64,000 nt of DNA from Oceaniferula flava (GTDB lineage: Bacteria > Verrucomicrobiota > Verrucomicrobiia > Verrucomicrobiales > Akkermansiaceae): assembly GCF_016811075.1 (NCBI RefSeq), contig NZ_JAFBGL010000001.1, positions 372,001-436,000 of the forward strand, read 5' to 3'. The position numbers were made by a program, and so were the translations under genes. The notes beneath the pieces are model-generated. The model worked only from the letters and a program-made list of their open reading frames with translations. It did not search any database and had not been told where the DNA came from. How positions within the stretch are numbered: position 1 is the first letter of the stretch; each line of letters opens with the position of its first letter. Shown piece by piece: positions 1 through 64,000 of this stretch.

Positions 1-418
1 TGCCGTCGAGCGTTGGCAGCTCCATTCCCAGATGCCATTTGCCGATCATGGCGGTGTTGTAGCCCTGTTGTTTTAAAAGTTGCGGCACAGTGAGTCGGTC
101 GGCTGCGATGAGTGGTTTACTGTAGCCCCAGATGACTCCTTCTTGGAGATGGGTGCGCCAATTGTATCGGCCTGTCATCACGCCGTATCGCGTGGGCGTG
201 CAGACCGACGAGCTGGAATGGGCATCGGTGAAAATCATGCCTTCTGCGGCCAGTCGATCGATGTGGGGCGTGGCAATTTTGCTTCGCTCAGGATTGAGGC
301 AATGCACATCGCCGTAGCCCATGTCATCGGCGAGGATGTAAATGATGTTGGGCTTGGGCGCGGCATGGGCGACGAGAGCCAGGCAGGTGGAGAGGAGGGG
401 AATGAGTGTTTTTTTCAT
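1..418 (-). CDS. Sulfatase, secreted, 5' part only (cut by window edge)
   Basis: The first 139 codons of a type I sulfatase of the alkaline-phosphatase superfamily, read on the minus strand from an ATG at 418. Residues 1-20 form a Sec signal peptide (MKKTLIPLLSTCLALVAHAA). The metal-binding start NIIYILADDMGYGD follows, then the sulfatase signature SVCTPTRYGVMTGR. Its Cys (residue 73, in C-T-P-T-R) is the residue converted to formylglycine in this family, and GKWHLG near residue 127 is the next conserved block. Secreted sulfatases commonly desulfate algal polysaccharides in marine Verrucomicrobiota; the substrate here cannot be read because the C-terminus is outside the window. Confidence 0.93.
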   Translation of the reverse strand, partial: MKKTLIPLLSTCLALVAHAAPKPNIIYILADDMGYGDVHCLNPERSKIATPHIDRLAAEGMIFTDAHSSSSVCTPTRYGVMTGRYNWRTHLQEGVIWGYSKPLIAADRLTVPQLLKQQGYNTAMIGKWHLGMELPTLDG

Positions 419-579
419 GAAGCTAGGGCTGCAGGATGAGCATACGGAATAAAATCGGGGCTCATTTCAAGAATGGCAACCACCATCCTCGAAAAGCGTG
501 GCATGGGCTTCGCTTGCGCCTAGGGCAACATACAAACTTGTCTATTTACAATTATGTCCCGATCTCATAGCAACTGTGC

Positions 580-2277
580 ATGTCTGATTGCCGCCGCCCA
601 TTTTCCTCACAAGTATTCGATGGCCCTGATCGCGCACCTAGCCGTGCGATGATGCATGCCGTCGGTTTTAAAAACGAAGATTTCGAGAAACCACAGATCG
701 GAGTGGCCTCCACCTGGAGCCAGGTCACGCCCTGCAACATGCACATCGATCGTCTCGCCAACGAGTCCGCCAAAGGTGTCGATGCCGCCGGTGGTAAGGC
801 CGTGATTTTTAACACCATCACTATTTCCGATGGAATCTCCATGGGCACCGAGGGGATGAAATACTCCCTCGTCTCGCGTGAAGTCATCGCCGACTCCATT
901 GAAACCGTGGCCGGCTGCGAAGGCATGGACGGCGTGGTCGCCATCGGTGGCTGCGATAAAAACATGCCGGCATGCATCATCGCTCTGGCTCGGATGAACC
1001 GCCCCAGCGTCTTTGTCTACGGCGGCACCATCCTTCCCGGTTGTGCGAGCATTAAGGGGGAGGAAAAGGATCTCGATATCGTCTCCGTGTTCGAAGCCGT
1101 GGGAAAACACGCCGCCGGTGAGTTCTCAGATGAAGAGCTGAAGACCGTGGAGGAAAATGCCATCCCCGGCGAAGGCTCTTGCGGCGGCATGTACACCGCG
1201 AACACCATGGCCTCCGCCATTGAGGCGCTTGGGATGTCGCTTCCTAACAGCTCTGCGCAAGCGGCGGTTGGCGATGACAAGATGATCGACTGCTTCGATG
1301 CCGGCGCCGCCGTGCTGAACATGATCGACAAAGGCATCCGCCCACTCGACATCCTCACACGCAAGGCCTTCGAGAATGCGGTCACCGTGGTGATTGCTCT
1401 CGGCGGCTCCACCAATGCCGTGCTGCACCTTCTCGCCATGGCGCACGCCGCAGGTGTGGATCTGACCATCGAAGACTTCACCGAAATCGGCAAACGCGTC
1501 CCAATGCTGGCCGATCTGAAACCGTCGGGCAAATACGTCATGGCCGACCTGGTAAAAATCGGCGGCACCGTGCCACTGATGCGCATTCTGCTGGAGGCTG
1601 GTCTGCTTCATGGCGACTGCCTCACCGTCACCGGCAAGACCATGGCGGAAAACCTCGCCAATTCACCAATCAAGTATCCAGAAGACCAGGATATCATCCG
1701 TCCGCTGGATAATCCGATCAAGAAAGACAGCCACCTGCGCATCCTCTACGGCAACCTCGCTCCAGAAGGGGCTGTGGCCAAGATCACCGGTAAGGAAGGC
1801 AACAGCTTCACCGGCAGCGCCCGTGTCTTCGACTGTGAGGAAGACGCAATGAAAGCCATCCTTGACGGCAAAATTGTCGACGGCAATGTCATCGTCATCC
1901 GCCGCGAAGGGCCGAAAGGCGGTCCTGGTATGCGTGAGATGTTAGGGCCCACCTCCGCCGTCATGGGCCGAGGCCTCGGCGATACTGTCGCGCTGATCAC
2001 CGACGGTCGATTCTCCGGTGGCAGCCACGGGTTTGTGGTCGGTCATATTACTCCGGAAGCGCACGTCGGCGGACCGATCGGTCTGCTGAAAGACGGCGAT
2101 GAAATCACCATCGATGCCGTGGGTAACACCATCAGCGTCAACATCAGTGAGGAAGAGCTGGAAGCCCGCAAAGCCGATTGGCAACCGTATGAGCCACGCT
2201 ACAAACGTGGTGTGCTCGCCAAATACGCCCACACCGTGACCTCCGCCTCCACCGGCGCCGTCACAGATAAATTCTAA
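580..2277 (+). CDS. ilvD: Dihydroxy-acid dehydratase
   Basis: A 565-residue IlvD, the usual length. It dehydrates 2,3-dihydroxy-isovalerate and 2,3-dihydroxy-3-methylvalerate to the 2-oxo acids in valine and isoleucine synthesis. The three conserved cysteine contexts for the Fe-S cluster are present: PCN (C52), [10 protein letters not shown] (C125, followed by the conserved Lys) and [14 protein letters not shown] (C201). The C-terminal half has [17 protein letters not shown]. The ATG at 580 fits the family N-terminus ([18 protein letters not shown]). It stands alone, without other ilv genes beside it. The 161 bp between the divergent sulfatase gene and ilvD shows no obvious attenuator. Confidence 0.97.
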
Positions 2278-2420
2278 TCCGGTTTCACCGCTTGGAGCTG
2301 CGGCTGGCAGCGAGACGATTATGTGTTTCCCACATCATTCTTGAGCTTGCCACGCCGCCGTTCTGTGCTAAAAAACCGACCGTCCACCCGCCGTTGGGAT
2401 TTTCACCCAACAGCACCCAG

Positions 2421-2495
2421 GCCGCTGTAGCTCAGGGGTAGAGCAATTCACTCGTAATGAATAGGTCGCCGGTTCAATTCCGGCCAGCGGCTCCA
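2421..2495 (+). tRNA. tRNA-Thr (anticodon CGT), CCA encoded
   Basis: Full cloverleaf. The acceptor stem GCCGCTG/CAGCGGC is perfect. The D arm is GCTC..GAGC, the anticodon stem ATTCA/TGAAT closes loop CTCGTAA, giving anticodon CGT, which reads ACG. The T arm is GCCGG TTCAATT CCGGC. The 3' CCA is encoded after discriminator T. Confidence 0.95.
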
Positions 2496-2553
2496 GGTGA
2501 TGGGAGCGAGGTCGGAGGGCCCTTTTCCGAAGCCTCCATTGACTCGGCGAACG

Positions 2554-3033
2554 ATGAAGAACAGCCAAGCCGCCCTAGCCGCGTGGTGCTGCTTACTTTT
2601 CCTAGTAGCGGCATTCGGAGTGGTTCAGCTCAAGCAGCTGATCACCTTGGTTTATGATCACTTGCGGTCGCAGCAGTGGGAATCCGTTGAGGGGGTAGTT
2701 CTGGACGATCAGGTCGTTTCTCAAACGAACTATCAACATACTGGAAGATATGGCCGTAGCGGTTCGGTGAATTGGATAACAGGTTCCAGTGACAAGGTGG
2801 TTTATGATTGGCAGGGCGGTGAGGAATCGATTTTCATTCCCTCTCGGTGGCTGACCGAGTCGGGCGATGTCGTGGATGTTGCCTACAGCGATGCGGCTTA
2901 CCCTGAGCGAATCGTCCGTTATCGAAACTTTCCGCAGCGCGTGCTCTGGAAGTCGGTTTGTTGTGTGGTCTTGTTGTTAGGGCCGGTCTGGTTCTTTCGC
3001 ATGCTCTCGAGCTCAAAGCGTGCGAGTGCGTGA
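2554..3033 (+). CDS. DUF3592-like membrane protein
   Basis: A 159-residue protein with two membrane segments, at residues 4-25 and near the C-terminus (VLWKSVCCVVLLLGPVWFF). The loop between them has the layout of DUF3592 proteins: WESVEGVVLDDQVV, a stretch of Tyr-rich beta strands (VVYDWQGGEESIF), then SGDVVDVAYSDAAYPERIVRY. Function is unknown for this family. An upstream ATG at 2497 is in frame but lies 2 bp after the tRNA and would put a charged segment before the first helix, so 2554 is preferred. DUF3592 assignment is by pattern only. Confidence 0.7.
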   Translation: MKNSQAALAAWCCLLFLVAAFGVVQLKQLITLVYDHLRSQQWESVEGVVLDDQVVSQTNYQHTGRYGRSGSVNWITGSSDKVVYDWQGGEESIFIPSRWLTESGDVVDVAYSDAAYPERIVRYRNFPQRVLWKSVCCVVLLLGPVWFFRMLSSSKRASA

Positions 3034-3124
3034 CGGGTTCGATGATTAATGATTCTTGAGAAAAAGGATGAGCGATTGCAGTTTGCGCTGTTGGATGACG
3101 ACCGGATCGGTCTAGTTTTGCGCC

Positions 3125-3484
3125 ATGAGTATTCAACGATTGGAAACCAAGCAACGCATGAGCCGGGTGGTGATTCACAACGACACCATTTATCTCTGCG
3201 GTCAGGTCGCGAAGGACGCTACGCAAGGCATGGCGGAGCAAACGAAAACCATGCTCGAGAAGGTGGACGAGCTGTTGATCCAGGCTGGTTCGGATCGGGA
3301 GCACATGTTATCGGCCACCGTTTACGTGCGCGACATGAAGGATTTCGCTGCAATGAACGAAGTTTGGGATGCCTGGGTGCCGGACGGGCATGCGCCAGCA
3401 CGAGCCTGTGTGGAAGCGCGCATGGCGCGGCCAGAACTGCTGGTGGAGATCTCCGTGGTTGCAGCAGTGAAGAAGGCCTCCTAG
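3125..3484 (+). CDS. RidA family protein (imine/enamine deaminase-like)
   Basis: A 119-residue RidA/YjgF/UK114 protein. RidA proteins form cytosolic trimers, and the founding members hydrolyse reactive enamine/imine intermediates made by PLP enzymes. Visible features are the beta-strand pattern [17 protein letters not shown], the helix [45 protein letters not shown] and the active-site region [19 protein letters not shown] with the conserved Arg of the P-A-R-x-x-V motif. Which RidA subgroup this is, and so its substrate, is not certain. It stands alone between the DUF3592-like gene and a tRNA. Confidence 0.9.
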
Positions 3485-3576
3485 GGCGGAAGCGGGTGCA
3501 GATGAGGACGTGATGCACGCACTTTGTGAGTGCTCGAACTGCGTTCTCATCCTGTAGTGCTTTTTAAAAAGAAAAG

Positions 3577-3650
3577 CACGCCCTACAGGATTCGAACCTG
3601 TGACCTACTGATTAGAAGTCAGTTGCTCTATCCAACTGAGCTAAGGGCGC
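3577..3650 (-). tRNA. tRNA-Arg (anticodon TCT)
   Basis: Cloverleaf on the minus strand. Acceptor GCGCCCT/AGGGCGT (one G-T pair), D arm GCTC..GAGC, anticodon stem ACTGA/TCAGT with loop CTTCTAA giving anticodon TCT, which reads AGA and AGG. The T arm is ACAGG TTCGAAT CCTGT. CCA is not encoded, unlike the Thr tRNA at 2421. Confidence 0.95.
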
Positions 3651-3802
3651 TTTGAAAAATGATGGCCACGGTGCCGGTGAGGATGCACTGGCGGGGCTGG
3701 GAGGGATTTACGAGGGGATGGGGCATCCGTCAAGACAGGATGCATGGCCACGGTTGGAAAAATGATCAGTGACCGTGGCGAAAGTTGGCTGGGTGAGGGG
3801 GC

Positions 3803-4081
3803 CTACTCGGGGAGATTGCGCTGCTCTTCCTCGATGCGTTCGGCGAGCCATTGTTTCATCATCGATTGGTAGTTGAGGAAACGGGAGCGGGCGAGACGCT
3901 TGATGCGTGAGAGCATGCGGGGATCGAATCTCAGGGTGATGGTGGTGGACTCGCGGGAGTCCGGCTGGTGCACGGAGCTGGCCAGAAGTTTGGCGTCGAG
4001 CTCGTGTTCCATCCAGAATTTTGCCTCATCGGCCTCTTCCTCGAAGGGGGGGATTTCTTCCCAGGTGCTAATGGTTTTCAT
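3803..4081 (-). CDS. brnA: BrnA-type / CopG-like antitoxin
   Basis: A 92-residue protein translated 27 bp after the putative toxin gene on the same strand. The N-terminal half is acidic (IPPFEEEADEAKFWMEHEL), which in this antitoxin class contacts the toxin. The C-terminal half is a ribbon-helix-helix-like segment: TTITLRFDPRMLSRIKRLARSR, then FLNYQSMMKQWLAERI. BrnA/CopG antitoxins bind the toxin and the operon's operator. Toxin-first, antitoxin-second order agrees with brnTA modules. The family call is by pattern and context. Confidence 0.75.
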   Translation of the reverse strand: MKTISTWEEIPPFEEEADEAKFWMEHELDAKLLASSVHQPDSRESTTITLRFDPRMLSRIKRLARSRFLNYQSMMKQWLAERIEEEQRNLPE

Positions 4082-4108
4082 CGTGGTAAATTGTGAACGT
4101 GGATAAGC

Positions 4109-4387
4109 TTACTTGATTTCGCCGTAGCTGCGCTGGTAGAAGCGGAGTTCGGATTCGGTCATTTCACGAGCGGCGCAGACGCGGGCGATCTTGCCATCGG
4201 TCCAGAAGGCGATGAACAGGTGTCTGTCTTGAACGGTGCGGCCGAGGGTGTAGTAGCGGTTCTCGCCATCTTCACGATCGACATCCGGCAGCAAGCGGAT
4301 GCCGAAGGGATCTTCAAGGATTTCCTCAAGCTCACGTGGTGTGATATCTTTGAGGTTTAATGGGGAGTCGGTAAGGTCAAGTTCCAT
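4109..4387 (-). CDS. brnT: BrnT-like toxin (RelE-fold ribonuclease family)
   Basis: A 92-residue protein starting at the ATG at 4387. The core matches BrnT/DUF497: EILEDPFGIRLLPD, then YYTLGRTVQDRHLFIAFWT, IARVCAAREMTESELRFY. BrnT toxins cleave RNA and stop growth until neutralised by BrnA. The N-terminus (MELDLTDSPLNLKDITPREL) lacks the usual W-x2-K-x3-N-x2-KHG start of the family, so it is a divergent member or a RelE-like relative. A longer reading of this frame up to 4888 overlaps the subtilase gene on the same strand in another frame and is not believed. Confidence 0.72.
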   Translation of the reverse strand: MELDLTDSPLNLKDITPRELEEILEDPFGIRLLPDVDREDGENRYYTLGRTVQDRHLFIAFWTDGKIARVCAAREMTESELRFYQRSYGEIK

Positions 4388-4479
4388 GAGGTGAGACGTC
4401 GATAAATGTGACGGCGCGATGAAAACACATGTCAGCGCATTTGAACATGGTTTTTTTAGCGGGCTGACAGGCAACAGGC

Positions 4480-5280
4480 CTAATTTTCCGCTCTTTCTTC
4501 GGCGATCTGGCGCAGCAGTGATTTGGCGTGCAGCGGATGGAGGCCGGGGAAAACCGAGAGAATGCGCGCGAGCATGGCGGTCACGCGTGGGGCGGCGAAG
4601 CTGCTGCCGATAACTTCCTTGCTGGAGCCGCCGAGCCAGGCGGCGGACGACTCGCGGCCGCGGGTGGCGAATTCGACTAAGCTGCCTCTGCGCAGCTGGA
4701 TGCTGTCGCCATCGTTCGGATCGGCTCCCACGGCGATGACGGTGGGGAAATGCGCAGGCCACTCGGCGGTGTGGAAACCGCTGTTGCTGCCGGCGGCGAC
4801 GACGTGGACCGAGCGCAGGTAGAGGGCGTCCAGCCAAGCTTTGTAAATGGCGGCATCTTGAGCACGAGCGGGGGCTCCGAAACTGCACTGAATGATGTCG
4901 TAGCCCTTCCTTGCGGCAGATTTCACCCCTTCGCGGATGACGGCGGCGCGGGACTCCTTGAAGTGACCGAGGACGCGGAACGAGCCGATTTCGGCATCGG
5001 GCGCGTGGCGATGGATGATGTCGGCGACGGCCGAACCATGGCCGAAAACATCTTCGCCAGATCCCTCGACCGCTTCAATCACTCCACCGCGCGATTGGAT
5101 GATGACGTCATCACTCAGCGTGAGATTTTTCAGCTGGGGGTGACTGGTTTCCACTCCGGAATCTAGAATCGCAATGCGCACCCCCTTGCCGTTGCCGCTT
5201 TCCAATGCGTCACGTGCTTGTTCCGGTGATATCCACGTTTCCTTGTTCATGATCTGGGCAACACCCGCATTGCACCACAA
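4480..5280 (-). CDS. Subtilisin-like serine protease (S8), no signal peptide
   Basis: A compact 266-residue subtilase made of little more than the catalytic domain. The catalytic triad is present: Asp40 in IAILDSGVE, His81 in VFGHGSAVADII and Ser227 in GSSFAAPRVTAML; Asn166 in VAAGSNSG supplies the oxyanion hole. There is no Sec or Tat signal and no propeptide, so the enzyme should act in the cytoplasm. The ATG at 5250 (MNKETWISPEQ) is a plausible alternative start that removes ten residues. The neighbours are the BrnT/BrnA pair downstream and an unknown gene upstream, all on the same strand. The substrate is unknown. Confidence 0.88.
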   Translation of the reverse strand: MWCNAGVAQIMNKETWISPEQARDALESGNGKGVRIAILDSGVETSHPQLKNLTLSDDVIIQSRGGVIEAVEGSGEDVFGHGSAVADIIHRHAPDAEIGSFRVLGHFKESRAAVIREGVKSAARKGYDIIQCSFGAPARAQDAAIYKAWLDALYLRSVHVVAAGSNSGFHTAEWPAHFPTVIAVGADPNDGDSIQLRRGSLVEFATRGRESSAAWLGGSSKEVIGSSFAAPRVTAMLARILSVFPGLHPLHAKSLLRQIAEERAEN

Positions 5281-5330
5281 ATATGCGGCCAGTCCGAGAG
5301 TTTAATCCATGGGGCTGCAGCCGTGTTCGC

Positions 5331-5786
5331 TTAGTTCGAATTCTTTGCGTTTCGCCGCCTGATGAGCAAACATAGCCAAGTGGCGAAACAGGTGACTTCG
5401 ATGTCGTCAAGTTGACCCGAGATGGTCGAGCGCCTGGTAAAGATATGGTCGGGCTCAATCCGCACAGACCCGTTAGGACCGTCGAGGGTCATGGTTCGGC
5501 TGAATGCAGAAGGGGCTTTGAGCTGATAGTTTCCCAAGGGGCTTTGGATGGTGAAAGTCCGCGAGAAGGCCGAGAGTTTTTCGGCGGTGAGGCTTGTTCC
5601 CGAATGGTTGGTCATGATCCAAGAGCCGCTGAACATGCCGCATTTTTGGATGTCGTAAACTTGACCGTTCAGAGCGATGCTGCCTGATTCGCCATACCAG
5701 TTAAATGTCAATTCCGCACGATGCCCGGCACCACTGAGAACGGAGTTCCAAGTGAATATGTTGTTAGGTTTACAGTGCAATATCAT
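5331..5786 (-). CDS. Hypothetical protein, beta-rich
   Basis: A 151-residue protein not confidently recognised. It consists of repeated short strands with an F-T/S-R motif (IFTWNSVLSG, AFSRTFTIQSP, AFSRTMTLDGP, IFTRRSTISG), suggesting an antiparallel beta barrel or sandwich somewhat like LURP-one/scramblase folds; that resemblance is only a guess. The C-terminus (VTCFATWLCLLIRRR) could be a short membrane anchor. The ATG at 5786 is chosen over an in-frame ATG at 5822 because the latter lies inside the terminator hairpin at 5809-5842. Confidence 0.55.
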   Translation of the reverse strand: MILHCKPNNIFTWNSVLSGAGHRAELTFNWYGESGSIALNGQVYDIQKCGMFSGSWIMTNHSGTSLTAEKLSAFSRTFTIQSPLGNYQLKAPSAFSRTMTLDGPNGSVRIEPDHIFTRRSTISGQLDDIEVTCFATWLCLLIRRRNAKNSN

Positions 5787-5808
5787 GATGGAACTATGAC
5801 CTGTATAC

Positions 5809-5842
5809 AAAAAGGCCGCCATTGTGAATGACGGCCTTTTTT
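5809..5842 (-). terminator. Rho-independent terminator for purA
   Basis: Inverted repeat AAAAAGGCCG (5809-5818) and CGGCCTTTTTT (5832-5842) around a 13-nt loop. It lies just past the purA stop and ends in a T run when read on the minus strand. Confidence 0.85.
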
Positions 5843-5867
5843 ATAAGAGCTGGGAAATGTGTGTCGT

Positions 5868-7273
<1,406 letters not shown>

Positions 7274-7276
<3 letters not shown>

Positions 7277-8416
7277 CTTCCTATTTCCTTCGATCAGTTC
7301 CGCGAACTCTTCGAAGAAGTAAGTGGCGTCGTTCGGGCCGGGGGCGGCTTCGGGGTGATACTGGACGGAGAAGGCGGGGTATTCCTTGTGGCGGAAACCT
7401 TCGATGGTGTCGTCGTTCAGGTTGACGTGGGTGACCTCGACATCGTCCGGTAGGGAATCGGTGTCGGTGGCAAATCCGTGGTTCTGCGCAGTGATGGAGA
7501 TTTTTCCTGTGCGCAGGTCCTTGACTGGCTGGTTGCCGCCGCGGTGACCGAATTTCAGCTTGAAGGTATCACCTCCGAAGGCGTGGGTGAGGATTTGGTG
7601 GCCGAGGCAGATGCCGAACAGGGGAGTTTTTCCGAGCAGCTTTTTCACCTCGGCGTGAATGTAGTCGAGCGCGGCTGGGTCGCCGGGGCCATTGGAAAGG
7701 AAGACGCCGTCAGGTTTCAGCGCGAGCACTTCTTCGGCAGGGGTGCGGGAGTTCACCACGGTGACGTTGAAGCCGGCCTGGCGGAGGTGGCGGAGGATGT
7801 CCCACTTGATCCCGAAATCGTAAGCCACGATGTTGTATTTCACCTCGGGCAGCTCCTTGTAGGTGCCGATCTGGCCGGTGCAGGTATTGGGGATGGTCCA
7901 CTCGCGGGACTCGCCGTCCCAGAGGTAGGTGGACTCGGTGGAGACTTCTTTGACAAAATCGGAGCCGGCCATGGGCGCGGAGTCTTTGGCGGCTTGCACC
8001 GCTTCTTCGGCGGAGAGCTCGGTGGTGATGCATGAGCGCATGGCTCCGGCGGAGCGCAGGTGCTTGGTCAGCGCGCGGGTATCGACACCTTCGATGCCGA
8101 TGATTTTGTGCTCGGTGAAATACTCTGGCAGCGACTGACGGGAGCGCCAGTTGGAGGCGACTGGGGAGAGCTCGCCAATGACCAGTCCTCGGACGTGGGG
8201 TGCTGACGACTCGGCGTCCTCCGGATTGATCCCGTAGTTACCAATCATCGGATAGGTCATCGTCACGATTTGGCCTCGGTAAGAGGGATCGGTGATGATT
8301 TCCTGATAACCGGTCATAGAGGTGTTGAAGCAACACTCGCCTGTGGTGGTTCCAGTGTGTCCGAAGGCTTCACCTTCGAATGTGCGTCCGTCTTCTAGTG
8401 CCAAAATAGCTTTCAT
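7274..8416 (-). CDS. carA: Carbamoyl-phosphate synthase small subunit
   Basis: A 380-residue CarA. It is the glutamine amidotransferase subunit that feeds ammonia to CarB for carbamoyl phosphate, used for pyrimidines and arginine. The N-terminal domain starts MKAILALEDGRTFEGEAFG and has the SMTGYQEIITDPSYRGQIV block. The class I GATase domain follows with FLSNGPGDPAAL, the nucleophile Cys in FGICLGHQI, GHRGGNQPV, and the His-Glu pair in QYHPEAAPGP. carB is not in the window. Confidence 0.98.
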
Positions 8417-8526
8417 AACGATAAGTGGCAGCTTGTCCGTGGGGGGCTGGCCGCGCGCACTTTAGGTTTCACCTGTGAAGTTTCAAGTTTCAAGTTTGCG
8501 GTTAGAGCTCTAATTCTGACTGTGTC

Positions 8527-9816
8527 TCAATCAGAGAGGCGTTCTTGACGGTGCATCAACAGGGCGATGCCGCAGCCCATCAGGCTTAAAAAACAGTAAA
8601 TCCCCAGTGGAATCAACGGTGAGAAGCTGTGGAAGGCGGAGGTTAACAGCCCCATGAGGATGATGCAGAGCGCGATCAGGGTGTTCGAGGCGGAGACGTA
8701 ATCGGTGCGTCGATCGCCTTCGGCGGCGTCGACCACCCAAGTTTTCCGTCCGACCCGAACTCCGGCGTAGCCGAGATTGAACAACAGGAAGAGCACAGGC
8801 CAGCACCAGTGGGAGTCGGATAGTCCCTCGAACCACAGCGCGATGAAGATGCCGGCGATGCCGAACAGGGTGCAAGTGAGGCCTCCGATCGCCATGGTCA
8901 GGCTGCCAGAGCGGTCGGCCAATTTTCCCCATAAAAAGGAACTCACGCCCGATGCCAGGCCGGAAGCGAGCACAAAGCCGACCAGTGAGATCAGGGTGCC
9001 GGTGTGTTTTTGGCCCAGCACCACCAGCAGGGGCGAGGCCAAGGCGCTACCGAGCAGGAGGCAGCGGCAGATGATGAAATTGCGAAATACGGAGTCGTCC
9101 AGGACCAGGGAGAGGCGCTTTTTCAGATCGGAGACGACCTCCGGTTCCGCTTCGGCGTCATCGGGCAGGGGTTCCTTGACCAAGCTGTAGAGAGCGGCCC
9201 CAATCAGCCAGAGCATGGCGGCGATCAATAACACCCAGGCCAGCACGGTGATGGTTTTTTGGTCTCGGTAGAAAGTCATCGACGCTGCGGCTGCGGCGGA
9301 GAGCAGGCCTGAGATGGTGGCGGAGAGACCTCCGACCCGACCACGCACGCCCTTCGGCACGCTGCGCCCCAGCACATCCTTCGAGCTGATCGAGCAAAAC
9401 GCCCGAGCCACGGCAAACACGGTCAGAGCCGCCAGCACCGACCACCCGGCGGCCATGGCGGACAGAAACATCGCGGCGAATCCCATGGACGCCACAGCCA
9501 CCGCCTGGGTCAGCGCACCGGCGATGAAGACCCGCTTGCGGTGGCGCACGCGCTTCACCCAGCTGGAAATCAACAGCTGCGGCAGCATTGAGCCGGACTC
9601 GCGGATGGGCACCAGCATGGAAATCAGCCCCGCCGGAGCTCCCAGATAAGTCAGCACCCAAGTCAGCACCGTTTTCGGGTTCATCAGCACATCGCCGATC
9701 TTAGTGCAGGTCTGCGAGGCGATGATCGCGGCGGCGCTGCGTTTCTGGCTGGAGTCGAGTGTGGGTGTGTTTTGCGAGGGCACCGCAGAGCTATAGACGG
9801 CAAAGGCTCGCGGCAC
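8527..9816 (-). CDS. MFS transporter
   Basis: A 429-residue polytopic membrane protein of the major facilitator superfamily. An about 50-residue N-terminal segment without a clear helix is followed by roughly twelve hydrophobic helices, with a charged central loop (LVKEPLPDDAEAEPEVVSDLKKRLSL) separating two halves. The loop after helix 2 holds SSWVKRVRHRKRVFIAG, equivalent to the MFS A-motif, and a related motif recurs after the centre (GKLADRSGSLTMAIGG). The substrate cannot be told. The true start may be the Met at residue 45 (MNPKTVLTWVL), just before helix 1. Confidence 0.8.
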   Translation of the reverse strand: MPRAFAVYSSAVPSQNTPTLDSSQKRSAAAIIASQTCTKIGDVLMNPKTVLTWVLTYLGAPAGLISMLVPIRESGSMLPQLLISSWVKRVRHRKRVFIAGALTQAVAVASMGFAAMFLSAMAAGWSVLAALTVFAVARAFCSISSKDVLGRSVPKGVRGRVGGLSATISGLLSAAAAASMTFYRDQKTITVLAWVLLIAAMLWLIGAALYSLVKEPLPDDAEAEPEVVSDLKKRLSLVLDDSVFRNFIICRCLLLGSALASPLLVVLGQKHTGTLISLVGFVLASGLASGVSSFLWGKLADRSGSLTMAIGGLTCTLFGIAGIFIALWFEGLSDSHWCWPVLFLLFNLGYAGVRVGRKTWVVDAAEGDRRTDYVSASNTLIALCIILMGLLTSAFHSFSPLIPLGIYCFLSLMGCGIALLMHRQERLSD

Positions 9817-9872
9817 AATCCGAGATGCCGACTGGTCGGGGTTTTTACGCCTCTGAGTTCAGGGCAAGGAAA

Positions 9873-9899
9873 AGGCTGAGGATACGAGATCCTCAGCCT
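9873..9899 (-). terminator. Rho-independent terminator for pgi
   Basis: Perfect 10-bp stem AGGCTGAGGA/TCCTCAGCCT with a 7-nt loop, followed on the minus strand by TTTTCC. It lies 42 bp past the pgi stop. Confidence 0.85.
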
Positions 9900-9940
9900 G
9901 CTGTTCCCTTTGTGGGGAAATTTGTGAAATCAGCCTGTGC

Positions 9941-11521
9941 CTAGGCTTTTTTAAAGCGATCCTCTGCGGGAGTGCTGCCCTGGGAAACGGTCGCGGTGCC
10001 GTTGTTGGCCAGGTGGGTCAGGCAGTGGTAGACGTCCTCGGTATCGGCTTCGATCCATGAGGCAATCTGCTCGGCAGTCTGTTCGCTGTCGGTGAGTGCA
10101 CCTTTGACCTTCTGCAGGAGGTCGAGGAAGATGCCGGCGGCGGTTTTTCCTGCTTCCACACCAGGCTGGTGGTAGGCGTTGATGTTCACCAAGAGCGCGT
10201 AATGGGAGACGGCGCGCTCGAACAGGGCGATCAGCGCACCGATCATCCGGGCGTCGACCTCTTCGATAGAGAGCGTGATGGATTTGCGGCCGCTCTCATA
10301 CAGGGCGGTGCGGGTGCCGCGGAGGAAACCTTGGAGGTAATCGGCGGAGGTGGTGTTAGGATCGACTTCCACGCTGTTGCCATCGCGGCCCTTGCGGACT
10401 TCGATGAAAGTGGCGAAGAAGTTAGGCACCCCGTCACGCAGCTGCTGCACATAGGCGTGCTGATCGGTGGATCCCTTGTTACCGTAAACTGCGATGCCTT
10501 GGTGCACCACCTTGCCATCGAGGTCCTTCTCCTTGCCGAGCGATTCCATCACCAGCTGTTGCAGATACTTGGAGAACAGCACGAGGGAGTCCTTGTAGGG
10601 GAGGACGACCATGTCTTTCTCACCTTTGCCATTTCCTGCGTGGTGCCAGGCGAGGGCCAGCTGCATGGCGGCATTCTCGGAAGCGTTGTCGGTGCGAGTG
10701 AGTTCATCCATTACCTTGGCTCCTTCGAGCAGGGCGTCTATATCGATTCCTTGCAGTGCGGCGGGCACCAGACCGACGGTGGACATCACCGAAGTCCGGC
10801 CACCTACCCAGTCTTCCATGGGGAAGATCGAGAGGAAGCTGTTTTCCGTGGCGTAGTTAAAAAGTTTAGATCCTTCGCCGGTGATCGCCACCGCGTGATC
10901 GCCGAATTCCAGGCCGATGGCTTCGTAGGCGGCCTGTGCCTCCAGCATGCCATTGCGTGTCTCGGGGGTTCCGCCTGATTTGGAAACGACCAGTGACAAG
11001 GTCTTGCTGATGCCGCCCTGGGTCTTGGAAATGATTTCCGAGAGCGTGGCGTCCATGCCGGCAGGGTCGGTATTATCGAAGAAAAAGGTCTTCAGTGGGC
11101 TGTCTGCGCCGAGGGCCTCGTAAATGAACTGGGGTCCGAGGGCAGATCCGCCGATACCGATGATCAGCAGGTTTTCGAAGCGTCCGCCCTTGGGGTTGCT
11201 GACTTCGCCGCGATGCACTTTTTTGGCGAACGCCTTAAGGTCTTCCAGGGGCTCGGTGATTTGCTTTTTGATCTCGTCGTTCGGGGCGAGATCGGCATTG
11301 CGCAGCCAGTAGTGGCCAACCATCCGTCCTTCGTCCGGGTTCATGACCTCACCGGCTTCGATTTTTTTGATCCCATCAAAGGCGCGGGCGATTTCCTTTT
11401 CCAGCTTCTGCGCGTAATCGGCAGGTATGTCCATGCGAGAGGTGTCGATGGAGAATCCAAGTTCTGGATAACGGGTGACGGAGTTTTGGTAGCTTTGCCA
11501 ATGTGAGGATGCTTTCGACAT
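9941..11521 (-). CDS. pgi: Glucose-6-phosphate isomerase
   Basis: A 526-residue Pgi, a cytosolic enzyme interconverting glucose 6-phosphate and fructose 6-phosphate. It carries the two SIS-type sugar isomerase folds: LLIIGIGGSALGPQFIYEAL for the first phosphate-binding loop, then SLVVSKSGGTPETRNGM, EDWVGGRTSVMSTVGL (a Pgi signature) and the C-terminal catalytic Lys region HQPGVEAGKTAA. It is divergent from recQ with a shared upstream region, and ends at its own hairpin. Confidence 0.97.
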   Translation of the reverse strand: MSKASSHWQSYQNSVTRYPELGFSIDTSRMDIPADYAQKLEKEIARAFDGIKKIEAGEVMNPDEGRMVGHYWLRNADLAPNDEIKKQITEPLEDLKAFAKKVHRGEVSNPKGGRFENLLIIGIGGSALGPQFIYEALGADSPLKTFFFDNTDPAGMDATLSEIISKTQGGISKTLSLVVSKSGGTPETRNGMLEAQAAYEAIGLEFGDHAVAITGEGSKLFNYATENSFLSIFPMEDWVGGRTSVMSTVGLVPAALQGIDIDALLEGAKVMDELTRTDNASENAAMQLALAWHHAGNGKGEKDMVVLPYKDSLVLFSKYLQQLVMESLGKEKDLDGKVVHQGIAVYGNKGSTDQHAYVQQLRDGVPNFFATFIEVRKGRDGNSVEVDPNTTSADYLQGFLRGTRTALYESGRKSITLSIEEVDARMIGALIALFERAVSHYALLVNINAYHQPGVEAGKTAAGIFLDLLQKVKGALTDSEQTAEQIASWIEADTEDVYHCLTHLANNGTATVSQGSTPAEDRFKKA

Positions 11522-11685
11522 GGGGGCATAGTCACTGGAGGCCGTGCTGTATTCAAGTGATTAGTGTTCCATGGCGTGACTTTTTTGTGGCAGTGGCGTG
11601 CTGGGGCTTGAGGATCAAGTGGCGCACCGTGCGAGCGCGGGCATTCGGCATTGATTCGGTGCGGCGGTTTTGTTTTCTTCGCGGC

Positions 11686-13782
11686 ATGCCTCAACCGAGT
11701 GAACCACTGCCGACCTTGAAAAAATACTTCGGTTTCGATGGCTTTCTCGATGCCCAGGAGGAGGTCGTCGATCAGATATTGTCCGGTCAGGACGGCTTGG
11801 TGGTGATGCCCACCGGTGGTGGTAAGTCACTCTGCTACCAGCTTCCGGCGATGTGCCTGTCGGGGGTGACCTTGGTGGTTTCTCCGTTGATCGCGCTGAT
11901 GAAGGATCAGGTGGATGCCTTGTTGGAAAAAGGGATTCCCGCCACGATGATCAACTCCACCTTGTCGTGGGACGAGCAACGGCAGCGGATCGATCAGATG
12001 AAGCGCGGCGAGTTCAAGCTGGTCTACATCGCCCCGGAGCGCTTTCGCGTGGCCGCGTTCATGGAAGCCCTGAAGCAGGTGGAGATCTCCCTGTTTGCCG
12101 TGGACGAAGCCCACTGTCTGAGCCAGTGGGGGCACGATTTCAGGCCGGAGTATATGAAGCTGGGGCGGGCGCTGGAGCAGATCGGACGACCTCAGGCGAT
12201 CGCTCTCACCGCCACGGCAACTCCCGTGGTGAGAAAGGACATCCTCGAGGTGCTGGCTCTGCGCGAGCCTTTCGAGACGGTCAGTGGCTTCAGTCGACCG
12301 AACCTCTCGCTGAGCATCGTGGAGGTGGAAAAACACAAGGTGAAGCATGAGCGACTGAAAAAGGTGGTGGCCAAGTGGAAAACAGGGATTGTCTACTGCT
12401 CCACGCGCAAACGTGTGGAGGAGGTCGGTGAGCTATTGCACAGCTGGGGGATCAAAAGCATCGCCTATCACGGCGGCATGACTCCGGACGAACGCGACCG
12501 GACGCAGAATATTTTCATCAGTAAACAGGCGGACGTCGCGGTGGCGACCAATGCTTTTGGCATGGGGATCGACCGATCCGATGTGCGCTTCGTGCTGCAC
12601 TACGAAGTGCCCGGCAGCATTGAGGCTTACTATCAGGAAGCGGGTCGGGCAGGGCGTGACGGGGAGGCGGCCTACTGTGAGTTGCTATTCAACTACGCAG
12701 ACACTCGGACGCAGGAGTTTTTCATTGAAGGGGCGAATCCGGGCTACCAGACCATCGCGGATGTCTATCAGTTTTTACAAAACGACGCCGATGCTAATTT
12801 CGAGGTGCAGCGAACCATCGACGAGATCAAAGAGGGTGCAGAGGTGAAAAATGGCATGGCTGTTGGCAGCGCGATTGGCATCCTGATGCGCAACGGCTAC
12901 GCAGAACGTTTCGATATCTCAGGGAAACGGATGAAGGGCACCCGCTTGCTCAAGCCAGACCAAGCGCTCAATATTGATCGGCACGCGCTGGAGGAGAAGG
13001 AGCGGCGCGACCGCGAAAAGCTCGATTCCATGGTTCATTTCTGCTACGGTCAACAATGTCGCCAGCAGGCCATCTTGGAGTATTTCGGCGAGGACGATGC
13101 GCAGACATGCGGCACCTGTGACATCTGCATCAATGCCTTCGGTGGCTCTGCCCGCGAGCCGGCGGATGAGGACGAACTTTTGATCGTTAGAAAAGCATTA
13201 AGCGGTGTGGCGCGCATGAGTAGGAAAGTCAACGGCCGGTGGGAGGGTATTTTCGGACGTGGTCGCATTGTGCAGATGCTCATGGGTAGTAAGTCCCAGG
13301 AGATCAAACGGGTCCGACTCGATGAGCTCAGCACTCATGGGATTCTCAAGGACTGCGGCACCGCGTATTTGAATGAGCTTTTCAGATCCTTGCAGAAAGC
13401 CGGCCTGGTGTTCACGCAGCGGGGGGAGTTTCCCCTGATGACGCTTACCCCACAGGGTGAAAAGGTGATGTTAGGGAAGTCGTCGTGTCGACTGGTCTGG
13501 CCGGAGCAGCATCAGTCGAGCCCCGTGAAGGAGTCGGAGATGATTATCGAGGAGTTTGGCTTTGATGGTCAGCTCTATGATCAGCTCAGGGACCTGCGCC
13601 AGCAGTTGGCCCAGCGGGAGAGAGTGCCACCCTATCAAATCTTTCCTAACAAGACGCTGGAATATTTCACCCGACTCCGCCCCAAAACCATGGCCGCCGG
13701 CATGCGCATCAAGGGCGTGGGAGAGGTCAAGGCGGAGAAGTATCTGCAAGCCTTTGTGGATACGATTGTGGCATTCGATTGA
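11686..13782 (+). CDS. recQ: ATP-dependent DNA helicase RecQ
   Basis: A 698-residue RecQ. It is a 3'-5' superfamily 2 helicase for recombination and fork repair. Domains in order: helicase core with Walker A MPTGGGKSLCYQLP (Lys47) and DEAH box VDEAHCLSQWGHDFRPEY (140-143), second RecA domain with GRAGRDGEAA, zinc-binding RQC region with C-x4-C and CGTCDIC, winged helix, and a C-terminal HRDC domain (LYDQLRDLRQQLAQRERVPP). The start at 11686 (MPQPSEPLPTLKKYFGFDGF) matches family N-termini. The frame is open back to 11503, but that stretch runs into the divergent pgi gene and has a non-family composition. Confidence 0.96.
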   Translation: MPQPSEPLPTLKKYFGFDGFLDAQEEVVDQILSGQDGLVVMPTGGGKSLCYQLPAMCLSGVTLVVSPLIALMKDQVDALLEKGIPATMINSTLSWDEQRQRIDQMKRGEFKLVYIAPERFRVAAFMEALKQVEISLFAVDEAHCLSQWGHDFRPEYMKLGRALEQIGRPQAIALTATATPVVRKDILEVLALREPFETVSGFSRPNLSLSIVEVEKHKVKHERLKKVVAKWKTGIVYCSTRKRVEEVGELLHSWGIKSIAYHGGMTPDERDRTQNIFISKQADVAVATNAFGMGIDRSDVRFVLHYEVPGSIEAYYQEAGRAGRDGEAAYCELLFNYADTRTQEFFIEGANPGYQTIADVYQFLQNDADANFEVQRTIDEIKEGAEVKNGMAVGSAIGILMRNGYAERFDISGKRMKGTRLLKPDQALNIDRHALEEKERRDREKLDSMVHFCYGQQCRQQAILEYFGEDDAQTCGTCDICINAFGGSAREPADEDELLIVRKALSGVARMSRKVNGRWEGIFGRGRIVQMLMGSKSQEIKRVRLDELSTHGILKDCGTAYLNELFRSLQKAGLVFTQRGEFPLMTLTPQGEKVMLGKSSCRLVWPEQHQSSPVKESEMIIEEFGFDGQLYDQLRDLRQQLAQRERVPPYQIFPNKTLEYFTRLRPKTMAAGMRIKGVGEVKAEKYLQAFVDTIVAFD

Positions 13783-13855
13783 TCACTCGTTAGAACCTTG
13801 ATCGCTACCGAAAAAACTGGCCATTCTCCAGAAATCGGCCTAAGCTGGAGTCGAT

Positions 13856-14920
13856 ATGGACGCACTGATCCAACATGTGGAAAACGGCACCGAGCTGAGC
13901 TCGCGTGAAATCGATGTGGCTGCAGAGATGCTGCTGAACCCCGAGATCTGCGACGATAAAAAAGCTCGGTTTTTAAAGGCGCTCACCAACAAAGGCGAGA
14001 CTCCCGCTGAGATTGCCGGTTTTGTGGAAGCCTTTTTAGCGCGCGCCGTGGACCCCGGCGTGACGGAGCTGGATCTGGAGGGACCCACCCTCGATGTCTG
14101 TGGCACGGGAGGTGACAAGCTCAACATGTTCAACGTCTCTACCACCAGCATGTTTGTCATCGCCGCCGGCGGTGCGGTGGTGGTGAAACACGGCAACCGC
14201 GGTATCACTTCGAAGAGTGGTGGTGCGGACGTGTTAGAGGCGCTGGGAATCAATATCGAACACTCTCCGGAAGAATTCAGAAAATGTCTCGAGCACGCCG
14301 GCGTCGGCTTTCTGTTCGCTCCCAAATACCACCCTGCATTCAAGGCGGTGGGGCCCGTCCGCGCGGCTTTGGCCAAGGAGGGGGTGAGAACCATTTTCAA
14401 CCTGATCGGGCCGCTGTTGAACCCAGCTCGCCCTGAGTGCCAGCTGGTGGGTGTCTGTGACCCGGATCTCGATGCCGCCTACGCAGATATTTTACAACGT
14501 CTCGGTCGCGACAGCGCCTGGGTGGTGCATGGCACCACGGCAGACGGTGGCCCGGTGGATGAAGTCAGCCTGCTCGGGCCGACCCGTATTTGCAAATCCG
14601 GTCGATTCCAGTCGCCAGTCGATGAGGAAGTCAAACCCGAAGACTTTGGATTCACCGCCTGTGAAGTGGAAGACCTGCGCGGTGGTGATGCCGAGGTGAA
14701 TGCCAAGATCCTCACCGATGTGCTCAGTGGGGTGGAAACCGGACCGAAGCGCGAAATGGTGCTGCTCAATGCCGGAGCGGGACTGGCCTGCGCTGGCCTG
14801 GCCGATACCTTGGGGGCTGCGATCACGCTGGCTGCGCAATTGATCGATTCCGGTCAGGCGATTGAGCGACTGCACAAGCTGCAAGCCATCAGCAAGCAGC
14901 TCAGTGAGGCATCGGTCTAA
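13856..14920 (+). CDS. trpD: Anthranilate phosphoribosyltransferase
   Basis: A 354-residue TrpD. It transfers phosphoribose from PRPP to anthranilate, the second committed step of tryptophan synthesis. The helical N-terminal domain is followed by the PRPP loop DVCGTGGDKLNMFNVSTT (GTGGD at 83-87), KHGNRGITSKSGGADVLEALG, and FAPKYHPAFKAVGPVRAAL; all are family blocks. It begins 73 bp after recQ on the same strand. No other trp gene is near, so the pathway genes seem to be scattered. Confidence 0.97.
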   Translation: MDALIQHVENGTELSSREIDVAAEMLLNPEICDDKKARFLKALTNKGETPAEIAGFVEAFLARAVDPGVTELDLEGPTLDVCGTGGDKLNMFNVSTTSMFVIAAGGAVVVKHGNRGITSKSGGADVLEALGINIEHSPEEFRKCLEHAGVGFLFAPKYHPAFKAVGPVRAALAKEGVRTIFNLIGPLLNPARPECQLVGVCDPDLDAAYADILQRLGRDSAWVVHGTTADGGPVDEVSLLGPTRICKSGRFQSPVDEEVKPEDFGFTACEVEDLRGGDAEVNAKILTDVLSGVETGPKREMVLLNAGAGLACAGLADTLGAAITLAAQLIDSGQAIERLHKLQAISKQLSEASV

Positions 14921-15102
14921 CTGATGTTAGCCCATGTTTGGGCCGAACTTCACTAGGGGCTGGGCAAAGCGCTCGGCCATGATGTTCGTGCGTGGAACAA
15001 GCGCTCGAAATAATCAGAATAATTTAGCGGCAGAATCCGAAGATTCGTGTAGTCTGTGTTGTTGTGCATTTTGACCAACAATGACCACCCCATAAATTAT
15101 TC

Positions 15103-16215
15103 ATGAGTTCCCACGTTAAGCCTACCAAGATTCCCCAAGAGAGAGATTTTACCGGAGGTATGATTCACTCGCAGTCCTGCGCCTACATTGGCTCGACAGG
15201 AGAAAGAGACCTCGATCACAAGCTGCTAGCACTCTCGAAGGAGATTTCCGGCGGCGAAGATAACTGTCTGTTAGCCGAGATGCTGATCTCCGCGGTGAGA
15301 ACCTCGCGAGGGGCGGTGACCGAGGGGGATTTCAAAATGATGAACCGCTCACTCAAGGAGATGCGGATCGCCAACGAGGTGTTTTACCCTTATCGAAATT
15401 GCCGCAAGATCTCCGTGTTCGGTTCGGCTCGCACCGATCCGGAAGAGCCTGAATACAAGGCTGCGGTTGAGTTTTCCGACAAGATGCGTGAAGCCGGCTT
15501 CATGACCATCACCGGCGCAGGTCCGGGTATCATGGCCGCTGGTAACGAGGGCGCAGGACGCGAGGATAGCTTCGGCCTGAACATCAACCTTCCCTTCGAG
15601 GCCTCTGCCAATGCATTCATCGCCGGCGACGAGAAGTTGGTCGATTTCAATTTCTTCTTCACGCGCAAGCTGTCCTTCGTCAAGGAGTCCGATGCGGTGG
15701 CGGCCTTCCCTGGTGGCTTCGGCACCATGGATGAAATTTTCGAAACACTGACTCTGATCCAAACTGGAAAAGCCGCGATCTATCCGCTGGTGTTGATCGA
15801 TGCCAAAGGGGGGAAATACTGGAAGTTCTGGCAGCAGTTCGTGGTGGAGCACCTGAGCCGACTGAAACTCATCTCCGACGAAGATTTTTCACTCTACAAA
15901 GTCACGGACGATGTGGATGAGGCGGTGGAGGAAGTGGTGCGTTTTTACTCCAACTTCCACTCTTATCGCTACTGTGGCGATCGCTTAGTGATCCGCATGC
16001 AGCGTCAGCTCACGGAGGAGAAGATGAAGCAGCTGGCCAAGGACTTCTCGGATATCATCAAAAGTGGAACCTTCGAGCAATCCGGACCACTTCCGGCAGA
16101 GGGTGATGAGCCAGAGTTAGACAAGTTGGCCCGCTTGGTATTCCGGCACCGACGACGGAATTTCGGTCGACTGCGCCAGCTGATCGACTCGATCAATGAA
16201 GAGGGCGCGAGCTAA
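15103..16215 (+). CDS. LOG family protein (nucleotide 5'-monophosphate phosphoribohydrolase-like)
   Basis: A 370-residue protein with a Rossmann-like LOG domain at about residues 100-290. Visible motifs are ISVFGSAR, ITGAGPGIMAAGNEGA, the Arg-Lys pair in NFFFTRKLSF and the signature PGGFGTMDE (203-211). LOG enzymes release bases from nucleoside monophosphates, and many were once called lysine decarboxylases. It is much longer than the common 190-residue form. An N-terminal extension of about 100 residues and a C-terminal tail of about 80 flank the domain, as in the larger YgdH-type group. Substrate not determined. Confidence 0.88.
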   Translation: MSSHVKPTKIPQERDFTGGMIHSQSCAYIGSTGERDLDHKLLALSKEISGGEDNCLLAEMLISAVRTSRGAVTEGDFKMMNRSLKEMRIANEVFYPYRNCRKISVFGSARTDPEEPEYKAAVEFSDKMREAGFMTITGAGPGIMAAGNEGAGREDSFGLNINLPFEASANAFIAGDEKLVDFNFFFTRKLSFVKESDAVAAFPGGFGTMDEIFETLTLIQTGKAAIYPLVLIDAKGGKYWKFWQQFVVEHLSRLKLISDEDFSLYKVTDDVDEAVEEVVRFYSNFHSYRYCGDRLVIRMQRQLTEEKMKQLAKDFSDIIKSGTFEQSGPLPAEGDEPELDKLARLVFRHRRRNFGRLRQLIDSINEEGAS

Positions 16216-16305
16216 GCCAGAGGGCAGGGCGGTGATGAGATGTCACCGCTTGTTTGTTTTAATCTGCTCGTCAGGAAAGTTTATTGCTAGGGCTGTCGTA
16301 TTCGC

Positions 16306-17139
16306 ATGTCTATCGCCGCCAACTGCACCATGATGTTCACCCAACGCACACTTTCTACCTCCTCAATCCTCATTCTGTCCTTGTTGGTCCTGTTGGGATC
16401 GATGTCTTCCACTTGGGCCGAAGAGGCCGAGCCTGCGAGTCATAAAAACTCCCGGGTATTGATTACGGGGGCGAACCGCGGTTTGGGCTTGGAAATGGCC
16501 AAGCAGTTTGTCGCCAAGGGCTACCAAGTCATTGGCACGGCCCGCAAGCCGGAGCAGGCGGTGGCATTGAAGCAAACAGGAGCCACGGTGATGAAGTTGG
16601 ATGTTACCAGCGAAGCGGATATCGCTGCCTTGGCGAAGGCTTTGGAGGGCGAAAAAATCGACATCCTGATCAACAATGCCGGCTATTTCGGGCCGAAGCT
16701 GATGACGGAAAACCCGGAAAACCTCGCCAAGTTGACGCGTCAGGAAATGGAACTCTGTTATCGGGTCAACACCCTGGGGCCACTGTTCGTGACCCAGGCA
16801 CTGTTGCCGAACCTCAAACTCGCTGAAGATGCCAAGGTGGTGCATATTTCCACCCGCGCCTCGATCTTATCCAAGGGCACCAGTGGCACGGCCTATGGCT
16901 ACCGCGTGAGTAAAACCGCACTCAATATGGTGACCCGCACGATGTCCGGGGATCAGGCGATGAAGGGCATCCTCGTGGTGGCCATTGCTCCCGGGCACAA
17001 TAAGACGCATATGGGAACGGAGCGGGGGAAGCTGGATCCTCAGCAAAGTATGGCTCAAGTGATCGACCTGATCGAAAACCTGACGCGCAAACACCACGGC
17101 GGACTGTGGTATTACGATGGCAGCCGCCTGCCTTGGTAG
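16306..17139 (+). CDS. Short-chain dehydrogenase/reductase with N-terminal signal segment
   Basis: A 277-residue classical SDR. After a hydrophobic stretch (SSILILSLLVLLGSMSSTWA, about residues 18-37) resembling a Sec signal peptide with an A-x-A-like end, the Rossmann domain starts: VLITGANRGLGLEMAKQF (cofactor loop), LINNAGYFGP (NNAG), then a catalytic Ser-Tyr-Lys set in ISTRAS and YGYRVSKTAL. APGHNKTHMG follows. An SDR in the periplasm would be unusual, since NAD(P)H is cytoplasmic; the segment could instead anchor it to the inner membrane. ATGs at 16330 and 16333 are alternative starts. Confidence 0.85.
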   Translation: MSIAANCTMMFTQRTLSTSSILILSLLVLLGSMSSTWAEEAEPASHKNSRVLITGANRGLGLEMAKQFVAKGYQVIGTARKPEQAVALKQTGATVMKLDVTSEADIAALAKALEGEKIDILINNAGYFGPKLMTENPENLAKLTRQEMELCYRVNTLGPLFVTQALLPNLKLAEDAKVVHISTRASILSKGTSGTAYGYRVSKTALNMVTRTMSGDQAMKGILVVAIAPGHNKTHMGTERGKLDPQQSMAQVIDLIENLTRKHHGGLWYYDGSRLPW

Positions 17140-17172
17140 TCCCCGCAACGAGCGCACTCACATCCATTTGTT

Positions 17173-18453
17173 ATGAATCCTTTGACCTCATTTCTATCTC
17201 AGATCACCCAGATTAAACCTTCCGAGATGAAGGCCGCGCTGACGGCGTTTTTCTTCATCTTCGTGCTCATGGCATCCTACATGATCATGAAGCCGGTGCG
17301 CGATGCCCTGCCGAGCAACTGGGGGGATGTGAGTCTGGCGCAGCAGTGGACGCTGACCTTTTTGGTGTCGATCGTTGCGGTCTCGATTTACAACGTTTGT
17401 GCCTCCAAGATCTCGCTCCGCGTGCTGGTGCCGGGGGTGTTTGTGTTTTTCTCCATCAGCTTCACCGGACTGTTTCTAGCCTACCGCTCGGGCGTGGAAG
17501 TCACCTTGCTGGGGAAGATTTTCTATGTCTGGAGCAGCGTGTTCAGTCTGTTCCATATCTCGGTGTTCTGGAGCTTTATGTCCCAGCTTTACACCAAGGC
17601 AGAGAGCAAGCGCATCTTCGGGTTCATCAATACCGGTGCCAGTGCTGGCGCGATCAGTGGCCCCTTGTTAGTGGTGCTGCTGGCGCAGAAGATGAGCGTG
17701 GCCAATATCTTGTTAGTGACCAGTGGAGTGCTCTTGCTTACCCTGCCGCTGATCAAGCTGCTGAACACCTTTTTCGAGCGAGACGAAAACGCGGAGAGCG
17801 ATCGCCAGCAACTCAGCCCCAACCCTTTTTCAGGTTTTCAGGAATTGATCACCCACAAGCGCCTGCTGGGCATTGCTGCCTTTATTTTCATGTTCACCAG
17901 CATCAGTGCGTTTCTATATTCCACCCAGAAAAATGTCCTGGCTGAATTCTCCGAGGCCGATCGGACCTACTGGCTGGGCGTGGTGGAGCTGGTGACGAAC
18001 AGCCTGACCATTGTCATCGGCATCTTCGTGACCAACCGGCTGTCGCGTAAATTTGGCATGCCACTGACTCTGTCTCTGATTCCTTTCTTGGTAGCCATCT
18101 TGCTTCTGGTCTTGAGCATGAATCCCATCGCGCTCTACGTGCTCGCATTGCAGGTGGTGCGGCGCTCGGGGAACTACGCCATCACCCGTCCTGCCCGTGA
18201 GATTCTCTTCACCGCGGTGGATAAAGAGGCCCGGTATAAAACCAAGCCCATCATCGATGTTGCCGTCTACCGCGGCGGCGATGTGTTCTGGATTTGGATC
18301 ATTGCGCTGTTAGGCGATGGCTATTTCAAGCTCAGCATTGCCCAGATCCTCTGCGTGGGCACTGCGGTGGCCGTGCTCTGGGGACTGGTGGGTATCTACA
18401 TCGGCCGCAAGCATGAGGCCGATGAGGCAGCGGAGCTGGTAGAGAGCCCGTGA
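17173..18453 (+). CDS. NTP/NDP-exchange-transporter-like (ATP:ADP translocase type) membrane protein
   Basis: A 426-residue protein with about twelve membrane helices. Its N-terminus (MKAALTAFFFIFVLMASYMI then KPVRDALPSNWG) and the block SKRIFGFINTGASAGAISGP resemble free-living bacterial members of the ATP/ADP antiporter (Tlc) family, a distant MFS branch. Substrates of these non-parasite members are not established, so nucleotide transport is not claimed. It follows the SDR gene by 33 bp on the same strand. A perfect hairpin overlaps its stop codon. Confidence 0.75.
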   Translation: MNPLTSFLSQITQIKPSEMKAALTAFFFIFVLMASYMIMKPVRDALPSNWGDVSLAQQWTLTFLVSIVAVSIYNVCASKISLRVLVPGVFVFFSISFTGLFLAYRSGVEVTLLGKIFYVWSSVFSLFHISVFWSFMSQLYTKAESKRIFGFINTGASAGAISGPLLVVLLAQKMSVANILLVTSGVLLLTLPLIKLLNTFFERDENAESDRQQLSPNPFSGFQELITHKRLLGIAAFIFMFTSISAFLYSTQKNVLAEFSEADRTYWLGVVELVTNSLTIVIGIFVTNRLSRKFGMPLTLSLIPFLVAILLLVLSMNPIALYVLALQVVRRSGNYAITRPAREILFTAVDKEARYKTKPIIDVAVYRGGDVFWIWIIALLGDGYFKLSIAQILCVGTAVAVLWGLVGIYIGRKHEADEAAELVESP

Positions 18454-18464
18454 GACACGGGCTC
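18444..18464. terminator. Hairpin between convergent transporter and fumarase genes
   Basis: Perfect 9-bp stem GAGCCCGTG/CACGGGCTC with an AGA loop, overlapping the transporter stop codon. There is no T run on either strand, so it may slow or end transcription from both sides, or protect the 3' ends. Confidence 0.5.
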
Positions 18465-18476
18465 AATCCCTAAGAT

Positions 18477-20108
18477 CTAACACGCTGGGCACGAACTCAG
18501 CTGCTGGAAGAAATCGTTGCCTTTGTCGTCGACCAAAATGAAGGCAGGGAAGTTCTCCACCTTGATCTTCCAGACGGCTTCCATGCCGAGCTCTGGGAAA
18601 TCGACGACTTCCTGGCTCTTGATGTGTTCCTTGGCGAGCAGCGCTGCAGGGCCACCGGCGGAGCCGAGGTAGAACCCGCCGTGCTCCTTGCAGGCGTCTG
18701 TCACCATCTGGGAGCGGTTTCCTTTGGCCAGCATCACCATCGATGCGCCGTGTTTTTGGAAAAGGTCGACGTAGGGGTCCATGCGGCCGGCTGTGGTGGG
18801 GCCGAACGAGCCACTGGCCATCCCTTCGGGGGTCTTGGCGGGGCCAGCGTAGTAAATGGGGTAGTCCTTGAAGTAGTCGGGGATGCCTTCGCCGTTTTCC
18901 AATTTCTCCGCGATCTTGGCGTGGGCGATGTCGCGCGCCACAATGATGGTGCCGGTGAGGGAAATGGCGGTGGTGACCGGGTATTTGGAGAGGGTCGCGA
19001 GGGTGGCTTCCATGCCTTGATCGAGATCGATTTCCACGCCCTTGAATTTCCAGTCGTGGTATTTCTCCGGGATGAAGCGGCCTGGGTTGTCTTCGAGTTT
19101 TTCCAAGAAAATCCCTTCCTCGGTGATCTTTGCCTTGGCTTGTCGATCGGCCGAGCAGGAGACGCCGAGACCAACCGGGCAGGAGGCGCCGTGACGGGGG
19201 AGTCGGATCACGCGCACATCGTGGGCGAAATACTTACCACCGAACTGCGCGCCGATGCCTACCTTGCGGGACTCCTCGAGCAGTGTCTTCTCCAGCTCCA
19301 GGTCACGGAAGGCACGGCCGTGTTCGTTTCCTGATGTGGGAAGTTCATCGTAGTAGCGGGTGGAGGCCATTTTCACGGTCTTCAGGCAGGTCTCCGCCGA
19401 GGTGCCTCCGATGACGAAGGCGAGGTGATATGGGGGACAGGCCGAGGTGCCGAGTGTCTTCATCTTTTCAATGCAGAACTCCACCAGTCGTTTTGGGTTC
19501 AGCAGGGCCTTGGTTTCCTGATAGAGGAAGGTTTTGTTCGCCGAGCCACCGCCCTTGGTGATGAAGAGGAATTTGTAGGCATCGCCTTCCGTTGCGTAGA
19601 GATCGATCTGCGCTGGCAGGTTGGTCTTGGTGTTCACCTCGTCATACATGTTCAGAGGGGAGCTTTGCGAGTAGCGCAGGTTTTCTTCCTGGTAGGTCTT
19701 GTGGATGCCGTGGGAGAGCGCTTCCTCATCGTGGCAGCCGGTCCAGACCTGCTGGCCTTTTTTTCCCATCACAATGGCGGTTCCGGTGTCCTGGCAGCCG
19801 GGGAGGATTCCCTTCGCGGCGATCTCCGCATTTTTCAGCAGCATCAGGGCGACCATGCGATCGTTATCGGTCGCTTCCGGATCGTCGAGGATGGAGGCGA
19901 CCTGTTGCAGGTGGCTAGTGCGGAGTTTGAACGAGACGGCCTTGATCGCCTCGTTGGCCAACATGGTGAGTGCCTCGGGCTCAATTTTCAGAATCTTTTG
20001 GCCTTCAAATTCAGCTGATGACACATAATCGCTGCTGATTTTCACGTATTCCGTGCTGTCCTGGCCGAGTGGAAATGGGTCTTGGTAGAAAAAGGGTGTG
20101 TCTGACAT
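18477..20108 (-). CDS. Class I fumarate hydratase ([4Fe-4S])
   Basis: A 543-residue iron-sulfur fumarase of the FumA/FumB type, which interconverts fumarate and malate in the TCA cycle. The N-terminal alpha domain has the cluster Cys in [20 protein letters not shown] (C105), then [17 protein letters not shown] and [15 protein letters not shown]. The next Cys context is [21 protein letters not shown]. The C-terminal beta domain has [21 protein letters not shown] and the block [18 protein letters not shown]. As an oxygen-sensitive dehydratase it would be vulnerable to superoxide. It is divergent from rpsN. Confidence 0.95.
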
Positions 20109-20240
20109 GATGTTAAGTTAAATAAAGGCCGCAGCAGGTCCGGAGGCAACCTGAAACAGGACGGAACGAGAAAAATTTGCACTTTTGTTCAAAAATGGCT
20201 TGATTTACCCCTCAGAGCAGCTATCTCCGCTCCCCCAATT

Positions 20241-20510
20241 ATGGCTAAGAAATCATGGATCGCGCGCAACAAGCGCAAACAAGCAACTGTCGCTAAATAT
20301 GCAGACCTGCGTAAGCAGCTCAAAGAAGAGAAGGACTACGTTGGTCTCAGCATGCTCCCTCGCGATGCAAGTCCCACACGCGTGGTGAACCGTTGCGAGC
20401 ACACTGGTCGTCGTCACGGATTCCTCCGTCGTTTCAAGCTCTCACGTATTTCCTTCCGTGAGCTTGCTTCACACGGCATGATCCCCGGCGTGACAAAGTC
20501 CAGCTGGTAA
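20241..20510 (+). CDS. rpsN: 30S ribosomal protein S14
   Basis: An 89-residue S14 of the zinc-free long form: [17 protein letters not shown] at the start, [19 protein letters not shown] in the middle and the conserved end [13 protein letters not shown]. The C-x2-C zinc knuckles of short S14 are absent. It stands alone, outside the large ribosomal operon where rpsN often lies, and is followed by its own strong hairpin. Confidence 0.97.
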
Positions 20511-20535
20511 GCTGCACTTTATTGTGATACTTTTT

Positions 20536-20566
20536 GACGCAAGGCGGTCCACCCCCGTCTTGCGTC
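20536..20566 (+). terminator. Terminator after rpsN
   Basis: 12-bp stem GACGCAAGGCGG/CCGTCTTGCGTC with one G-T pair and a 7-nt loop, followed by TTTG. It falls between rpsN and the next gene, which starts only 6 bp further on. Confidence 0.75.
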
Positions 20567-20572
20567 TTTGCT

Positions 20573-20833
20573 ATGCCCCTATACGACTACATTTCACTTC
20601 ATCCCGACGACCCTGAAAAGAGTTGTCGCGTATGTTCGCGGGGCTTTGAATTACGTCGTCCGATTGATCGGCCGGCTCTTGAAGTCTGCCCGCTTTGCCG
20701 CCATGAGGTGAAGAAACTGATTAGTCGGGTAAACACTCCCAAAATCACCAAGCCTTTTTCTGTGACCGATGCCAAGAAGGCCGGCTTCACCGTGTTGGAA
20801 AAGCGCGATGAGGGGGTGTATGAACGCCAGTAA
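20573..20833 (+). CDS. FmdB-type zinc ribbon protein
   Basis: An 86-residue protein starting MPLYDYIS, the usual opening of FmdB-type putative regulators. Two Cys pairs form a zinc ribbon: CRVC and CPLC, separated by about 20 residues (RGFELRRPIDRPALEV). The tail (FSVTDAKKAGFTVLEKRDEGVY) is conserved-looking but has no known role. FmdB proteins are of uncertain function, and regulation is an old inference. It sits 14 bp before the next gene, so the two are probably co-expressed. The ATG at 20573 is chosen because upstream codons lie in the rpsN terminator. Confidence 0.8.
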   Translation: MPLYDYISLHPDDPEKSCRVCSRGFELRRPIDRPALEVCPLCRHEVKKLISRVNTPKITKPFSVTDAKKAGFTVLEKRDEGVYERQ

Positions 20834-20847
20834 TGAGGGGCTAGGTC

Positions 20848-21288
20848 ATGGAGCAGTCGGAGAAACCAGAGACCAACACTCGCAAGAGCCTTTTCTCGAT
20901 TGTCGCTCTATTGGGCATTTTGATGTTGGTCATCTATGGCTCGCCGCTGCTGAAGGAAAAACTTCGCGAGTATTCAGACAAGAAGGCGTCTGAGGAACAG
21001 GAGAGTGCCGAGACCGAAGTTTCGCCCCAACCACAGGTTCCGGAAGCGCTGACTCAGTGGTTACCGCTGGTGACCGAGCAGCTGCCCAAGCTAGACAACG
21101 GATCGGCCCGCTACCAGCTACGCCACCTGCGGATGAACGACGATCAAAGCTGCTTGCTTCTCGATCTGCAAGAAGGGGAGCATGGCAGACCTTTCGATCT
21201 GATTCTCGAACGTGATCAATTTGGTCGCTATATCAGTAGGGATTCCGATATCCCCGTAAAAATCTACCCGCCTACAGAGGGGCATTAG
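20848..21288 (+). CDS. Hypothetical single-pass membrane protein
   Basis: A 146-residue protein of unknown function. One membrane helix (SLFSIVALLGILMLVIYG, residues 14-31) is followed by a charged linker rich in Glu and Pro (SEEQESAETEVSPQPQVP) and a C-terminal domain of about 80 residues (WLPLVTEQLPKLDNGSARY, then CLLLDLQEGEHGRPFDLIL). The topology would put the C-terminal domain in the periplasm. It is 14 bp downstream of the FmdB-like gene. Confidence 0.65.
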   Translation: MEQSEKPETNTRKSLFSIVALLGILMLVIYGSPLLKEKLREYSDKKASEEQESAETEVSPQPQVPEALTQWLPLVTEQLPKLDNGSARYQLRHLRMNDDQSCLLLDLQEGEHGRPFDLILERDQFGRYISRDSDIPVKIYPPTEGH

Positions 21289-21459
21289 GCTCCGTGTTGT
21301 GAGTGGGAAGGGCTGAAGCCTTTTGGTTGTGCTGTGTGGTAAGTCATTGGCCACGATTGCGCTGTGGTTGCAGCGTGATGACAGTCTACGCAGGGGGAAA
21401 CGTCTTTTTTGTGTTTACCTGATGTCGGGGAGTGCGCATTTTGAGCGTTACTCCCCCTA

Positions 21460-24400
21460 ATGATGAATAGTTTACATAGTATCGCCTGCAGCCTCTTATG
21501 GGCTGTCGGTTGGATGTCCTTCGCTCACACGGCTCATGCTCAGCCGATCGATCTCAGTGATGGAACCGCAGCCCAAAGCAGCACGCTGGATGAATACGAT
21601 GCCGGCCTCGCCCTCGATGGAGTCAATAATTTCACCCACACCGAGGCATCCGACAACGATCCCACCTGGCAGGTGCTCCTGCCTTCTGATCGAACCTTTC
21701 AAGAAATCACCTTGGTCAATCGAGGGGGGAGTGGTAGCTGGCTGCCACGCTTCCGCGATCTAACGGTCGAAGTGGTGAACTTCAGTGGAAATGTGAATCA
21801 GGACTTCGACGGTGGCACCGTGGTGTTCACCTCGCCCTTGCTCAACCCGAACAATGAGCTGGGGTCTCCGGCCAGCATCACCGTGGATGCCGGTGGAGTC
21901 ACAGGAAACATGATCCGCGTGACACGAACACCGGATGGTGATGCCAACGACGGTGTGCTGTCGCTCGACGAAGTCACCGCCACAGGCCCTGGGCGGATTG
22001 TTTCTTTCAGCCCGGATTGGACGACTATCACTCCGGGCGATCCGCTGACCCTGAGCTGGGATGTTTCGGCGGGGCTGACCTCGCTGCAGATCGATCAAGG
22101 CGTGGGCAACGTGCTTGCACATACCTCCAATGGAGTGGGGAGCGTGGTGCTGACCCCGGGGCCGAGTGCCACCACGACCTATCAGATCACCGCAAGCGAT
22201 GCCAATGGCAGCTCGGTGGACTCGACCACCGTTGCTGTGGTCAATGATCCTTTGATCTATTCCTTCGCAGCCGACAAGGGCTTCAGCACATCGGGGGCCA
22301 ACGTCAATTTGAGCTGGAATGTCAGTGGCAATACCACCTCGCTGACACTCAATGGAGTCGATGTGTTAGGGGGCAGCAGCACCACAGTTTCACCGACAAC
22401 CGACAGCAACTACGTCTTGGTTGGCTCAAATGCCAATGGCAGCGTCACCAAGACGCTTTCGGTGAAGATCATCGAATCTGGAGTGCCTGTGATCACCGAG
22501 TTCATGGCGGATAACGAATCCGGTTTGGCAGATGGCGACGGTGACCGGTCGGACTGGATCGAGCTTCACAACCCCGGCAGTGTGTCCGCTTCGCTGGCGG
22601 GCTATTTCCTGACGGATGATCCTGCGGACCTTACCAAATGGGCCTTCCCTGATGTCACCATGGCACCGGGCAGCTACCTGGTGGTCTTCGCTTCCGGTAA
22701 GGGCCCGAACGGTCCTGCCGGAGAGCTGCACAGCCATTTCTCCCTCAATGCCGATGGCGAGTATCTTGCTCTGGTGAAGCCGGATGGAAGCTCGATTGCC
22801 ACCGAGTTCAGCCCGACCTATGACGAGCAACGGGGGGACATTTCCTTCGGTTACTCCGACTCCGCGGCCATGGAAGGGTATTTCCTAACACCTACGCCTG
22901 GCGCGGCGAACAGCACGCCGATGGGGGGCTTTGTCAAAGACACCAATTTCTCACACGACCGAGGCTTTTACAGCGCCTCCTTTCCACTGGAAATCACGAG
23001 CCTAACCGCCGGCGCGCAGATTCGTTACACTACGGACGGCTCCAAACCGACGGCCTCGCACGGGCAGATTTACACCGCGGGAAATCCGATCACGATCAGC
23101 CAGACCACCGTCGTGCGCGCCGCCGCGTTCAAGGATCAGTTTGAATCGACCAATATCGATACCCACACGTATATTTTCAAATCGGATGTCATCGCGGATC
23201 CGAACATGGACACCGCGATCACTCAAGATTCCAGCTACGGTCCCCAGCTCGATGCGGCACTCACGTCCATTCCCAGCATTTCGCTAACCTTCTCGGGCGA
23301 CCTGGACTACGACGAAAAGGAAGTCGCCATCGAGATGATCAACTTTGAGGGGGGAAACAAGCAGGTGGATGCGGGCATGGAGCGATTTGGCGGTTATAAT
23401 ACTGACTACGCGAAGCGGAGTATCCGGATCACCTTCCGCAAGGATTACGGCCCGGGGAAATTGGAATTTGATCTGTTTGATAACCACGATTGGAAAAGCT
23501 ACCAGCCGGCAGAAAAATACGACGCCATCGAGCTCCGCGCGGGCAACCACGACATGTCGCTTCGCGGCGCCTACCTGTCGAACCGATACGCCGATGACTC
23601 CCTGCTCGATATGGGGCAGATCGCTCCGCACGGGCGCTTTGTGCACGTCTACATCAACGGTCGCTATTGGGGCCAGTATCACCTGCGCGAGCGCTGGAAT
23701 GCCTCGATGCTGTCCGAGTATTTCGGCGGTGACAAGGAGGACTACGAGGCGATCAATGCCAACAACTCCGGTGGCAATTTTCAAACTGGCGAGGCCTACG
23801 ATGGAACAGGGGAGCAGTGGGAGGAAACACAAACCCTGCTGGACAGCTCGACCCCCTTTGCCTCAGCCAAGTCGCATCTTGATATCATCAATCTAATCGA
23901 TTTCATGCTGCTGTGGACCAATGGCAACTCTGAGAGCGAGTTCCGTGCGGCTGGTTCGGTGCCACTTGGCGTGCCTTTTAAGTTTTTCATGAAGGATGCC
24001 GATGGCTTTTTGCGCAATCCGAGTCACAGCGTCGATCACCAAGGTCCGCTGAGCGCGATGGATGAGCTGGCGGACGAAGGCGACCCTGACTATGAGATGC
24101 TGCTGGCGGATCGGATTCACAAACACTACTTCAATGACGGAGCGCTGACTTCCGCCAAGAGCATCGAGCGCTTGCAAGAACGGGTCGATGAAACCCAACT
24201 CTCGATCCTCACAGAGAGTGCACGTTGGGGCTATCGCACGCCCTCGAGCTGGCAATCGTATCAAGACAATATGATCAACAGCCAGCTGCCTGGGCAAACG
24301 GCGAGTATGATCACCAAGTTTAAAAATGCCGGCATGTATCCCTCCATCGATGCCCCGGTCTACAACCAGCATGGCGGCACAGCACCTGGGGAGGGACCGA

Positions 24401-26136
24401 CGATTGCCGTCAGCAGTAGCAGCTTGAAAGTCTATTACATGTTTGGCCCGCTGGACACGGATCCAGACCCCTACCGGCATTCGCTCGACCCTCGTCTTCC
24501 CGGCGGTGGCATCAATCCGGCGGCCACCATCATCAACTACGATGGCACCGGTGGCGTGCCCACGAATTTCGTGCAGACTGGTGACGATTGGTCTTACCTC
24601 GACGATGGCTCAAACCAAGGCACTGCATGGAGGGCGAAGATCTTTAACGACAACACATGGAGCAGCGGCCCGTCGGAACTCGGCTATGGCGATGGCGACG
24701 AGGCCACGGTAGTCGGCTACGTCGATGTCGATCCGGGCAGCAATGGCATACAGAAAAATGTCACCACCTACTTCCGGAAGTCGGATATCAACATCGCGGA
24801 CCTCTCGCAGTATGAAAGCTTCACCCTGAACTACTGGTATGACGATGCCATTGCCATTTACGTCAATGGGGTGGAGGTCGACCGCAAAAACCTCACCGCC
24901 AACGCCCCCTACGATGAGTTTTCCTCCGGTACCGTGACCGACAACGCGTTTGCCAGCATCACCCTGCCGGTGTCGTATTTTAACCAAGGCAACAACACCA
25001 TCGCAGCGGAGGTGCATCAGCGTAGCTACACGAGCACAGATCTGTCGTTCAACTTGAACATGGTTGGCAATCTCCCCGGCTCGGGGCAATCCGGACTGGT
25101 GTCCGATGAAATCCCGGTGACCGCCTCCGGCTGGCTCTTGTCGCGGACATACAACCCGAACGCCGGCGCCTGGAGTGCGCTCAACGCAGCCTTCTTCGCA
25201 CCCGACCCTGTGCTCGCCGACGCCTCTAACCTGGTAATTTCCGAACTCAACTACCACCCAGCCGATCCCTCCGGGGCGGGGGAATTGGCGATCACCGCAG
25301 ACAAGAATGATTTCGAATTTGTGGAGCTGAAAAATGTGTCGCCTGTGCCGGTGGACATGTCCGGCGTCGCCTTCACCGATGGCATCGATTTCACCTTCGG
25401 CCCGAACAATGTCATCCCCGCAGGTGAACGGATGATCATCGTGAAAAACAAAGCCGCCTTTTCAGAACGATACGGCGCCGCTTTGAGTTCACTGCGCTTC
25501 GGCACGGACAGTATTGGCAACAGTGAATTCTCCGGGAGTTTGAGCAACGGCGGCGAACAGGTCGTATTGAGGGATGCCTCCGGCGGGCTGATCCATGATT
25601 TCACCTATGACGATGCGGCACCGTGGCCAAGCGCGACCGATGGCGATGGCTTCTCTATGGTGCTGATTGCCCCCGTCATTCCGATCCCCGATCATAATGT
25701 TGGCAGCAATTGGGCCGCCAGTGCGCAGGCGGGAGGTCAGCCAGGTGCGGCAAGCCCCGCTGGTTTTGCCGGCGACCCGTATGCGGATGCCGATGGTGAC
25801 GGAGTCAAGGCCCTCATCGAGTATGCCCTTGGCACCAGTGATGACAATGCGCTGGACAGTCCATACACCGCTGAAGTTGCCGCTTACTCCGTAGGCACTG
25901 AAACCATTCATTACCTCACCCTCACTTATAAGGTGAACCAGCACACCCGCAATGCCGTCACCGTGACCGCTCAGATATCGGAAGACCTCAGCATCTGGCA
26001 GGGGGCTCCCGAGCTGGTGTTGGTGTCGGAAACCGACAACGGAGATGGCACTGTTAGCTATATCTATCGCAGTGCCGTGCCCTTTGGGGAACGGCTGTCC
26101 GGGCGCGAGTTCATGCGGATTAAGGTGACGGAATAG
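21460..26136 (+). CDS. Giant secreted protein with CotH kinase and two lamin-tail domains
   Basis: A 1558-residue exported protein; residues 1-27 are a Sec signal ending AHTAHA. In order: a discoidin-like N-terminal region (to about 170), two Ig-like repeats with SLTLNG- and SLQIDQ-type strands (about 180-340), a lamin-tail domain (VITEFMADNESG, about 345-470), a chitobiase/FN3-like segment (IRYTTDGSKPT, about 520), a CotH spore-coat-kinase-like domain (about 610-960, with RAGNHD and YINGRYWGQYHLRERW), a beta domain binding the next part (about 1040-1210), and a second lamin-tail domain (VISELNYHPADP, about 1260-1400). It ends with a calcium-type repeat (DADGDGVKALIEYALG). CotH domains phosphorylate proteins in spore formers; the role in Verrucomicrobiota is unknown. 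Confidence 0.9.
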   Translation: MMNSLHSIACSLLWAVGWMSFAHTAHAQPIDLSDGTAAQSSTLDEYDAGLALDGVNNFTHTEASDNDPTWQVLLPSDRTFQEITLVNRGGSGSWLPRFRDLTVEVVNFSGNVNQDFDGGTVVFTSPLLNPNNELGSPASITVDAGGVTGNMIRVTRTPDGDANDGVLSLDEVTATGPGRIVSFSPDWTTITPGDPLTLSWDVSAGLTSLQIDQGVGNVLAHTSNGVGSVVLTPGPSATTTYQITASDANGSSVDSTTVAVVNDPLIYSFAADKGFSTSGANVNLSWNVSGNTTSLTLNGVDVLGGSSTTVSPTTDSNYVLVGSNANGSVTKTLSVKIIESGVPVITEFMADNESGLADGDGDRSDWIELHNPGSVSASLAGYFLTDDPADLTKWAFPDVTMAPGSYLVVFASGKGPNGPAGELHSHFSLNADGEYLALVKPDGSSIATEFSPTYDEQRGDISFGYSDSAAMEGYFLTPTPGAANSTPMGGFVKDTNFSHDRGFYSASFPLEITSLTAGAQIRYTTDGSKPTASHGQIYTAGNPITISQTTVVRAAAFKDQFESTNIDTHTYIFKSDVIADPNMDTAITQDSSYGPQLDAALTSIPSISLTFSGDLDYDEKEVAIEMINFEGGNKQVDAGMERFGGYNTDYAKRSIRITFRKDYGPGKLEFDLFDNHDWKSYQPAEKYDAIELRAGNHDMSLRGAYLSNRYADDSLLDMGQIAPHGRFVHVYINGRYWGQYHLRERWNASMLSEYFGGDKEDYEAINANNSGGNFQTGEAYDGTGEQWEETQTLLDSSTPFASAKSHLDIINLIDFMLLWTNGNSESEFRAAGSVPLGVPFKFFMKDADGFLRNPSHSVDHQGPLSAMDELADEGDPDYEMLLADRIHKHYFNDGALTSAKSIERLQERVDETQLSILTESARWGYRTPSSWQSYQDNMINSQLPGQTASMITKFKNAGMYPSIDAPVYNQHGGTAPGEGPTIAVSSSSLKVYYMFGPLDTDPDPYRHSLDPRLPGGGINPAATIINYDGTGGVPTNFVQTGDDWSYLDDGSNQGTAWRAKIFNDNTWSSGPSELGYGDGDEATVVGYVDVDPGSNGIQKNVTTYFRKSDINIADLSQYESFTLNYWYDDAIAIYVNGVEVDRKNLTANAPYDEFSSGTVTDNAFASITLPVSYFNQGNNTIAAEVHQRSYTSTDLSFNLNMVGNLPGSGQSGLVSDEIPVTASGWLLSRTYNPNAGAWSALNAAFFAPDPVLADASNLVISELNYHPADPSGAGELAITADKNDFEFVELKNVSPVPVDMSGVAFTDGIDFTFGPNNVIPAGERMIIVKNKAAFSERYGAALSSLRFGTDSIGNSEFSGSLSNGGEQVVLRDASGGLIHDFTYDDAAPWPSATDGDGFSMVLIAPVIPIPDHNVGSNWAASAQAGGQPGAASPAGFAGDPYADADGDGVKALIEYALGTSDDNALDSPYTAEVAAYSVGTETIHYLTLTYKVNQHTRNAVTVTAQISEDLSIWQGAPELVLVSETDNGDGTVSYIYRSAVPFGERLSGREFMRIKVTE

Positions 26137-26199
26137 TGGCGCAGCAGTGGTGGCTGGAAGGAAAATCCGCAGGTCAGAGCACAAGGTTTTTCATACACC

Positions 26200-26341
26200 G
26201 AGTAAGACACAGAAAGGTGCGATCTCGATTGAAACTATGGTGGGGTGATGTTTTAATGAACGACATTAATAGATTAATGCTTACCGGTTTAGTCCAGTTG
26301 CGAGACAATCTATCAACACACAAAACCCCAAAATACACATC
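26200..26341 (+). promoter_or_regulatory. Duplicated leader, copy 1 (before PEP-CTERM gene 1)
   Basis: This 142-bp leader is clearly related to 27378-27518. Shared blocks include GAGTAAGACAC, GATTAA-GCTTACCGGTTTAGT and the AT-rich stretch ATCTATCAACACACAAAA just before the start codon. Conservation outside the coding part suggests a shared promoter or 5' UTR control element. Confidence 0.6.
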
Positions 26342-27169
26342 ATGAAAATAAATAAATTAATAGCAACGTCCTCCCTTCTCGCGATGCTTCCTATGGGGGC
26401 ACCAGCGGCACTGATTACCTGGAGTCCTTCGGTCGATATGTATGCCGATGGCGTCGGTATAGATGGCGATCAAAGCTTCGTCAGCACAAACGGCACTGGT
26501 GTATTAGCTGTAAATGGTACTGATGTTACCACCCAAAACCCTACAGTGAATGGTGTAGCCTTTACAGATGTTATTGCAACAACGCTTCAGGCTGGCTACA
26601 CGGATGCTGGAAGTGGCGTGACTATTCAGTCAGATGTTCTTATTGGTCAAACTGATAATGCTTTTGGAGATGGAGGGTTTAGTGGCGACACAGATATCTT
26701 CAATCTGATAGCAGGAGGATACTTTGGCGCCAACACTATCACATTCGGAGGCTTAACTATAGGTAACACCTACGAGATACAGGTTTTTTCCAACGATGCA
26801 CGAACCACGGGTGGGCGTGCAAACAATAGCACGGATTGGCGCACGGGTTTTAGTGATGGCACACAAAGCTTTGCAGACAGCTTGACGGCAGGCACAATTG
26901 GAGAATCCAGTCTAAATAATCGCACTCCCGCACCTGATCTCACAGGCGAGACATCAGGTGACTATATCATTGGAACATTTGTGGCTACAGCAGCTACACA
27001 GTCTTTTGAAACTGCTGGAACGAGTGATGGTGGCACAAACTGGACCGACGGAGGACGTTCCCAGATCAATGGTATTCAGCTCCGTCAAATTGCCGAAGTG
27101 CCAGAACCTTCATCCGCAGCCCTTCTCGGCCTCGGTGGACTTGCTCTTATCCTGCGCCGCAGGAAGTAA
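26342..27169 (+). CDS. PEP-CTERM sorting domain protein, paralogue 1
   Basis: A 275-residue secreted protein. A signal peptide (MKINKLIATSSLLAMLPMGAPA) is followed by ALITWSPSVDMYADGVG and a beta-rich domain typical of PEP-CTERM surface proteins (TFGGLTIGNTYEIQVFSNDAR). The C-terminal tail VPEPSSAALLGLGGLALILR ending RRK is the PEP-CTERM signal: the P-E-P motif, a hydrophobic helix and a basic end, recognised by an exosortase. No exosortase is in the window. It is similar along its length to the next gene. Confidence 0.93.
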   Translation: MKINKLIATSSLLAMLPMGAPAALITWSPSVDMYADGVGIDGDQSFVSTNGTGVLAVNGTDVTTQNPTVNGVAFTDVIATTLQAGYTDAGSGVTIQSDVLIGQTDNAFGDGGFSGDTDIFNLIAGGYFGANTITFGGLTIGNTYEIQVFSNDARTTGGRANNSTDWRTGFSDGTQSFADSLTAGTIGESSLNNRTPAPDLTGETSGDYIIGTFVATAATQSFETAGTSDGGTNWTDGGRSQINGIQLRQIAEVPEPSSAALLGLGGLALILRRRK

Positions 27170-27195
27170 TGCATTGACTTGTTAAGTGACCTTTC

Positions 27196-27223
27196 AAGCC
27201 GCTCTACCCAGGTAGGGCGGCTT
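27196..27223 (+). terminator. Terminator after PEP-CTERM gene 1
   Basis: 13-bp stem AAGCCGCTCTACC/GGTAGGGCGGCTT with one wobble pair and a 2-nt gap at the loop, followed by TTTCTT. It is nearly the same sequence as the hairpin at 28358-28385. Confidence 0.85.
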
Positions 27224-27377
27224 TTTCTTGTCTGCGGGGTGGCATGGCACACGGTTGCCTGACACGTGGTCTAACAATTTCATAATGATGCCGAAATATG
27301 GATGACACTCTCATTGTTCCCTGAGTGTGGCTGAATGTGGCCTGGCAGCGCTCTTGAATCAGCCTGTTTTGTGCTCT

Positions 27378-27518
27378 GAGTAAGACACAAAAAGGGACGA
27401 TCTCGGTTGACCACCATGGTGGGTTGATGTTTTGATAGGACGATCTAATAGATTAACGCTTACCGGTTTAGTGCGGTTAAGTGACGATCTATCAACACAC
27501 AAAAACCCAAACACACAC
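27378..27518 (+). promoter_or_regulatory. Duplicated leader, copy 2 (before PEP-CTERM gene 2)
   Basis: Second copy of the leader described at 26200-26341. The stretch 27224-27377 before it, between the first terminator and this leader, holds no gene that I can see. Confidence 0.6.
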
Positions 27519-28331
27519 ATGATAAAAATAAATCAATTATTAGCAAACGCCTCGCTACTGACGCTGCTTCCCATGGCCGCGTCTGCAGCATTAATCACTT
27601 GGAGCCCTTCAGTCGATATGTATGCCGATGGCGTAGGTGTTGATGGTGATGATAGTTTCGTCAACAACTCAACTGGATCCTTCGTTCTTGCCTATTCTGG
27701 TACTGACGCCAGCACGGCTGCTACAGGAACGCTCAACGGTGTTACCTTTGGCCAAGCAGATGAGGTCCTTCTAACTGGGGCGGGTTACACCGGCGGTGGT
27801 GTTACAGTCACACTCTCTAATGGCAGATCTACAGGCACAGCATACAATACTGGATCATTTGCTACCGGCGGTGACATCGAAAACTTGCTTGATGGCGGTG
27901 TATTTGATGCGGCTACCTTGACACTGTCTGGACTGATAATTGGGGACACGTATATCCTGCAAATCTTTACTAATGACGCCCGCACGGGGGGGACTCGGAG
28001 TGTGGACTGGCAAGTTGGCTTTAGTGATGGCACGCAATCATTTGATGACAGTTATACAGCGAACACCCATGGTGCTTCAGATTTAAACAACCGAGCTTCC
28101 GGCGGTGGAGCTGGAGAGTTATCTGGCGACTCGATTATTGGAACCTTCGTAGCCAGCGATACCACTCAGAGCTTTGAATATAGAGGAACCCGAGATAATT
28201 GGGTTACTCAAACGGTTGGCACAGGTCAGATTAATGGCTTGCAACTTCGCACGATTCCAGTTCCGGAGCCATCCTCCGCAGCTCTTCTCGGTCTCGGTGG
28301 TTTAGCTTTGATCCTGCGCCGAAGAAAGTAA
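27519..28331 (+). CDS. PEP-CTERM sorting domain protein, paralogue 2
   Basis: A 270-residue paralogue of the preceding gene. It has a signal peptide (MIKINQLLANASLLTLLPMAASA), the same first mature segment ALITWSPSVDMYADGVG, related blocks later (LSGLIIGDTYILQIFTNDAR, VDWQVGFSDGTQSFDDS), and the same tail VPEPSSAALLGLGGLALILR then RRK. The middle has diverged (about residues 48-120). An in-frame ATG at 27432 lies in the duplicated leader and is not used in copy 1, so 27519 is the start. Confidence 0.93.
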   Translation: MIKINQLLANASLLTLLPMAASAALITWSPSVDMYADGVGVDGDDSFVNNSTGSFVLAYSGTDASTAATGTLNGVTFGQADEVLLTGAGYTGGGVTVTLSNGRSTGTAYNTGSFATGGDIENLLDGGVFDAATLTLSGLIIGDTYILQIFTNDARTGGTRSVDWQVGFSDGTQSFDDSYTANTHGASDLNNRASGGGAGELSGDSIIGTFVASDTTQSFEYRGTRDNWVTQTVGTGQINGLQLRTIPVPEPSSAALLGLGGLALILRRRK

Positions 28332-28357
28332 TCCACTGACTTCCGAAGTGTCCTTCC

Positions 28358-28385
28358 AAGCCGCTCTACCCAGGTAGAGCGGCTT
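28358..28385 (+). terminator. Terminator after PEP-CTERM gene 2
   Basis: 13-bp perfect stem AAGCCGCTCTACC/GGTAGAGCGGCTT, followed by CTTTT. It is a copy of the terminator at 27196-27223, so gene, leader and terminator were duplicated together. Confidence 0.85.
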
Positions 28386-28466
28386 CTTTTGATGGGGTAT
28401 GCCGTCGGTGGAAGAGGTTGGTGTGGAAAGATTGCTCTCTGGTCTATTTTAGCTAAGCTCGGAGCT

Positions 28467-29357
28467 GTGACTTCTTGGATCGATCAATTTGTGCTCTACC
28501 TGGCTACCGAGAAAGGTCTATCGTCAGCCTATCAGCTATCGGTCAGGCAATCGCTGGATGCTCTGGCGAAGTGGGCGGAGGCGCGTCCTGGGCTGACCAG
28601 GTGGAATGATATGGGCACTCAAGAGCTGGCGAGCTTTCTGGCAGCGCAGAAAGACGGTGGGATGTCGGCCGCATCACTGCGCATCACCATGGTGCACATG
28701 AAGATTTTCTTCCGCTTCCTTGTGGCAAGAAAGGTAATCGTCGCCGATCCTGCCGAGCCCTTGCAGCCGCCACGCGGCGAGATGCATCTGCCGGAAACGC
28801 TGAACGAGCAACATGTCGCCAATTTGTTAGCCTCGGTTGACATCAACAAGCGACTTGGGAAACGGGATCTGGCGATTTTGGAACTCTTTTACGCTTCTGG
28901 CCTTCGCCTTTCAGAGCTCTGCCAGGCGCGGTTGGAAAACCTCGATCTCGATGAGCATTTCATTCGGGTGACAGGGAAAGGTAACAAGACCCGACTGGTC
29001 CCTGTCGGCGGCAAAGCGTGTCAGGCCGTGGCTAACTATCTGAAGCATGAACGACCGGAGCTGGTGTCGCCCAAGACCTCATCGTGGGTTTTCCTCAGTG
29101 TTCGAGGTGGAGCCTTGAGTCCGGAGCGGGTGCGGGAAATCGTCAAGCAGCGCGCCAAGGCCGCGGGCATCGAGCAGACGATGTATCCGCATTTGCTACG
29201 TCACTCCTTCGCCACCCACCTGCTGCAAAACGGCGCCGATCTCCGCGTGATCCAAGACATGTTAGGGCACGCGGACATCGCCACCACCCAGATCTATACC
29301 CACGTTGATCAGAAGAGCCTCAAGTCGACTCATCGCAAATTTCATCCCAGAGGCTGA
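28467..29357 (+). CDS. xerD: XerD-like tyrosine recombinase
   Basis: A 296-residue tyrosine recombinase, counted from the GTG at 28467. With this start the catalytic residues fall at Arg147 (SGLRLSELC), Lys171 (VTGKGNK), His242 and Arg245 (HLLRHSFATHLL), His268 (LGHADIATT) and Tyr277 (IYTHVD). That is within two residues of the E. coli XerD positions and closer to XerD than XerC spacing. It probably resolves chromosome dimers at dif with FtsK. An ATG at 28389 is in frame but lies in the tail of the upstream terminator. Confidence 0.85.
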   Translation: MTSWIDQFVLYLATEKGLSSAYQLSVRQSLDALAKWAEARPGLTRWNDMGTQELASFLAAQKDGGMSAASLRITMVHMKIFFRFLVARKVIVADPAEPLQPPRGEMHLPETLNEQHVANLLASVDINKRLGKRDLAILELFYASGLRLSELCQARLENLDLDEHFIRVTGKGNKTRLVPVGGKACQAVANYLKHERPELVSPKTSSWVFLSVRGGALSPERVREIVKQRAKAAGIEQTMYPHLLRHSFATHLLQNGADLRVIQDMLGHADIATTQIYTHVDQKSLKSTHRKFHPRG

Positions 29358-29372
29358 TAATCTCTGCGAGGG

Positions 29373-29750
29373 CTAGGATGCTATCTTTGATCGCTGGGGT
29401 TTGGATAGCTGAGAGCAAAATACCAGAAAGGCCATGCTGTTGAGCAGCCAAAAAATATACCGACCATCGGCTACTAGGTTGATGATCTTGATTAGGCGGT
29501 CGCTGTGAAGCTGTGGCATTTTCATCCAAACGTATTCCGAGATGGAGGGAACACTGAGCAACATATTCAGGATACCGCCTAAGAAAGCTGTTGCTGCTGC
29601 CACCGCTGAAAAGATGAGCATGAATCGCAATGCGGGAGTGCGATAGCGCTTCCACCAAATCAGCGTGCACCACAAACACGCCATGGGCAGAAGGAGCGAG
29701 ACGTAATAGTCCACCTGAAGAATCAAGAAGGGTAGGGTCGGGGGATTCAT
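29373..29750 (-). CDS. Hypothetical membrane protein
   Basis: A 125-residue protein of unknown function with about three hydrophobic segments: LQVDYYVSLLLPMACLWCTL, then MLIFSAVAAATAFLGGILNM, and FWLLNSMAFLVFCSQL near the C-terminus. It overlaps the upstream gene by 4 bp (ATGA), so translation is likely coupled. Confidence 0.6.
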   Translation of the reverse strand: MNPPTLPFLILQVDYYVSLLLPMACLWCTLIWWKRYRTPALRFMLIFSAVAAATAFLGGILNMLLSVPSISEYVWMKMPQLHSDRLIKIINLVADGRYIFWLLNSMAFLVFCSQLSKPQRSKIAS

Positions 29751-30115
29751 GAGACCTCGGAGTTGTAGGCTGCGCGCTGTGATTGGATTTGCTGACGTGC
29801 TTCCAGAACGAAGCCTATCACCGCCAACAACGCACCCAGAGTCGATAAGGCAATATGCCCCCAGAAAACAATTTTATGAAAAACCGGCACAGGTGCGGCA
29901 TAGAGAGAGAGGTAGTCCTGATATGGGGTGTAGTTGATCGTGATGATGTCTAGTTGCTGGGCGAAAATGTAAATGGCGCAGAGCAGGATTAGAGCAAAAC
30001 CCGATACCAAGAGCTTGCGTGCGGAGCTGTCCTGTTCCTTGCGTAATTGGATCGCACCCATAAAAAACAAGGTAGCACTACCAAGTAACACGTAATAGAT
30101 GGATGCTCCGATCAT
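29747..30115 (-). CDS. Hypothetical membrane protein
   Basis: A 122-residue protein with three predicted membrane helices: SIYYVLLGSATLFFMGAI, LLVSGFALILLCAIYIFAQQ and FWGHIALSTLGALLAVIGFV. A charged loop (RKEQDSSARK) lies between the first two. No recognised family. It precedes, and is probably co-translated with, the gene at 29373. Confidence 0.6.
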   Translation of the reverse strand: MIGASIYYVLLGSATLFFMGAIQLRKEQDSSARKLLVSGFALILLCAIYIFAQQLDIITINYTPYQDYLSLYAAPVPVFHKIVFWGHIALSTLGALLAVIGFVLEARQQIQSQRAAYNSEVS

Positions 30116-30135
30116 GTCGTTCGAGTGGTTTTTTG

Positions 30136-30537
30136 TTAGATTGCAACTAGCTTAGCTTCTGCAATCAAATCATCGTCAAGAAATGCCTCATCGAGAATAT
30201 CCTGAGCCCAGTTTTCCTTTTGGGCGATATAACTCAGTAGCCGGTAGCTCATGATCTGGACGGGGACGAGGTCACTCCAGATGAGCTCTCCGAGGTTACG
30301 CCACTGATCGGGGATGATGGTGTTTGGTTTCTTGATTTGATCGAGAATATCTTCAGAAAGCATCAGGCAGCGGTGGTAGTCTGGCTCGGTGGGGACCGGA
30401 GGAACTTCGTAAATGTGCAGTGGCACCCCGGAAGCTCCACTGAGTTCACACTTCGACTTGGCACGCCGTGCGAGATCTTTCCCAAATGAGGAAAGCGCCA
30501 TCTGTCGCTGTTGGTGTGCATCATATCCCTTGGCCAT
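30136..30537 (-). CDS. PhnA-like protein with a degenerate N-terminal Cys motif
   Basis: A 133-residue protein. The segment LARRAKSKCELSGASGVPLH plus IYEVPPVP resembles the N-terminal zinc-ribbon part of PhnA proteins, where the usual form is K-C-E-L-C-G-A. The second Cys is Ser here (Ser33), so zinc binding there is doubtful. The rest (LMLSEDILDQIKKPNTIIPD, WRNLGELIWSDLVPVQIMSY) also resembles short PhnA relatives. PhnA's older link to phosphonate use is not a firm function. It lies 20 bp upstream of the membrane-protein pair on the same strand. Confidence 0.6.
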   Translation of the reverse strand: MAKGYDAHQQRQMALSSFGKDLARRAKSKCELSGASGVPLHIYEVPPVPTEPDYHRCLMLSEDILDQIKKPNTIIPDQWRNLGELIWSDLVPVQIMSYRLLSYIAQKENWAQDILDEAFLDDDLIAEAKLVAI

Positions 30538-30600
30538 TCTGAAAACATGCCCCCAAGTTGAATCTTGGGCAATCTTTTTACGTTAGAGGCGATGAGCAAA

Positions 30601-30718
30601 GCGGTAGGTAAGACTGGCCTGGTGATGTTTGGGCTGCGGTGGTTGAATGGGTTGGGGAGTGTTAGGTTGGGGACGGTGAATGGCTCCGGTCCGGCAGATT
30701 GGGCCAATCTGCCCTACC
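30601..30718 (+). repeat. Direct repeat unit 1
   Basis: Runs from GCGGTAGGTAAGACTGGCC to the palindromic end AGATTGGGCCAATCT followed by GCCCTACC. The two ends are imperfect inverted copies (GGTAGG-AGA-TGGC against GCCAATCTGCCCTACC). The core TGGTTGAATGGGTTGGG is shared with unit 2. Confidence 0.75.
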
Positions 30719-30799
30719 AGGTAGGTGTTAGGAGGTGTTTGGTGGTTCGTGTGATCTGATTGTTGGTCTGTGAATCTCTCCGTTGACCCTATTGGCTGA

Positions 30800-30944
30800 G
30801 CGGTAGGGAAGATTGGCCTCAATCTTCCGGATGGTGGCTGGGGTGGTGATGTTTGGGTCTGCTGTGGTTGAATGGGTTGGGGGTGTGTTAGGTTTGGGGA
30901 GGTGAATGGCTTCGGTCCGGCAGATTGGGCCAATCTGCCCTACC
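30800..30944 (+). repeat. Direct repeat unit 2
   Basis: Runs from GCGGTAGGGAAGATTGGCC to GCCAATCTGCCCTACC. It shares the core and the right end with unit 1 but has an extra stretch of about 24 bp near the left end (CAATCTTCCGGATGGTGGCT region). Both units have partly complementary ends, as small non-autonomous or REP-like elements do. Confidence 0.75.
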
Positions 30945-31050
30945 GTAATGTGTTAGGTTATGTCTGGTTGCTCGGTCTTTATTAAGCCAAAGCATTCGCT
31001 TGGACTTTTTGGGGTTTGAAACTTAACATTTAAAACTTAGACTCCTGCGT

Positions 31051-31953
31051 ATGAACGTGCATCATCTCGAGCTTTTTTATTACGTGGCAAAATACGAGGG
31101 GATAACGTCCGCTGTAAGGAAGATGCCCTATGGGATTCAACAGCCGGCGGTGAGTGGTCAGTTGCTGCAGTTAGAAAAAAGCCTGGGGGTGAAACTTTTT
31201 AATCGCAGACCGTTCAGTCTCACCACCGCAGGCGATGACCTCTACGATCACGTCTATCCCTTCTTCTCCCGCCTGGGGGATGTTGAGGAGCGCTTGAAAG
31301 GGGAGGAGAGCAAGCATCTGCGGATTGCGGCCTCAGCCTCGGTATTGCGCCACCATCTGCCCGAATTGTTAGCCGAGATGCGCAATGCTGCGCCTGACCT
31401 GCGCCTAACCTTGCGCGACGTTGAACCGTCCGATGTTCAGGACGTGTTGACCCGGCAGCAGGCCGACCTGGCGGTCTCCGTGATCCACTCACGCCTTGGC
31501 TCGGGGATCAATGCCGGGGAGCTCATGCGACTGCCACTGGCTTTGCTGCTTCCCGAAGATCATCCGGCGAATGGTTTCAATGCTTTGTTAGATGACGACG
31601 AAGGCGTGATCACCCCGAATACTCCCTTGGTCGGTTTGCCGGCTCACGAGGAGGTGAGTCAGCTGTTTCAGAAAGAAACCGAGCGACGAGGCCTGAACTG
31701 GCCAGTGGCCGTGGAGGTGGACTCCTTGGATGCGGTGCAGCAATTTGTCCGCTGTGGGTTCGGCGCCGGGATCACGGTGAAAATCCCCGGTGTGGCGGGG
31801 CCGAAGGGGCTGAAGGTGATCGATCTCGATGGTTTTCCTCCCTTGGTCATCGGTGTGGTCTATCAAGGCACGCTCAAGCCGATTGCCCGCCAGTTTCTCG
31901 AGGCGGCCATCACTAGGGCCCAAGAGCTCACGAAAAAGCCGGCGGGACGATAG
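31051..31953 (+). CDS. LysR family transcriptional regulator
   Basis: A 300-residue regulator. The N-terminal winged helix-turn-helix (HHLELFYYVAKYEGITSAVRK, then QPAVSGQLLQLEKSLGVKLF and RRPFSLTTAGDDLY) is typical of LysR proteins, with a small insert between helices 2 and 3. The effector domain follows from about residue 92 (HLRIAASASVLRHHLPELL, VEVDSLDAVQQFVRCGFGAG). LysR proteins usually control a nearby divergent gene, but the gene on its left is 513 bp away and the aminotransferase on its right is convergent, so the target is unclear. Confidence 0.9.
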   Translation: MNVHHLELFYYVAKYEGITSAVRKMPYGIQQPAVSGQLLQLEKSLGVKLFNRRPFSLTTAGDDLYDHVYPFFSRLGDVEERLKGEESKHLRIAASASVLRHHLPELLAEMRNAAPDLRLTLRDVEPSDVQDVLTRQQADLAVSVIHSRLGSGINAGELMRLPLALLLPEDHPANGFNALLDDDEGVITPNTPLVGLPAHEEVSQLFQKETERRGLNWPVAVEVDSLDAVQQFVRCGFGAGITVKIPGVAGPKGLKVIDLDGFPPLVIGVVYQGTLKPIARQFLEAAITRAQELTKKPAGR

Positions 31954-31968
31954 ACGTCCGACCGGCTT
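31935..31968 (-). terminator. Terminator for the class V aminotransferase
   Basis: Stem AAGCCGG (31936-31942)/CCGGCTT (31962-31968), extended inward by CGGGAC/GTCCG with small bulges. On the minus strand it is followed by TTTCG. It overlaps the end of lysR, so it may serve both convergent genes. Confidence 0.7.
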
Positions 31969-31992
31969 GAAAGGAGGTTCGCTTTTCCGTGT

Positions 31993-33087
31993 TTAGAGGA
32001 ACTCGGGAAGCACGTCATCGAGAGCGTCGATGAGTTCGGTCATGGTGGCTTCGGTTTCGTTGCCCATGTTGGAAATGCGGAAGGTGGTTCCCTTGATCTT
32101 GCCGTAACCGCCGTTGATCAGGAAATTGTATTTCTCCCGCAGTGCCTTGATGAAGGCGGCCACATCGATGTCTTTGTTGTTGGCGATGGTGGTTAGCGTC
32201 TTGGAGCGGTAGCCCTCTGGAGCGAAGTGCTCGAAGCCGTGTTTTTCCAACCACGCGTGAATCATGCCATTGAGTTTTTCGTGGCGGGCGTAGCGGTTTT
32301 CCAGTCCCTCCTCGAGGAAGCTGTCGACCTGCTGCTTGAGCGCGTAGAGCAGGGCAATGGCGGGGGTGGACGGTGTGTTGTTCTTGGCGGCATTTTTATC
32401 GAACTCAAGAAAGTCGAAGTAATAGCCACGGCCTTCGGTGGTGGATGCTCGCTCGAGAGCGGCCTCGGAGATGGCGAAGACCGCCAGGCCTGGGGGCAGT
32501 GCGAAGGCTTTCTGCACGCCGGCCAGCACCACATCGATGCCGAGCTTGTCCATTTCGATCGGCACTGCGGAGAGTGACGAAACGGTATCGACCACTAACA
32601 GCACGTCTGGAAATTCATTCACCACGGCAGCAATGCCAGCGAGGTCATTCATCACCCCGGTGGAGGTTTCATTGTGGACGAGGGTGACGGTATCGAAGCC
32701 GCCTTCGGAAAGTTTTTCACGCACGGCATCGGGGGAGATGGCCTCGCCCCATTCGACTTGAATTTTTTCAGCCTCTTTGCCGCAGCTTTGTGAGACGCCA
32801 TACCATTTGTCTGAAAATGCGCCGCAGCACAGGTTCAGCACCTTTTTTTGCACCAGATTGCGGATGGCACCCTCCATCACTCCCCAAGCGGAGGAAGTCG
32901 ATAGGTAGACCGGGCGCTCGGTGCCGAAAATTTGTTTCAGCCCTGGCTGGATGCTTGCGTAGAGAGCCTCGAAATCTCCACCACGGTGACCAATCATCGG
33001 CTGGCACATGGCTTGGTAAGTCTCAGGCGAAATATCCACCGGTCCGGGGATAAACAGTTTGGGTAGCTTGTTAGTGGCGTTTGACAT
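31993..33087 (-). CDS. Class V aminotransferase (alanine/serine-glyoxylate aminotransferase family)
   Basis: A 364-residue PLP enzyme. It starts with the family opening KLFIPGPVDISPETYQAM plus GHRGGDF. VHNETSTGVMNDL, the Asp of VVDTVSSLSAVPIEM and Lys193 in AGVQKAFALPPGLAVF mark the PLP site. Enzymes of this family move amino groups between alanine, serine and glyoxylate or act as phosphoserine-type aminotransferases, and the sequence alone does not decide. A decayed partial copy lies at about 37655-37823. It is followed by a terminator near 31950 and preceded by an FMN oxidase gene on the same strand 78 bp away. Confidence 0.9.
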   Translation of the reverse strand: MSNATNKLPKLFIPGPVDISPETYQAMCQPMIGHRGGDFEALYASIQPGLKQIFGTERPVYLSTSSAWGVMEGAIRNLVQKKVLNLCCGAFSDKWYGVSQSCGKEAEKIQVEWGEAISPDAVREKLSEGGFDTVTLVHNETSTGVMNDLAGIAAVVNEFPDVLLVVDTVSSLSAVPIEMDKLGIDVVLAGVQKAFALPPGLAVFAISEAALERASTTEGRGYYFDFLEFDKNAAKNNTPSTPAIALLYALKQQVDSFLEEGLENRYARHEKLNGMIHAWLEKHGFEHFAPEGYRSKTLTTIANNKDIDVAAFIKALREKYNFLINGGYGKIKGTTFRISNMGNETEATMTELIDALDDVLPEFL

Positions 33088-33165
33088 CGCGTGGGGATTA
33101 TTCCCTTGGCCGTGGCTTTGTCAAAGACGGAGAGTGTCAGAATCCGGCCGGAACGAGGGTTCCAC

Positions 33166-34251
33166 TCAGGATTTGAACCTCAGGTGCTCGGAACCTGCCG
33201 AGGCCAGATCCGCACAGCCGGCGAGGGCCATGGTCATTTCCAGTTCGGTGCGCAGGAGTTTCAGCACATGGGCCACTCCCACCGCTCCCGCTGCGGCAAG
33301 ACCGTGCAGGACAGGGCGCCCGACCATCACAGCATCCGCCCCTGAGCAGATGGCTTTGAAAACATCGGAGCCGCGCCGGATGCCACCGTCAAAGAGCACC
33401 GGGGCGTCGTCACCCACCGCTTTGGCAATGTCGGGCAGCACCTCGAAGGTCGACGGCGTAGTATCGAGAATCCGTCCGCCGTGGTTCGAGACAATGATGC
33501 CGGAAGCTCCGTGGTCTAGGGCCGTCCGGGTATCCTCGGGGTGAAGCACGCCTTTGAAGAGAATCGGTAGCGTGGTGTGTTCTGCCAGCCAGGTGAGATC
33601 TTTCCACGTGGGCGCCTGACGGAGCAACTGGCTGCCGAACACTTGCTGCTCGGGCGGTTGTGGACGCATGCCCTGCAAATTCACGGCGCTGACGTCAGCG
33701 GGCATTTGAAAGCCGGCCCGTTGTTCCCGGTTCCTGATGCCGCTGAGCGGAGCATCTGCGGTGAGCACCAGTGCTTCGTAGCCAGCACGCTCGGCGCGCC
33801 GAACCAGATCGAGGGTGAACTCGCGGTCGGGCTGAATGTAGAGCTGGAACCACAGCCCGGCGGTGGCTTCTCCGGCAAGCTGCTCAAGCGGAATGCTGGC
33901 CTGGGTGCTGACCGTGAACCCGGCCTGCATCGCCGTGGCGCCCAGCAGAGAGGCAAACTCTCCATCCGGGTGGAACAGGCGGTGGTAGGCGGTGGGAGCG
34001 ACCAGAATAGGGTGCTCAAAGGTCCGGCCAAAGAGGCTGACCCGAGTGTGGGCCTGACTCAGGTCGCGGAAATGGCGGGGGACGATCTGGCATCTGGCGT
34101 AGCTGGCGAGGTTGCTGGCTACGGTGAGCTCATCGGCGGCTCCACCTTGCAAATAGGCCCAGGCCCCAGCCTCTACCCGTTCGCGCGCAAGCTTTTCGTA
34201 GTCGGCAACTGAAGCGACGTGAGCTGGGATCGTTTCTAAGGGAGGAAGCAT
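33166..34251 (-). CDS. FMN-dependent alpha-hydroxy-acid oxidase/dehydrogenase
   Basis: A 361-residue flavoprotein of the lactate/glycolate oxidase family (TIM barrel). It has the early block YLQGGAADELT, PILVAPTAYHRLFHPDGE, LWFQLYI, LTADAPLSGIRNRE, the catalytic Lys in PILFKGVLHPED, the catalytic His and Arg in IIVSNHGGRILD, and FDGGIRRGSDVFKAICSGAD then VGRPVLHGLAA for the FMN phosphate. It oxidises 2-hydroxy acids to 2-oxo acids. Glycolate as substrate would fit the neighbouring glyoxylate-type aminotransferase, but this is inference. Confidence 0.93.
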   Translation of the reverse strand: MLPPLETIPAHVASVADYEKLARERVEAGAWAYLQGGAADELTVASNLASYARCQIVPRHFRDLSQAHTRVSLFGRTFEHPILVAPTAYHRLFHPDGEFASLLGATAMQAGFTVSTQASIPLEQLAGEATAGLWFQLYIQPDREFTLDLVRRAERAGYEALVLTADAPLSGIRNREQRAGFQMPADVSAVNLQGMRPQPPEQQVFGSQLLRQAPTWKDLTWLAEHTTLPILFKGVLHPEDTRTALDHGASGIIVSNHGGRILDTTPSTFEVLPDIAKAVGDDAPVLFDGGIRRGSDVFKAICSGADAVMVGRPVLHGLAAAGAVGVAHVLKLLRTELEMTMALAGCADLASAGSEHLRFKS

Positions 34252-34272
34252 GGGCTGGTGATTGGGGGTAGG

Positions 34273-34962
34273 CTACATTTGCGCCCACTGGCGGATGAGG
34301 TTGTGATAGACGCCGGTCAGTTGCACGGCGGACTCGCTGGCCACTTCGTGATCCGGCAGCGCACCTGAAATGCGTTGAATGGCGATGTCCATATCAAATA
34401 ACAGTGAGCGGCGTTCATCCGACGAGATCATGCTCTGCAGCCAGAAAAACGACGAGACCCGCGCGCCACGGGTGACCGGGGTGACGTGGTGCAGTGAAGT
34501 CGATGGATAGAGCACCATGTGACCGGCGGGAAGTTTGACGGATTTGCTGCCGTAGGTGTCCTCAATGATCAGCTCGCCACCATCGTATTCATCCGGCTCC
34601 GCGAAGAAAAGCGTGCAGGAAAGGTCGGTGCGAATGCGTTGGCCTCCCGGCAAGGTGCGCACTGATCCGTCGACGTGGGTGCCGAACTGCTGACCGCCGG
34701 CATAGCGGTTGAACATCGGTGGCATGATGTGCAGGGGGAGGGCCGCGGAGGTGAACAGAGGGTTCGATCCCAAGGCCTGGAGAATGGTTTGCCCTACCTG
34801 CTGCGCAGCGGGGCTGTCGGCTGGGAGCTGCATGTTGTTTTTCTGTTTCGCTGCCTGATGACCGGCGGTTTTTTTTCCATCCTCCCACTGCGCGTTATCG
34901 AGAATTTCGCGGCATTGCTGGGTGACTTCAGGCGTGAGGACATCGGGTATACAGAGAATCAT
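34273..34962 (-). CDS. piuC: PKHD-type Fe(II)/2-oxoglutarate hydroxylase (PiuC/YbiX)
   Basis: A 229-residue non-haem iron dioxygenase. The iron site is His and Asp in [11 protein letters not shown], a distal His in [12 protein letters not shown], and the following Arg for 2-oxoglutarate. The N-terminal [20 protein letters not shown] and the [18 protein letters not shown] block match PiuC/YbiX. In other bacteria this gene accompanies catecholate siderophore receptors of the Fiu/PiuA type; here the TonB receptor lies directly upstream on the same strand. A Fur-like site sits 26 bp before the start. Confidence 0.93.
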
Positions 34963-34988
34963 GGCTGGTGGGTGTTACTGAGCTTTGA

Positions 34989-35003
34989 TGAGAATGAATC
35001 TCA
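34989..35003 (-). promoter_or_regulatory. Fur-box-like site before piuC
   Basis: TGAGAATGAATCTCA matches the 7-1-7 Fur consensus TGATAATNATTATCA at 11 of 14 fixed positions and is itself a near palindrome. Its place between the TonB receptor and piuC start fits iron repression. Confidence 0.5.
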
Positions 35004-35052
35004 ATAAAGGGTGTGAGTCAAACTTATAAGCGGAAGGCGGGGCGATAAAAAA

Positions 35053-35094
35053 AGCCGCCCAGCGGCCTCTCGATGAGAGACGCGCTGGACGGCT
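35053..35094 (-). terminator. Terminator for the TonB receptor
   Basis: Stem AGCCGCCCAGCG/CGCTGGACGGCT (12 bp, one mismatch) with an inner GCGTCTCTC/GAGAG loop region, followed on the minus strand by TTTTTTTAT. It separates the receptor from piuC, so piuC probably has its own promoter (see the Fur-like site). Confidence 0.85.
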
Positions 35095-35118
35095 GAACCA
35101 GATAAAAATCGAGTGATC

Positions 35119-37401
35119 CTAGAATTCCCACTCAGCGCTGAGTGTGAATGTGCGCGGTGCGCCGAGTGCGGCACGGCTGGCACTCCAGTTGGTGGAGACG
35201 GCGTAGACTTCGTCGAAGACGTTGTCCACGTTCAGGCGCAGGGTGACGTTGTCGTTGACTTCATAGGAAGCCAGCGCGTTGAACACGATGTAGCTAGGAA
35301 GTTTACCGGCCACGCCGTTCGGGATGATGCGATCGTGATCGTCGGTGCGGCCGACGTAAGACGAGCCAACATACTGCAGTCCACCACCGATGGTCAGGCC
35401 GTTGCCGAAGTCATAGGTTGTCCAGAGGTTGGCGGAGTAGTTAGGCGTGAAGGCGAGTTCGTCGCCATCAACGTTGTAACGATCAGCCAAGTCACCTTCG
35501 GGGCGACCGGATGAGTTCCGGTAGTCATCGAAGTGGTTACGCTCGGATGTCATAGCGAGAAAGCCACCGTAAACCGTCCATTTATCAGTGATTTTGCCTG
35601 CAACGCCGAGTTCAATCCCGGTGAGGTTCTGCTCGCCCTCGCCGATGGTGCCACCGCGACCGTCGGAAATGACGATGTTTCTGCGGTTGGTGTGGAACAG
35701 CGCGGCGGTGGTGGAGAGTCTACCATCGAAGAAGTCCCACTTGGTGCCGATTTCGAAGTTCCAGTTTTGTTGGGTGTCGGCGTCCGGATTGTTGACGCCG
35801 CCGCCAGCACCTGGGAAAGCGTTGTCGCCGGTGCGGGAGACATCAGGATTGGAGAGGTAGGCACCTGGAGGCAGGGCGGAGAGTCCCACTGCACCGTAAA
35901 TGCTGCCGTTTTCCTGCGGTTTGTAAACCACACCGAGTTTTCCGGTCAGATAGGTATCGTCATTTTTGAAGCTGGGGATGCCGGCGCTTTCTGGGTTGTT
36001 TTCCAGATCGAGACGGTAGTGCTCGAGACGCAGACCACCGGTCACTTGCCACTGCTTGTTGATTTCCACAGTGTCGTAGAAGTAGGCGGCGACGGTATCG
36101 ATCCGCACTTCGGAGAACTGGGTGGGAGCCCCGAGGAAGTTGCCATTGGCGCGATCAGGGAAGGATCCGTCGACGGAAACCGGAGCGCCGGTTCCTGGGT
36201 CGGTGACGGTGTCGAATCGATCGGCTTCGGATTTTTCAATGCTCAGCTCAAGGCCGGTGGAGACGCTGTGCTTCAGGTTGCCGGTTTCGAATTCGTAGGA
36301 GAAGTTCGTCTGGTTGGCGAAGAGGGTGTTCTCGCGACCGTATCCCAGCTGTCTGGTAGAGACTTCACGGTTTACCGGATCGTAATCGGCGGGGACGGTG
36401 AAAATGGCGTCACGCGTGGTCTTGGAGATCCGACTGGTGTTAGTGAGTCGGGCGCCGGATTCGAATTCGTGGCGGATGATGGCTGTGAAGCTATCGGTGG
36501 TGGTGTCGTCGTAGTCGGAGGAGAGGCCGTAGTAATTGTTGCGGTTGCTCTCACCGATGGAGGAATCGTAGTTGATGGTGCCATCGACAAAGGCAGCGGG
36601 GACTCCCCAGTCGGGACGGTCTCTGGTTTCGTAGTGCTGGAAGGCGAAGGAAATTTCGGTTTGGCTACCGAGGCCGAAGGTGACCGATGGAGCCAGGCCC
36701 CAGGAGTTCAGTTCCGCGACATCACGACCGTAAACGCCGCCGTCTTGGAAGATGGCATTCAGGCGGAAAGCGGTCTCGCCGAGAGGGCTGGTGCCGGTCA
36801 TCTTGTTCCAGTCGAAAGTCTGGCGGAACAGTCCGTCGCCGCCGGAAGGTGCGTAGCCGAAGCTGGTGGTGCCGCGGAAGAAGTCCTCCGCACGAGCGGT
36901 CTTGGTGATCATGTTGACATAACCACCGCTGCCGCCGCGACCGTTGTCTGCTGCGGCGCCCTTGGCGATTTCCACTTGCTCGATGTTGTAAATGTCGCGG
37001 GTGTAGCTGCCTGAGTCACGAATGCCGTCGACATAAATGCTGCCCGAGGCATCGGTTCCGCGCAGGCTGAAGTTGTCCTGGGATGCGGCAAAACCATTTT
37101 CGCCAGCGTTGAAAGAGATGCCGGGAGTGTTTTTCAGCACATCGGTCAGGTTCCGAGCGGATTGTTGGTTGAAGACTTTTTCAGGAACCACGTTGAATGT
37201 CTGTGGTGTATCCAGCAGGGGGGCGGTGTTTTTGTCGCCACTGAGCTGCTTGACGTTCACAGGCTGCTCGCCATTGGCATTGATGACGGTCTCGTCCAGA
37301 CGTTTGTCATTGTTCGTGTTCTCTTGGGCTGTGCCATTTGCGATGCTTGCAAAAGTGGCCAGGGCGAGAAGTTCGCGGGAGGATACAGGTGGTCGGTTCA
37401 T
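35119..37401 (-). CDS. TonB-dependent siderophore receptor (catecholate type)
   Basis: A 760-residue outer-membrane receptor. The N-terminus MNRPPVSSRELLALATFASI is a signal peptide; the plug domain follows (APLLDTPQTFNVVPEKVF, then NLTDVLKNTPGISF, SLRGTDASGSIYVDGIRDSG, QVEIAKGAAADNGRGGSGGY) and then a 22-stranded barrel ending in ALGAPRTFTLSAEWEF with a terminal Phe. GGSGGYVNMITK is the usual end of the plug. It resembles Fiu/FhuE-type receptors for ferric catecholates and neighbours the PiuC gene, which is known to pair with them. ATG at 37401 is preferred over one at 37446 because a signal peptide follows directly. Confidence 0.93.
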   Translation of the reverse strand: MNRPPVSSRELLALATFASIANGTAQENTNNDKRLDETVINANGEQPVNVKQLSGDKNTAPLLDTPQTFNVVPEKVFNQQSARNLTDVLKNTPGISFNAGENGFAASQDNFSLRGTDASGSIYVDGIRDSGSYTRDIYNIEQVEIAKGAAADNGRGGSGGYVNMITKTARAEDFFRGTTSFGYAPSGGDGLFRQTFDWNKMTGTSPLGETAFRLNAIFQDGGVYGRDVAELNSWGLAPSVTFGLGSQTEISFAFQHYETRDRPDWGVPAAFVDGTINYDSSIGESNRNNYYGLSSDYDDTTTDSFTAIIRHEFESGARLTNTSRISKTTRDAIFTVPADYDPVNREVSTRQLGYGRENTLFANQTNFSYEFETGNLKHSVSTGLELSIEKSEADRFDTVTDPGTGAPVSVDGSFPDRANGNFLGAPTQFSEVRIDTVAAYFYDTVEINKQWQVTGGLRLEHYRLDLENNPESAGIPSFKNDDTYLTGKLGVVYKPQENGSIYGAVGLSALPPGAYLSNPDVSRTGDNAFPGAGGGVNNPDADTQQNWNFEIGTKWDFFDGRLSTTAALFHTNRRNIVISDGRGGTIGEGEQNLTGIELGVAGKITDKWTVYGGFLAMTSERNHFDDYRNSSGRPEGDLADRYNVDGDELAFTPNYSANLWTTYDFGNGLTIGGGLQYVGSSYVGRTDDHDRIIPNGVAGKLPSYIVFNALASYEVNDNVTLRLNVDNVFDEVYAVSTNWSASRAALGAPRTFTLSAEWEF

Positions 37402-37426
37402 GATTAGGTAGTGCAGTCGGTTGATG

Positions 37427-37449
37427 CAATTGAGACCCAGTATCAATTG
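37427..37449. promoter_or_regulatory. 23-bp palindrome upstream of the TonB receptor
   Basis: CAATTGA (37427-37433) and TCAATTG (37443-37449) are perfect inverted arms around 9 bp. On the minus strand, TTGACC lies 17 bp before a TACTGG-like -10, and the palindrome covers that -10. This is a plausible operator. It does not look like a standard Fur box, so the regulator is unknown. Confidence 0.45.
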
Positions 37450-37615
37450 GGTGAAAGTAGGTCAACCCAAACTGAGGAAAAAGTCACGATTTCTGATCAA
37501 TTGGTGGTCTTGGGTGTCGTGACATCGCAAATTTCTTCTTCTAACAAAAGTGCAGTGGTTCTTATGGTCATGATGCCAATACAATTACGAAGCTTCTAGA
37601 GCAATAGATCACTTC

Positions 37616-37650
37616 CTGCACAAGGGCTCACTGCTAAGGACCTGCTCTGC
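37616..37650 (+). repeat. 35-bp imperfect repeat, copy 1
   Basis: CCTGCACAAGGGCTCACTG then CTAAGGACCTGCTCTG. It matches 40867-40901 with about six differences. The two copies flank the three-gene coiled-coil module at 37990-40400. Confidence 0.55.
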
Positions 37651-37654
37651 GGTT

Positions 37655-37823
37655 TCGCTGCCGCCCTCGGAAAGTTTTTCAAACAGGGCATCGCGGAGTT
37701 GGCTAAAGCTTTTCGTCACGCTCAAGCAGGGGGAGTCGGTAGGTAAACTGGTCACTACGGTGACGAAAATTTGTTTCAGTGAGGGTGAGCGATTTGGATG
37801 ACCTTGGTAGTGGTGTTTAACAT
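37655..37823 (-). pseudogene. Decayed fragment of a class V aminotransferase gene
   Basis: Three blocks read on the minus strand match the intact aminotransferase at 31993-33087. Block 1: start codon region (37823 leftwards), MLNTTTK against MSNATNK. Block 2: LKQIF region (about 37767-37792), LKQIF against the same five residues. Block 3: EKLSEGG (about 37665-37690), FEKLSEGG against REKLSEGG, residues 124-130. The reading frame breaks with a stop between blocks 1 and 2, and about 40 codons are missing between blocks 2 and 3. No catalytic Lys is left. This is a remnant of a duplicated gene. Confidence 0.7.
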
Positions 37824-37989
37824 CGCGGCGCGCCTATTCCTATCCTGATCGTCTCGCTAAAAATCGGGGAATGTTAGGTTGACAAGCCATAATATAGGAC
37901 GGGTCTTGGATTGACAGCGACGGACTGGTTACCTATTTTTTTTGGGCACTTGCTGAAATTTGCCAGTCGCTCGATTTCCTTTCCTAGCT

Positions 37990-38325
37990 ATGAAACGCTC
38001 CCTACAAATTACGATCCAAGCATCTCTTGCTATGCTATGCCTGTTTATTGCGACTTCCTGCGAAGACAAGGAGGCTATCCAGAAAAACGAAGAACTCCGC
38101 GTTCAAATTGTTGAGCTTGAGAAAAAAATTGGCTTGATGGAAATCGAGGCCGGAGAAGATCCCGGTGACCAATCGGTTCATTTGAAACATGCCAATGAAG
38201 AACTGGCAAAAGCCCTGAAAACACTCGAATCGCTCGACGATGAAAAGACAGCTCTGGAAGAGCAACAAAAACAGCTCGTAAAAGAGTTTCGAGCGTATCA
38301 ACAGAAGTATCAGGTCAAAGAGTAA
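37990..38325 (+). CDS. Small putative lipoprotein with coiled coil
   Basis: A 111-residue protein. The N-terminus MKRSLQITIQASLAMLCLFI ends in ATSC, a lipobox-like site with Cys24, so the protein is probably lipidated. The mature part is almost all coiled coil (NEELRVQIVELEKKIGLMEI, then HANEELAKALKTLESLDDEK, LEEQQKQLVKEFRAYQQKY). It is 33 bp before a gene for a membrane coiled-coil protein. No known family; a role in envelope structure with the next two genes is a guess. The ATG at 37960 would add ten residues before the signal segment. Confidence 0.65.
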   Translation: MKRSLQITIQASLAMLCLFIATSCEDKEAIQKNEELRVQIVELEKKIGLMEIEAGEDPGDQSVHLKHANEELAKALKTLESLDDEKTALEEQQKQLVKEFRAYQQKYQVKE

Positions 38326-38358
38326 ATGGTATCGAATTAACCTAACAGGATTTTTATT

Positions 38359-39363
38359 ATGTTTAATGATTTATTAACGAGCGCCAAAGGTCCGGGAGTG
38401 ATAGGTCTTGGCCTTGGTCTGGTCGTTCTAATTGGCTTTGGTAGCTTGGCATTTCTCGTTCTGGAGGATAACTCTGGGGGCAAAGGACTCTACGAGGAGA
38501 TCAAAAATAAGGAAAAACACGTTCAGACTCTCGAAGAGAAGGCGAAAAAATGGACAGAGACGATCAAGCAATATTCGGAGAAGCGCGAAGTTGCTAATCA
38601 GCTAGCGGCTGTTAAGGGAAACCTTAAGAGCCAACAAGCACTTGTGGCTAGTGCAGAAGCAGAGGTGGCAGAACTGAATGATCAGATCTCTGCTACGCAG
38701 CAAAGATTTGAAAGCTACAAGGACAGCTACAGGCTGGCTGAACGAGCACGGGCGGTGGGTGAAAAAATCCCAACATTGACTATCAAAAACGGCAAGGTTT
38801 ATGAAAATGTGGTGATCCGCCGAGTGTTTGCCGAGGGTATGGATATCATCCACAAAAATGGAGGAACATTGATCACTCTCAAGCTCTTGCCGGACGATCT
38901 GCTCGAGCGATTTCAGTTTTCTGACGATGATGCGGCTACGGCTAAAAAGAACAAAGCTGCCCGTATCGCTTATGCCAATAAAGGCGCTGCGGCCTACGGC
39001 AAATCGGTCAAAGTGAATGCTCTAAAATCGAAGCAAAACAGCCTCAAGTTCGAAATTCAACAAATGACCCAATCGATCACCGAAGCTCAGCGGTCGATTA
39101 CTCTCAATCGAGCTGCTGCAGAAAGGGCTCAGGCCAAAGCGAGAGAACACAGTTCGAAAGCGTCAGCCGCTAGAGCGGCAGGACGTCACTCCATGCAGGG
39201 AGCGCTGGCTACAAAAGAAGAGGCAAGGGCGGCGAATTTCAATAAAACGGCCGATAAGCTCACGAGGTTAATTAGTTCAAAAAAACAGGAAATCGAAAAA
39301 GCTCGTCGTCAGGTTGCTGATTTAGAGGATGAGATTCGCGCCGTGCAGGCCAAAAAGAAATGA
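38359..39363 (+). CDS. Membrane-anchored coiled-coil protein A (unknown function)
   Basis: A 334-residue protein. One N-terminal membrane helix (GVIGLGLGLVVLIGFGSLAF) is followed by a coiled coil (residues about 45-125). Next comes a small domain (LTIKNGKVYENVVIRRVFAE then GMDIIHKNGGTLITLKLLPD and LLERFQF), which resembles the short K-x-Y-x-x-V-x-V ... LP-x-x-L module seen often in Verrucomicrobiota and Planctomycetes proteins. A second coiled coil ends the protein (AERAQAKAREHSSKASAARA). The stop codon overlaps the start of the next gene by 4 bp. Confidence 0.65.
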   Translation: MFNDLLTSAKGPGVIGLGLGLVVLIGFGSLAFLVLEDNSGGKGLYEEIKNKEKHVQTLEEKAKKWTETIKQYSEKREVANQLAAVKGNLKSQQALVASAEAEVAELNDQISATQQRFESYKDSYRLAERARAVGEKIPTLTIKNGKVYENVVIRRVFAEGMDIIHKNGGTLITLKLLPDDLLERFQFSDDDAATAKKNKAARIAYANKGAAAYGKSVKVNALKSKQNSLKFEIQQMTQSITEAQRSITLNRAAAERAQAKAREHSSKASAARAAGRHSMQGALATKEEARAANFNKTADKLTRLISSKKQEIEKARRQVADLEDEIRAVQAKKK

Positions 39364-40400
39364 AAAACCCCTTTGCCGAGCAAGATTACTCAATCATCTC
39401 TGTGATGTTGGTTGGGGTGATTGTCCTTGTGTTTGTAGGCCTCGGCGCCGCTTTGTTATCAGAGAGTTCGTCCCACCTGATGTCTGGGCCTGATACTTCG
39501 ATGCTGGACCAAAATTCTAGGCTCAAAAGCCAAGTGGCCAAACTTGAAGTGAGGTTGGAAAAACGATCACGCGAGATACTCGCTGCGAGCCACAATCGTG
39601 AGCAGGCAAGGCGCGTCGAGGAGCTTAAGAATCAATCGATCTCCGCTTTGAAAGAGGCTGAAACCTTACGAGCATTGATCGCAGGCGAGAAGGAGGCGAT
39701 CAAGCTCATTGCCAAGGCTAAGGAGGCCCACCGCTTGGAATATCGTGATTACGTCCGGGGCGAAGCCATTGGTAAAAGCTATGAAAAAATAACAACACGT
39801 CTTGGCAAAGACTACCATGATGTGCGAGTCACCGATGTGACGCCATTAGGGGTATCCATTACCCACCGGACCGGCGCGGTGATGTTGGGGTTTCGACAAA
39901 TTCCCGTTGCATGGCAACGAGGTCTCATGTTTACAGCCGCGGAAATGGCCGAGGCGGCAAAGGCGGAACAGAAACGTCAGACGATGGCAAGGAATCAAAT
40001 TGACCGCCGAGTGCGTGCAAATACCAAAACCATGAAGAGTCAGGAGCTGATGCGTGAAAAAGCATCGCTACGACGGCAGATCGCATCGCTCAATATCAAG
40101 CTCACGGCCGCGAATTTTGAAGCCAGCTTGGCTAGAAACAAGCTATCCGCTCAGGAGAGCCTCCGCAACAGCCGGACCTACTCAAGCTCATCGTCTAGTT
40201 ACTATTACTATAATACATCGACAGGTGCGTATTATTCAACAGGCTACCGCCCTCGTTATCGAAGCCGATGGATTGGTAGTAAATCAGTGCCTGGCAGTCT
40301 TGAAACCTGGGATCAGAGAGCAGCCAAGTTTGAACGTGCCGCAGCTCAATATACCGCCAAGCTGACCGACCTTACCGCACGTTTGAAAGCCATACCGTAA
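39360..40400 (+). CDS. Membrane-anchored coiled-coil protein B (paralogue-like, unknown function)
   Basis: A 346-residue protein with the same architecture as the gene before it. A membrane helix (SIISVMLVGVIVLVFVGLGA) is followed by a coiled coil. The small beta module (TRLGKDYHDVRVTDVTPLGV then SITHRTGAVMLGFRQIPVAW) lies at about residues 150-185. A second coiled coil follows, and a Tyr/Ser-rich segment (SSSSYYYYNTSTGAYYSTGY, about 280-300) comes before the final coil. That segment is unusual and may be an adhesive or disordered linker. Translation is coupled to the upstream gene by an ATGA overlap. Confidence 0.65.
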   Translation: MKNPFAEQDYSIISVMLVGVIVLVFVGLGAALLSESSSHLMSGPDTSMLDQNSRLKSQVAKLEVRLEKRSREILAASHNREQARRVEELKNQSISALKEAETLRALIAGEKEAIKLIAKAKEAHRLEYRDYVRGEAIGKSYEKITTRLGKDYHDVRVTDVTPLGVSITHRTGAVMLGFRQIPVAWQRGLMFTAAEMAEAAKAEQKRQTMARNQIDRRVRANTKTMKSQELMREKASLRRQIASLNIKLTAANFEASLARNKLSAQESLRNSRTYSSSSSSYYYYNTSTGAYYSTGYRPRYRSRWIGSKSVPGSLETWDQRAAKFERAAAQYTAKLTDLTARLKAIP

Positions 40401-40916
40401 ACTGGCGTTCTATCGTTGATCTCCATGCGATCATTCGAGGCGACTGAAGGTTAGCCTTCTCGAAGGTCGGAATTCCTCATACTTTCATAGAGCTCAGGCC
40501 AAACAAGTATGTGAGCTAGATGACATACTCACTTGCCGTGGAAACAGGCGGAGATTGATTTGCTTATGGGGCGGTCGCTTTCAGGAAAAGCTCTAGCTCT
40601 CTCGATTTCCGGATGAATAGGGAGCTGTTCAATTCACTTATTCTTACGATCCCATGCCAAATGACCGGAGTCTTGAACGTGATCTTGCGCAATCTGGTCA
40701 AGGACCTTGATTCAACAGAGCATGTGCGAGAACCTCCATGTGAGTGTCGTTGCAGAGCCCTGGGGGAGAATAGGCAGAGTCAACAGTTCTCATTGCGGCG
40801 ATGGAATCTTAATTCATGCTGCATTTTCCTTGCAAATGCCTCGGTTTCTGGTTAATTCCGCGCCTCCCGCACAAGGGCTGACTGGCAAGGAGCTGGTCTG
40901 AACACAAAATACTACT
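40401..40916. other. Intergenic region, no gene seen
   Basis: A 516-bp stretch between the coiled-coil module and rpsO. The only patterns I see are a short hairpin (GAAGGTTAGCCTTC), a possible rpsO promoter (TTGCAA near 40830 with a weak GTTAAT -10) and the 35-bp repeat copy at 40867. Short frames in it do not look coding. Confidence 0.55.
40867..40901 (+). repeat. 35-bp imperfect repeat, copy 2 (in rpsO leader)
   Basis: CCCGCACAAGGGCTGACTGG then CAAGGAGCTGGTCTG, the partner of 37616-37650. It lies 16 bp before the rpsO start, so it is probably in the rpsO 5' UTR and could include structure used for S15 autoregulation. Confidence 0.55.
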
Positions 40917-41186
40917 ATGAGCAAAGCAAGCATCGCCATCGACTTCGATCCCGCAGACTTCAAACAATCAGAAGCTGACACAGGAAGCGCCGATTACCAA
41001 ATCGCCGTTCTGACCAAGCGGATCAAACTCCTCACCGCCCACATGGGTGAGCACAAAAAAGATTTCGCCAGCCGCCGTGGCCTCCTGACCATGGTTGCCC
41101 AGCGCCGCAAACTTCTCGATTACCTCAAGGGACAATCGGAAGAGCGTTACGCTAAGCTGATCAAAGGCCTCGGTCTTCGTCGCTAA
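40917..41186 (+). CDS. rpsO: 30S ribosomal protein S15
   Basis: An 89-residue S15, which binds the 16S rRNA central domain. Core residues are in [40 protein letters not shown] and [11 protein letters not shown]. rpsO upstream of pnp is the common bacterial order; the start has no clear Shine-Dalgarno sequence (ACAAAATACTACTATG), which is frequent in this phylum. Confidence 0.97.
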
Positions 41187-41202
41187 TTCAACTTTTCGCA
41201 AA

Positions 41203-41226
41203 CGGTCACGGCAAACTCCGTGGCCG
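41203..41226 (+). terminator. Terminator after rpsO
   Basis: 9-bp stem CGGTCACGG/CCGTGGCCG with one wobble pair and a 6-nt loop (CAAACT), followed by TTTTGC. It implies that pnp is read from its own promoter or through the hairpin. Confidence 0.8.
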
Positions 41227-41474
41227 TTTTGCTTATCACCCAGTGGCCTGCGTTTCATCTCACGCGGGCCCTTGGTTTTTTTGGACAGGCCTTTGAAAAC
41301 TTTCCGCACCTCTCGGGTGCACGCACCTTTCTCGGTGACGGGTTTTCAACATCACCCTCACCGGAGGCTCTGTCCAAAGCACAACACAACGAGATGACCG
41401 TCCCCATGCTTTGCGCAAAGTGCGCAAAAACCTGAAAGGGGACTCAATACCAAAAGAAGAAAGAAAATAAGAAA

Positions 41475-43628
41475 ATGGAAATGAACATTGAAAAAATTAC
41501 GATCCCCGTGGGATCGAATCCTATCTCAATCGAGACGGGTAAACTGGCCAAGTTGGCCGATGGAGCTGTTGAAATCAGATCCGGCGAAACTGTTGTTCTG
41601 GTAACAGCCGTTTCACAATCCAAAATCCGTGAAGGTCAGACTTGGTTCCCCCTGTCTGTTGAATACAAGGAGCGCGCTGCTGCAGCGGGCACCTTCCCTG
41701 GTGGCTACTTCAAGCGCGAAGGCCGTCCTACCGAAAAGGAGGTTCTTACCTGCCGTATGACCGACCGTCCACTGCGTCCACTTTTCCCCAAGGGTTATCT
41801 CTACGACACCCAGATCATCGCCCTGATGCTTGCTGCTGACGGTGAGAACGATGCTGACATTCTCAGCATGAACGGTGCTTCCGCAGCACTGGCCATCTCC
41901 GACATCCCATTCGCTGGCCCAATCGGTGCTGTGCGCGTTGGCCGTGTTGATGGTGAGTTCATCGTCAACCCAACCTTCGAACAACGTGAAGACAGCGATC
42001 TCGACCTCGTTTACGTCGGTAACAAGACCGAGGTCATCATGATCGAAGGTGCCGCCAACGAGCTTCCAGAAGCTGAGTTTGTCAAAGCTCTCCACTTCGC
42101 CCAAGAGCACGTTAACGTCATCGTTAGCGCGATCGAGGAACTGGCTGCCAAAGTCGGCAAGCCTAAGCGCGACTACACCGTGACCGTGGCCAAGGAAGAT
42201 CTCCTTGAAATCGCTTACGAAGTAGCCGGCGACCGTATCGAAGACGCCATCTACGCCCCTAACAAGGTTGAGCGTGGTAAGAAAGTCGGAGCCCTTCGTG
42301 ACGAAGTGGAAGCCACCTTGAAAGAGCGTGTTCCTACCGTTTCCGAGTTCGAAATCGAGCAGTGCTTCGAGTACATTCAGAAAAAGGCGTTCCGCATCGC
42401 CATCATGGAAAAAGGCGTTCGCGCTGACGGCCGTGACATCGATACTCTTCGCCCACTCTACTCCGAGGCTGGCACGCTTCCACGTGTGCACGGTTCCTCC
42501 ATCTTCGCTCGTGGTGAGACCCAAGCTCTCGCCACAGCCACTCTCGCACCTGCTGACGAGTGCATGTATTTCGATAACTACGCCGGTGGTGAAGACAGCA
42601 AGCGCTTCTTCCTGCACTACAGCTTCCCTCCATTCTCCGTGGGTGAAGCAGGTCGCTTCGGCGGCATGAACCGTCGTGAGATCGGTCACGGTGCACTTGC
42701 TGAGCGTTCCATCGCTCCAGTGATCCCATCCGTGGACGACTTCCCATACGCCATGCGTGTGACCTCCGAGGTGCTTGAGTCCAACGGTTCCTCCTCCATG
42801 GCCACCGTTTGTTCCGGCACCATGGCTCTGCTTGACGCCGGTGTGCCCCTGATCCGCCCTGTGGGTGCGATCGCTGTGGGTCTCGTCACCGAGATGGACG
42901 AAAACGACAACATCAAGGAATACAAAACTCTGCTCGACATCATCGGGTCTGAGGATTTCTACGGCGACATGGACTTCAAAGTCTGTGGCACCAGCGAAGG
43001 TGTGACCGGATACCAGCTTGACCTCAAGCTCCCCGGTATCCCGCTTTCCATCCTCGAGGAAGCCCTTGAGAAAGCCACCAAGGCTCGCACCATCGTTCTT
43101 AAGAAAATGGAAGACACCATCGCTGCTCCCGGCACGCTCTCCGAGCACGCCCCACGCATCGAGTCCACCAAGATCGACCCAGAGCGCATCGGTGAACTCA
43201 TCGGACCAGGAGGTAAGAACATCAAAGGCATCCAGGCTGAGTCCGGTGCTGACGTCAACATCGAGGACGACGGCACAGTGCACGTCTATGCATCCAAGAA
43301 GGAGTCCCTCGATCGCGCTATGGAAATGATCAAGCAGATGTTCGCAGAAGTGGAAGTCGGCACGGTCTACACCGGCGCCATCGTCTCCACCACCAACTTC
43401 GGTGCCTTCATGCAGATCCTTCCAGGCAAGGACGGCCTCATTCACATCTCCGAGCTGGCCGAAGGTCGCGTCGAGAAGACTGAGGACGTGGTCAAAAAAG
43501 GTGACACCGTCACTGCCAAGTGCATCGGCGTCGACGATCGCGGCCGCGTGAAGATGTCCATCCGTGCTGCTCAGCGTGAAGCCAAGCAGAAGGAAGCATC
43601 AGACGCTCCCGAGAAGGCTGAAGCCTAA
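41475..43628 (+). CDS. pnp: Polynucleotide phosphorylase
   Basis: A 717-residue PNPase, the 3'-5' phosphorolytic exoribonuclease of the degradosome. It has two RNase PH cores (TFPGGYFKREGRPTEKEVLT; FFLHYSFPPFSVGEAGRFGG and RREIGHGALAER in the second), an alpha-helical linker, a KH domain (IGELIGPGGKNIKGIQAESG) and a C-terminal S1 domain (AIVSTTNFGAFMQILPGKDG, LIHISELAEGRVEK). Length and order are normal. Confidence 0.98.
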   Translation: MEMNIEKITIPVGSNPISIETGKLAKLADGAVEIRSGETVVLVTAVSQSKIREGQTWFPLSVEYKERAAAAGTFPGGYFKREGRPTEKEVLTCRMTDRPLRPLFPKGYLYDTQIIALMLAADGENDADILSMNGASAALAISDIPFAGPIGAVRVGRVDGEFIVNPTFEQREDSDLDLVYVGNKTEVIMIEGAANELPEAEFVKALHFAQEHVNVIVSAIEELAAKVGKPKRDYTVTVAKEDLLEIAYEVAGDRIEDAIYAPNKVERGKKVGALRDEVEATLKERVPTVSEFEIEQCFEYIQKKAFRIAIMEKGVRADGRDIDTLRPLYSEAGTLPRVHGSSIFARGETQALATATLAPADECMYFDNYAGGEDSKRFFLHYSFPPFSVGEAGRFGGMNRREIGHGALAERSIAPVIPSVDDFPYAMRVTSEVLESNGSSSMATVCSGTMALLDAGVPLIRPVGAIAVGLVTEMDENDNIKEYKTLLDIIGSEDFYGDMDFKVCGTSEGVTGYQLDLKLPGIPLSILEEALEKATKARTIVLKKMEDTIAAPGTLSEHAPRIESTKIDPERIGELIGPGGKNIKGIQAESGADVNIEDDGTVHVYASKKESLDRAMEMIKQMFAEVEVGTVYTGAIVSTTNFGAFMQILPGKDGLIHISELAEGRVEKTEDVVKKGDTVTAKCIGVDDRGRVKMSIRAAQREAKQKEASDAPEKAEA

Positions 43629-43633
43629 TCGAA

Positions 43634-43653
43634 CGAAGGGTGCAAACCCTTCG
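43634..43653 (+). other. Hairpin just after pnp
   Basis: Perfect 8-bp stem CGAAGGGT/ACCCTTCG with GCAA loop, 5 bp after the pnp stop. It precedes the main terminator and may protect the mRNA 3' end. Confidence 0.5.
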
Positions 43654-43670
43654 CTACCAAGCTAATTACC

Positions 43671-43704
43671 AACGGCGAGTCACGAAAGTGGCTCGCCGTT
43701 TTTT
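43671..43704 (+). terminator. Terminator after pnp
   Basis: 13-bp stem AACGGCGAGTCAC/GTGGCTCGCCGTT with a GAAA tetraloop (one wobble pair), followed by a run of T. Confidence 0.92.
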
Positions 43705-43772
43705 GTAGGGAGGATGGACATTCCTGTCCATCGGCAAGCCAAGTTCCCAACCCAAGAGCAGAAGCCCAGCCC

Positions 43773-44729
43773 TTATTTCACCATCGTTCCATCCGGAAAA
43801 AAGGTTTCCCAAGCTCGTTTGAAGGAAACGGTTCCAGGCAGAAGCTTGAGCTGTTTTCCCTCCAGCTGACCTTTGGTACATTCGCCGGTGACGATGTCCC
43901 AGGTCGATTGGGTGAGAGTGTCGCGCATGCTGCCTTTTTCCTGGCTCAGTTGAAACACGAGCGGGGGGCTGGATTTCTTGTCGTCAAGGACCCGACTGAA
44001 TGCCTGAGCACGCTTGCCCTTGTCCGAGAAGGTAAACAGATAGAATTCACCCTTGTCCTTAGCCTGTATGAGTTTCTGTTTCTGCAGCAATGGCATCGCC
44101 ACAGCAATGGGCTCGGTCCCGGCATGGGGAGTGATGCCGTAGATGAAAGCGGCGGGGTTTTTCCAGACGCTTTCGGTAAACCTTTTGGCGGTGCGTGGCA
44201 GGGCGAGCAGGGTGGTCTGAGGATGGCGTTGTTTCCATTCACCCCAAGTGGTCATGCTGGCGGGGAGGATCTCAAGCGCAGAGCCCTTCATCTTCCCTTG
44301 CATCGCCGTGCCTAGCAAGTGGCTCCAGAGTGATTGGGTTTCCAGGTCGCGCATCACTAAGCTGCGCTGCCAGAGCATGCCTGAGACTTGAAAGGTGAGG
44401 GTTTTTTTATCGACGTTACGGTCATACACGATGCCGTTAAAGCAGAGGTGTCACCAGGTGGCGGCGATGTATTTGCCCCCAAGCTTGTCGTTGATGATCT
44501 CACGCGTCGGATTGGTGAGCATATTGATGGGGTAGGCACGCGAGGCTTGACCGATCGATACCCCGAGCACCAGTTCATTATCTTTGACAAATGGCTTAGC
44601 GGCTCCGGCATCAACGTGTGGAGCATCGACGATGGCCTTGAACGGCTTGACCACCTGTCGCGGTTTGAACTCCGGATCGGCGTGCAGCATGGATGGAATC
44701 ATCAGGGAGATAAGAAGAAATTTGTGCAT
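43773..44729 (-). CDS. DUF3179 protein with in-frame TGA: candidate selenoprotein (or single-stop pseudogene)
   Basis: A 318-residue frame on the minus strand with a signal peptide (MHKFLLISLMIPSMLHA) and a TGA as codon 93 (44453-44451). Before the TGA: FVKDNELVLGVSIGQASRAY, PINMLTNPTREIINDKLGG and KYIAATW. After it: HLCFNGIVYDRNVDKKTLTF, SGMLWQRSLVMRDLETQSLW and SMTTWGEWKQRHPQ, all matching DUF3179. This family normally has C-x-x-C at this place (as in YCPLC or WCPLC), so the TGA replaces the first Cys to give U-H-L-C. The frame has no other stop and no shift. Selenocysteine insertion is the favoured reading. A recent Cys-to-stop mutation is the alternative, giving a truncated 92-residue product. 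Confidence 0.75.
44418..44437 (-). promoter_or_regulatory. SECIS-like hairpin after the in-frame TGA
   Basis: On the mRNA, ACGG pairs with CCGU and CAU with AUG (7 bp, one bulged A), closing a 5-nt loop CGUGU. The loop starts 21 nt after the UGA, within the range known for bacterial SECIS elements (about 16-37 nt), and has G at its second position, as bacterial SECIS loops usually have G in the first two. No computed folding energy is available. Confidence 0.5.
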
Positions 44730-44919
44730 GCTGGGTAGGAGTCGTGGAGAGGTTTTTTATTCCGTCGATGGTTAGAATGAAGTTCGGCGGACGGCGAGGT
44801 GGGGGCTTTTGATGGCGAAAAGTATCCTAGCACAATTTTAGCAAAATCGCTGTTAAGGAATTTTCAAGGAATACGACTACTTACACAGGCATCCTACGAT
44901 TACCTCTAAATAGACGCCT

Positions 44920-45498
44920 ATGAACAACATCCCCATTGAAGATCTGATGCAGCATGCCGATAGACTCTACCAGTTTGCCTTGTCGCGGGTGAAGGATCAT
45001 CACGTCGCGGAGGATTTGGTGCAGGACTGCCTGTCGGCCGGATGGCAGGGGATCGATCGCTTTAACGCAAGCTCGTCATTGAGCACTTGGCTGGGCGGCA
45101 TTATGAAATTTAAAATCATCGATCACTTTCGTCGCTCAGAACGCAGCCCGTCCGATCAATGCCAGGATGCCTGCGATGAGCGTGACACGCTTGATACGTT
45201 GTTTGACGCGCATGGATCCTGGAGGGTCGATCCGAACTATGGCCTGAAAATGCTGACCGATGCTCCGGATCAGGCGGCATCGCAAAACGAGCTGTTCGAC
45301 TGGATTAGCAGATGTCTGAAAAAACTTCCGGAGCGCCTTCATGTCCTCTTCACCCTGCGTGAGGTCGATGGCTTGGATGTGGCATCGGCAGCGGCTGCCG
45401 CTGGGGTGACCACGGGCAGCGCGGGGGTATTACTCACAAGATCGCGACAAAAACTCCGAGCCTGTTTGCAGAGCCACGGAATCACGCCGCAACCATAA
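44920..45498 (+). CDS. RNA polymerase sigma-70 factor, ECF subfamily
   Basis: A 192-residue ECF sigma factor. Region 2 is MQHADRLYQFALSRVKDHHV then AEDLVQDCLSAGWQGIDRF and LSTWLGGIMKFKIIDHFRR, with the usual aromatic and acidic positions. A linker leads to region 4 (LPERLHVLFTLREVDGLDVA then SAAAAAGVTTGSAGVLLTRS). The next gene, 9 bp away, encodes a zinc-finger protein of the anti-sigma type. It heads the arsenic gene set, so it probably drives it. The 190 bp before it contain two nearby AAGGAAT motifs but no promoter I can assign. Confidence 0.92.
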   Translation: MNNIPIEDLMQHADRLYQFALSRVKDHHVAEDLVQDCLSAGWQGIDRFNASSSLSTWLGGIMKFKIIDHFRRSERSPSDQCQDACDERDTLDTLFDAHGSWRVDPNYGLKMLTDAPDQAASQNELFDWISRCLKKLPERLHVLFTLREVDGLDVASAAAAAGVTTGSAGVLLTRSRQKLRACLQSHGITPQP

Positions 45499-45507
45499 AT
45501 CATCACG

Positions 45508-45846
45508 ATGAACAACCATTCCCCTCCGCCACCGCCACTCAGCTATCGGCTGATGCAGCGGCTGATGTGGCCGGTGCTCAAGGTGCTCGGCATGTCCTGT
45601 AAGTCGACTTACGAGCTGTGCTCTACCCAGATGGACAGGAAACTCAGCTTTTCTGAATCCCTTCGGCTGCGCTTGCATCTCCTGATTTGCAGCAGCTGCC
45701 GGCATTTGCCCGCCCAGTTCAAGGGACTGAAAAAACTGGTCCATGTTGCCTGTGACCATGACAGCGAGCCGCATCTCGATAGCACAGCCCAATTGACCGA
45801 AGAGTCGAAAGATCGCATTCGCGAATCACTCAGCAAAAAACCTTAA
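45508..45846 (+). CDS. Small zinc-finger anti-sigma-like protein
   Basis: A 112-residue soluble protein. The block LRLRLHLLICSSCRHLPAQF has the H-x3-C-x2-C metal site of zinc-binding anti-sigma factors (ZAS/zf-HC2), and an upstream Cys (CKSTYELCSTQMDRKLS) completes the set. There is no membrane helix, so this would be a cytoplasmic sensor, possibly of thiol-reactive metalloids such as arsenite. It follows the ECF sigma gene by 9 bp and precedes arsM by 24 bp. Confidence 0.75.
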   Translation: MNNHSPPPPPLSYRLMQRLMWPVLKVLGMSCKSTYELCSTQMDRKLSFSESLRLRLHLLICSSCRHLPAQFKGLKKLVHVACDHDSEPHLDSTAQLTEESKDRIRESLSKKP

Positions 45847-45870
45847 CGCTCATCCTTTCCCCATTTTCAT

Positions 45871-47043
45871 ATGACTACCCAAACTACCTCATCGTCTGAA
45901 GCCGCCACCCGTGACCGCTACGCCGCCGCTGCCCTTGCTCCCGAAGCCGCTCTTTGCTGCCCGGTTGACTACGACCCCCAATACCTGAAGGCGATCCCTG
46001 CCGAAGTGATCGAAAAAGATTACGGTTGTGGTGATCCTTCCAAGTATCTGCAGCCCGGTGAAACCGTGCTTGATCTCGGATCCGGCACCGGAAAGATCTG
46101 TTTTATTGCTTCCCAGGTCGTGGGCCCCGCAGGAAAAGTCATCGGGGTCGATATGACTGATGACATGCTGGAAGTGGCTCAGCGCAATGCTCCGGTTGTG
46201 GCTGAAGAAATTGGCTACGCGAATGTGGAGTTCCGCAAGGGGCGTATCCAAGACCTTGGCTTGGATCTCGACTTACTCGATGCCGAGTTGAAAAAACAAC
46301 CGATCACCGATGCCAACTCCTATCTGTCATCGGAGTCACTCGCCTCCGATCTCAGGATCAAACATCCCTTGATTGCGAGCGATACGGTCGATGTCGTCGT
46401 TTCTAACTGCGTGCTCAATCTCGTTGAAACTCATTTGAAGACTCAGCTCTTCGAGGAGCTTTTCCGGGTTCTTAAAAAAGGAGGCCGCGCGGTGATATCC
46501 GACATTGTGTCCGATGAAGAAATCCCGACTCATCTTCAGAACGACGCCTATCTCTGGAGTGGTTGCATTAGTGGTGCTTACACCGAAGAGGGGTTCCTCA
46601 AAGCCTTTGCCGATGCCGGTTTCCACGGTATCGAAATCCTTAAACGTGACGAGGCCCCGTGGCAAACCGTCGAGGGGATTGAGTTCCGCTCGGTCACCAT
46701 TCAAGCCTGGAAAGGCAAACAGGGTCCCTGTCTTGAGCGCAATCAGGCGGTCATCTACAAAGGCCCTTTCAGTAAGGTGCTCGATGACGATGGCCATGCG
46801 ATGGAACGCGGCAAACGTTACGCGGTCTGCGATAAAACCTTCCACCTTTATCAAAAGCCTCCCTACCGTGAGTATTTTGAGTTCATCGAACCGCTCGAGT
46901 CCGTTGCTCTCGAAGATGCGGTGGAGTTTCCCTGCGGAGCGACCCGCGAGCGCCATCCGCGCGAGACCAAAGGTGGCGACTACACCGTCACCACCGCAGC
47001 CTCTAACTGCTGTGATCCCGCCGACGGGACAAGCTGCTGTTAA
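45871..47043 (+). CDS. arsM: Arsenite S-adenosylmethionine methyltransferase
   Basis: A 390-residue ArsM that methylates trivalent arsenic using SAM. The SAM loop is VLDLGSGTGKICFIASQVVG. The As(III)-binding Cys set is likely C53 in KDYGCGDP, the Cys in VVVSNCVLNLV and the one in LWSGCISGAYTEEGF, as in known ArsM proteins. Upstream Cys pair C29-C30 (ALCCPVDYD) is also family-like. The C-terminus has extra Cys pairs (SNCCDPADGTSCC) that could bind arsenic or be disordered. Its product would feed the radical SAM enzyme ArsS encoded downstream. Confidence 0.95.
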   Translation: MTTQTTSSSEAATRDRYAAAALAPEAALCCPVDYDPQYLKAIPAEVIEKDYGCGDPSKYLQPGETVLDLGSGTGKICFIASQVVGPAGKVIGVDMTDDMLEVAQRNAPVVAEEIGYANVEFRKGRIQDLGLDLDLLDAELKKQPITDANSYLSSESLASDLRIKHPLIASDTVDVVVSNCVLNLVETHLKTQLFEELFRVLKKGGRAVISDIVSDEEIPTHLQNDAYLWSGCISGAYTEEGFLKAFADAGFHGIEILKRDEAPWQTVEGIEFRSVTIQAWKGKQGPCLERNQAVIYKGPFSKVLDDDGHAMERGKRYAVCDKTFHLYQKPPYREYFEFIEPLESVALEDAVEFPCGATRERHPRETKGGDYTVTTAASNCCDPADGTSCC

Positions 47044-47164
47044 CGGCGACTTCATCGCAGGTCTAAAAAAAAGATCATGCTTGTTGTTAAGATAATTCGT
47101 GGGGCAACGACTACACCACAGAGCACGGAGTTCAGCTCCCAGACTCGCCCTATTTTTATCCACA

Positions 47165-47500
47165 ATGAGCCAGCCAAACATCCTCGATCGTTGCTTGAAG
47201 AACTGCACCAGCAGTTTTCATCAGCAGCATGCGATCTTATGGCCCGCTGTATCACGCACCGCCAATCTCTTGGCGGTGCTCAACGTGAGTCTTTTCTTCC
47301 TTAATGGCTCGGTGAAATCAGGGGGCTATTATTTCCCCTTGCTTTCACTGTCGCTGCTAGCCTTGGCCGTTTTGCTCGTCCTGCTGCCTCTGGGGCAACA
47401 CGACAGGCTCTGGTATTACCTCGTCGTTCTCACGTTATGCGGAATTGCCGCATGGCTGTTAGGATCCAGCATTCTCTACTGGCTTCAGAGTAACGCTTAA
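47165..47500 (+). CDS. Small hypothetical membrane protein
   Basis: A 111-residue protein with three hydrophobic segments (TANLLAVLNVSLFFLNGSVK, YFPLLSLSLLALAVLLVLLP, YYLVVLTLCGIAAWLLGSSI) and a Cys pair near the start (DRCLKNC). The ATG at 47165 is preferred to 47099 because the longer form has a basic run unlike the rest. It lies between arsM and the phosphate transporter gene, which starts 19 bp later. Function unknown; association with arsenic handling is by context only. Confidence 0.6.
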   Translation: MSQPNILDRCLKNCTSSFHQQHAILWPAVSRTANLLAVLNVSLFFLNGSVKSGGYYFPLLSLSLLALAVLLVLLPLGQHDRLWYYLVVLTLCGIAAWLLGSSILYWLQSNA

Positions 47501-47519
47501 GCATCACCTCACACACAAC

Positions 47520-48635
47520 ATGATCATTCCGCTCGCCGTCATTTTAGCCGTTGCCTTTTTAGCCTATGCCAATGGAGCAAACGATAACTTCAAAGGTGTT
47601 GCCAGTCTCTTTGGCAGCGGTGTTTGTAACTTCCGAACCGCGCTCACATGGGCGACCGTCACCACCATGGCCGGAAGCATTGCTGCCTTGTTTCTAGCTT
47701 CGGCATTGTTGAAGAACTTTTCAGGAAAAGGTCTGGTGCCAGAAGCCCTTTCGGTCTCACCGGCGTTTGTGTTGGCGGTTGCCATCGGGGCAGGGGGCAC
47801 GGTCCTACTCGCGACACGTTTTGGTTTCCCCATTTCCACCACCCACGGCCTCACCGGTGCGCTCGTGGGTGCCGGCATGATGGCCGACAGTGCCGGCGTC
47901 AACTACGCGGTGTTAGGGAAGACCTTTTTAATGCCTCTCCTACTCAGCCCGTTTCTCGCCCTCGTGGTGGGTGGACTGATTTACCTGCTCTTCAAAGGGG
48001 GGAGAAAAGCGCTGGGGGTCACGGAGGAGACGTGTGTTTGCGTCGGTGAGGAATGGGTGCCTGTGCATAACAGCAATGGTTCGGCGGTCGCCAAGAGCTC
48101 GGTGACGCTGGCTGTCGACGAGACTGCGGCCTGTGAACGTCGCTATCATGGTCGGGTGTTAGGGCTGGAGGTGAAAACCTTGGTCGATCAACTGCACTTT
48201 CTCAGCGCGGGTGCGGTGAGTTTTGCGCGTGGACTCAATGACACCCCTAAAATTGCCGCCCTGCTCCTTGTCGCTGGCTCACTCAGCATCCCTTGGAGTT
48301 TGGCGATCGTGGGCGTTATTATGGCGCTCGGCGGACTGCTTCAGTCCAAACGCGTGGCCACCACCATGAGTCACAAACTCACCGACATGAACCCGGGCCA
48401 AGGACTTGCCGCCAATGTTTCCACCGCCTTGCTGGTCACGACCGCCAGCTTTCACGGTCTGCCGGTCAGCACCACACACGTCAGCGTGGGCGGATTGCTT
48501 GGCATGGGCACGGTCACCGGCCAGGCCAAGTGGAAAACAGTCATCCCAGTCCTGGCTTCGTGGGTGATCACTCTGCCCGTCGCGATCATTTTCGCAGCTC
48601 TTGCTTATTACCTCTTCAACTTTATCCAGTCATGA
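47520..48635 (+). CDS. Inorganic phosphate transporter, Pit family
   Basis: A 371-residue Pit (PiT/SLC20) permease. The duplicated signature is visible: ANGANDNFKGVASLFGSGVC in the N-terminal half and ARGLNDTPKIAALLLVAGS in the second, with the GFPISTTHGLTGALVGAG and GLPVSTTHVSVGGLLGMG blocks. About ten membrane helices. These permeases carry phosphate and also take up arsenate, its analogue. Placement within an arsenic gene set suggests it imports arsenate or arsenosugar-derived phosphate. Its stop overlaps the arsS start by 4 bp. Confidence 0.92.
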   Translation: MIIPLAVILAVAFLAYANGANDNFKGVASLFGSGVCNFRTALTWATVTTMAGSIAALFLASALLKNFSGKGLVPEALSVSPAFVLAVAIGAGGTVLLATRFGFPISTTHGLTGALVGAGMMADSAGVNYAVLGKTFLMPLLLSPFLALVVGGLIYLLFKGGRKALGVTEETCVCVGEEWVPVHNSNGSAVAKSSVTLAVDETAACERRYHGRVLGLEVKTLVDQLHFLSAGAVSFARGLNDTPKIAALLLVAGSLSIPWSLAIVGVIMALGGLLQSKRVATTMSHKLTDMNPGQGLAANVSTALLVTTASFHGLPVSTTHVSVGGLLGMGTVTGQAKWKTVIPVLASWVITLPVAIIFAALAYYLFNFIQS

Positions 48636-49603
48636 ACCCATTCCAGAAAAAACTAACAGCTGGCGGTGTCCCGCTCTCACGCGGACGTTTCGAAACTTTG
48701 CAAATCAACGTGGGTCGCAAGTGCAACCAAGTTTGCACCCACTGCCACGTCGATGCCGGGCCACACCGCACCGAGATGATGGATGAGGCCACGGCGCATA
48801 AGGTCGGCGCATGGATTCGTGAGCACCGACCTAAAATTGTCGACATCACCGGTGGCGCACCGGAGATCAGTGAGTTTTTCAACTACTTCGTCGAGACCGC
48901 ACGTTCGGTGGGTGCGCATGTGATCGACCGTAATAATCTGACCATCATCGAGACCAAATCCTACGCCTACTTGCCTGAGTATTTGGCGAAGCATCAAGTG
49001 GAGGTGGTCGCTTCACTGCCATGTTACCTCGAGGAAAATGTCGATGAACAACGTGGCAACGGAGTCTTCCAGAAAAGCATTTCAGCCCTGAGAAAACTTA
49101 ACGCAGCCGGCTACGGAACCACCTTGCCCTTGACCCTGGTTTACAATCCGATCGGGGCCAAGCTTCCGCCCGAACAGTCGCAGCTGGAAGCTGATTACAA
49201 AAGGGAACTCGAGGCTCGTTACGGCATTGTGTTCACCCGACTTTTTGCCGTCACCAACTTACCGATCGCACGTTTTGCCGTCGATCTCCGTGAGCACGGT
49301 CAGTGGGATTATTACATGGAGTTGTTAGCCAACAGCTTCAACCCCGCCACCGTCGACGGTTTGATGTGCCGCAGCACCATCAACATTGGTTACGAAGGAG
49401 AAGTCTTCGATTGTGATTTCAACCAGATGCTCAAGATGCAGCAGAGGGCTGATGGTCAACCGCTCTACCTCTGGGACATCACTCCGGAGTCGATGGCGCA
49501 GCAGGCGATTCTCACCGCGAACCATTGTTTTGGCTGCACCGCAGGCCACGGCAGCAGCTGCACCGGATCGCTGGAGCCCAGCGAACAAGTGGCCGCCATT
49601 TAA
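48632..49603 (+). CDS. arsS: Arsenosugar biosynthesis radical SAM protein
   Basis: A 323-residue radical SAM enzyme of the ArsS family (also listed as rSAM_SeCys). The 4Fe-4S site is C31-x3-C35-x2-C38 in RKCNQVCTHCHVDAGPHRTE. Downstream blocks: DITGGAPEISEFFNYFVE, DRNNLTIIETKSYAYLPEYL, ASLPCYLEENVDEQRGNGVF and NPIGAKLPPEQSQLEADYKR. A Cys-rich end HCFGCTAGHGSSCTG marks the family. In cyanobacteria ArsS moves the 5'-deoxyadenosyl group to dimethylarsinite on the way to arsenosugars. Some relatives have selenocysteine in the tail; this one has Cys. The start at 48632 is fixed by the ATGA overlap with the Pit gene. Confidence 0.95.
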   Translation: MNPFQKKLTAGGVPLSRGRFETLQINVGRKCNQVCTHCHVDAGPHRTEMMDEATAHKVGAWIREHRPKIVDITGGAPEISEFFNYFVETARSVGAHVIDRNNLTIIETKSYAYLPEYLAKHQVEVVASLPCYLEENVDEQRGNGVFQKSISALRKLNAAGYGTTLPLTLVYNPIGAKLPPEQSQLEADYKRELEARYGIVFTRLFAVTNLPIARFAVDLREHGQWDYYMELLANSFNPATVDGLMCRSTINIGYEGEVFDCDFNQMLKMQQRADGQPLYLWDITPESMAQQAILTANHCFGCTAGHGSSCTGSLEPSEQVAAI

Positions 49604-49621
49604 TCTCATTCTAAAATCATC

Positions 49622-50059
49622 ATGAAACCAACCATTCTCATCCTCTGCACAGGCAACTCATGCCGCAGCCACATGGCCGAAGGTTACCTACAGCATAAGT
49701 TAGGAAATCTCGTCAACGTGCAAAGCGCTGGCTCGAAACCCTCGAACTACGTGCACCCGATCGCAATCCAAGTCATGCAAGAGCTCGAGATTGATATCAG
49801 CGGCCACCGTAGCAAGCACCTGGATGAATACATGCAGCAGGACATCGATACCGTGATCACCGTCTGCGACAATGCGGAAACGTGCTGCCCAACCTTTCCG
49901 GGTGAACGAAAGCATTACTGCTGGAGTTTTGCCGACCCTGCGGATGCGACTGGCACCGAGGAGGAAATCGTCAATGCCTTCCGTAAAGTCAGAGACGAGA
50001 TCAGAGAGACCTTTGACCGATATGCCGCTGAGTTGAGTTTGCAACTATCAGGAACTTAA
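49622..50059 (+). CDS. arsC: Arsenate reductase, thioredoxin-coupled (LMW-PTP fold)
   Basis: A 145-residue ArsC. The phosphatase-like P-loop is C9-T-G-N-S-C-R (catalytic Cys9, Arg15). The redox pair is in VCDNAETCCPTFPG at Cys82 and Cys88/89, as in the thioredoxin-dependent enzymes of Staphylococcus. WSFADPADATGTEE holds the general-acid Asp region. It reduces arsenate to arsenite, the substrate of ArsM. It lies 18 bp after arsS. Confidence 0.96.
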   Translation: MKPTILILCTGNSCRSHMAEGYLQHKLGNLVNVQSAGSKPSNYVHPIAIQVMQELEIDISGHRSKHLDEYMQQDIDTVITVCDNAETCCPTFPGERKHYCWSFADPADATGTEEEIVNAFRKVRDEIRETFDRYAAELSLQLSGT

Positions 50060-50063
50060 AACG

Positions 50064-51425
50064 ATGAAACCTATCATTATCATCGGCAATGGTATCGCTG
50101 GAGTGACTGCCGCCAGAGAGATCAGAAAACGTCATCTGGAGATTCCCATACTCATCATTTCTGGCGAGACCGACCATCACTTTTCCCGCACGGCCCTGAT
50201 GTATATTTTTATGGGGCACATGCATTATAAGGATACCAAACCTTATGAAGATCACTTCTGGAGGGAAAACAAACTCGAACTCAAACGTGCATGGGTGAAA
50301 AAGATCGAGCACGAAGCGAACAGGATTGTATTGCAAGATGGAGACGCTCTGGAATACAGCGATCTGATCCTCGCCGTCGGCTCCACACCCAATAAATTTG
50401 GCTGGCCAGGGCAAGATCTTCCCGGTGCTCAGGGACTCTACTCCAAACAAGATCTCGACCAACTAGAGGCCCATGCCGAGGGAGCCAGGCATGCGGTCAT
50501 CGTAGGTGGCGGTTTGATCGGTATTGAGATGGCGGAAATGCTCATCACGCGCGGAATCGGTGTCACCTTCCTCGTCAGGGAAAATGTCTTCTGGGGCGCC
50601 GTGCTGCCTGAAGAGGAAGCTAAAATGATCGAGCAGCATATCCATGAGCACCACGTGGATCTGCGCATGCAAGATGAACTGGATAGCATCCATGCTGGCG
50701 ACGATGGAAAAGTCTCTCACATCATCACCAAGAGTGGCGAGAAAATCGATTGCAGCATCGTCGGACTCACCGCTGGTGTCCGCCCCAACATCGACTGGCT
50801 GAAAGAGGGTAGCGAGGTCGAGCTTGATCGAGGTATCTTGGTCAACAACTATTTCAGAACCAATCTCCCGAACGTCTGGAGCATCGGCGACTGTGCCCAG
50901 CTCCGCACGCCTCCCGCTGGACGCAGACCGATCGAAGCCGTCTGGTATGTAGGAAAAATGCAAGGGACCTTCGTGGCGGCCAACATTCTAGGTGATGAGT
51001 TAGAGTATGATCCAGGCATCTGGTGGAACTCGGCGAAGTTTTTCGACATCGAATACCAAACCTACGGAACCGTGATGCCGACACCGCAAGAGGGTGAAAA
51101 AAGCTTCTTTTGGAAGGCTCCCGGCAAGCACATCACCCTGCGTATCAACTACCGTGAAGACAGCCTGGCCGTCACCGGCGTCAATGTTTTCGGTATCCGC
51201 CATCGGCACCAAGTATGGGAACACTGGATCCGTGAAAAAGTGGCGATCACCGAGGTGCTTCGCCAATTAGCCGCGGCGAATTTCGACCCGGAATTTTTCA
51301 CCCAATACGAAGATCAGATCATCGCTCAGTGGAATCAACAAAGCGAAATCCAAGTCAGCAAACAGCTGGAGAAAGGGCTCTTCAGCTCCATGCTCGCCAA
51401 ACTCAACCTTTTCAAATCCCACTAA
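50064..51425 (+). CDS. FAD/NAD(P)-dependent pyridine nucleotide-disulfide oxidoreductase family protein
   Basis: A 453-residue flavoprotein. The FAD dinucleotide-binding loop is IIIIGNGIAGVTAAREI, the NAD(P) loop VIVGGGLIGIEMAEML, and SIGDCAQL the C-terminal flavin contact. It resembles the NirB/rubredoxin-reductase branch, without a CxxC disulfide that I can see. The gene starts 4 bp after arsC. In arsenosugar gene sets a reductase of this kind could supply electrons; which step it serves here is inference. Confidence 0.88.
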   Translation: MKPIIIIGNGIAGVTAAREIRKRHLEIPILIISGETDHHFSRTALMYIFMGHMHYKDTKPYEDHFWRENKLELKRAWVKKIEHEANRIVLQDGDALEYSDLILAVGSTPNKFGWPGQDLPGAQGLYSKQDLDQLEAHAEGARHAVIVGGGLIGIEMAEMLITRGIGVTFLVRENVFWGAVLPEEEAKMIEQHIHEHHVDLRMQDELDSIHAGDDGKVSHIITKSGEKIDCSIVGLTAGVRPNIDWLKEGSEVELDRGILVNNYFRTNLPNVWSIGDCAQLRTPPAGRRPIEAVWYVGKMQGTFVAANILGDELEYDPGIWWNSAKFFDIEYQTYGTVMPTPQEGEKSFFWKAPGKHITLRINYREDSLAVTGVNVFGIRHRHQVWEHWIREKVAITEVLRQLAAANFDPEFFTQYEDQIIAQWNQQSEIQVSKQLEKGLFSSMLAKLNLFKSH

Positions 51426-51429
51426 CACC

Positions 51430-52800
51430 ATGCTCAGAGAAAGTCATTCGATCGTTCCTCCAGATCCACAACTTGATGCCATCGAGCGCAGTGGTCTTGC
51501 CATCCTGGGCATTGGCCTGGTGTTGTTTTTCCTCGCGCTTTTCGAGCAATTCACCGGTCTTGGTAGCTGGGTGTTTTTCACCATGGTGTCCTGTATCATC
51601 GCAGGTGGTGTCATTTATGGAGTGCGTCACCACCTCAAGCGACCAGCAGGAATCCAGAACAACAACATTGTCAAAAACACCTTCACCGGAGTGGGCTCCG
51701 GTGGGTGGTTGCTCGGTGTCGTCATCACCGGGCTTTACACCGCTTACTATTTTTACTCCGGACATCTCAGCGGTATCACCCGTGTCTTCGATCCCTTGAG
51801 CGAACTGCTGCGCAATCGGGCTGCGGATATCTGGTTTGTTTACGGAGCTTGTTACACCATCGCGGTGGTTGTGATGGGGATCAAAGCGATCGCGAAATAC
51901 CGCCACAGCAAATACCAAATCATCCGGACCTGCTCGATCATGTTTTGCCAGTTTGGTTTTGCCTTCATGGTGCCTTCGATCATGGAACGGCTGAATCAGC
52001 CTTACTTTTTACCGAACTACTTCTGGCCGTTAGAATACAAGGCCCTGATGCCGGATAAAGTCGGCGACCTACTCAACAGCGGCAAGGCCATGGCTGGGTT
52101 TGTCTTTGGCTGGGGGATTCTGATGACTCTGATTGCGACTCCTGTGCTCACTTATTACTTCGGCAAGCGTTGGTATTGTTCCTGGGTTTGCGGCTGTGGT
52201 GGACTTGCCAATACCGCTGGCGATAGCTTCAGGCATCTGTCTAACAAATCGCGCAGCGCATGGCAGGTCGAACGCATCATGATCTACAGTGTGCTGGTCT
52301 TCGTCGTTGTCATGACCGCAATGGTTTGGCTCGATGCCTGGTGGGGGACTTTGGGGGGAGCTTCGCTTACCGTTAGAAAAGTCTATGGCTTCCTGATCGG
52401 CGCCGTATTCTCAGGGGTGATTGGTGTGGGGTTCTATCCTCTTCTTGGCTCGCGCGTCTGGTGTCGATTCGGATGCCCGATGGCGGCAGTCCTCGGGATC
52501 ATTCAGAAGTTCAAATCCAGGTTCAGAATTACGACTAACGGAGCTCAGTGCATTTCCTGCGGCAACTGCTCGAAATACTGTGAAATGGGGATTGATGTCC
52601 GTTGGTATGCGCAGCGTGGCCAAGACATCGTGCGCTCAGCCTGCGTGGGTTGTGGCATGTGCTCGACCGTTTGTCCGCGCGGAGTTCTTAACCTGGAAAA
52701 CGGGCCGACGGATCAACGCGAGGAGTATCAATTTGACTTAATCGCCAGCATTAAAGCCAGGCAGCTCGAGGCTCCGAAAGCCTCCCATAGCAATGACTAA
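51430..52800 (+). CDS. Membrane-bound 4Fe-4S ferredoxin-type protein (NapH/CcoG-like)
   Basis: A 456-residue polytopic protein. About six membrane helices contain cysteine motifs WYCSWVCGCGG and WCRFGCPMA, as in NapH/NosR relatives. The C-terminal part has two classical clusters: CISCGNCSKYCEMG and CVGCGMCSTVCPRG. It probably passes electrons between the quinone pool and a cytoplasmic or periplasmic partner. With the FAD oxidoreductase gene 4 bp upstream it makes a likely electron route for the arsenic pathway (inference). Confidence 0.88.
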   Translation: MLRESHSIVPPDPQLDAIERSGLAILGIGLVLFFLALFEQFTGLGSWVFFTMVSCIIAGGVIYGVRHHLKRPAGIQNNNIVKNTFTGVGSGGWLLGVVITGLYTAYYFYSGHLSGITRVFDPLSELLRNRAADIWFVYGACYTIAVVVMGIKAIAKYRHSKYQIIRTCSIMFCQFGFAFMVPSIMERLNQPYFLPNYFWPLEYKALMPDKVGDLLNSGKAMAGFVFGWGILMTLIATPVLTYYFGKRWYCSWVCGCGGLANTAGDSFRHLSNKSRSAWQVERIMIYSVLVFVVVMTAMVWLDAWWGTLGGASLTVRKVYGFLIGAVFSGVIGVGFYPLLGSRVWCRFGCPMAAVLGIIQKFKSRFRITTNGAQCISCGNCSKYCEMGIDVRWYAQRGQDIVRSACVGCGMCSTVCPRGVLNLENGPTDQREEYQFDLIASIKARQLEAPKASHSND

Positions 52801-52831
52801 GCCCGACAAAAACCTCAGCTAAGCATTTTCT

Positions 52832-54283
52832 ATGTTATCCACCTTATTAGTCAGCTTCTACCTCATGTGTAGTGTCGCGCTCGTCGTTTACGGCTTGCAC
52901 CACTACTTCATGATCTTTCTGTTCTGGAAATCCAAGGACCACATCCGCCAGGGGAGTCGTGCCGCTGAGGAGAAGTTTGCCATCAGCGATTCGCGTTGTC
53001 CGGCAGTGCTGACACAGATTCCACTGTATAATGAATCGACCGTGGCTGAGCGGATTATCCGCGCAGTGGCGGCGATCGATTACCCAAAGCATGCCATCCA
53101 AGTGCTCGATGATTCCAATGACGAGACCTGCGAAATTGTCGATTCCGTGGTGGCCGAGTTGCAGTCTCAGGGACTCGACATCACTGTGGTGCGACGCGAA
53201 GACAGGTCGGGCTACAAAGCGGGGGCACTCGCCTATGGCATGCAGCTCAGCGAGGCTCGATACATTGCTATTTTTGATGCTGACTTTGTGCCGCCGGTCG
53301 ATTTTTTAAGGCGCACAATCCCTCACTTTTTTGCGCGGGAAAAATGTGGCGTGGTGCAGGCGCGCTGGAGCCATCTCAATGCCAATGACTCGGCTTTGAC
53401 CAAAGCCCAGAGCGTGGGAGTGGATGGACATTTTGTGGTCGAACAGACCGCCCGCTCTTACAATGATTATTTCCTCAATTTCAATGGCACCGCAGGTGTT
53501 TGGGATCGGGAAGCGATCGATGATGCCGGCGGGTGGAACGCTGACACCCTGACCGAGGATCTGGATTTATCCTATCGTGCTCAGCTCAAGGGATGGAAGT
53601 TTCACTACCTGCCAGATCTCTGTGTTCCCGCCGAGTTGCCGCCACAGTTTCGGGGCTTTAGGAGTCAACAATTCCGCTGGGCGAAAGGTTCGATCCAGAC
53701 CTCGCTCAAGATGCTGCCGAAAGTCTGGTCGGCACCGATCGAGCTGCGTAAGAAGGTCGAGTCGACTTTCCATCTAACGCATTACTCCCTGCACTTTTTC
53801 ATGTGTTTGCAGGCATTGCTCGCGTTACCGATGGCAATTTTCAATCCAATGCCATTTGAGATCTCCTACTTGGTGTGGTTTTTCATCCCGATGGGCTTTG
53901 CCATGCTGGGGCCGAGTCTGTTGTATTTAGTCGCAGAACTATGGATTTCTCCAGACCGCTGGAAACACTATTTCTCACGATTGCCGATGCTGATTCTGAT
54001 TGGTTTTGGTGTCTGTGTGAGCAATTCCAAAGCCTGCATCGAAGGACTGATCGGCGTGGAATCTCCGTTTGTTAGGACTCCCAAGCAGGGGGATAAGAAA
54101 CAGAAAATGCGCTACACGGAAAAGCAGGATCTTATGCCCATGATCGAGCTGTTTGTGGCGGCATTGACACTCACTGCCGCGATCCAATACTTTCACGTGG
54201 GCGTCTATGGGGCTGTTCCCTTTTTCCTCATTTATCCGATCGGCATCGGCATGATGGGAGTCAAAAGTCTAACCGAACGCTAA
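52832..54283 (+). CDS. Membrane glycosyltransferase family 2
   Basis: A 483-residue processive-type GT2. An N-terminal helix pair (STLLVSFYLMCSVALVVYGL) is followed by the GT-A domain with LTQIPLYNESTVAERIIRAV, IQVLDDSNDETCEIVDSVVA, D-A-D (IAIFDADFVPPVDF), the acid-base TEDLDLSYRAQLKG and QQFRWAKGSIQTSLK (QxxRW). The C-terminal half has more helices (about 300-480). It could glycosylate a lipid or an arsenosugar precursor; GT2 enzymes often accompany ArsS. The start at 52832 lies 31 bp after the ferredoxin gene. Confidence 0.92.
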   Translation: MLSTLLVSFYLMCSVALVVYGLHHYFMIFLFWKSKDHIRQGSRAAEEKFAISDSRCPAVLTQIPLYNESTVAERIIRAVAAIDYPKHAIQVLDDSNDETCEIVDSVVAELQSQGLDITVVRREDRSGYKAGALAYGMQLSEARYIAIFDADFVPPVDFLRRTIPHFFAREKCGVVQARWSHLNANDSALTKAQSVGVDGHFVVEQTARSYNDYFLNFNGTAGVWDREAIDDAGGWNADTLTEDLDLSYRAQLKGWKFHYLPDLCVPAELPPQFRGFRSQQFRWAKGSIQTSLKMLPKVWSAPIELRKKVESTFHLTHYSLHFFMCLQALLALPMAIFNPMPFEISYLVWFFIPMGFAMLGPSLLYLVAELWISPDRWKHYFSRLPMLILIGFGVCVSNSKACIEGLIGVESPFVRTPKQGDKKQKMRYTEKQDLMPMIELFVAALTLTAAIQYFHVGVYGAVPFFLIYPIGIGMMGVKSLTER

Positions 54284-54284
54284 T

Positions 54285-56294
54285 GTGATCGCGCCGTATC
54301 CATCGAACCGATTGCGCAAGGCTCTTTGGAGTTTCATGGCAGCGGCGATTGTTTTGTTATGCGCACTCTACAGTTATTTTACGACAGATTTCAATGTAGC
54401 GGGCATCGAACGAACCGTCATCGCGGCCACTCTCGGCCTCCTGGGCATTGCGGCGGTGTTTGTTTTTCCCCATTTTCACACCCCTAAGGCAACGGCCTTC
54501 TGGATCCTGTTGCTGTGTCTGGTCGCCCGATTGGCCTTGATTCCAGCGGCGCCATCGGACGACATTAACCGCTATCTCTGGGAGGGGAAATTGACGGCAG
54601 AGGGGGTGAGCCCATACCGTGGCCTGGCTGAGGATGCGATGTATGAAAGTCATCGCGATGATTATTGGGTGAAAATGAATCATAAGGACCGGCCTACCGC
54701 CTATCCACCGTTGGCGATGCAGATTTTTCGTGGCATCAATAGTTTGGGGTATTCCCCGTTGAGTTATAAGTGGGTGTTTCTGGCGCTCGATCTCTTGGTG
54801 ATTGCGCTGTTGCTGGGCGTGCTGGCTCAGTTGCATAGGCCTCCTCACTGGAGCTTGTTTTACGGACTGAGCCCACTGACCTTGCTGTCATTCAGTGCCG
54901 AAGCTCACTTTGATGTGGTGATGGTGGCGGCCTTGGTGGCGGCCTTGTTGGCCTATTCGAAACGCTGGTTCATCGCCTGTGGCGTGGCGGTGGGGATTGC
55001 AGTGGGTGTCAAACTCATGGCCGCAGTGGTCGCTCCCATCTTGCTCTGGAAGGCCGGCCGGAAAGGTATCTTAGCGGGCCTGTTGACTCTGTGTATTCCA
55101 TTGCTGTTTTCATGGAGTGACTTGCCTCACGTTTTCAATGCACTGATCGTCTTTGGCTCTGGTGGTGGATTTAACGGGCCGGTTTATTCGATTGTTGAGT
55201 GGTTGTTAGAAAGTTCGAAGCTTGCCACGATGGTGGTCGCCTTGCTTTATGTGGTTTGTTGGCTGATGGCATTTTGGCTGACACTGAAGAATCGAGTTTG
55301 GTCCGCCTTGTTGCTCGCCCTTGGTGGGTTGCTCATCCTGTCGCCGATTGTCCATTTCTGGTATCTCACCTGGGTCTTGCCCTTGATTGTCGTTCGCCCG
55401 AGACTCTCGTGGATTTCGCTCTCCATCACATTCAGCCTTTATTTTTTAGTATGGCATATGCAGGCAGGGACTGGGATGTGGACGCTTCCGCTATGGGCGA
55501 AATGGATGTTCTGGCTGCCATTCATGATATTCCTGCTGGCAGAAGCACGGCGATGTGTGCCTCGTTTCATGCGTAAGCTGGAGCGCAAAGATCGCATAGC
55601 GTGGTCGGTGGTTATTCCTACCTATCAGGTCGATCCGCAACAGCTCGATGGTGTTCTAACAAGTATTGCCGAGCAGACGTTACAACCCAGGGAGGTGATT
55701 ATCACCAATGCAGGCGATCCACCGCAGGTAAATTGTCCAGAGCTGGCGCTGCAAATCGTCCAGTCTGATCCGGGGCGAGGCATGCAAATCAAAGCCGGAG
55801 TCGATGCCGCAACCGCGCCGTGGGTGATCGTGCTCCACTCGGATCTCATCCTGCCAGCGAATGCTCTAGAAAACCTGACTCACGCACTTGAGGCGAACCA
55901 ACAGGTGATTGCCGGCTCACTGGGGCAACGCTTTGATCATGCCTCTGCTGGTTTGCTTCTCGTCGAAGCGATGAATGAATTTCGTGCCACGACCATGCAG
56001 ACAAGTTTCGGCGATCAATGCCAATTTTTCCACCGAGCCACCGCCATTGACCATGGTGTGCTCACTGAGCAAAAACTGATGGAGGATGTCGAGATGAGTG
56101 ATCGGCTCAATAACATTGGCGAGAACCTTTACCTCGCAAATGAAGGCATTGTCTGCGCCCGGAAATGGCGGCGGCATTCATTCTGCAAACGCTTTTTCAC
56201 CATCATCGAATTCATGCTGCGATATCGGTTTTCCTTTTCTGGAAATGCGCGGCTTTCGCTGTGTGAGAGGTTTTACCAACGTTATTACGGCTAG
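54285..56294 (+). CDS. Fusion: polytopic GT-C-like glycosyltransferase plus ArsS-associated GT2
   Basis: A 669-residue protein with two parts. Residues 1 to about 420 have some 11 membrane helices and an acidic first loop (RLALIPAAPSDDINRYLWEG), as in polyprenyl-dependent GT-C/mannosyltransferase-like enzymes. From about 440 a cytoplasmic GT2 domain follows: WSVVIPTYQVDPQQLDGVLT, GRGMQIKAGVDAATAPWVIV, LHSDLILP and LMEDVEMSDRLNNIGENLYL. That domain resembles the rSAM-associated transferase 2 family that accompanies arsS genes. GTG is the start codon, 1 bp after the upstream stop. The fusion suggests substrate passage between lipid-linked sugar and the arsenosugar, which is inference. Confidence 0.85.
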   Translation: MIAPYPSNRLRKALWSFMAAAIVLLCALYSYFTTDFNVAGIERTVIAATLGLLGIAAVFVFPHFHTPKATAFWILLLCLVARLALIPAAPSDDINRYLWEGKLTAEGVSPYRGLAEDAMYESHRDDYWVKMNHKDRPTAYPPLAMQIFRGINSLGYSPLSYKWVFLALDLLVIALLLGVLAQLHRPPHWSLFYGLSPLTLLSFSAEAHFDVVMVAALVAALLAYSKRWFIACGVAVGIAVGVKLMAAVVAPILLWKAGRKGILAGLLTLCIPLLFSWSDLPHVFNALIVFGSGGGFNGPVYSIVEWLLESSKLATMVVALLYVVCWLMAFWLTLKNRVWSALLLALGGLLILSPIVHFWYLTWVLPLIVVRPRLSWISLSITFSLYFLVWHMQAGTGMWTLPLWAKWMFWLPFMIFLLAEARRCVPRFMRKLERKDRIAWSVVIPTYQVDPQQLDGVLTSIAEQTLQPREVIITNAGDPPQVNCPELALQIVQSDPGRGMQIKAGVDAATAPWVIVLHSDLILPANALENLTHALEANQQVIAGSLGQRFDHASAGLLLVEAMNEFRATTMQTSFGDQCQFFHRATAIDHGVLTEQKLMEDVEMSDRLNNIGENLYLANEGIVCARKWRRHSFCKRFFTIIEFMLRYRFSFSGNARLSLCERFYQRYYG

Positions 56295-56400
56295 TGGATT
56301 GAGCGCGTTAATCAGCTGGGGATGGCAGCCAAAGAAAAATGATTGTTAAGGGTTCACCTTGTTCGACCGACTGAACTAGTGAAACCAATCAATCAAACCT

Positions 56401-57168
56401 ATGAAAAACATCACTACTGCATTTCTAATCGCATCACTGACGCTGTCGGCTGGCCTGGCATCGGCAAAGGCCCAAGGCTTCGATCATCGCCATAGCGCAT
56501 TCACCACCATCCTCAAATCTCATGTAAAGAACAACAAGGTGGATTATTCCGGACTTAAAAAGAACCCGGGAGCACTGGACAATTACCTCAATACTCTCGC
56601 GGCGGTTCCTGAGGCCAAGTTTGACACCTGGGGCAAAGACGAACGGATGGCATTCCTGATCAACCTTTATAATGCCACTACCTTGAAACTTGTGGTCGAC
56701 CATTACCCGGTCAAAAGCATCAAAAATATTGGCGGAGTGTTCAAGAGCCCATGGAAATTGAAAGTCGTTCATGTTTTTGGAAAAAAACACAGTCTGGACG
56801 ACATCGAGCATGAGCAACTGCGGAAGAAATACAAAGATGCACGCATCCATTTTGCGGTGAATTGTGCGTCGATTGGTTGCCCATCGTTACGGGCGGAAGC
56901 ATTTCAGGCCAGCCAGCTCAGCAGGCAGCTCGACGAACAGGGGCGGGCATTTCTAGCAGACAGAACGAAGAATCGGATCGATGTCAGCAGCAAAACGCTC
57001 TACCTATCACAGATCTTTGATTGGTTTAAGGGGGACTTCAAAAATCAAGCTGGCAGCGTGGAAAACTTCATTGCCACTTATGCGAGTGCCGAAGATGCCA
57101 AGCAGATCAAGCGCGGTGGTTTTTCGGTCAAATACATGGATTACGACTGGAATCTGAATCAGCAATAA
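56401..57168 (+). CDS. DUF547 secreted protein
   Basis: A 255-residue protein with a signal peptide (TAFLIASLTLSAGLASAKAQ). The mature part matches DUF547: HSAFTTILKSHVKNNKVDYS, DERMAFLINLYNATTLKLVV, KSIKNIGGVFKSPWKLKVVH and HFAVNCASIGCPSLRAEAF. It has a Cys pair in N-C-A-S-I-G-C-P. This family is frequent near arsS in other genomes as I recall, but its role is unknown; a periplasmic arsenosugar-handling role is a guess. It begins 107 bp after the GT fusion gene. Confidence 0.88.
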   Translation: MKNITTAFLIASLTLSAGLASAKAQGFDHRHSAFTTILKSHVKNNKVDYSGLKKNPGALDNYLNTLAAVPEAKFDTWGKDERMAFLINLYNATTLKLVVDHYPVKSIKNIGGVFKSPWKLKVVHVFGKKHSLDDIEHEQLRKKYKDARIHFAVNCASIGCPSLRAEAFQASQLSRQLDEQGRAFLADRTKNRIDVSSKTLYLSQIFDWFKGDFKNQAGSVENFIATYASAEDAKQIKRGGFSVKYMDYDWNLNQQ

Positions 57169-57273
57169 GCGTGCTTTTTTCTGAGGCTTCGATATCGATC
57201 ATGATGAAATCATCGGAGCACCCCAAGCCGTTTCCTCCATTTCAAGCCAAACAAGCGACAACAGCATCTTCCC

Positions 57274-58671
57274 ATGAAAACGAGAATTGACCGAATACTG
57301 GCCTTTATGGTCGTGGCTCTAACAGGCATCCTGTTGAACAGCTGTGCAGGCACCGCCGGACTTGATGATGAGGATTACGCCAGCGTTGCGCGGCTGAACA
57401 AGCGCGAGCCCAATCCGGTCATCGTCATTCCCGGCATCCTGGGCTCACGGCTGGTTTCGGATGATGGCAAGGTGGTCTGGGGGGCGTATGGCATCGGTGC
57501 CATTCGCCATGGATCCGCTAACGGGCGGCGCGCATTGGCACTGCCGATGCGGCGGAACAGTGGACTGGGCTCGCTCACCGATGAGGTTCAGCAGGATGGC
57601 ACGCTGGATCGGCTTACGTTGAGCCCCGGCATCGGGCTGAAAGCCTATCACGGTCTGCTGAAGGCTCTTGTCATCGGTGGTTATCGCGATGACAAGAACC
57701 GTCCACCCAAGGCAGGCGAACACATTTCATGTTTCGAGTTTGGTTACGACTGGCGCCGGCCGAATGCGGAAAATGCCGCGGCTTTGGGCAAGTTCATCGA
57801 GGAAACACGCCGCTTCATCCGTGCCGAGCGGATACGGCGTGGCTTGCCGGAACGCGAAATTAAATTCGATATCGTCGCCCATTCGATGGGGGGCTTGGTC
57901 GGCCGATATTACATGATGTATGGCGACGCTACACCACCGACTGATGGGACTCGCCCGCAAGTCACCTGGGCTGGCGCGCGTAGCGTGCATCGGTTTATCC
58001 AAGTCGGCACACCTAACAATGGATCCGCCGAAGCCATCCTTCAGCTCAAAGACGGGATGGTGCTTTCTTCCTTCGTTCCCAAGTTCCAAGCGGCAGTGAT
58101 CGGCACCTTTCCTTCGACTTACGAACTGCTACCGCGGGCCGCCGACCAGCCGCTGGTTGATGCTTTGGGAAGACAGCTTGATCCATTCGATCCCGCTGTT
58201 TGGAAACGTTACCAATGGGGGCTCGCCGCTCCCTCGCAGGACAAGTATCTCCAGCAACTTCTTCCGGGAACTCGGGATCGAGCCACTCGCTTGGAGATCG
58301 CTCTCGACCACCAACGCAAGTCGCTCGCCGCAGCCAAGGCCTTTCAAATGGCGCTCGACTGCCGCTGCACCCTGCCAGCCGGCGTGACGATGCACGCGTT
58401 TGTGGGCAATGCCAAACCCACGGTCAGCCAACTCCAGGTAATGGCCGATGGCTCGCTCACTCCGATTGCCTACCAGCACGGCGACAACACCGTCACCGCC
58501 CGCTCGGCACTCGCGCGGACTCCCGATGATCGCCCCGGCCCGATTCCATGGACCAGCGTTCACACCATCAATGCTCCTCACATGACTCTGCCGGTTCAAC
58601 CGGATTTCATTCGCCAGCTCCTTGCGATCCTGCTCGATCTGCCCGATACGGAGGCAAGCACTCGGCCATGA
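57274..58671 (+). CDS. Lipoprotein alpha/beta hydrolase, LCAT-like
   Basis: A 465-residue putative lipoprotein: signal then lipobox LLNSC (Cys24). The hydrolase core resembles lecithin:cholesterol acyltransferase/PGAP1 enzymes: PVIVIPGILGSRLVSDDGKV, HISCFEFGYDWRRPNAENAA, the nucleophile in VAHSMGGLVGRYYMMYG (Ser about 204), FIQVGTPNNGSAEAI, and a late His in SVHTINAPHMTLPVQ. It could act on phospholipids or other acyl esters at the envelope. It is the last co-directional gene after the arsenic set, with 105 bp before it, so membership in that set is uncertain. Confidence 0.85.
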   Translation: MKTRIDRILAFMVVALTGILLNSCAGTAGLDDEDYASVARLNKREPNPVIVIPGILGSRLVSDDGKVVWGAYGIGAIRHGSANGRRALALPMRRNSGLGSLTDEVQQDGTLDRLTLSPGIGLKAYHGLLKALVIGGYRDDKNRPPKAGEHISCFEFGYDWRRPNAENAAALGKFIEETRRFIRAERIRRGLPEREIKFDIVAHSMGGLVGRYYMMYGDATPPTDGTRPQVTWAGARSVHRFIQVGTPNNGSAEAILQLKDGMVLSSFVPKFQAAVIGTFPSTYELLPRAADQPLVDALGRQLDPFDPAVWKRYQWGLAAPSQDKYLQQLLPGTRDRATRLEIALDHQRKSLAAAKAFQMALDCRCTLPAGVTMHAFVGNAKPTVSQLQVMADGSLTPIAYQHGDNTVTARSALARTPDDRPGPIPWTSVHTINAPHMTLPVQPDFIRQLLAILLDLPDTEASTRP

Positions 58672-58676
58672 ACGAG

Positions 58677-59222
58677 TTAGTTTTTGGTGAAACCTTCGAC
58701 AAACGTGCCATTCGGTAGCAGTTGTAAATCGTCCCCGGTCCAGAGTTTTCGGTCTGGTCCTGCCGACCTGATTTCCCATCGGCCTGCTGAAACCGGGTGG
58801 ATGAAAAGTGGCGTCTGCCAGCGGTCGATCATTTCTCCTTCATCGTTGAAAACCTTGTGTCGGTCCGGGAGGAAACGTTGTTGATGAGGGTTTTTACCAT
58901 GAAAGGCATCGGCCAGGTCAGCGTTGCAGCCGACGGGGTGATTGGCGTGGTTTTTCACCAGGGTGATGTAGCTCAGACTGAGTCGACTGATCGCCTGTAG
59001 GTCATCGCGCAGGGTGGTGTCATCCGAAGCGTATTGATGCAGTAGCTTTTCACCGATGAGCTTTCCCATGGGCACCTCCGGCTTGGGGGGCGGAGGCTTG
59101 GGCAGGGTAACAATCGGTGGCTGCTGCTCGAGCTCAGAAGGTGCGGTGTTGCGATTCCAGAAAAAGAACACAGCAAGGGCCGCGGTGAGTGCAAGCAGAG
59201 CGATGGATTTCCGAGTGATCAT
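58677..59222 (-). CDS. Small secreted or anchored hypothetical protein
   Basis: A 181-residue protein. One N-terminal hydrophobic segment (SIALLALTAALAVFFFW) is followed by a Pro-rich linker (PPIVTLPKPPPPKPEVPMGK) and a C-terminal region with WQTPLFIHPVSAGRWEIRSA plus GPDRKLWTGDDLQLLPNG, which resembles the calcium-binding end of type II pseudopilin-like proteins (G-P-D-x-x-x-G-T-x-D-D). It is convergent with the LCAT-like gene, 5 bp apart. Confidence 0.6.
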   Translation of the reverse strand: MITRKSIALLALTAALAVFFFWNRNTAPSELEQQPPIVTLPKPPPPKPEVPMGKLIGEKLLHQYASDDTTLRDDLQAISRLSLSYITLVKNHANHPVGCNADLADAFHGKNPHQQRFLPDRHKVFNDEGEMIDRWQTPLFIHPVSAGRWEIRSAGPDRKLWTGDDLQLLPNGTFVEGFTKN

Positions 59223-59268
59223 GACTGTGGAGCTAGCGCGCCTAGGGAAATTTTTGTAGCGAATGCCG

Positions 59269-60846
59269 TCAGGAAATGAATCCCAGCGGTCGGTTCACGG
59301 CTCCGAGGGTGTGGAAGTTTTCGATGTTAGGTAGCACGGTGCCCATTTCGCCCTGGGCGACGCCAAACCAATCGAGCAGCTCGCAGAAGTATTCATCGAC
59401 CGAGACTTTGGGGAAAATACGACCGCCACGACCGATGTCATCCGGCCCGTCGATGGCGAGCGAGGCGTAGTTGCCGACGATTTTGCCACCATCGACCGGT
59501 GAGCCTAACACAAACTGGTTGCCCGACCAGGCGTGATCGGTTCCTTGGCCGTTCGAGCGCAGGGTGCGGGCAAAGTCTGAGCTGGTGAAGGTGATGACAT
59601 CGTCACCGAGCCCAAGGGCTTCCAAGCAGTTCTGGTAGGCATACAGGTTGGTGTCCAGACTGCTGAGCAATGCGGCTTGGGTGTTCAGCAGTTCGCTGTG
59701 GTTGTCCCAGCCGCCATATTCGATGAACAAGGTTTGGCGACAGAGTTTCAGTGTCTCACGGATCGCAATGGTGCGCACCGCTGCGCGGAGTTGGTTTCCT
59801 AAGTAGTCGTCAAGGAAGCCGGCGGCATCGATGGCCGCGTCCACGTCCTGGCCATTCACCGATCCGGGGGCGTCGAAGCTGGTCTGGAACTGCTCGCCGC
59901 GCTCAATGCTGTCGGCCGTGCTCTTGCGGAAGGCCTGCTGGAAGAGATTGCGGTAGTGCTCATTCATCGGATCGGTGGCCATCTCCTTGAGGGTTCGGTT
60001 TTTGATCGATTGCGCATCGTTGGCAGTGCCGTGCGGACCGGAAAACGACAGCGCTCCGTTCGAGGTCAGCACAAACTGTCCCTCGGTGGCACCTGTTTGG
60101 AACACGGTGTTGCCGTTGATGGAAAAATTCATCGGCATGTAAAAGCCGTTGGTCTGCTCGGTGTTCAGACGTGAGTGCAGGATGTCGGCGGCGCGACCGG
60201 CCCAGCCGCTGAGGATCGTCTGCCCCTGCGGCACGGAGGTCTGCCACTGCTCGGTCTGGTCACTGTGCGAGAAGAGCGCTTTGGGCAGGGGAAGGTTGCC
60301 ACTTTCGTAGGCGGATTTATCAGCGATCGGCTCCACCAGGGTGCCAATGTTTGAGATGAAGGAAAGGCGCTTTTTGTTAGGCTCGGCAGAGGTGCCTTCG
60401 AACAGCTCCTTCAAGCGTGTGCAGCTGGGGTGGATGCCGTAGCTGCGTCCCGAGCTATCCGTGTAGGCGGCCCCTCCTTCGGCGGTGTTGAGCGGTAGGA
60501 AATTGGGGTTGGCAATCTGGTCGTTTGTGCCTGCGTCCGGGTTGAAAATGACCGGAGCCTTGTCGGGGTGGGAGAGGGCGAGGTTGGAGCGGGCGGCGGC
60601 GTAGTCATCGTAGGCTCCGTCGTTGGCCGGACTGGTGTCGGCTGGCAGTAGCACGTTGTAGCTATCGCATCCGCCGGAGAGGAACAGGCAGACCAGTGTC
60701 TTTCGTCCGGAAGCTCCGTCACCAGTGCCCGCCACCGCGTTGTTGGCCATCTGGAGGTTGAGAATGGTGGATAGGATGGAAGTCGAGCCGAGTGCGGCGC
60801 ACGATGCCTCACCGAGGAAGCGGCGTCTGGATAGATTGCGTGACAT
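59269..60846 (-). CDS. DUF1501 protein with Tat signal
   Basis: A 525-residue protein of the DUF1501 family (sulfatase-like alkaline phosphatase fold). The N-terminus MSRNLSRRRFLGEASCAALG has the twin-arginine motif S-R-R-R-F-L-G. Conserved blocks: LVCLFLSGGCDSYNVLLPA, RLSFISNIGTLVEPI, GWAGRAADIL, IEYGGWDNHSELLNTQAALL, VITFTSSDFARTLRSNGQGT and DHAWSGNQFVLG. The family almost always pairs with DUF1800, as here (19 bp downstream of that gene), and both are very numerous in Verrucomicrobiota and Planctomycetes. The substrate is unknown. Confidence 0.93.
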   Translation of the reverse strand: MSRNLSRRRFLGEASCAALGSTSILSTILNLQMANNAVAGTGDGASGRKTLVCLFLSGGCDSYNVLLPADTSPANDGAYDDYAAARSNLALSHPDKAPVIFNPDAGTNDQIANPNFLPLNTAEGGAAYTDSSGRSYGIHPSCTRLKELFEGTSAEPNKKRLSFISNIGTLVEPIADKSAYESGNLPLPKALFSHSDQTEQWQTSVPQGQTILSGWAGRAADILHSRLNTEQTNGFYMPMNFSINGNTVFQTGATEGQFVLTSNGALSFSGPHGTANDAQSIKNRTLKEMATDPMNEHYRNLFQQAFRKSTADSIERGEQFQTSFDAPGSVNGQDVDAAIDAAGFLDDYLGNQLRAAVRTIAIRETLKLCRQTLFIEYGGWDNHSELLNTQAALLSSLDTNLYAYQNCLEALGLGDDVITFTSSDFARTLRSNGQGTDHAWSGNQFVLGSPVDGGKIVGNYASLAIDGPDDIGRGGRIFPKVSVDEYFCELLDWFGVAQGEMGTVLPNIENFHTLGAVNRPLGFIS

Positions 60847-60865
60847 GGTTAGAAATGGTTAGATG

Positions 60866-63800
60866 TTACTGCTGGGTGGCGGCTTCGGGGCTCATCAGGG
60901 TGAGGTAGGCGGCTAGCTGGATCCGACCGTCCTCGGAGAGCTCGGTCGTTTCCAAGGCATTCAAGATGATGCCGCGCGTGTGTGCCGTCATTTTTCCGGC
61001 GGCTAACAGCAGGTTCATATGATCCAGCAGTGCTTCGTTCGAAACGGCGGCCTTGCGGGCGGCGGTGAAATTGAGTGGGTAACGTCGGTTTTCCCAGCCG
61101 GAGCGGAAGCCGGTGCTGAGGTAGTCCCACATTAAATTGGGAAAGGAGATGGCCGAGTAGCTGTCCATGATCTGGAACACGGGGCTGACCAGGCCGGCAT
61201 CGCGGATTACGCCGGGTGCCTGGTAGCTGGGTTTGTAAAAGTTGAACACGCTCGGTGCGTTCATGGGCTCTTGGAAGGACAGGCCGGCATAGAGGTCTTC
61301 CGGGTTCCACCAGACGAAGGCGGGGTGCGTTTCGCCCAAGTCGAAGGCTCTCGCCATCGCCATGGTGCGGATCACGGGCTCGCGGAGTTTGCCGTAGCTG
61401 GGATCGCCCGTGGCATACTTCGCCTCACGTGCTTCATCGTCGAGGAGGATGGCTTTGACCACCGCTCCAAGGTCGCCGCGCACGCCTTGGCCATTGTCAC
61501 AGAACACAGCCTGCACACGTTGGATGTAATCCGGCGAGGGGTTGGCTGTGACAAAGAATTGGATCAACTGTTTCGAGATGAATACCGGCGTGTTCGGGTG
61601 GTTGAATAGATGCGCCAGCGCGTCATCGATGTCCTTGCGCGCGTTCTCGCTGGATGGGGCTCGGGCGGGAATCACGAAGCCGTCTAACAGTGTTTTGGTC
61701 TCGGTGTCGTGATAGTCCGCGTGCATCACCATTGGGCGCATGAAGTGATCCTCCGCCCAGCCGCCGGACCCCCAGCCCCACTCGGAGTCATACCAGAGAC
61801 CAGTGAAAACACGCGCCAGCTCGGTGATCTCGGCGTTGTTGTAGGTGGGGATGGGCTCGCCTTGGTTGTCGAGTTTCCTGCTGCCGTCGGGGTTCAGCTG
61901 CCAGAGCCCCACGGTGAACAGCTGCATCACCTCGCGGGCGTAGTTTTCATCGGGGAACCGACCGATGCTGAGGTCGGCTTTCTGATTGCCCACGTGGCTG
62001 AGATACCAGCCCATGCACGGGTGGTAGGTGACTTCCCTGAGGATGTCCAAGTAGTTGCCGAGGCCGTTGCGGACAAAAATATCATAGTAATCCGCCATCG
62101 GCTCCGGCTTGTTATCCAGCGTGGCATCCTTTCTTGAAACCACGAGGATTTGCGAGAGCGCGAAGGCCATGCGCTGGCGCAGCTGGTCCTCGCCGGAGAT
62201 CGCGGCACGGGCAAAGGCGGTGGTGATATTTGAGCCTCCTACACTAGAGCTGTTAGGATCGGCGTCGTAGGTTTGGTCGGCGCGCGGGCCATTGTGATCC
62301 ACTTTAATCTCGCGGATGTATGAGCTATGCAGGGTGGGGGGCTTCGCCAGCTGGTCGTCAAGCCAGCCCTCGTATCCCAGCTCACGGACATGCTCGGTGT
62401 CTTTCATCGTGGGGCCAAAGCTGGCCTGGGTGAGGAAACGTGCGGCGGAACGTTTCGATGGCGTGCCTGAGGCGCTGCTGCCGGGGAGACCTCCACTTTT
62501 TGACGACCCTTGCATCATTTCTAGAAAGCTAAGGTAATCGCCCGAGAGTGTCGCTCCGCTGGAATTCACCAAGGCGATGCGGGTGGAATTCTCCGTGCCG
62601 GAGCCGCTGTTATCGGCGGAGGTTCCCAAGACCGATTCCTCTGTCCAGTCGCTGAGGCCATCGAGGTCGGTGTCTCGGTCGGAAATCTGAATTTTGTAAA
62701 AGGAGAGTGTTTCAGGGGTGAGCAAGACGTCCGGAATGGTCTGATAGATCATGCCGTTCGATGCGCTCGGAGCAGGCAGACCGGTGACGGCGTCCCAGCC
62801 GACCAATGTCTCACTCGCACAGACGGTGAAATCTTTTCCAACAACATCCGGCCACTCGATCACCAAGTCATCGCCGGATCGTCCAAGCGTGGATTTTGGA
62901 TGGGAGTTGGCATCGGTGGGATTGGTGCCGGCGATGCTTTCTTGGAAATTGCTGAAACCATCGCCGTCGTCATCGCCGCCGGCTGTTAGTCCTGAGACTC
63001 CGGCCCAGAGTTCCCAAGCATCGGATAGGCCGTTGCCGTCGAGGTCTTCGTTAGCGCTGGGAGGTGAGAAGGTGAAAAAGGCGGGCAGGGAGAGGGCTGA
63101 GGTGGGATCGGTGCCGTGGGCGAGCTCCACGTTATCGTCGACGCCGTCGCCATCGCTGTCGCTGACATTCGGATTGGTGCCCGCGAGGTATTCATCGACG
63201 TTGGAAATGCCATCGCCATCGGCATCCACATCGGGGGCGAGATCTCCACCGTAGCTGCTTTCCCAAGCGTCATCCATGCCGTCGTTATCGAGGTCGGTCG
63301 GTCCGAAGGACGCCCGACTGATCACCGCGGTGACGCCGTCCGAGGTCTCCATGGTGATGGTGTTTTCATCATCGTCGATCGCCCAGATTGCGGTTCCGTT
63401 GCGGATCTCGGCATTGTATGAACGCATGCCGGTTTCCGTGGAGGAGTTGATCAATACGGGGTTGTTAGGATCGCTGAAGTCGTAGGTATTGAACGTTACC
63501 GTCCAGGTGTTCTCGGCATCACCCCACACCGAGGGAGCCACAGGTGGGTCTTCCTGAGCGATGCACTCAAAACGCAGCGGCGAGGTATCGTCTTCCCGAC
63601 CTTTCATACTGAGTCCGAGAGAGGCTGAGAGATCGGCGGGTGGATCGCCGCTGCCGTTGTTATACCACGACCAATCAGGGTTGTTATCGCGATAAAACAC
63701 ACCGTTCCGGCTGGTGTTGTAGTAGGTGATGCTGCCCTCTTCATAACTGAGGCCCATGGTGAGCGCGCCGCGCCAGTCCGAGTCCTTGATTTCGGCGCGG

Positions 63801-64000
63801 AGTTGTAAAAGCACATCTTCACCCCACTCGTTGGTGGTGATCAGGCCGGTGCCGTGGTCGAGCAGCATGCGCACGTTGTCGACGCGCCAGACCCAGCGGT
63901 GATTGCCGGCCTCCCACTGCGGCACGGTGGCTGCGGCGGCGGTGATGTTGGTATCGGTGGGGTCGGTGCCGGCGAGCAGTTCATCGTAGTCCGAGGTTCC
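60866..64000 (-). CDS. DUF1800 protein with calcium-type repeats (5' end beyond window)
   Basis: At least 1045 codons; the frame is open to the right edge, so the start and signal peptide lie outside. The N-terminal visible half is beta-rich with thrombospondin-type-3-like acidic repeats (DLDNDGMDDAWE, DVDADGDGISNVDEYLAGTN, DSDGDGVDDNVELAHGTDP, DDDGDGFSNFQESIAGTNP), probably calcium-binding. The C-terminal 510 residues form the DUF1800 domain: RFLTQASFGPTMKDTEHVRE, LRQRMAFALSQILVVSRKDA, YAREVMQLFTVGLWQLNPDG, and KDIDDALAHLFNHPNTPVFI. It precedes and is probably co-expressed with the DUF1501 gene. An internal GTG at 63925 is not the real start. Confidence 0.92.
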   Translation of the reverse strand, partial: GTSDYDELLAGTDPTDTNITAAAATVPQWEAGNHRWVWRVDNVRMLLDHGTGLITTNEWGEDVLLQLRAEIKDSDWRGALTMGLSYEEGSITYYNTSRNGVFYRDNNPDWSWYNNGSGDPPADLSASLGLSMKGREDDTSPLRFECIAQEDPPVAPSVWGDAENTWTVTFNTYDFSDPNNPVLINSSTETGMRSYNAEIRNGTAIWAIDDDENTITMETSDGVTAVISRASFGPTDLDNDGMDDAWESSYGGDLAPDVDADGDGISNVDEYLAGTNPNVSDSDGDGVDDNVELAHGTDPTSALSLPAFFTFSPPSANEDLDGNGLSDAWELWAGVSGLTAGGDDDGDGFSNFQESIAGTNPTDANSHPKSTLGRSGDDLVIEWPDVVGKDFTVCASETLVGWDAVTGLPAPSASNGMIYQTIPDVLLTPETLSFYKIQISDRDTDLDGLSDWTEESVLGTSADNSGSGTENSTRIALVNSSGATLSGDYLSFLEMMQGSSKSGGLPGSSASGTPSKRSAARFLTQASFGPTMKDTEHVRELGYEGWLDDQLAKPPTLHSSYIREIKVDHNGPRADQTYDADPNSSSVGGSNITTAFARAAISGEDQLRQRMAFALSQILVVSRKDATLDNKPEPMADYYDIFVRNGLGNYLDILREVTYHPCMGWYLSHVGNQKADLSIGRFPDENYAREVMQLFTVGLWQLNPDGSRKLDNQGEPIPTYNNAEITELARVFTGLWYDSEWGWGSGGWAEDHFMRPMVMHADYHDTETKTLLDGFVIPARAPSSENARKDIDDALAHLFNHPNTPVFISKQLIQFFVTANPSPDYIQRVQAVFCDNGQGVRGDLGAVVKAILLDDEAREAKYATGDPSYGKLREPVIRTMAMARAFDLGETHPAFVWWNPEDLYAGLSFQEPMNAPSVFNFYKPSYQAPGVIRDAGLVSPVFQIMDSYSAISFPNLMWDYLSTGFRSGWENRRYPLNFTAARKAAVSNEALLDHMNLLLAAGKMTAHTRGIILNALETTELSEDGRIQLAAYLTLMSPEAATQQ

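Follow-up and report, generated by a model that had tools for sequence, protein, structure and literature searches.

The apparent stop codon in the DUF3179 gene on the minus strand of the window, i.e. the whole stretch of 64,000 nucleotides of Oceaniferula flava DNA analysed here, is almost certainly read as selenocysteine (Sec), as judged from sequence comparisons. We are highly confident that this gene would give rise to a full-length selenoprotein, with Sec inserted at codon 93 in a SelB- and hairpin-dependent manner, the product probably being an exported redox protein. The selenoprotein reading had been put forward in the initial annotation and is supported by the Sec machinery of the genome, the conservation of the TGA, a covarying SECIS hairpin and natural Cys/Sec pairs. 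Genes for selB and selC were found in the genome, and the TGA proved to be common to relatives and not a peculiarity of this strain. The features of the gene are collected in Table 1.

Table 1. Features of the DUF3179 gene, in positions of the window.
Feature	Positions	Strand	Details and basis
DUF3179 selenoprotein CDS (predicted), complete	43773..44729	-	318 codons + TAA stop, ATG start; translation, Pfam
N-terminal hydrophobic stretch, export-signal-like	44676..44729	-	by eye from translation
First repeat, predicted Rieske-like beta barrel, with Sec93 and Cys96	44160..44669	-	AlphaFold2, hhalign, VIA-align
In-frame UGA, codon 93, proposed selenocysteine of U-H-L-C	44451..44453	-	translation; TGA at this column in 51/55 placed relatives
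Proposed bacterial SECIS hairpin	44418..44437	-	7 bp, one bulged A; apical loop CGUGU (44426-44430); 20 nt after UGA
Second repeat, predicted Rieske-like, without UxxC	43776..44162	-	AlphaFold2, hhalign, VIA-align

Codon 93 (44453-44451) is the sole in-frame stop of the DUF3179 frame, one of 28 frames in the window listed by a read-through scan. It stands in the context ATW-U-HLC and is followed by 225 codons. With the TGA read through, the translation belongs to the Pfam family DUF3179 (PF11376; 9.3e-52, 176.7 bits against a cut-off of 27); no NCBIfam model matched it at E 0.01. In the alignment with Cys-type homologues (TYCPLC, VYCTLC, TWCHLC), the TGA column coincides with the first Cys of the CxxC motif. 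The coordinates, the codon counts, the location of the TGA at this Cys and the DUF3179 identity of the frame had all been given correctly in the initial annotation. Under genetic code table 11, the frame falls into two open reading frames (ORFs) of 92 and 218 aa, and a GTG located 8 codons past the TGA is a possible start of the second one.

TGA at this column was found in many other genomes, where the initial annotation had advised to look for it. A genome scan with two peptide patterns yielded 56 loci, assigned by record title to Verrucomicrobiota, Planctomycetota and Candidatus Poribacteria, and the motif could be placed in all but one of them (L103). Among the 55 placed relatives the motif codon was TGA in 51, TGC in two (L068, L079), TGT in two (L070, L082) and TAA or TAG in none, the 51:4 proportion not being an unbiased frequency as one of the patterns (IAATWCHL) was written with Cys at the motif. 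The sequence past the TGA was conserved among these relatives, which stem from separate assemblies and three phyla. Eleven scan loci were shared with an order-level draw of genomes and were counted once; the 51 loci, the window gene (L001) and L033 make up the 53 TGA loci considered below.

In a phylum-wide draw of 387 genomes, DUF3179 was present in 14, including the genome under study, and since this genome alone carried the TGA among these 14, the occurrence of TGA in DUF3179 is patchy; the further TGA members come from the order-level draw and the genome scan. In the order-level draw, 13 of the 14 genomes with a TGA had the motif context ATWUHLC. The fourteenth (L024, minus strand), from a genome of the same genus, exhibited the TGA in VYUTLC and belongs to a different DUF3179 subfamily; Cys stands there in the four further members sampled, and L024 probably represents a separate Cys-to-Sec change. 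Two single loci deserve mention as well. L100 has the motif U-P-L-T, with Thr in place of the second Cys, corresponding to the UxxT form of the reviews and indicating that the second Cys is not strictly required. In L099, stops break the frame upstream of the TGA, probably because of a frameshift in that assembly.

The machinery needed for Sec insertion was complete in the genome (3.95 Mb, 51 contigs), where the search for selA, selB, selC and selD suggested earlier detected all four. The tRNA-Sec (C9:104028-104118) scored 57.6 bits against a cut-off of 47 and was called tRNA-SeC with anticodon TCA by ARAGORN. SelB (C1:495044-496933; 310.9 bits, cut-off 242), SelA (C13:10147-11502; 499.2 bits, cut-off 267.9) and SelD (C3:6010-6936, L104; 372.1 bits, cut-off 125) were all clearly recognized. 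The SelD gene itself contained one in-frame TGA, in the context U-A-S-K. This fits UxxK, the motif listed for the selenoprotein SelD in PMC13188914, so that a second gene of the genome, from a verified selenoprotein family, has a TGA at the known place; SelD of this genome is probably a selenoprotein, too.

In the order-level draw, 288 genomes were searched, 28 of which had a DUF3179 match, 26 over the family cut-off. An in-frame TGA in the DUF3179 gene, one per gene, was present in 14 of these 26. SelA was found in all 14 TGA genomes, compared with 6 of the 12 that had only TGA-free DUF3179 genes (Fisher p 0.004, kinship ignored), and SelB in 13 of 14 compared with 6 of 12. The one TGA genome with SelA but without a SelB match (G104) is 85% complete. 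With 88 candidates scored in each genome, the tRNA-Sec model passed its cut-off in 10 of 14 TGA genomes; the 12 others yielded 7 passes and the 14 control genomes 5, and a genome without SelA or SelB match (G064) passed as well. Because this genome and the five controls pass and only 10 of the 14 TGA genomes do, we regard the tRNA-Sec model as weak evidence and as the weakest of the three machinery markers.

A bacterial SECIS prediction had been proposed as a further check, and a hairpin was found that fits the published rules and covaries among the 53 TGA loci. According to the bSECIS rules quoted in PMC13188914, the hairpin lies 16-37 nt after the UGA and has a G in the first two loop positions; the hairpin of the window, with its spacing of 20 nt and its loop CGUGU, agrees with both. 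The short stretch folds as the proposed bulged stem with -5.5 kcal/mol; when a longer stretch (45 or 54 nt from the UGA) is folded without constraints, the structure of minimum energy is a different one. Across the 53 TGA loci, the stem is made up of columns 19-23, counted from where the UGA begins, opposite columns 29-33. It was fully paired (five of five) in 50 loci, compared with a mean of 9.6 (sd 2.7, maximum 19) when synonymous codons were redrawn 2000 times according to the codon usage of the respective gene. The remaining three loci (the window gene, L061 and L072) adopt a bulged variant with a one-base bulge, in which 7 of 7 pairs form in two of them and 6 of 7 in the third. The loop started with xGU in all 53 loci. 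As controls, only four Cys homologues were available (n=4); they showed 2, 3, 2 and 2 of the five pairs.

Covariation was seen at column pair 22-30, which was A-U in 32 loci, G-C in 21 and mixed in none (Fisher p 3e-15, kinship ignored), with at least five switches on the tree. One side of this pair changes Ile (ATC, ATA; Met in L100) to Val, the other side is a synonymous change from TAT to TAC in a conserved Tyr. Selection on the protein alone is no explanation for the latter change. L060 contained a second compensated pair in the stem. In a pair count on 26 of the 53 rows, 97.7% of the cells were paired (92.1% in shuffles) and the covariation amounted to 0.324 (0.206 in shuffles), both values being reached by 0 of 500 shuffles. 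Two of the five measures did not stand out in these 26 rows, namely the pairs changed on both sides (2 versus 0.9; 25 of 500 shuffles came as high) and the further pair types (5 versus 5.1; all 500 did). L024 is able to form a different hairpin with loop UGUAU; as a SECIS element, this is suggestive only.

A quick, unrooted tree of 67 proteins (SH-aLRT support only, motif codon masked) was calculated, leaving out L097, L098 and L101, which were too short, duplicates, L042 and L103. The ATW-type sequences formed one group of 54 rows with a support of 94, within which Cys forms were nested at two places, L070 on the one hand and L068, L079 and L082 on the other hand. The tree as a whole requires at least four U/C changes; L029, L036 and L100 had long branches. 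On this unrooted tree, Sec may be ancestral in the ATW-type clade.

As to the protein itself, AlphaFold2 predicted its structure with a mean pLDDT of 88.6, and of 95.8 for the N-terminal domain. Its N-terminal and C-terminal halves repeat each other (hhalign E 3e-18, 118 columns), the UxxC being present in the first one only. In VIA-align comparisons, where a Z near 8 can reflect a common arrangement, the C-terminal half matched 1vm9 with Z 9.1 (91 residues, rmsd 2.5) and the N-terminal half 3c0d with Z 8.2 (98 residues, rmsd 3.6). Of the top 42 matches listed for the latter half, 41 were Rieske-type or NirD-like by title, the title of the remaining one (7yls) not being telling, and unrelated entries in the list had Z < 3. 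Both repeats thus had Rieske-fold matches at Z 7-9, yet Foldseek gave no match for either half against the PDB at E <=0.001. PDB sequences were also searched with a profile, which returned nothing up to E 1. No thioredoxin-type chain was among the 50 matches listed for each structural comparison, which excludes nothing.

We propose the following mode of action. SelB carrying Sec-tRNA(Sec) would bind the hairpin 20 nt past the UGA and the ribosome would insert Sec at codon 93. The product would probably be exported, considering its N-terminus, and would fold into two Rieske-like beta-barrel repeats with Sec-x-x-Cys in a hairpin loop of the first. Sec93 would most likely act as the redox nucleophile and Cys96 as the resolving residue, making the protein an extracytoplasmic selenol/thiol oxidoreductase or a peroxide-type reductase. 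That the function is one of an exported selenol/thiol redox protein is probable, going by the motif.

On the opposite strand (window 44920-49603, +), the gene is adjoined by an ECF sigma factor, a zinc-finger anti-sigma factor, an ArsM-like methyltransferase, the match of which was below curated cut-offs, and the arsenosugar radical SAM protein ArsS (TIGR04167, 424.1 bits, cut-off 300; here without TGA). These neighbours form an apparent arsenosugar gene group. To look at the surroundings of the family at large, 435 ORFs (>=90 aa, blastp 1e-8) around the 55 loci and the window were clustered. One cluster comprised 40 loci; judging by the members shown, it is the downstream half of the split DUF3179 gene. 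None of the other clusters exceeded 6 loci, although an operon may have escaped notice since many flanks are short. The clustering thus revealed no functional link of general validity to the sigma factor, anti-sigma factor, ArsM-like and ArsS neighbours.

Of the readings other than a Sec-containing thiol redox protein, the one that survives best accepts Sec insertion and assigns to the UxxC site the binding of a metal, a metalloid or a cluster in place of thiol redox chemistry. The best alignments of both repeats are with Rieske-type domains, and in this genome the sigma/anti-sigma pair, the ArsM-like methyltransferase and ArsS lie next to the gene. However, the C-x-H and C-x-x-H ligand pairs are absent from the translation, even when U is counted as C, so that by motif this is not a Rieske iron-sulfur protein, and the clustering showed no such neighbours common to the loci. 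Furthermore, judging from the order of the strands, the UxxC hairpin appears to come before the loops that, in what we take to be the Rieske topology, bind the cluster. We consider this reading unlikely. It is far less probable still that the UGA is decoded by an ordinary near-cognate tRNA or that the two parts are separate proteins. The GTG past the TGA could start the 218-aa ORF, but the TGA lies inside the first domain, as predicted with high confidence, and the exchange of U and C at the codon, the covariation of the SECIS and the presence of SelA in 14 of 14 TGA genomes all speak against it.

A nonsense mutation in a pseudogene, or an assembly error, would account for the splitting of the frame by the standard code. 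Both were rejected as highly improbable since the TGA recurs in relatives from separate assemblies of three phyla with conserved sequence downstream, no TAA or TAG occupies the column and the hairpin carries compensatory changes; the argument made at the outset, that random nonsense would rarely hit this codon, was borne out by this conservation, which excludes chance. Recoding of TGA throughout the genome, for which nothing was found, can be dismissed with near certainty since, as had been claimed, TGA is an ordinary stop in the window, terminating 10 of 40 mechanically picked, non-overlapping ORFs of at least 150 aa (TAA 20/40, TAG 10/40).

The preferred reading is thus that of a Sec-containing redox protein, and its family has been seen before. 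The initial annotation knew of no described DUF3179 selenoprotein; this was wrong. A DUF3179 domain-containing protein with UxxC/T is entered in Table 1 of PMC9312934, with MBW1804167.1 as representative, and in Table 1 of PMC13188914, with MDJ0986319.1 and under the heading 'Predicted with high confidence'; the latter paper credits it to Zhang and Gladyshev 2007. Pfam family and Sec motif are the same as in the window gene. In the text available of PMC9312934 and PMC13188914 the string 'verrucomicrobi' is absent, as is 'planctomycet' from that of PMC13188914, and no SECIS is given for DUF3179. Among other sources, PMC2398784 lists OS_HP1 with UxxC, which might perhaps, at a guess, be of the DUF3179 family; PMC4807772 reports selenoproteins in Planctomycetes with the list in its supplement, where an earlier sighting is possible; and PMC9230427 tabulates a DUF3179 protein of an Idiomarina strain without selenium. 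Among the matches listed for literature on selenocysteine or selenoproteins in Verrucomicrobia and Planctomycetes, no title or abstract dealt with the DUF3179 gene.

The window gene is therefore strongly supported as a new member of a predicted selenoprotein family that was already known. To this family the present data add a clade from Verrucomicrobiota, Planctomycetota and Poribacteria in which Sec predominates and Cys forms are nested at two places. They also add a SECIS with covariation, a separate Sec in a further DUF3179 subfamily and the prediction of a two-repeat Rieske-like fold that lacks Rieske ligands. Since the standard code cuts the protein at residue 92 or starts it internally, a selenoprotein conserved in many Verrucomicrobiota and Planctomycetota has probably been misannotated. 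With its own covarying SECIS and its natural Sec/Cys pairs, the clade is well suited to studying what makes bacteria retain or lose selenium. We tentatively put forward a wider proposition, which may well fail in one or another of its parts: that DUF3179 is a tandem Rieske-fold family without iron-sulfur ligands and with its UxxC redox site in a different hairpin, constituting a new fold class of UxxC selenoenzymes, and that Sec is ancestral in the Verrucomicrobiota/Planctomycetota/Poribacteria clade, Cys having been derived at least twice.

Compared with known systems, the protein shares features with two groups. The thioredoxin-like UxxC selenoproteins (Trx, Grx, DsbA/DsbG-like; Table 1 of PMC13188914) also have a UxxC in which Sec is replaceable by Cys. 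Their likeness to DUF3179 ends at the fold, predicted to be mostly beta for the latter. Rieske [2Fe-2S] ferredoxins and NirD-like domains are the best structural matches of both repeats. DUF3179 differs from them in having neither C-x-H nor C-x-x-H, in its tandem repeat and, presumably, in carrying its UxxC in another hairpin. If true, a Rieske-like fold would be unexpected for a UxxC protein.
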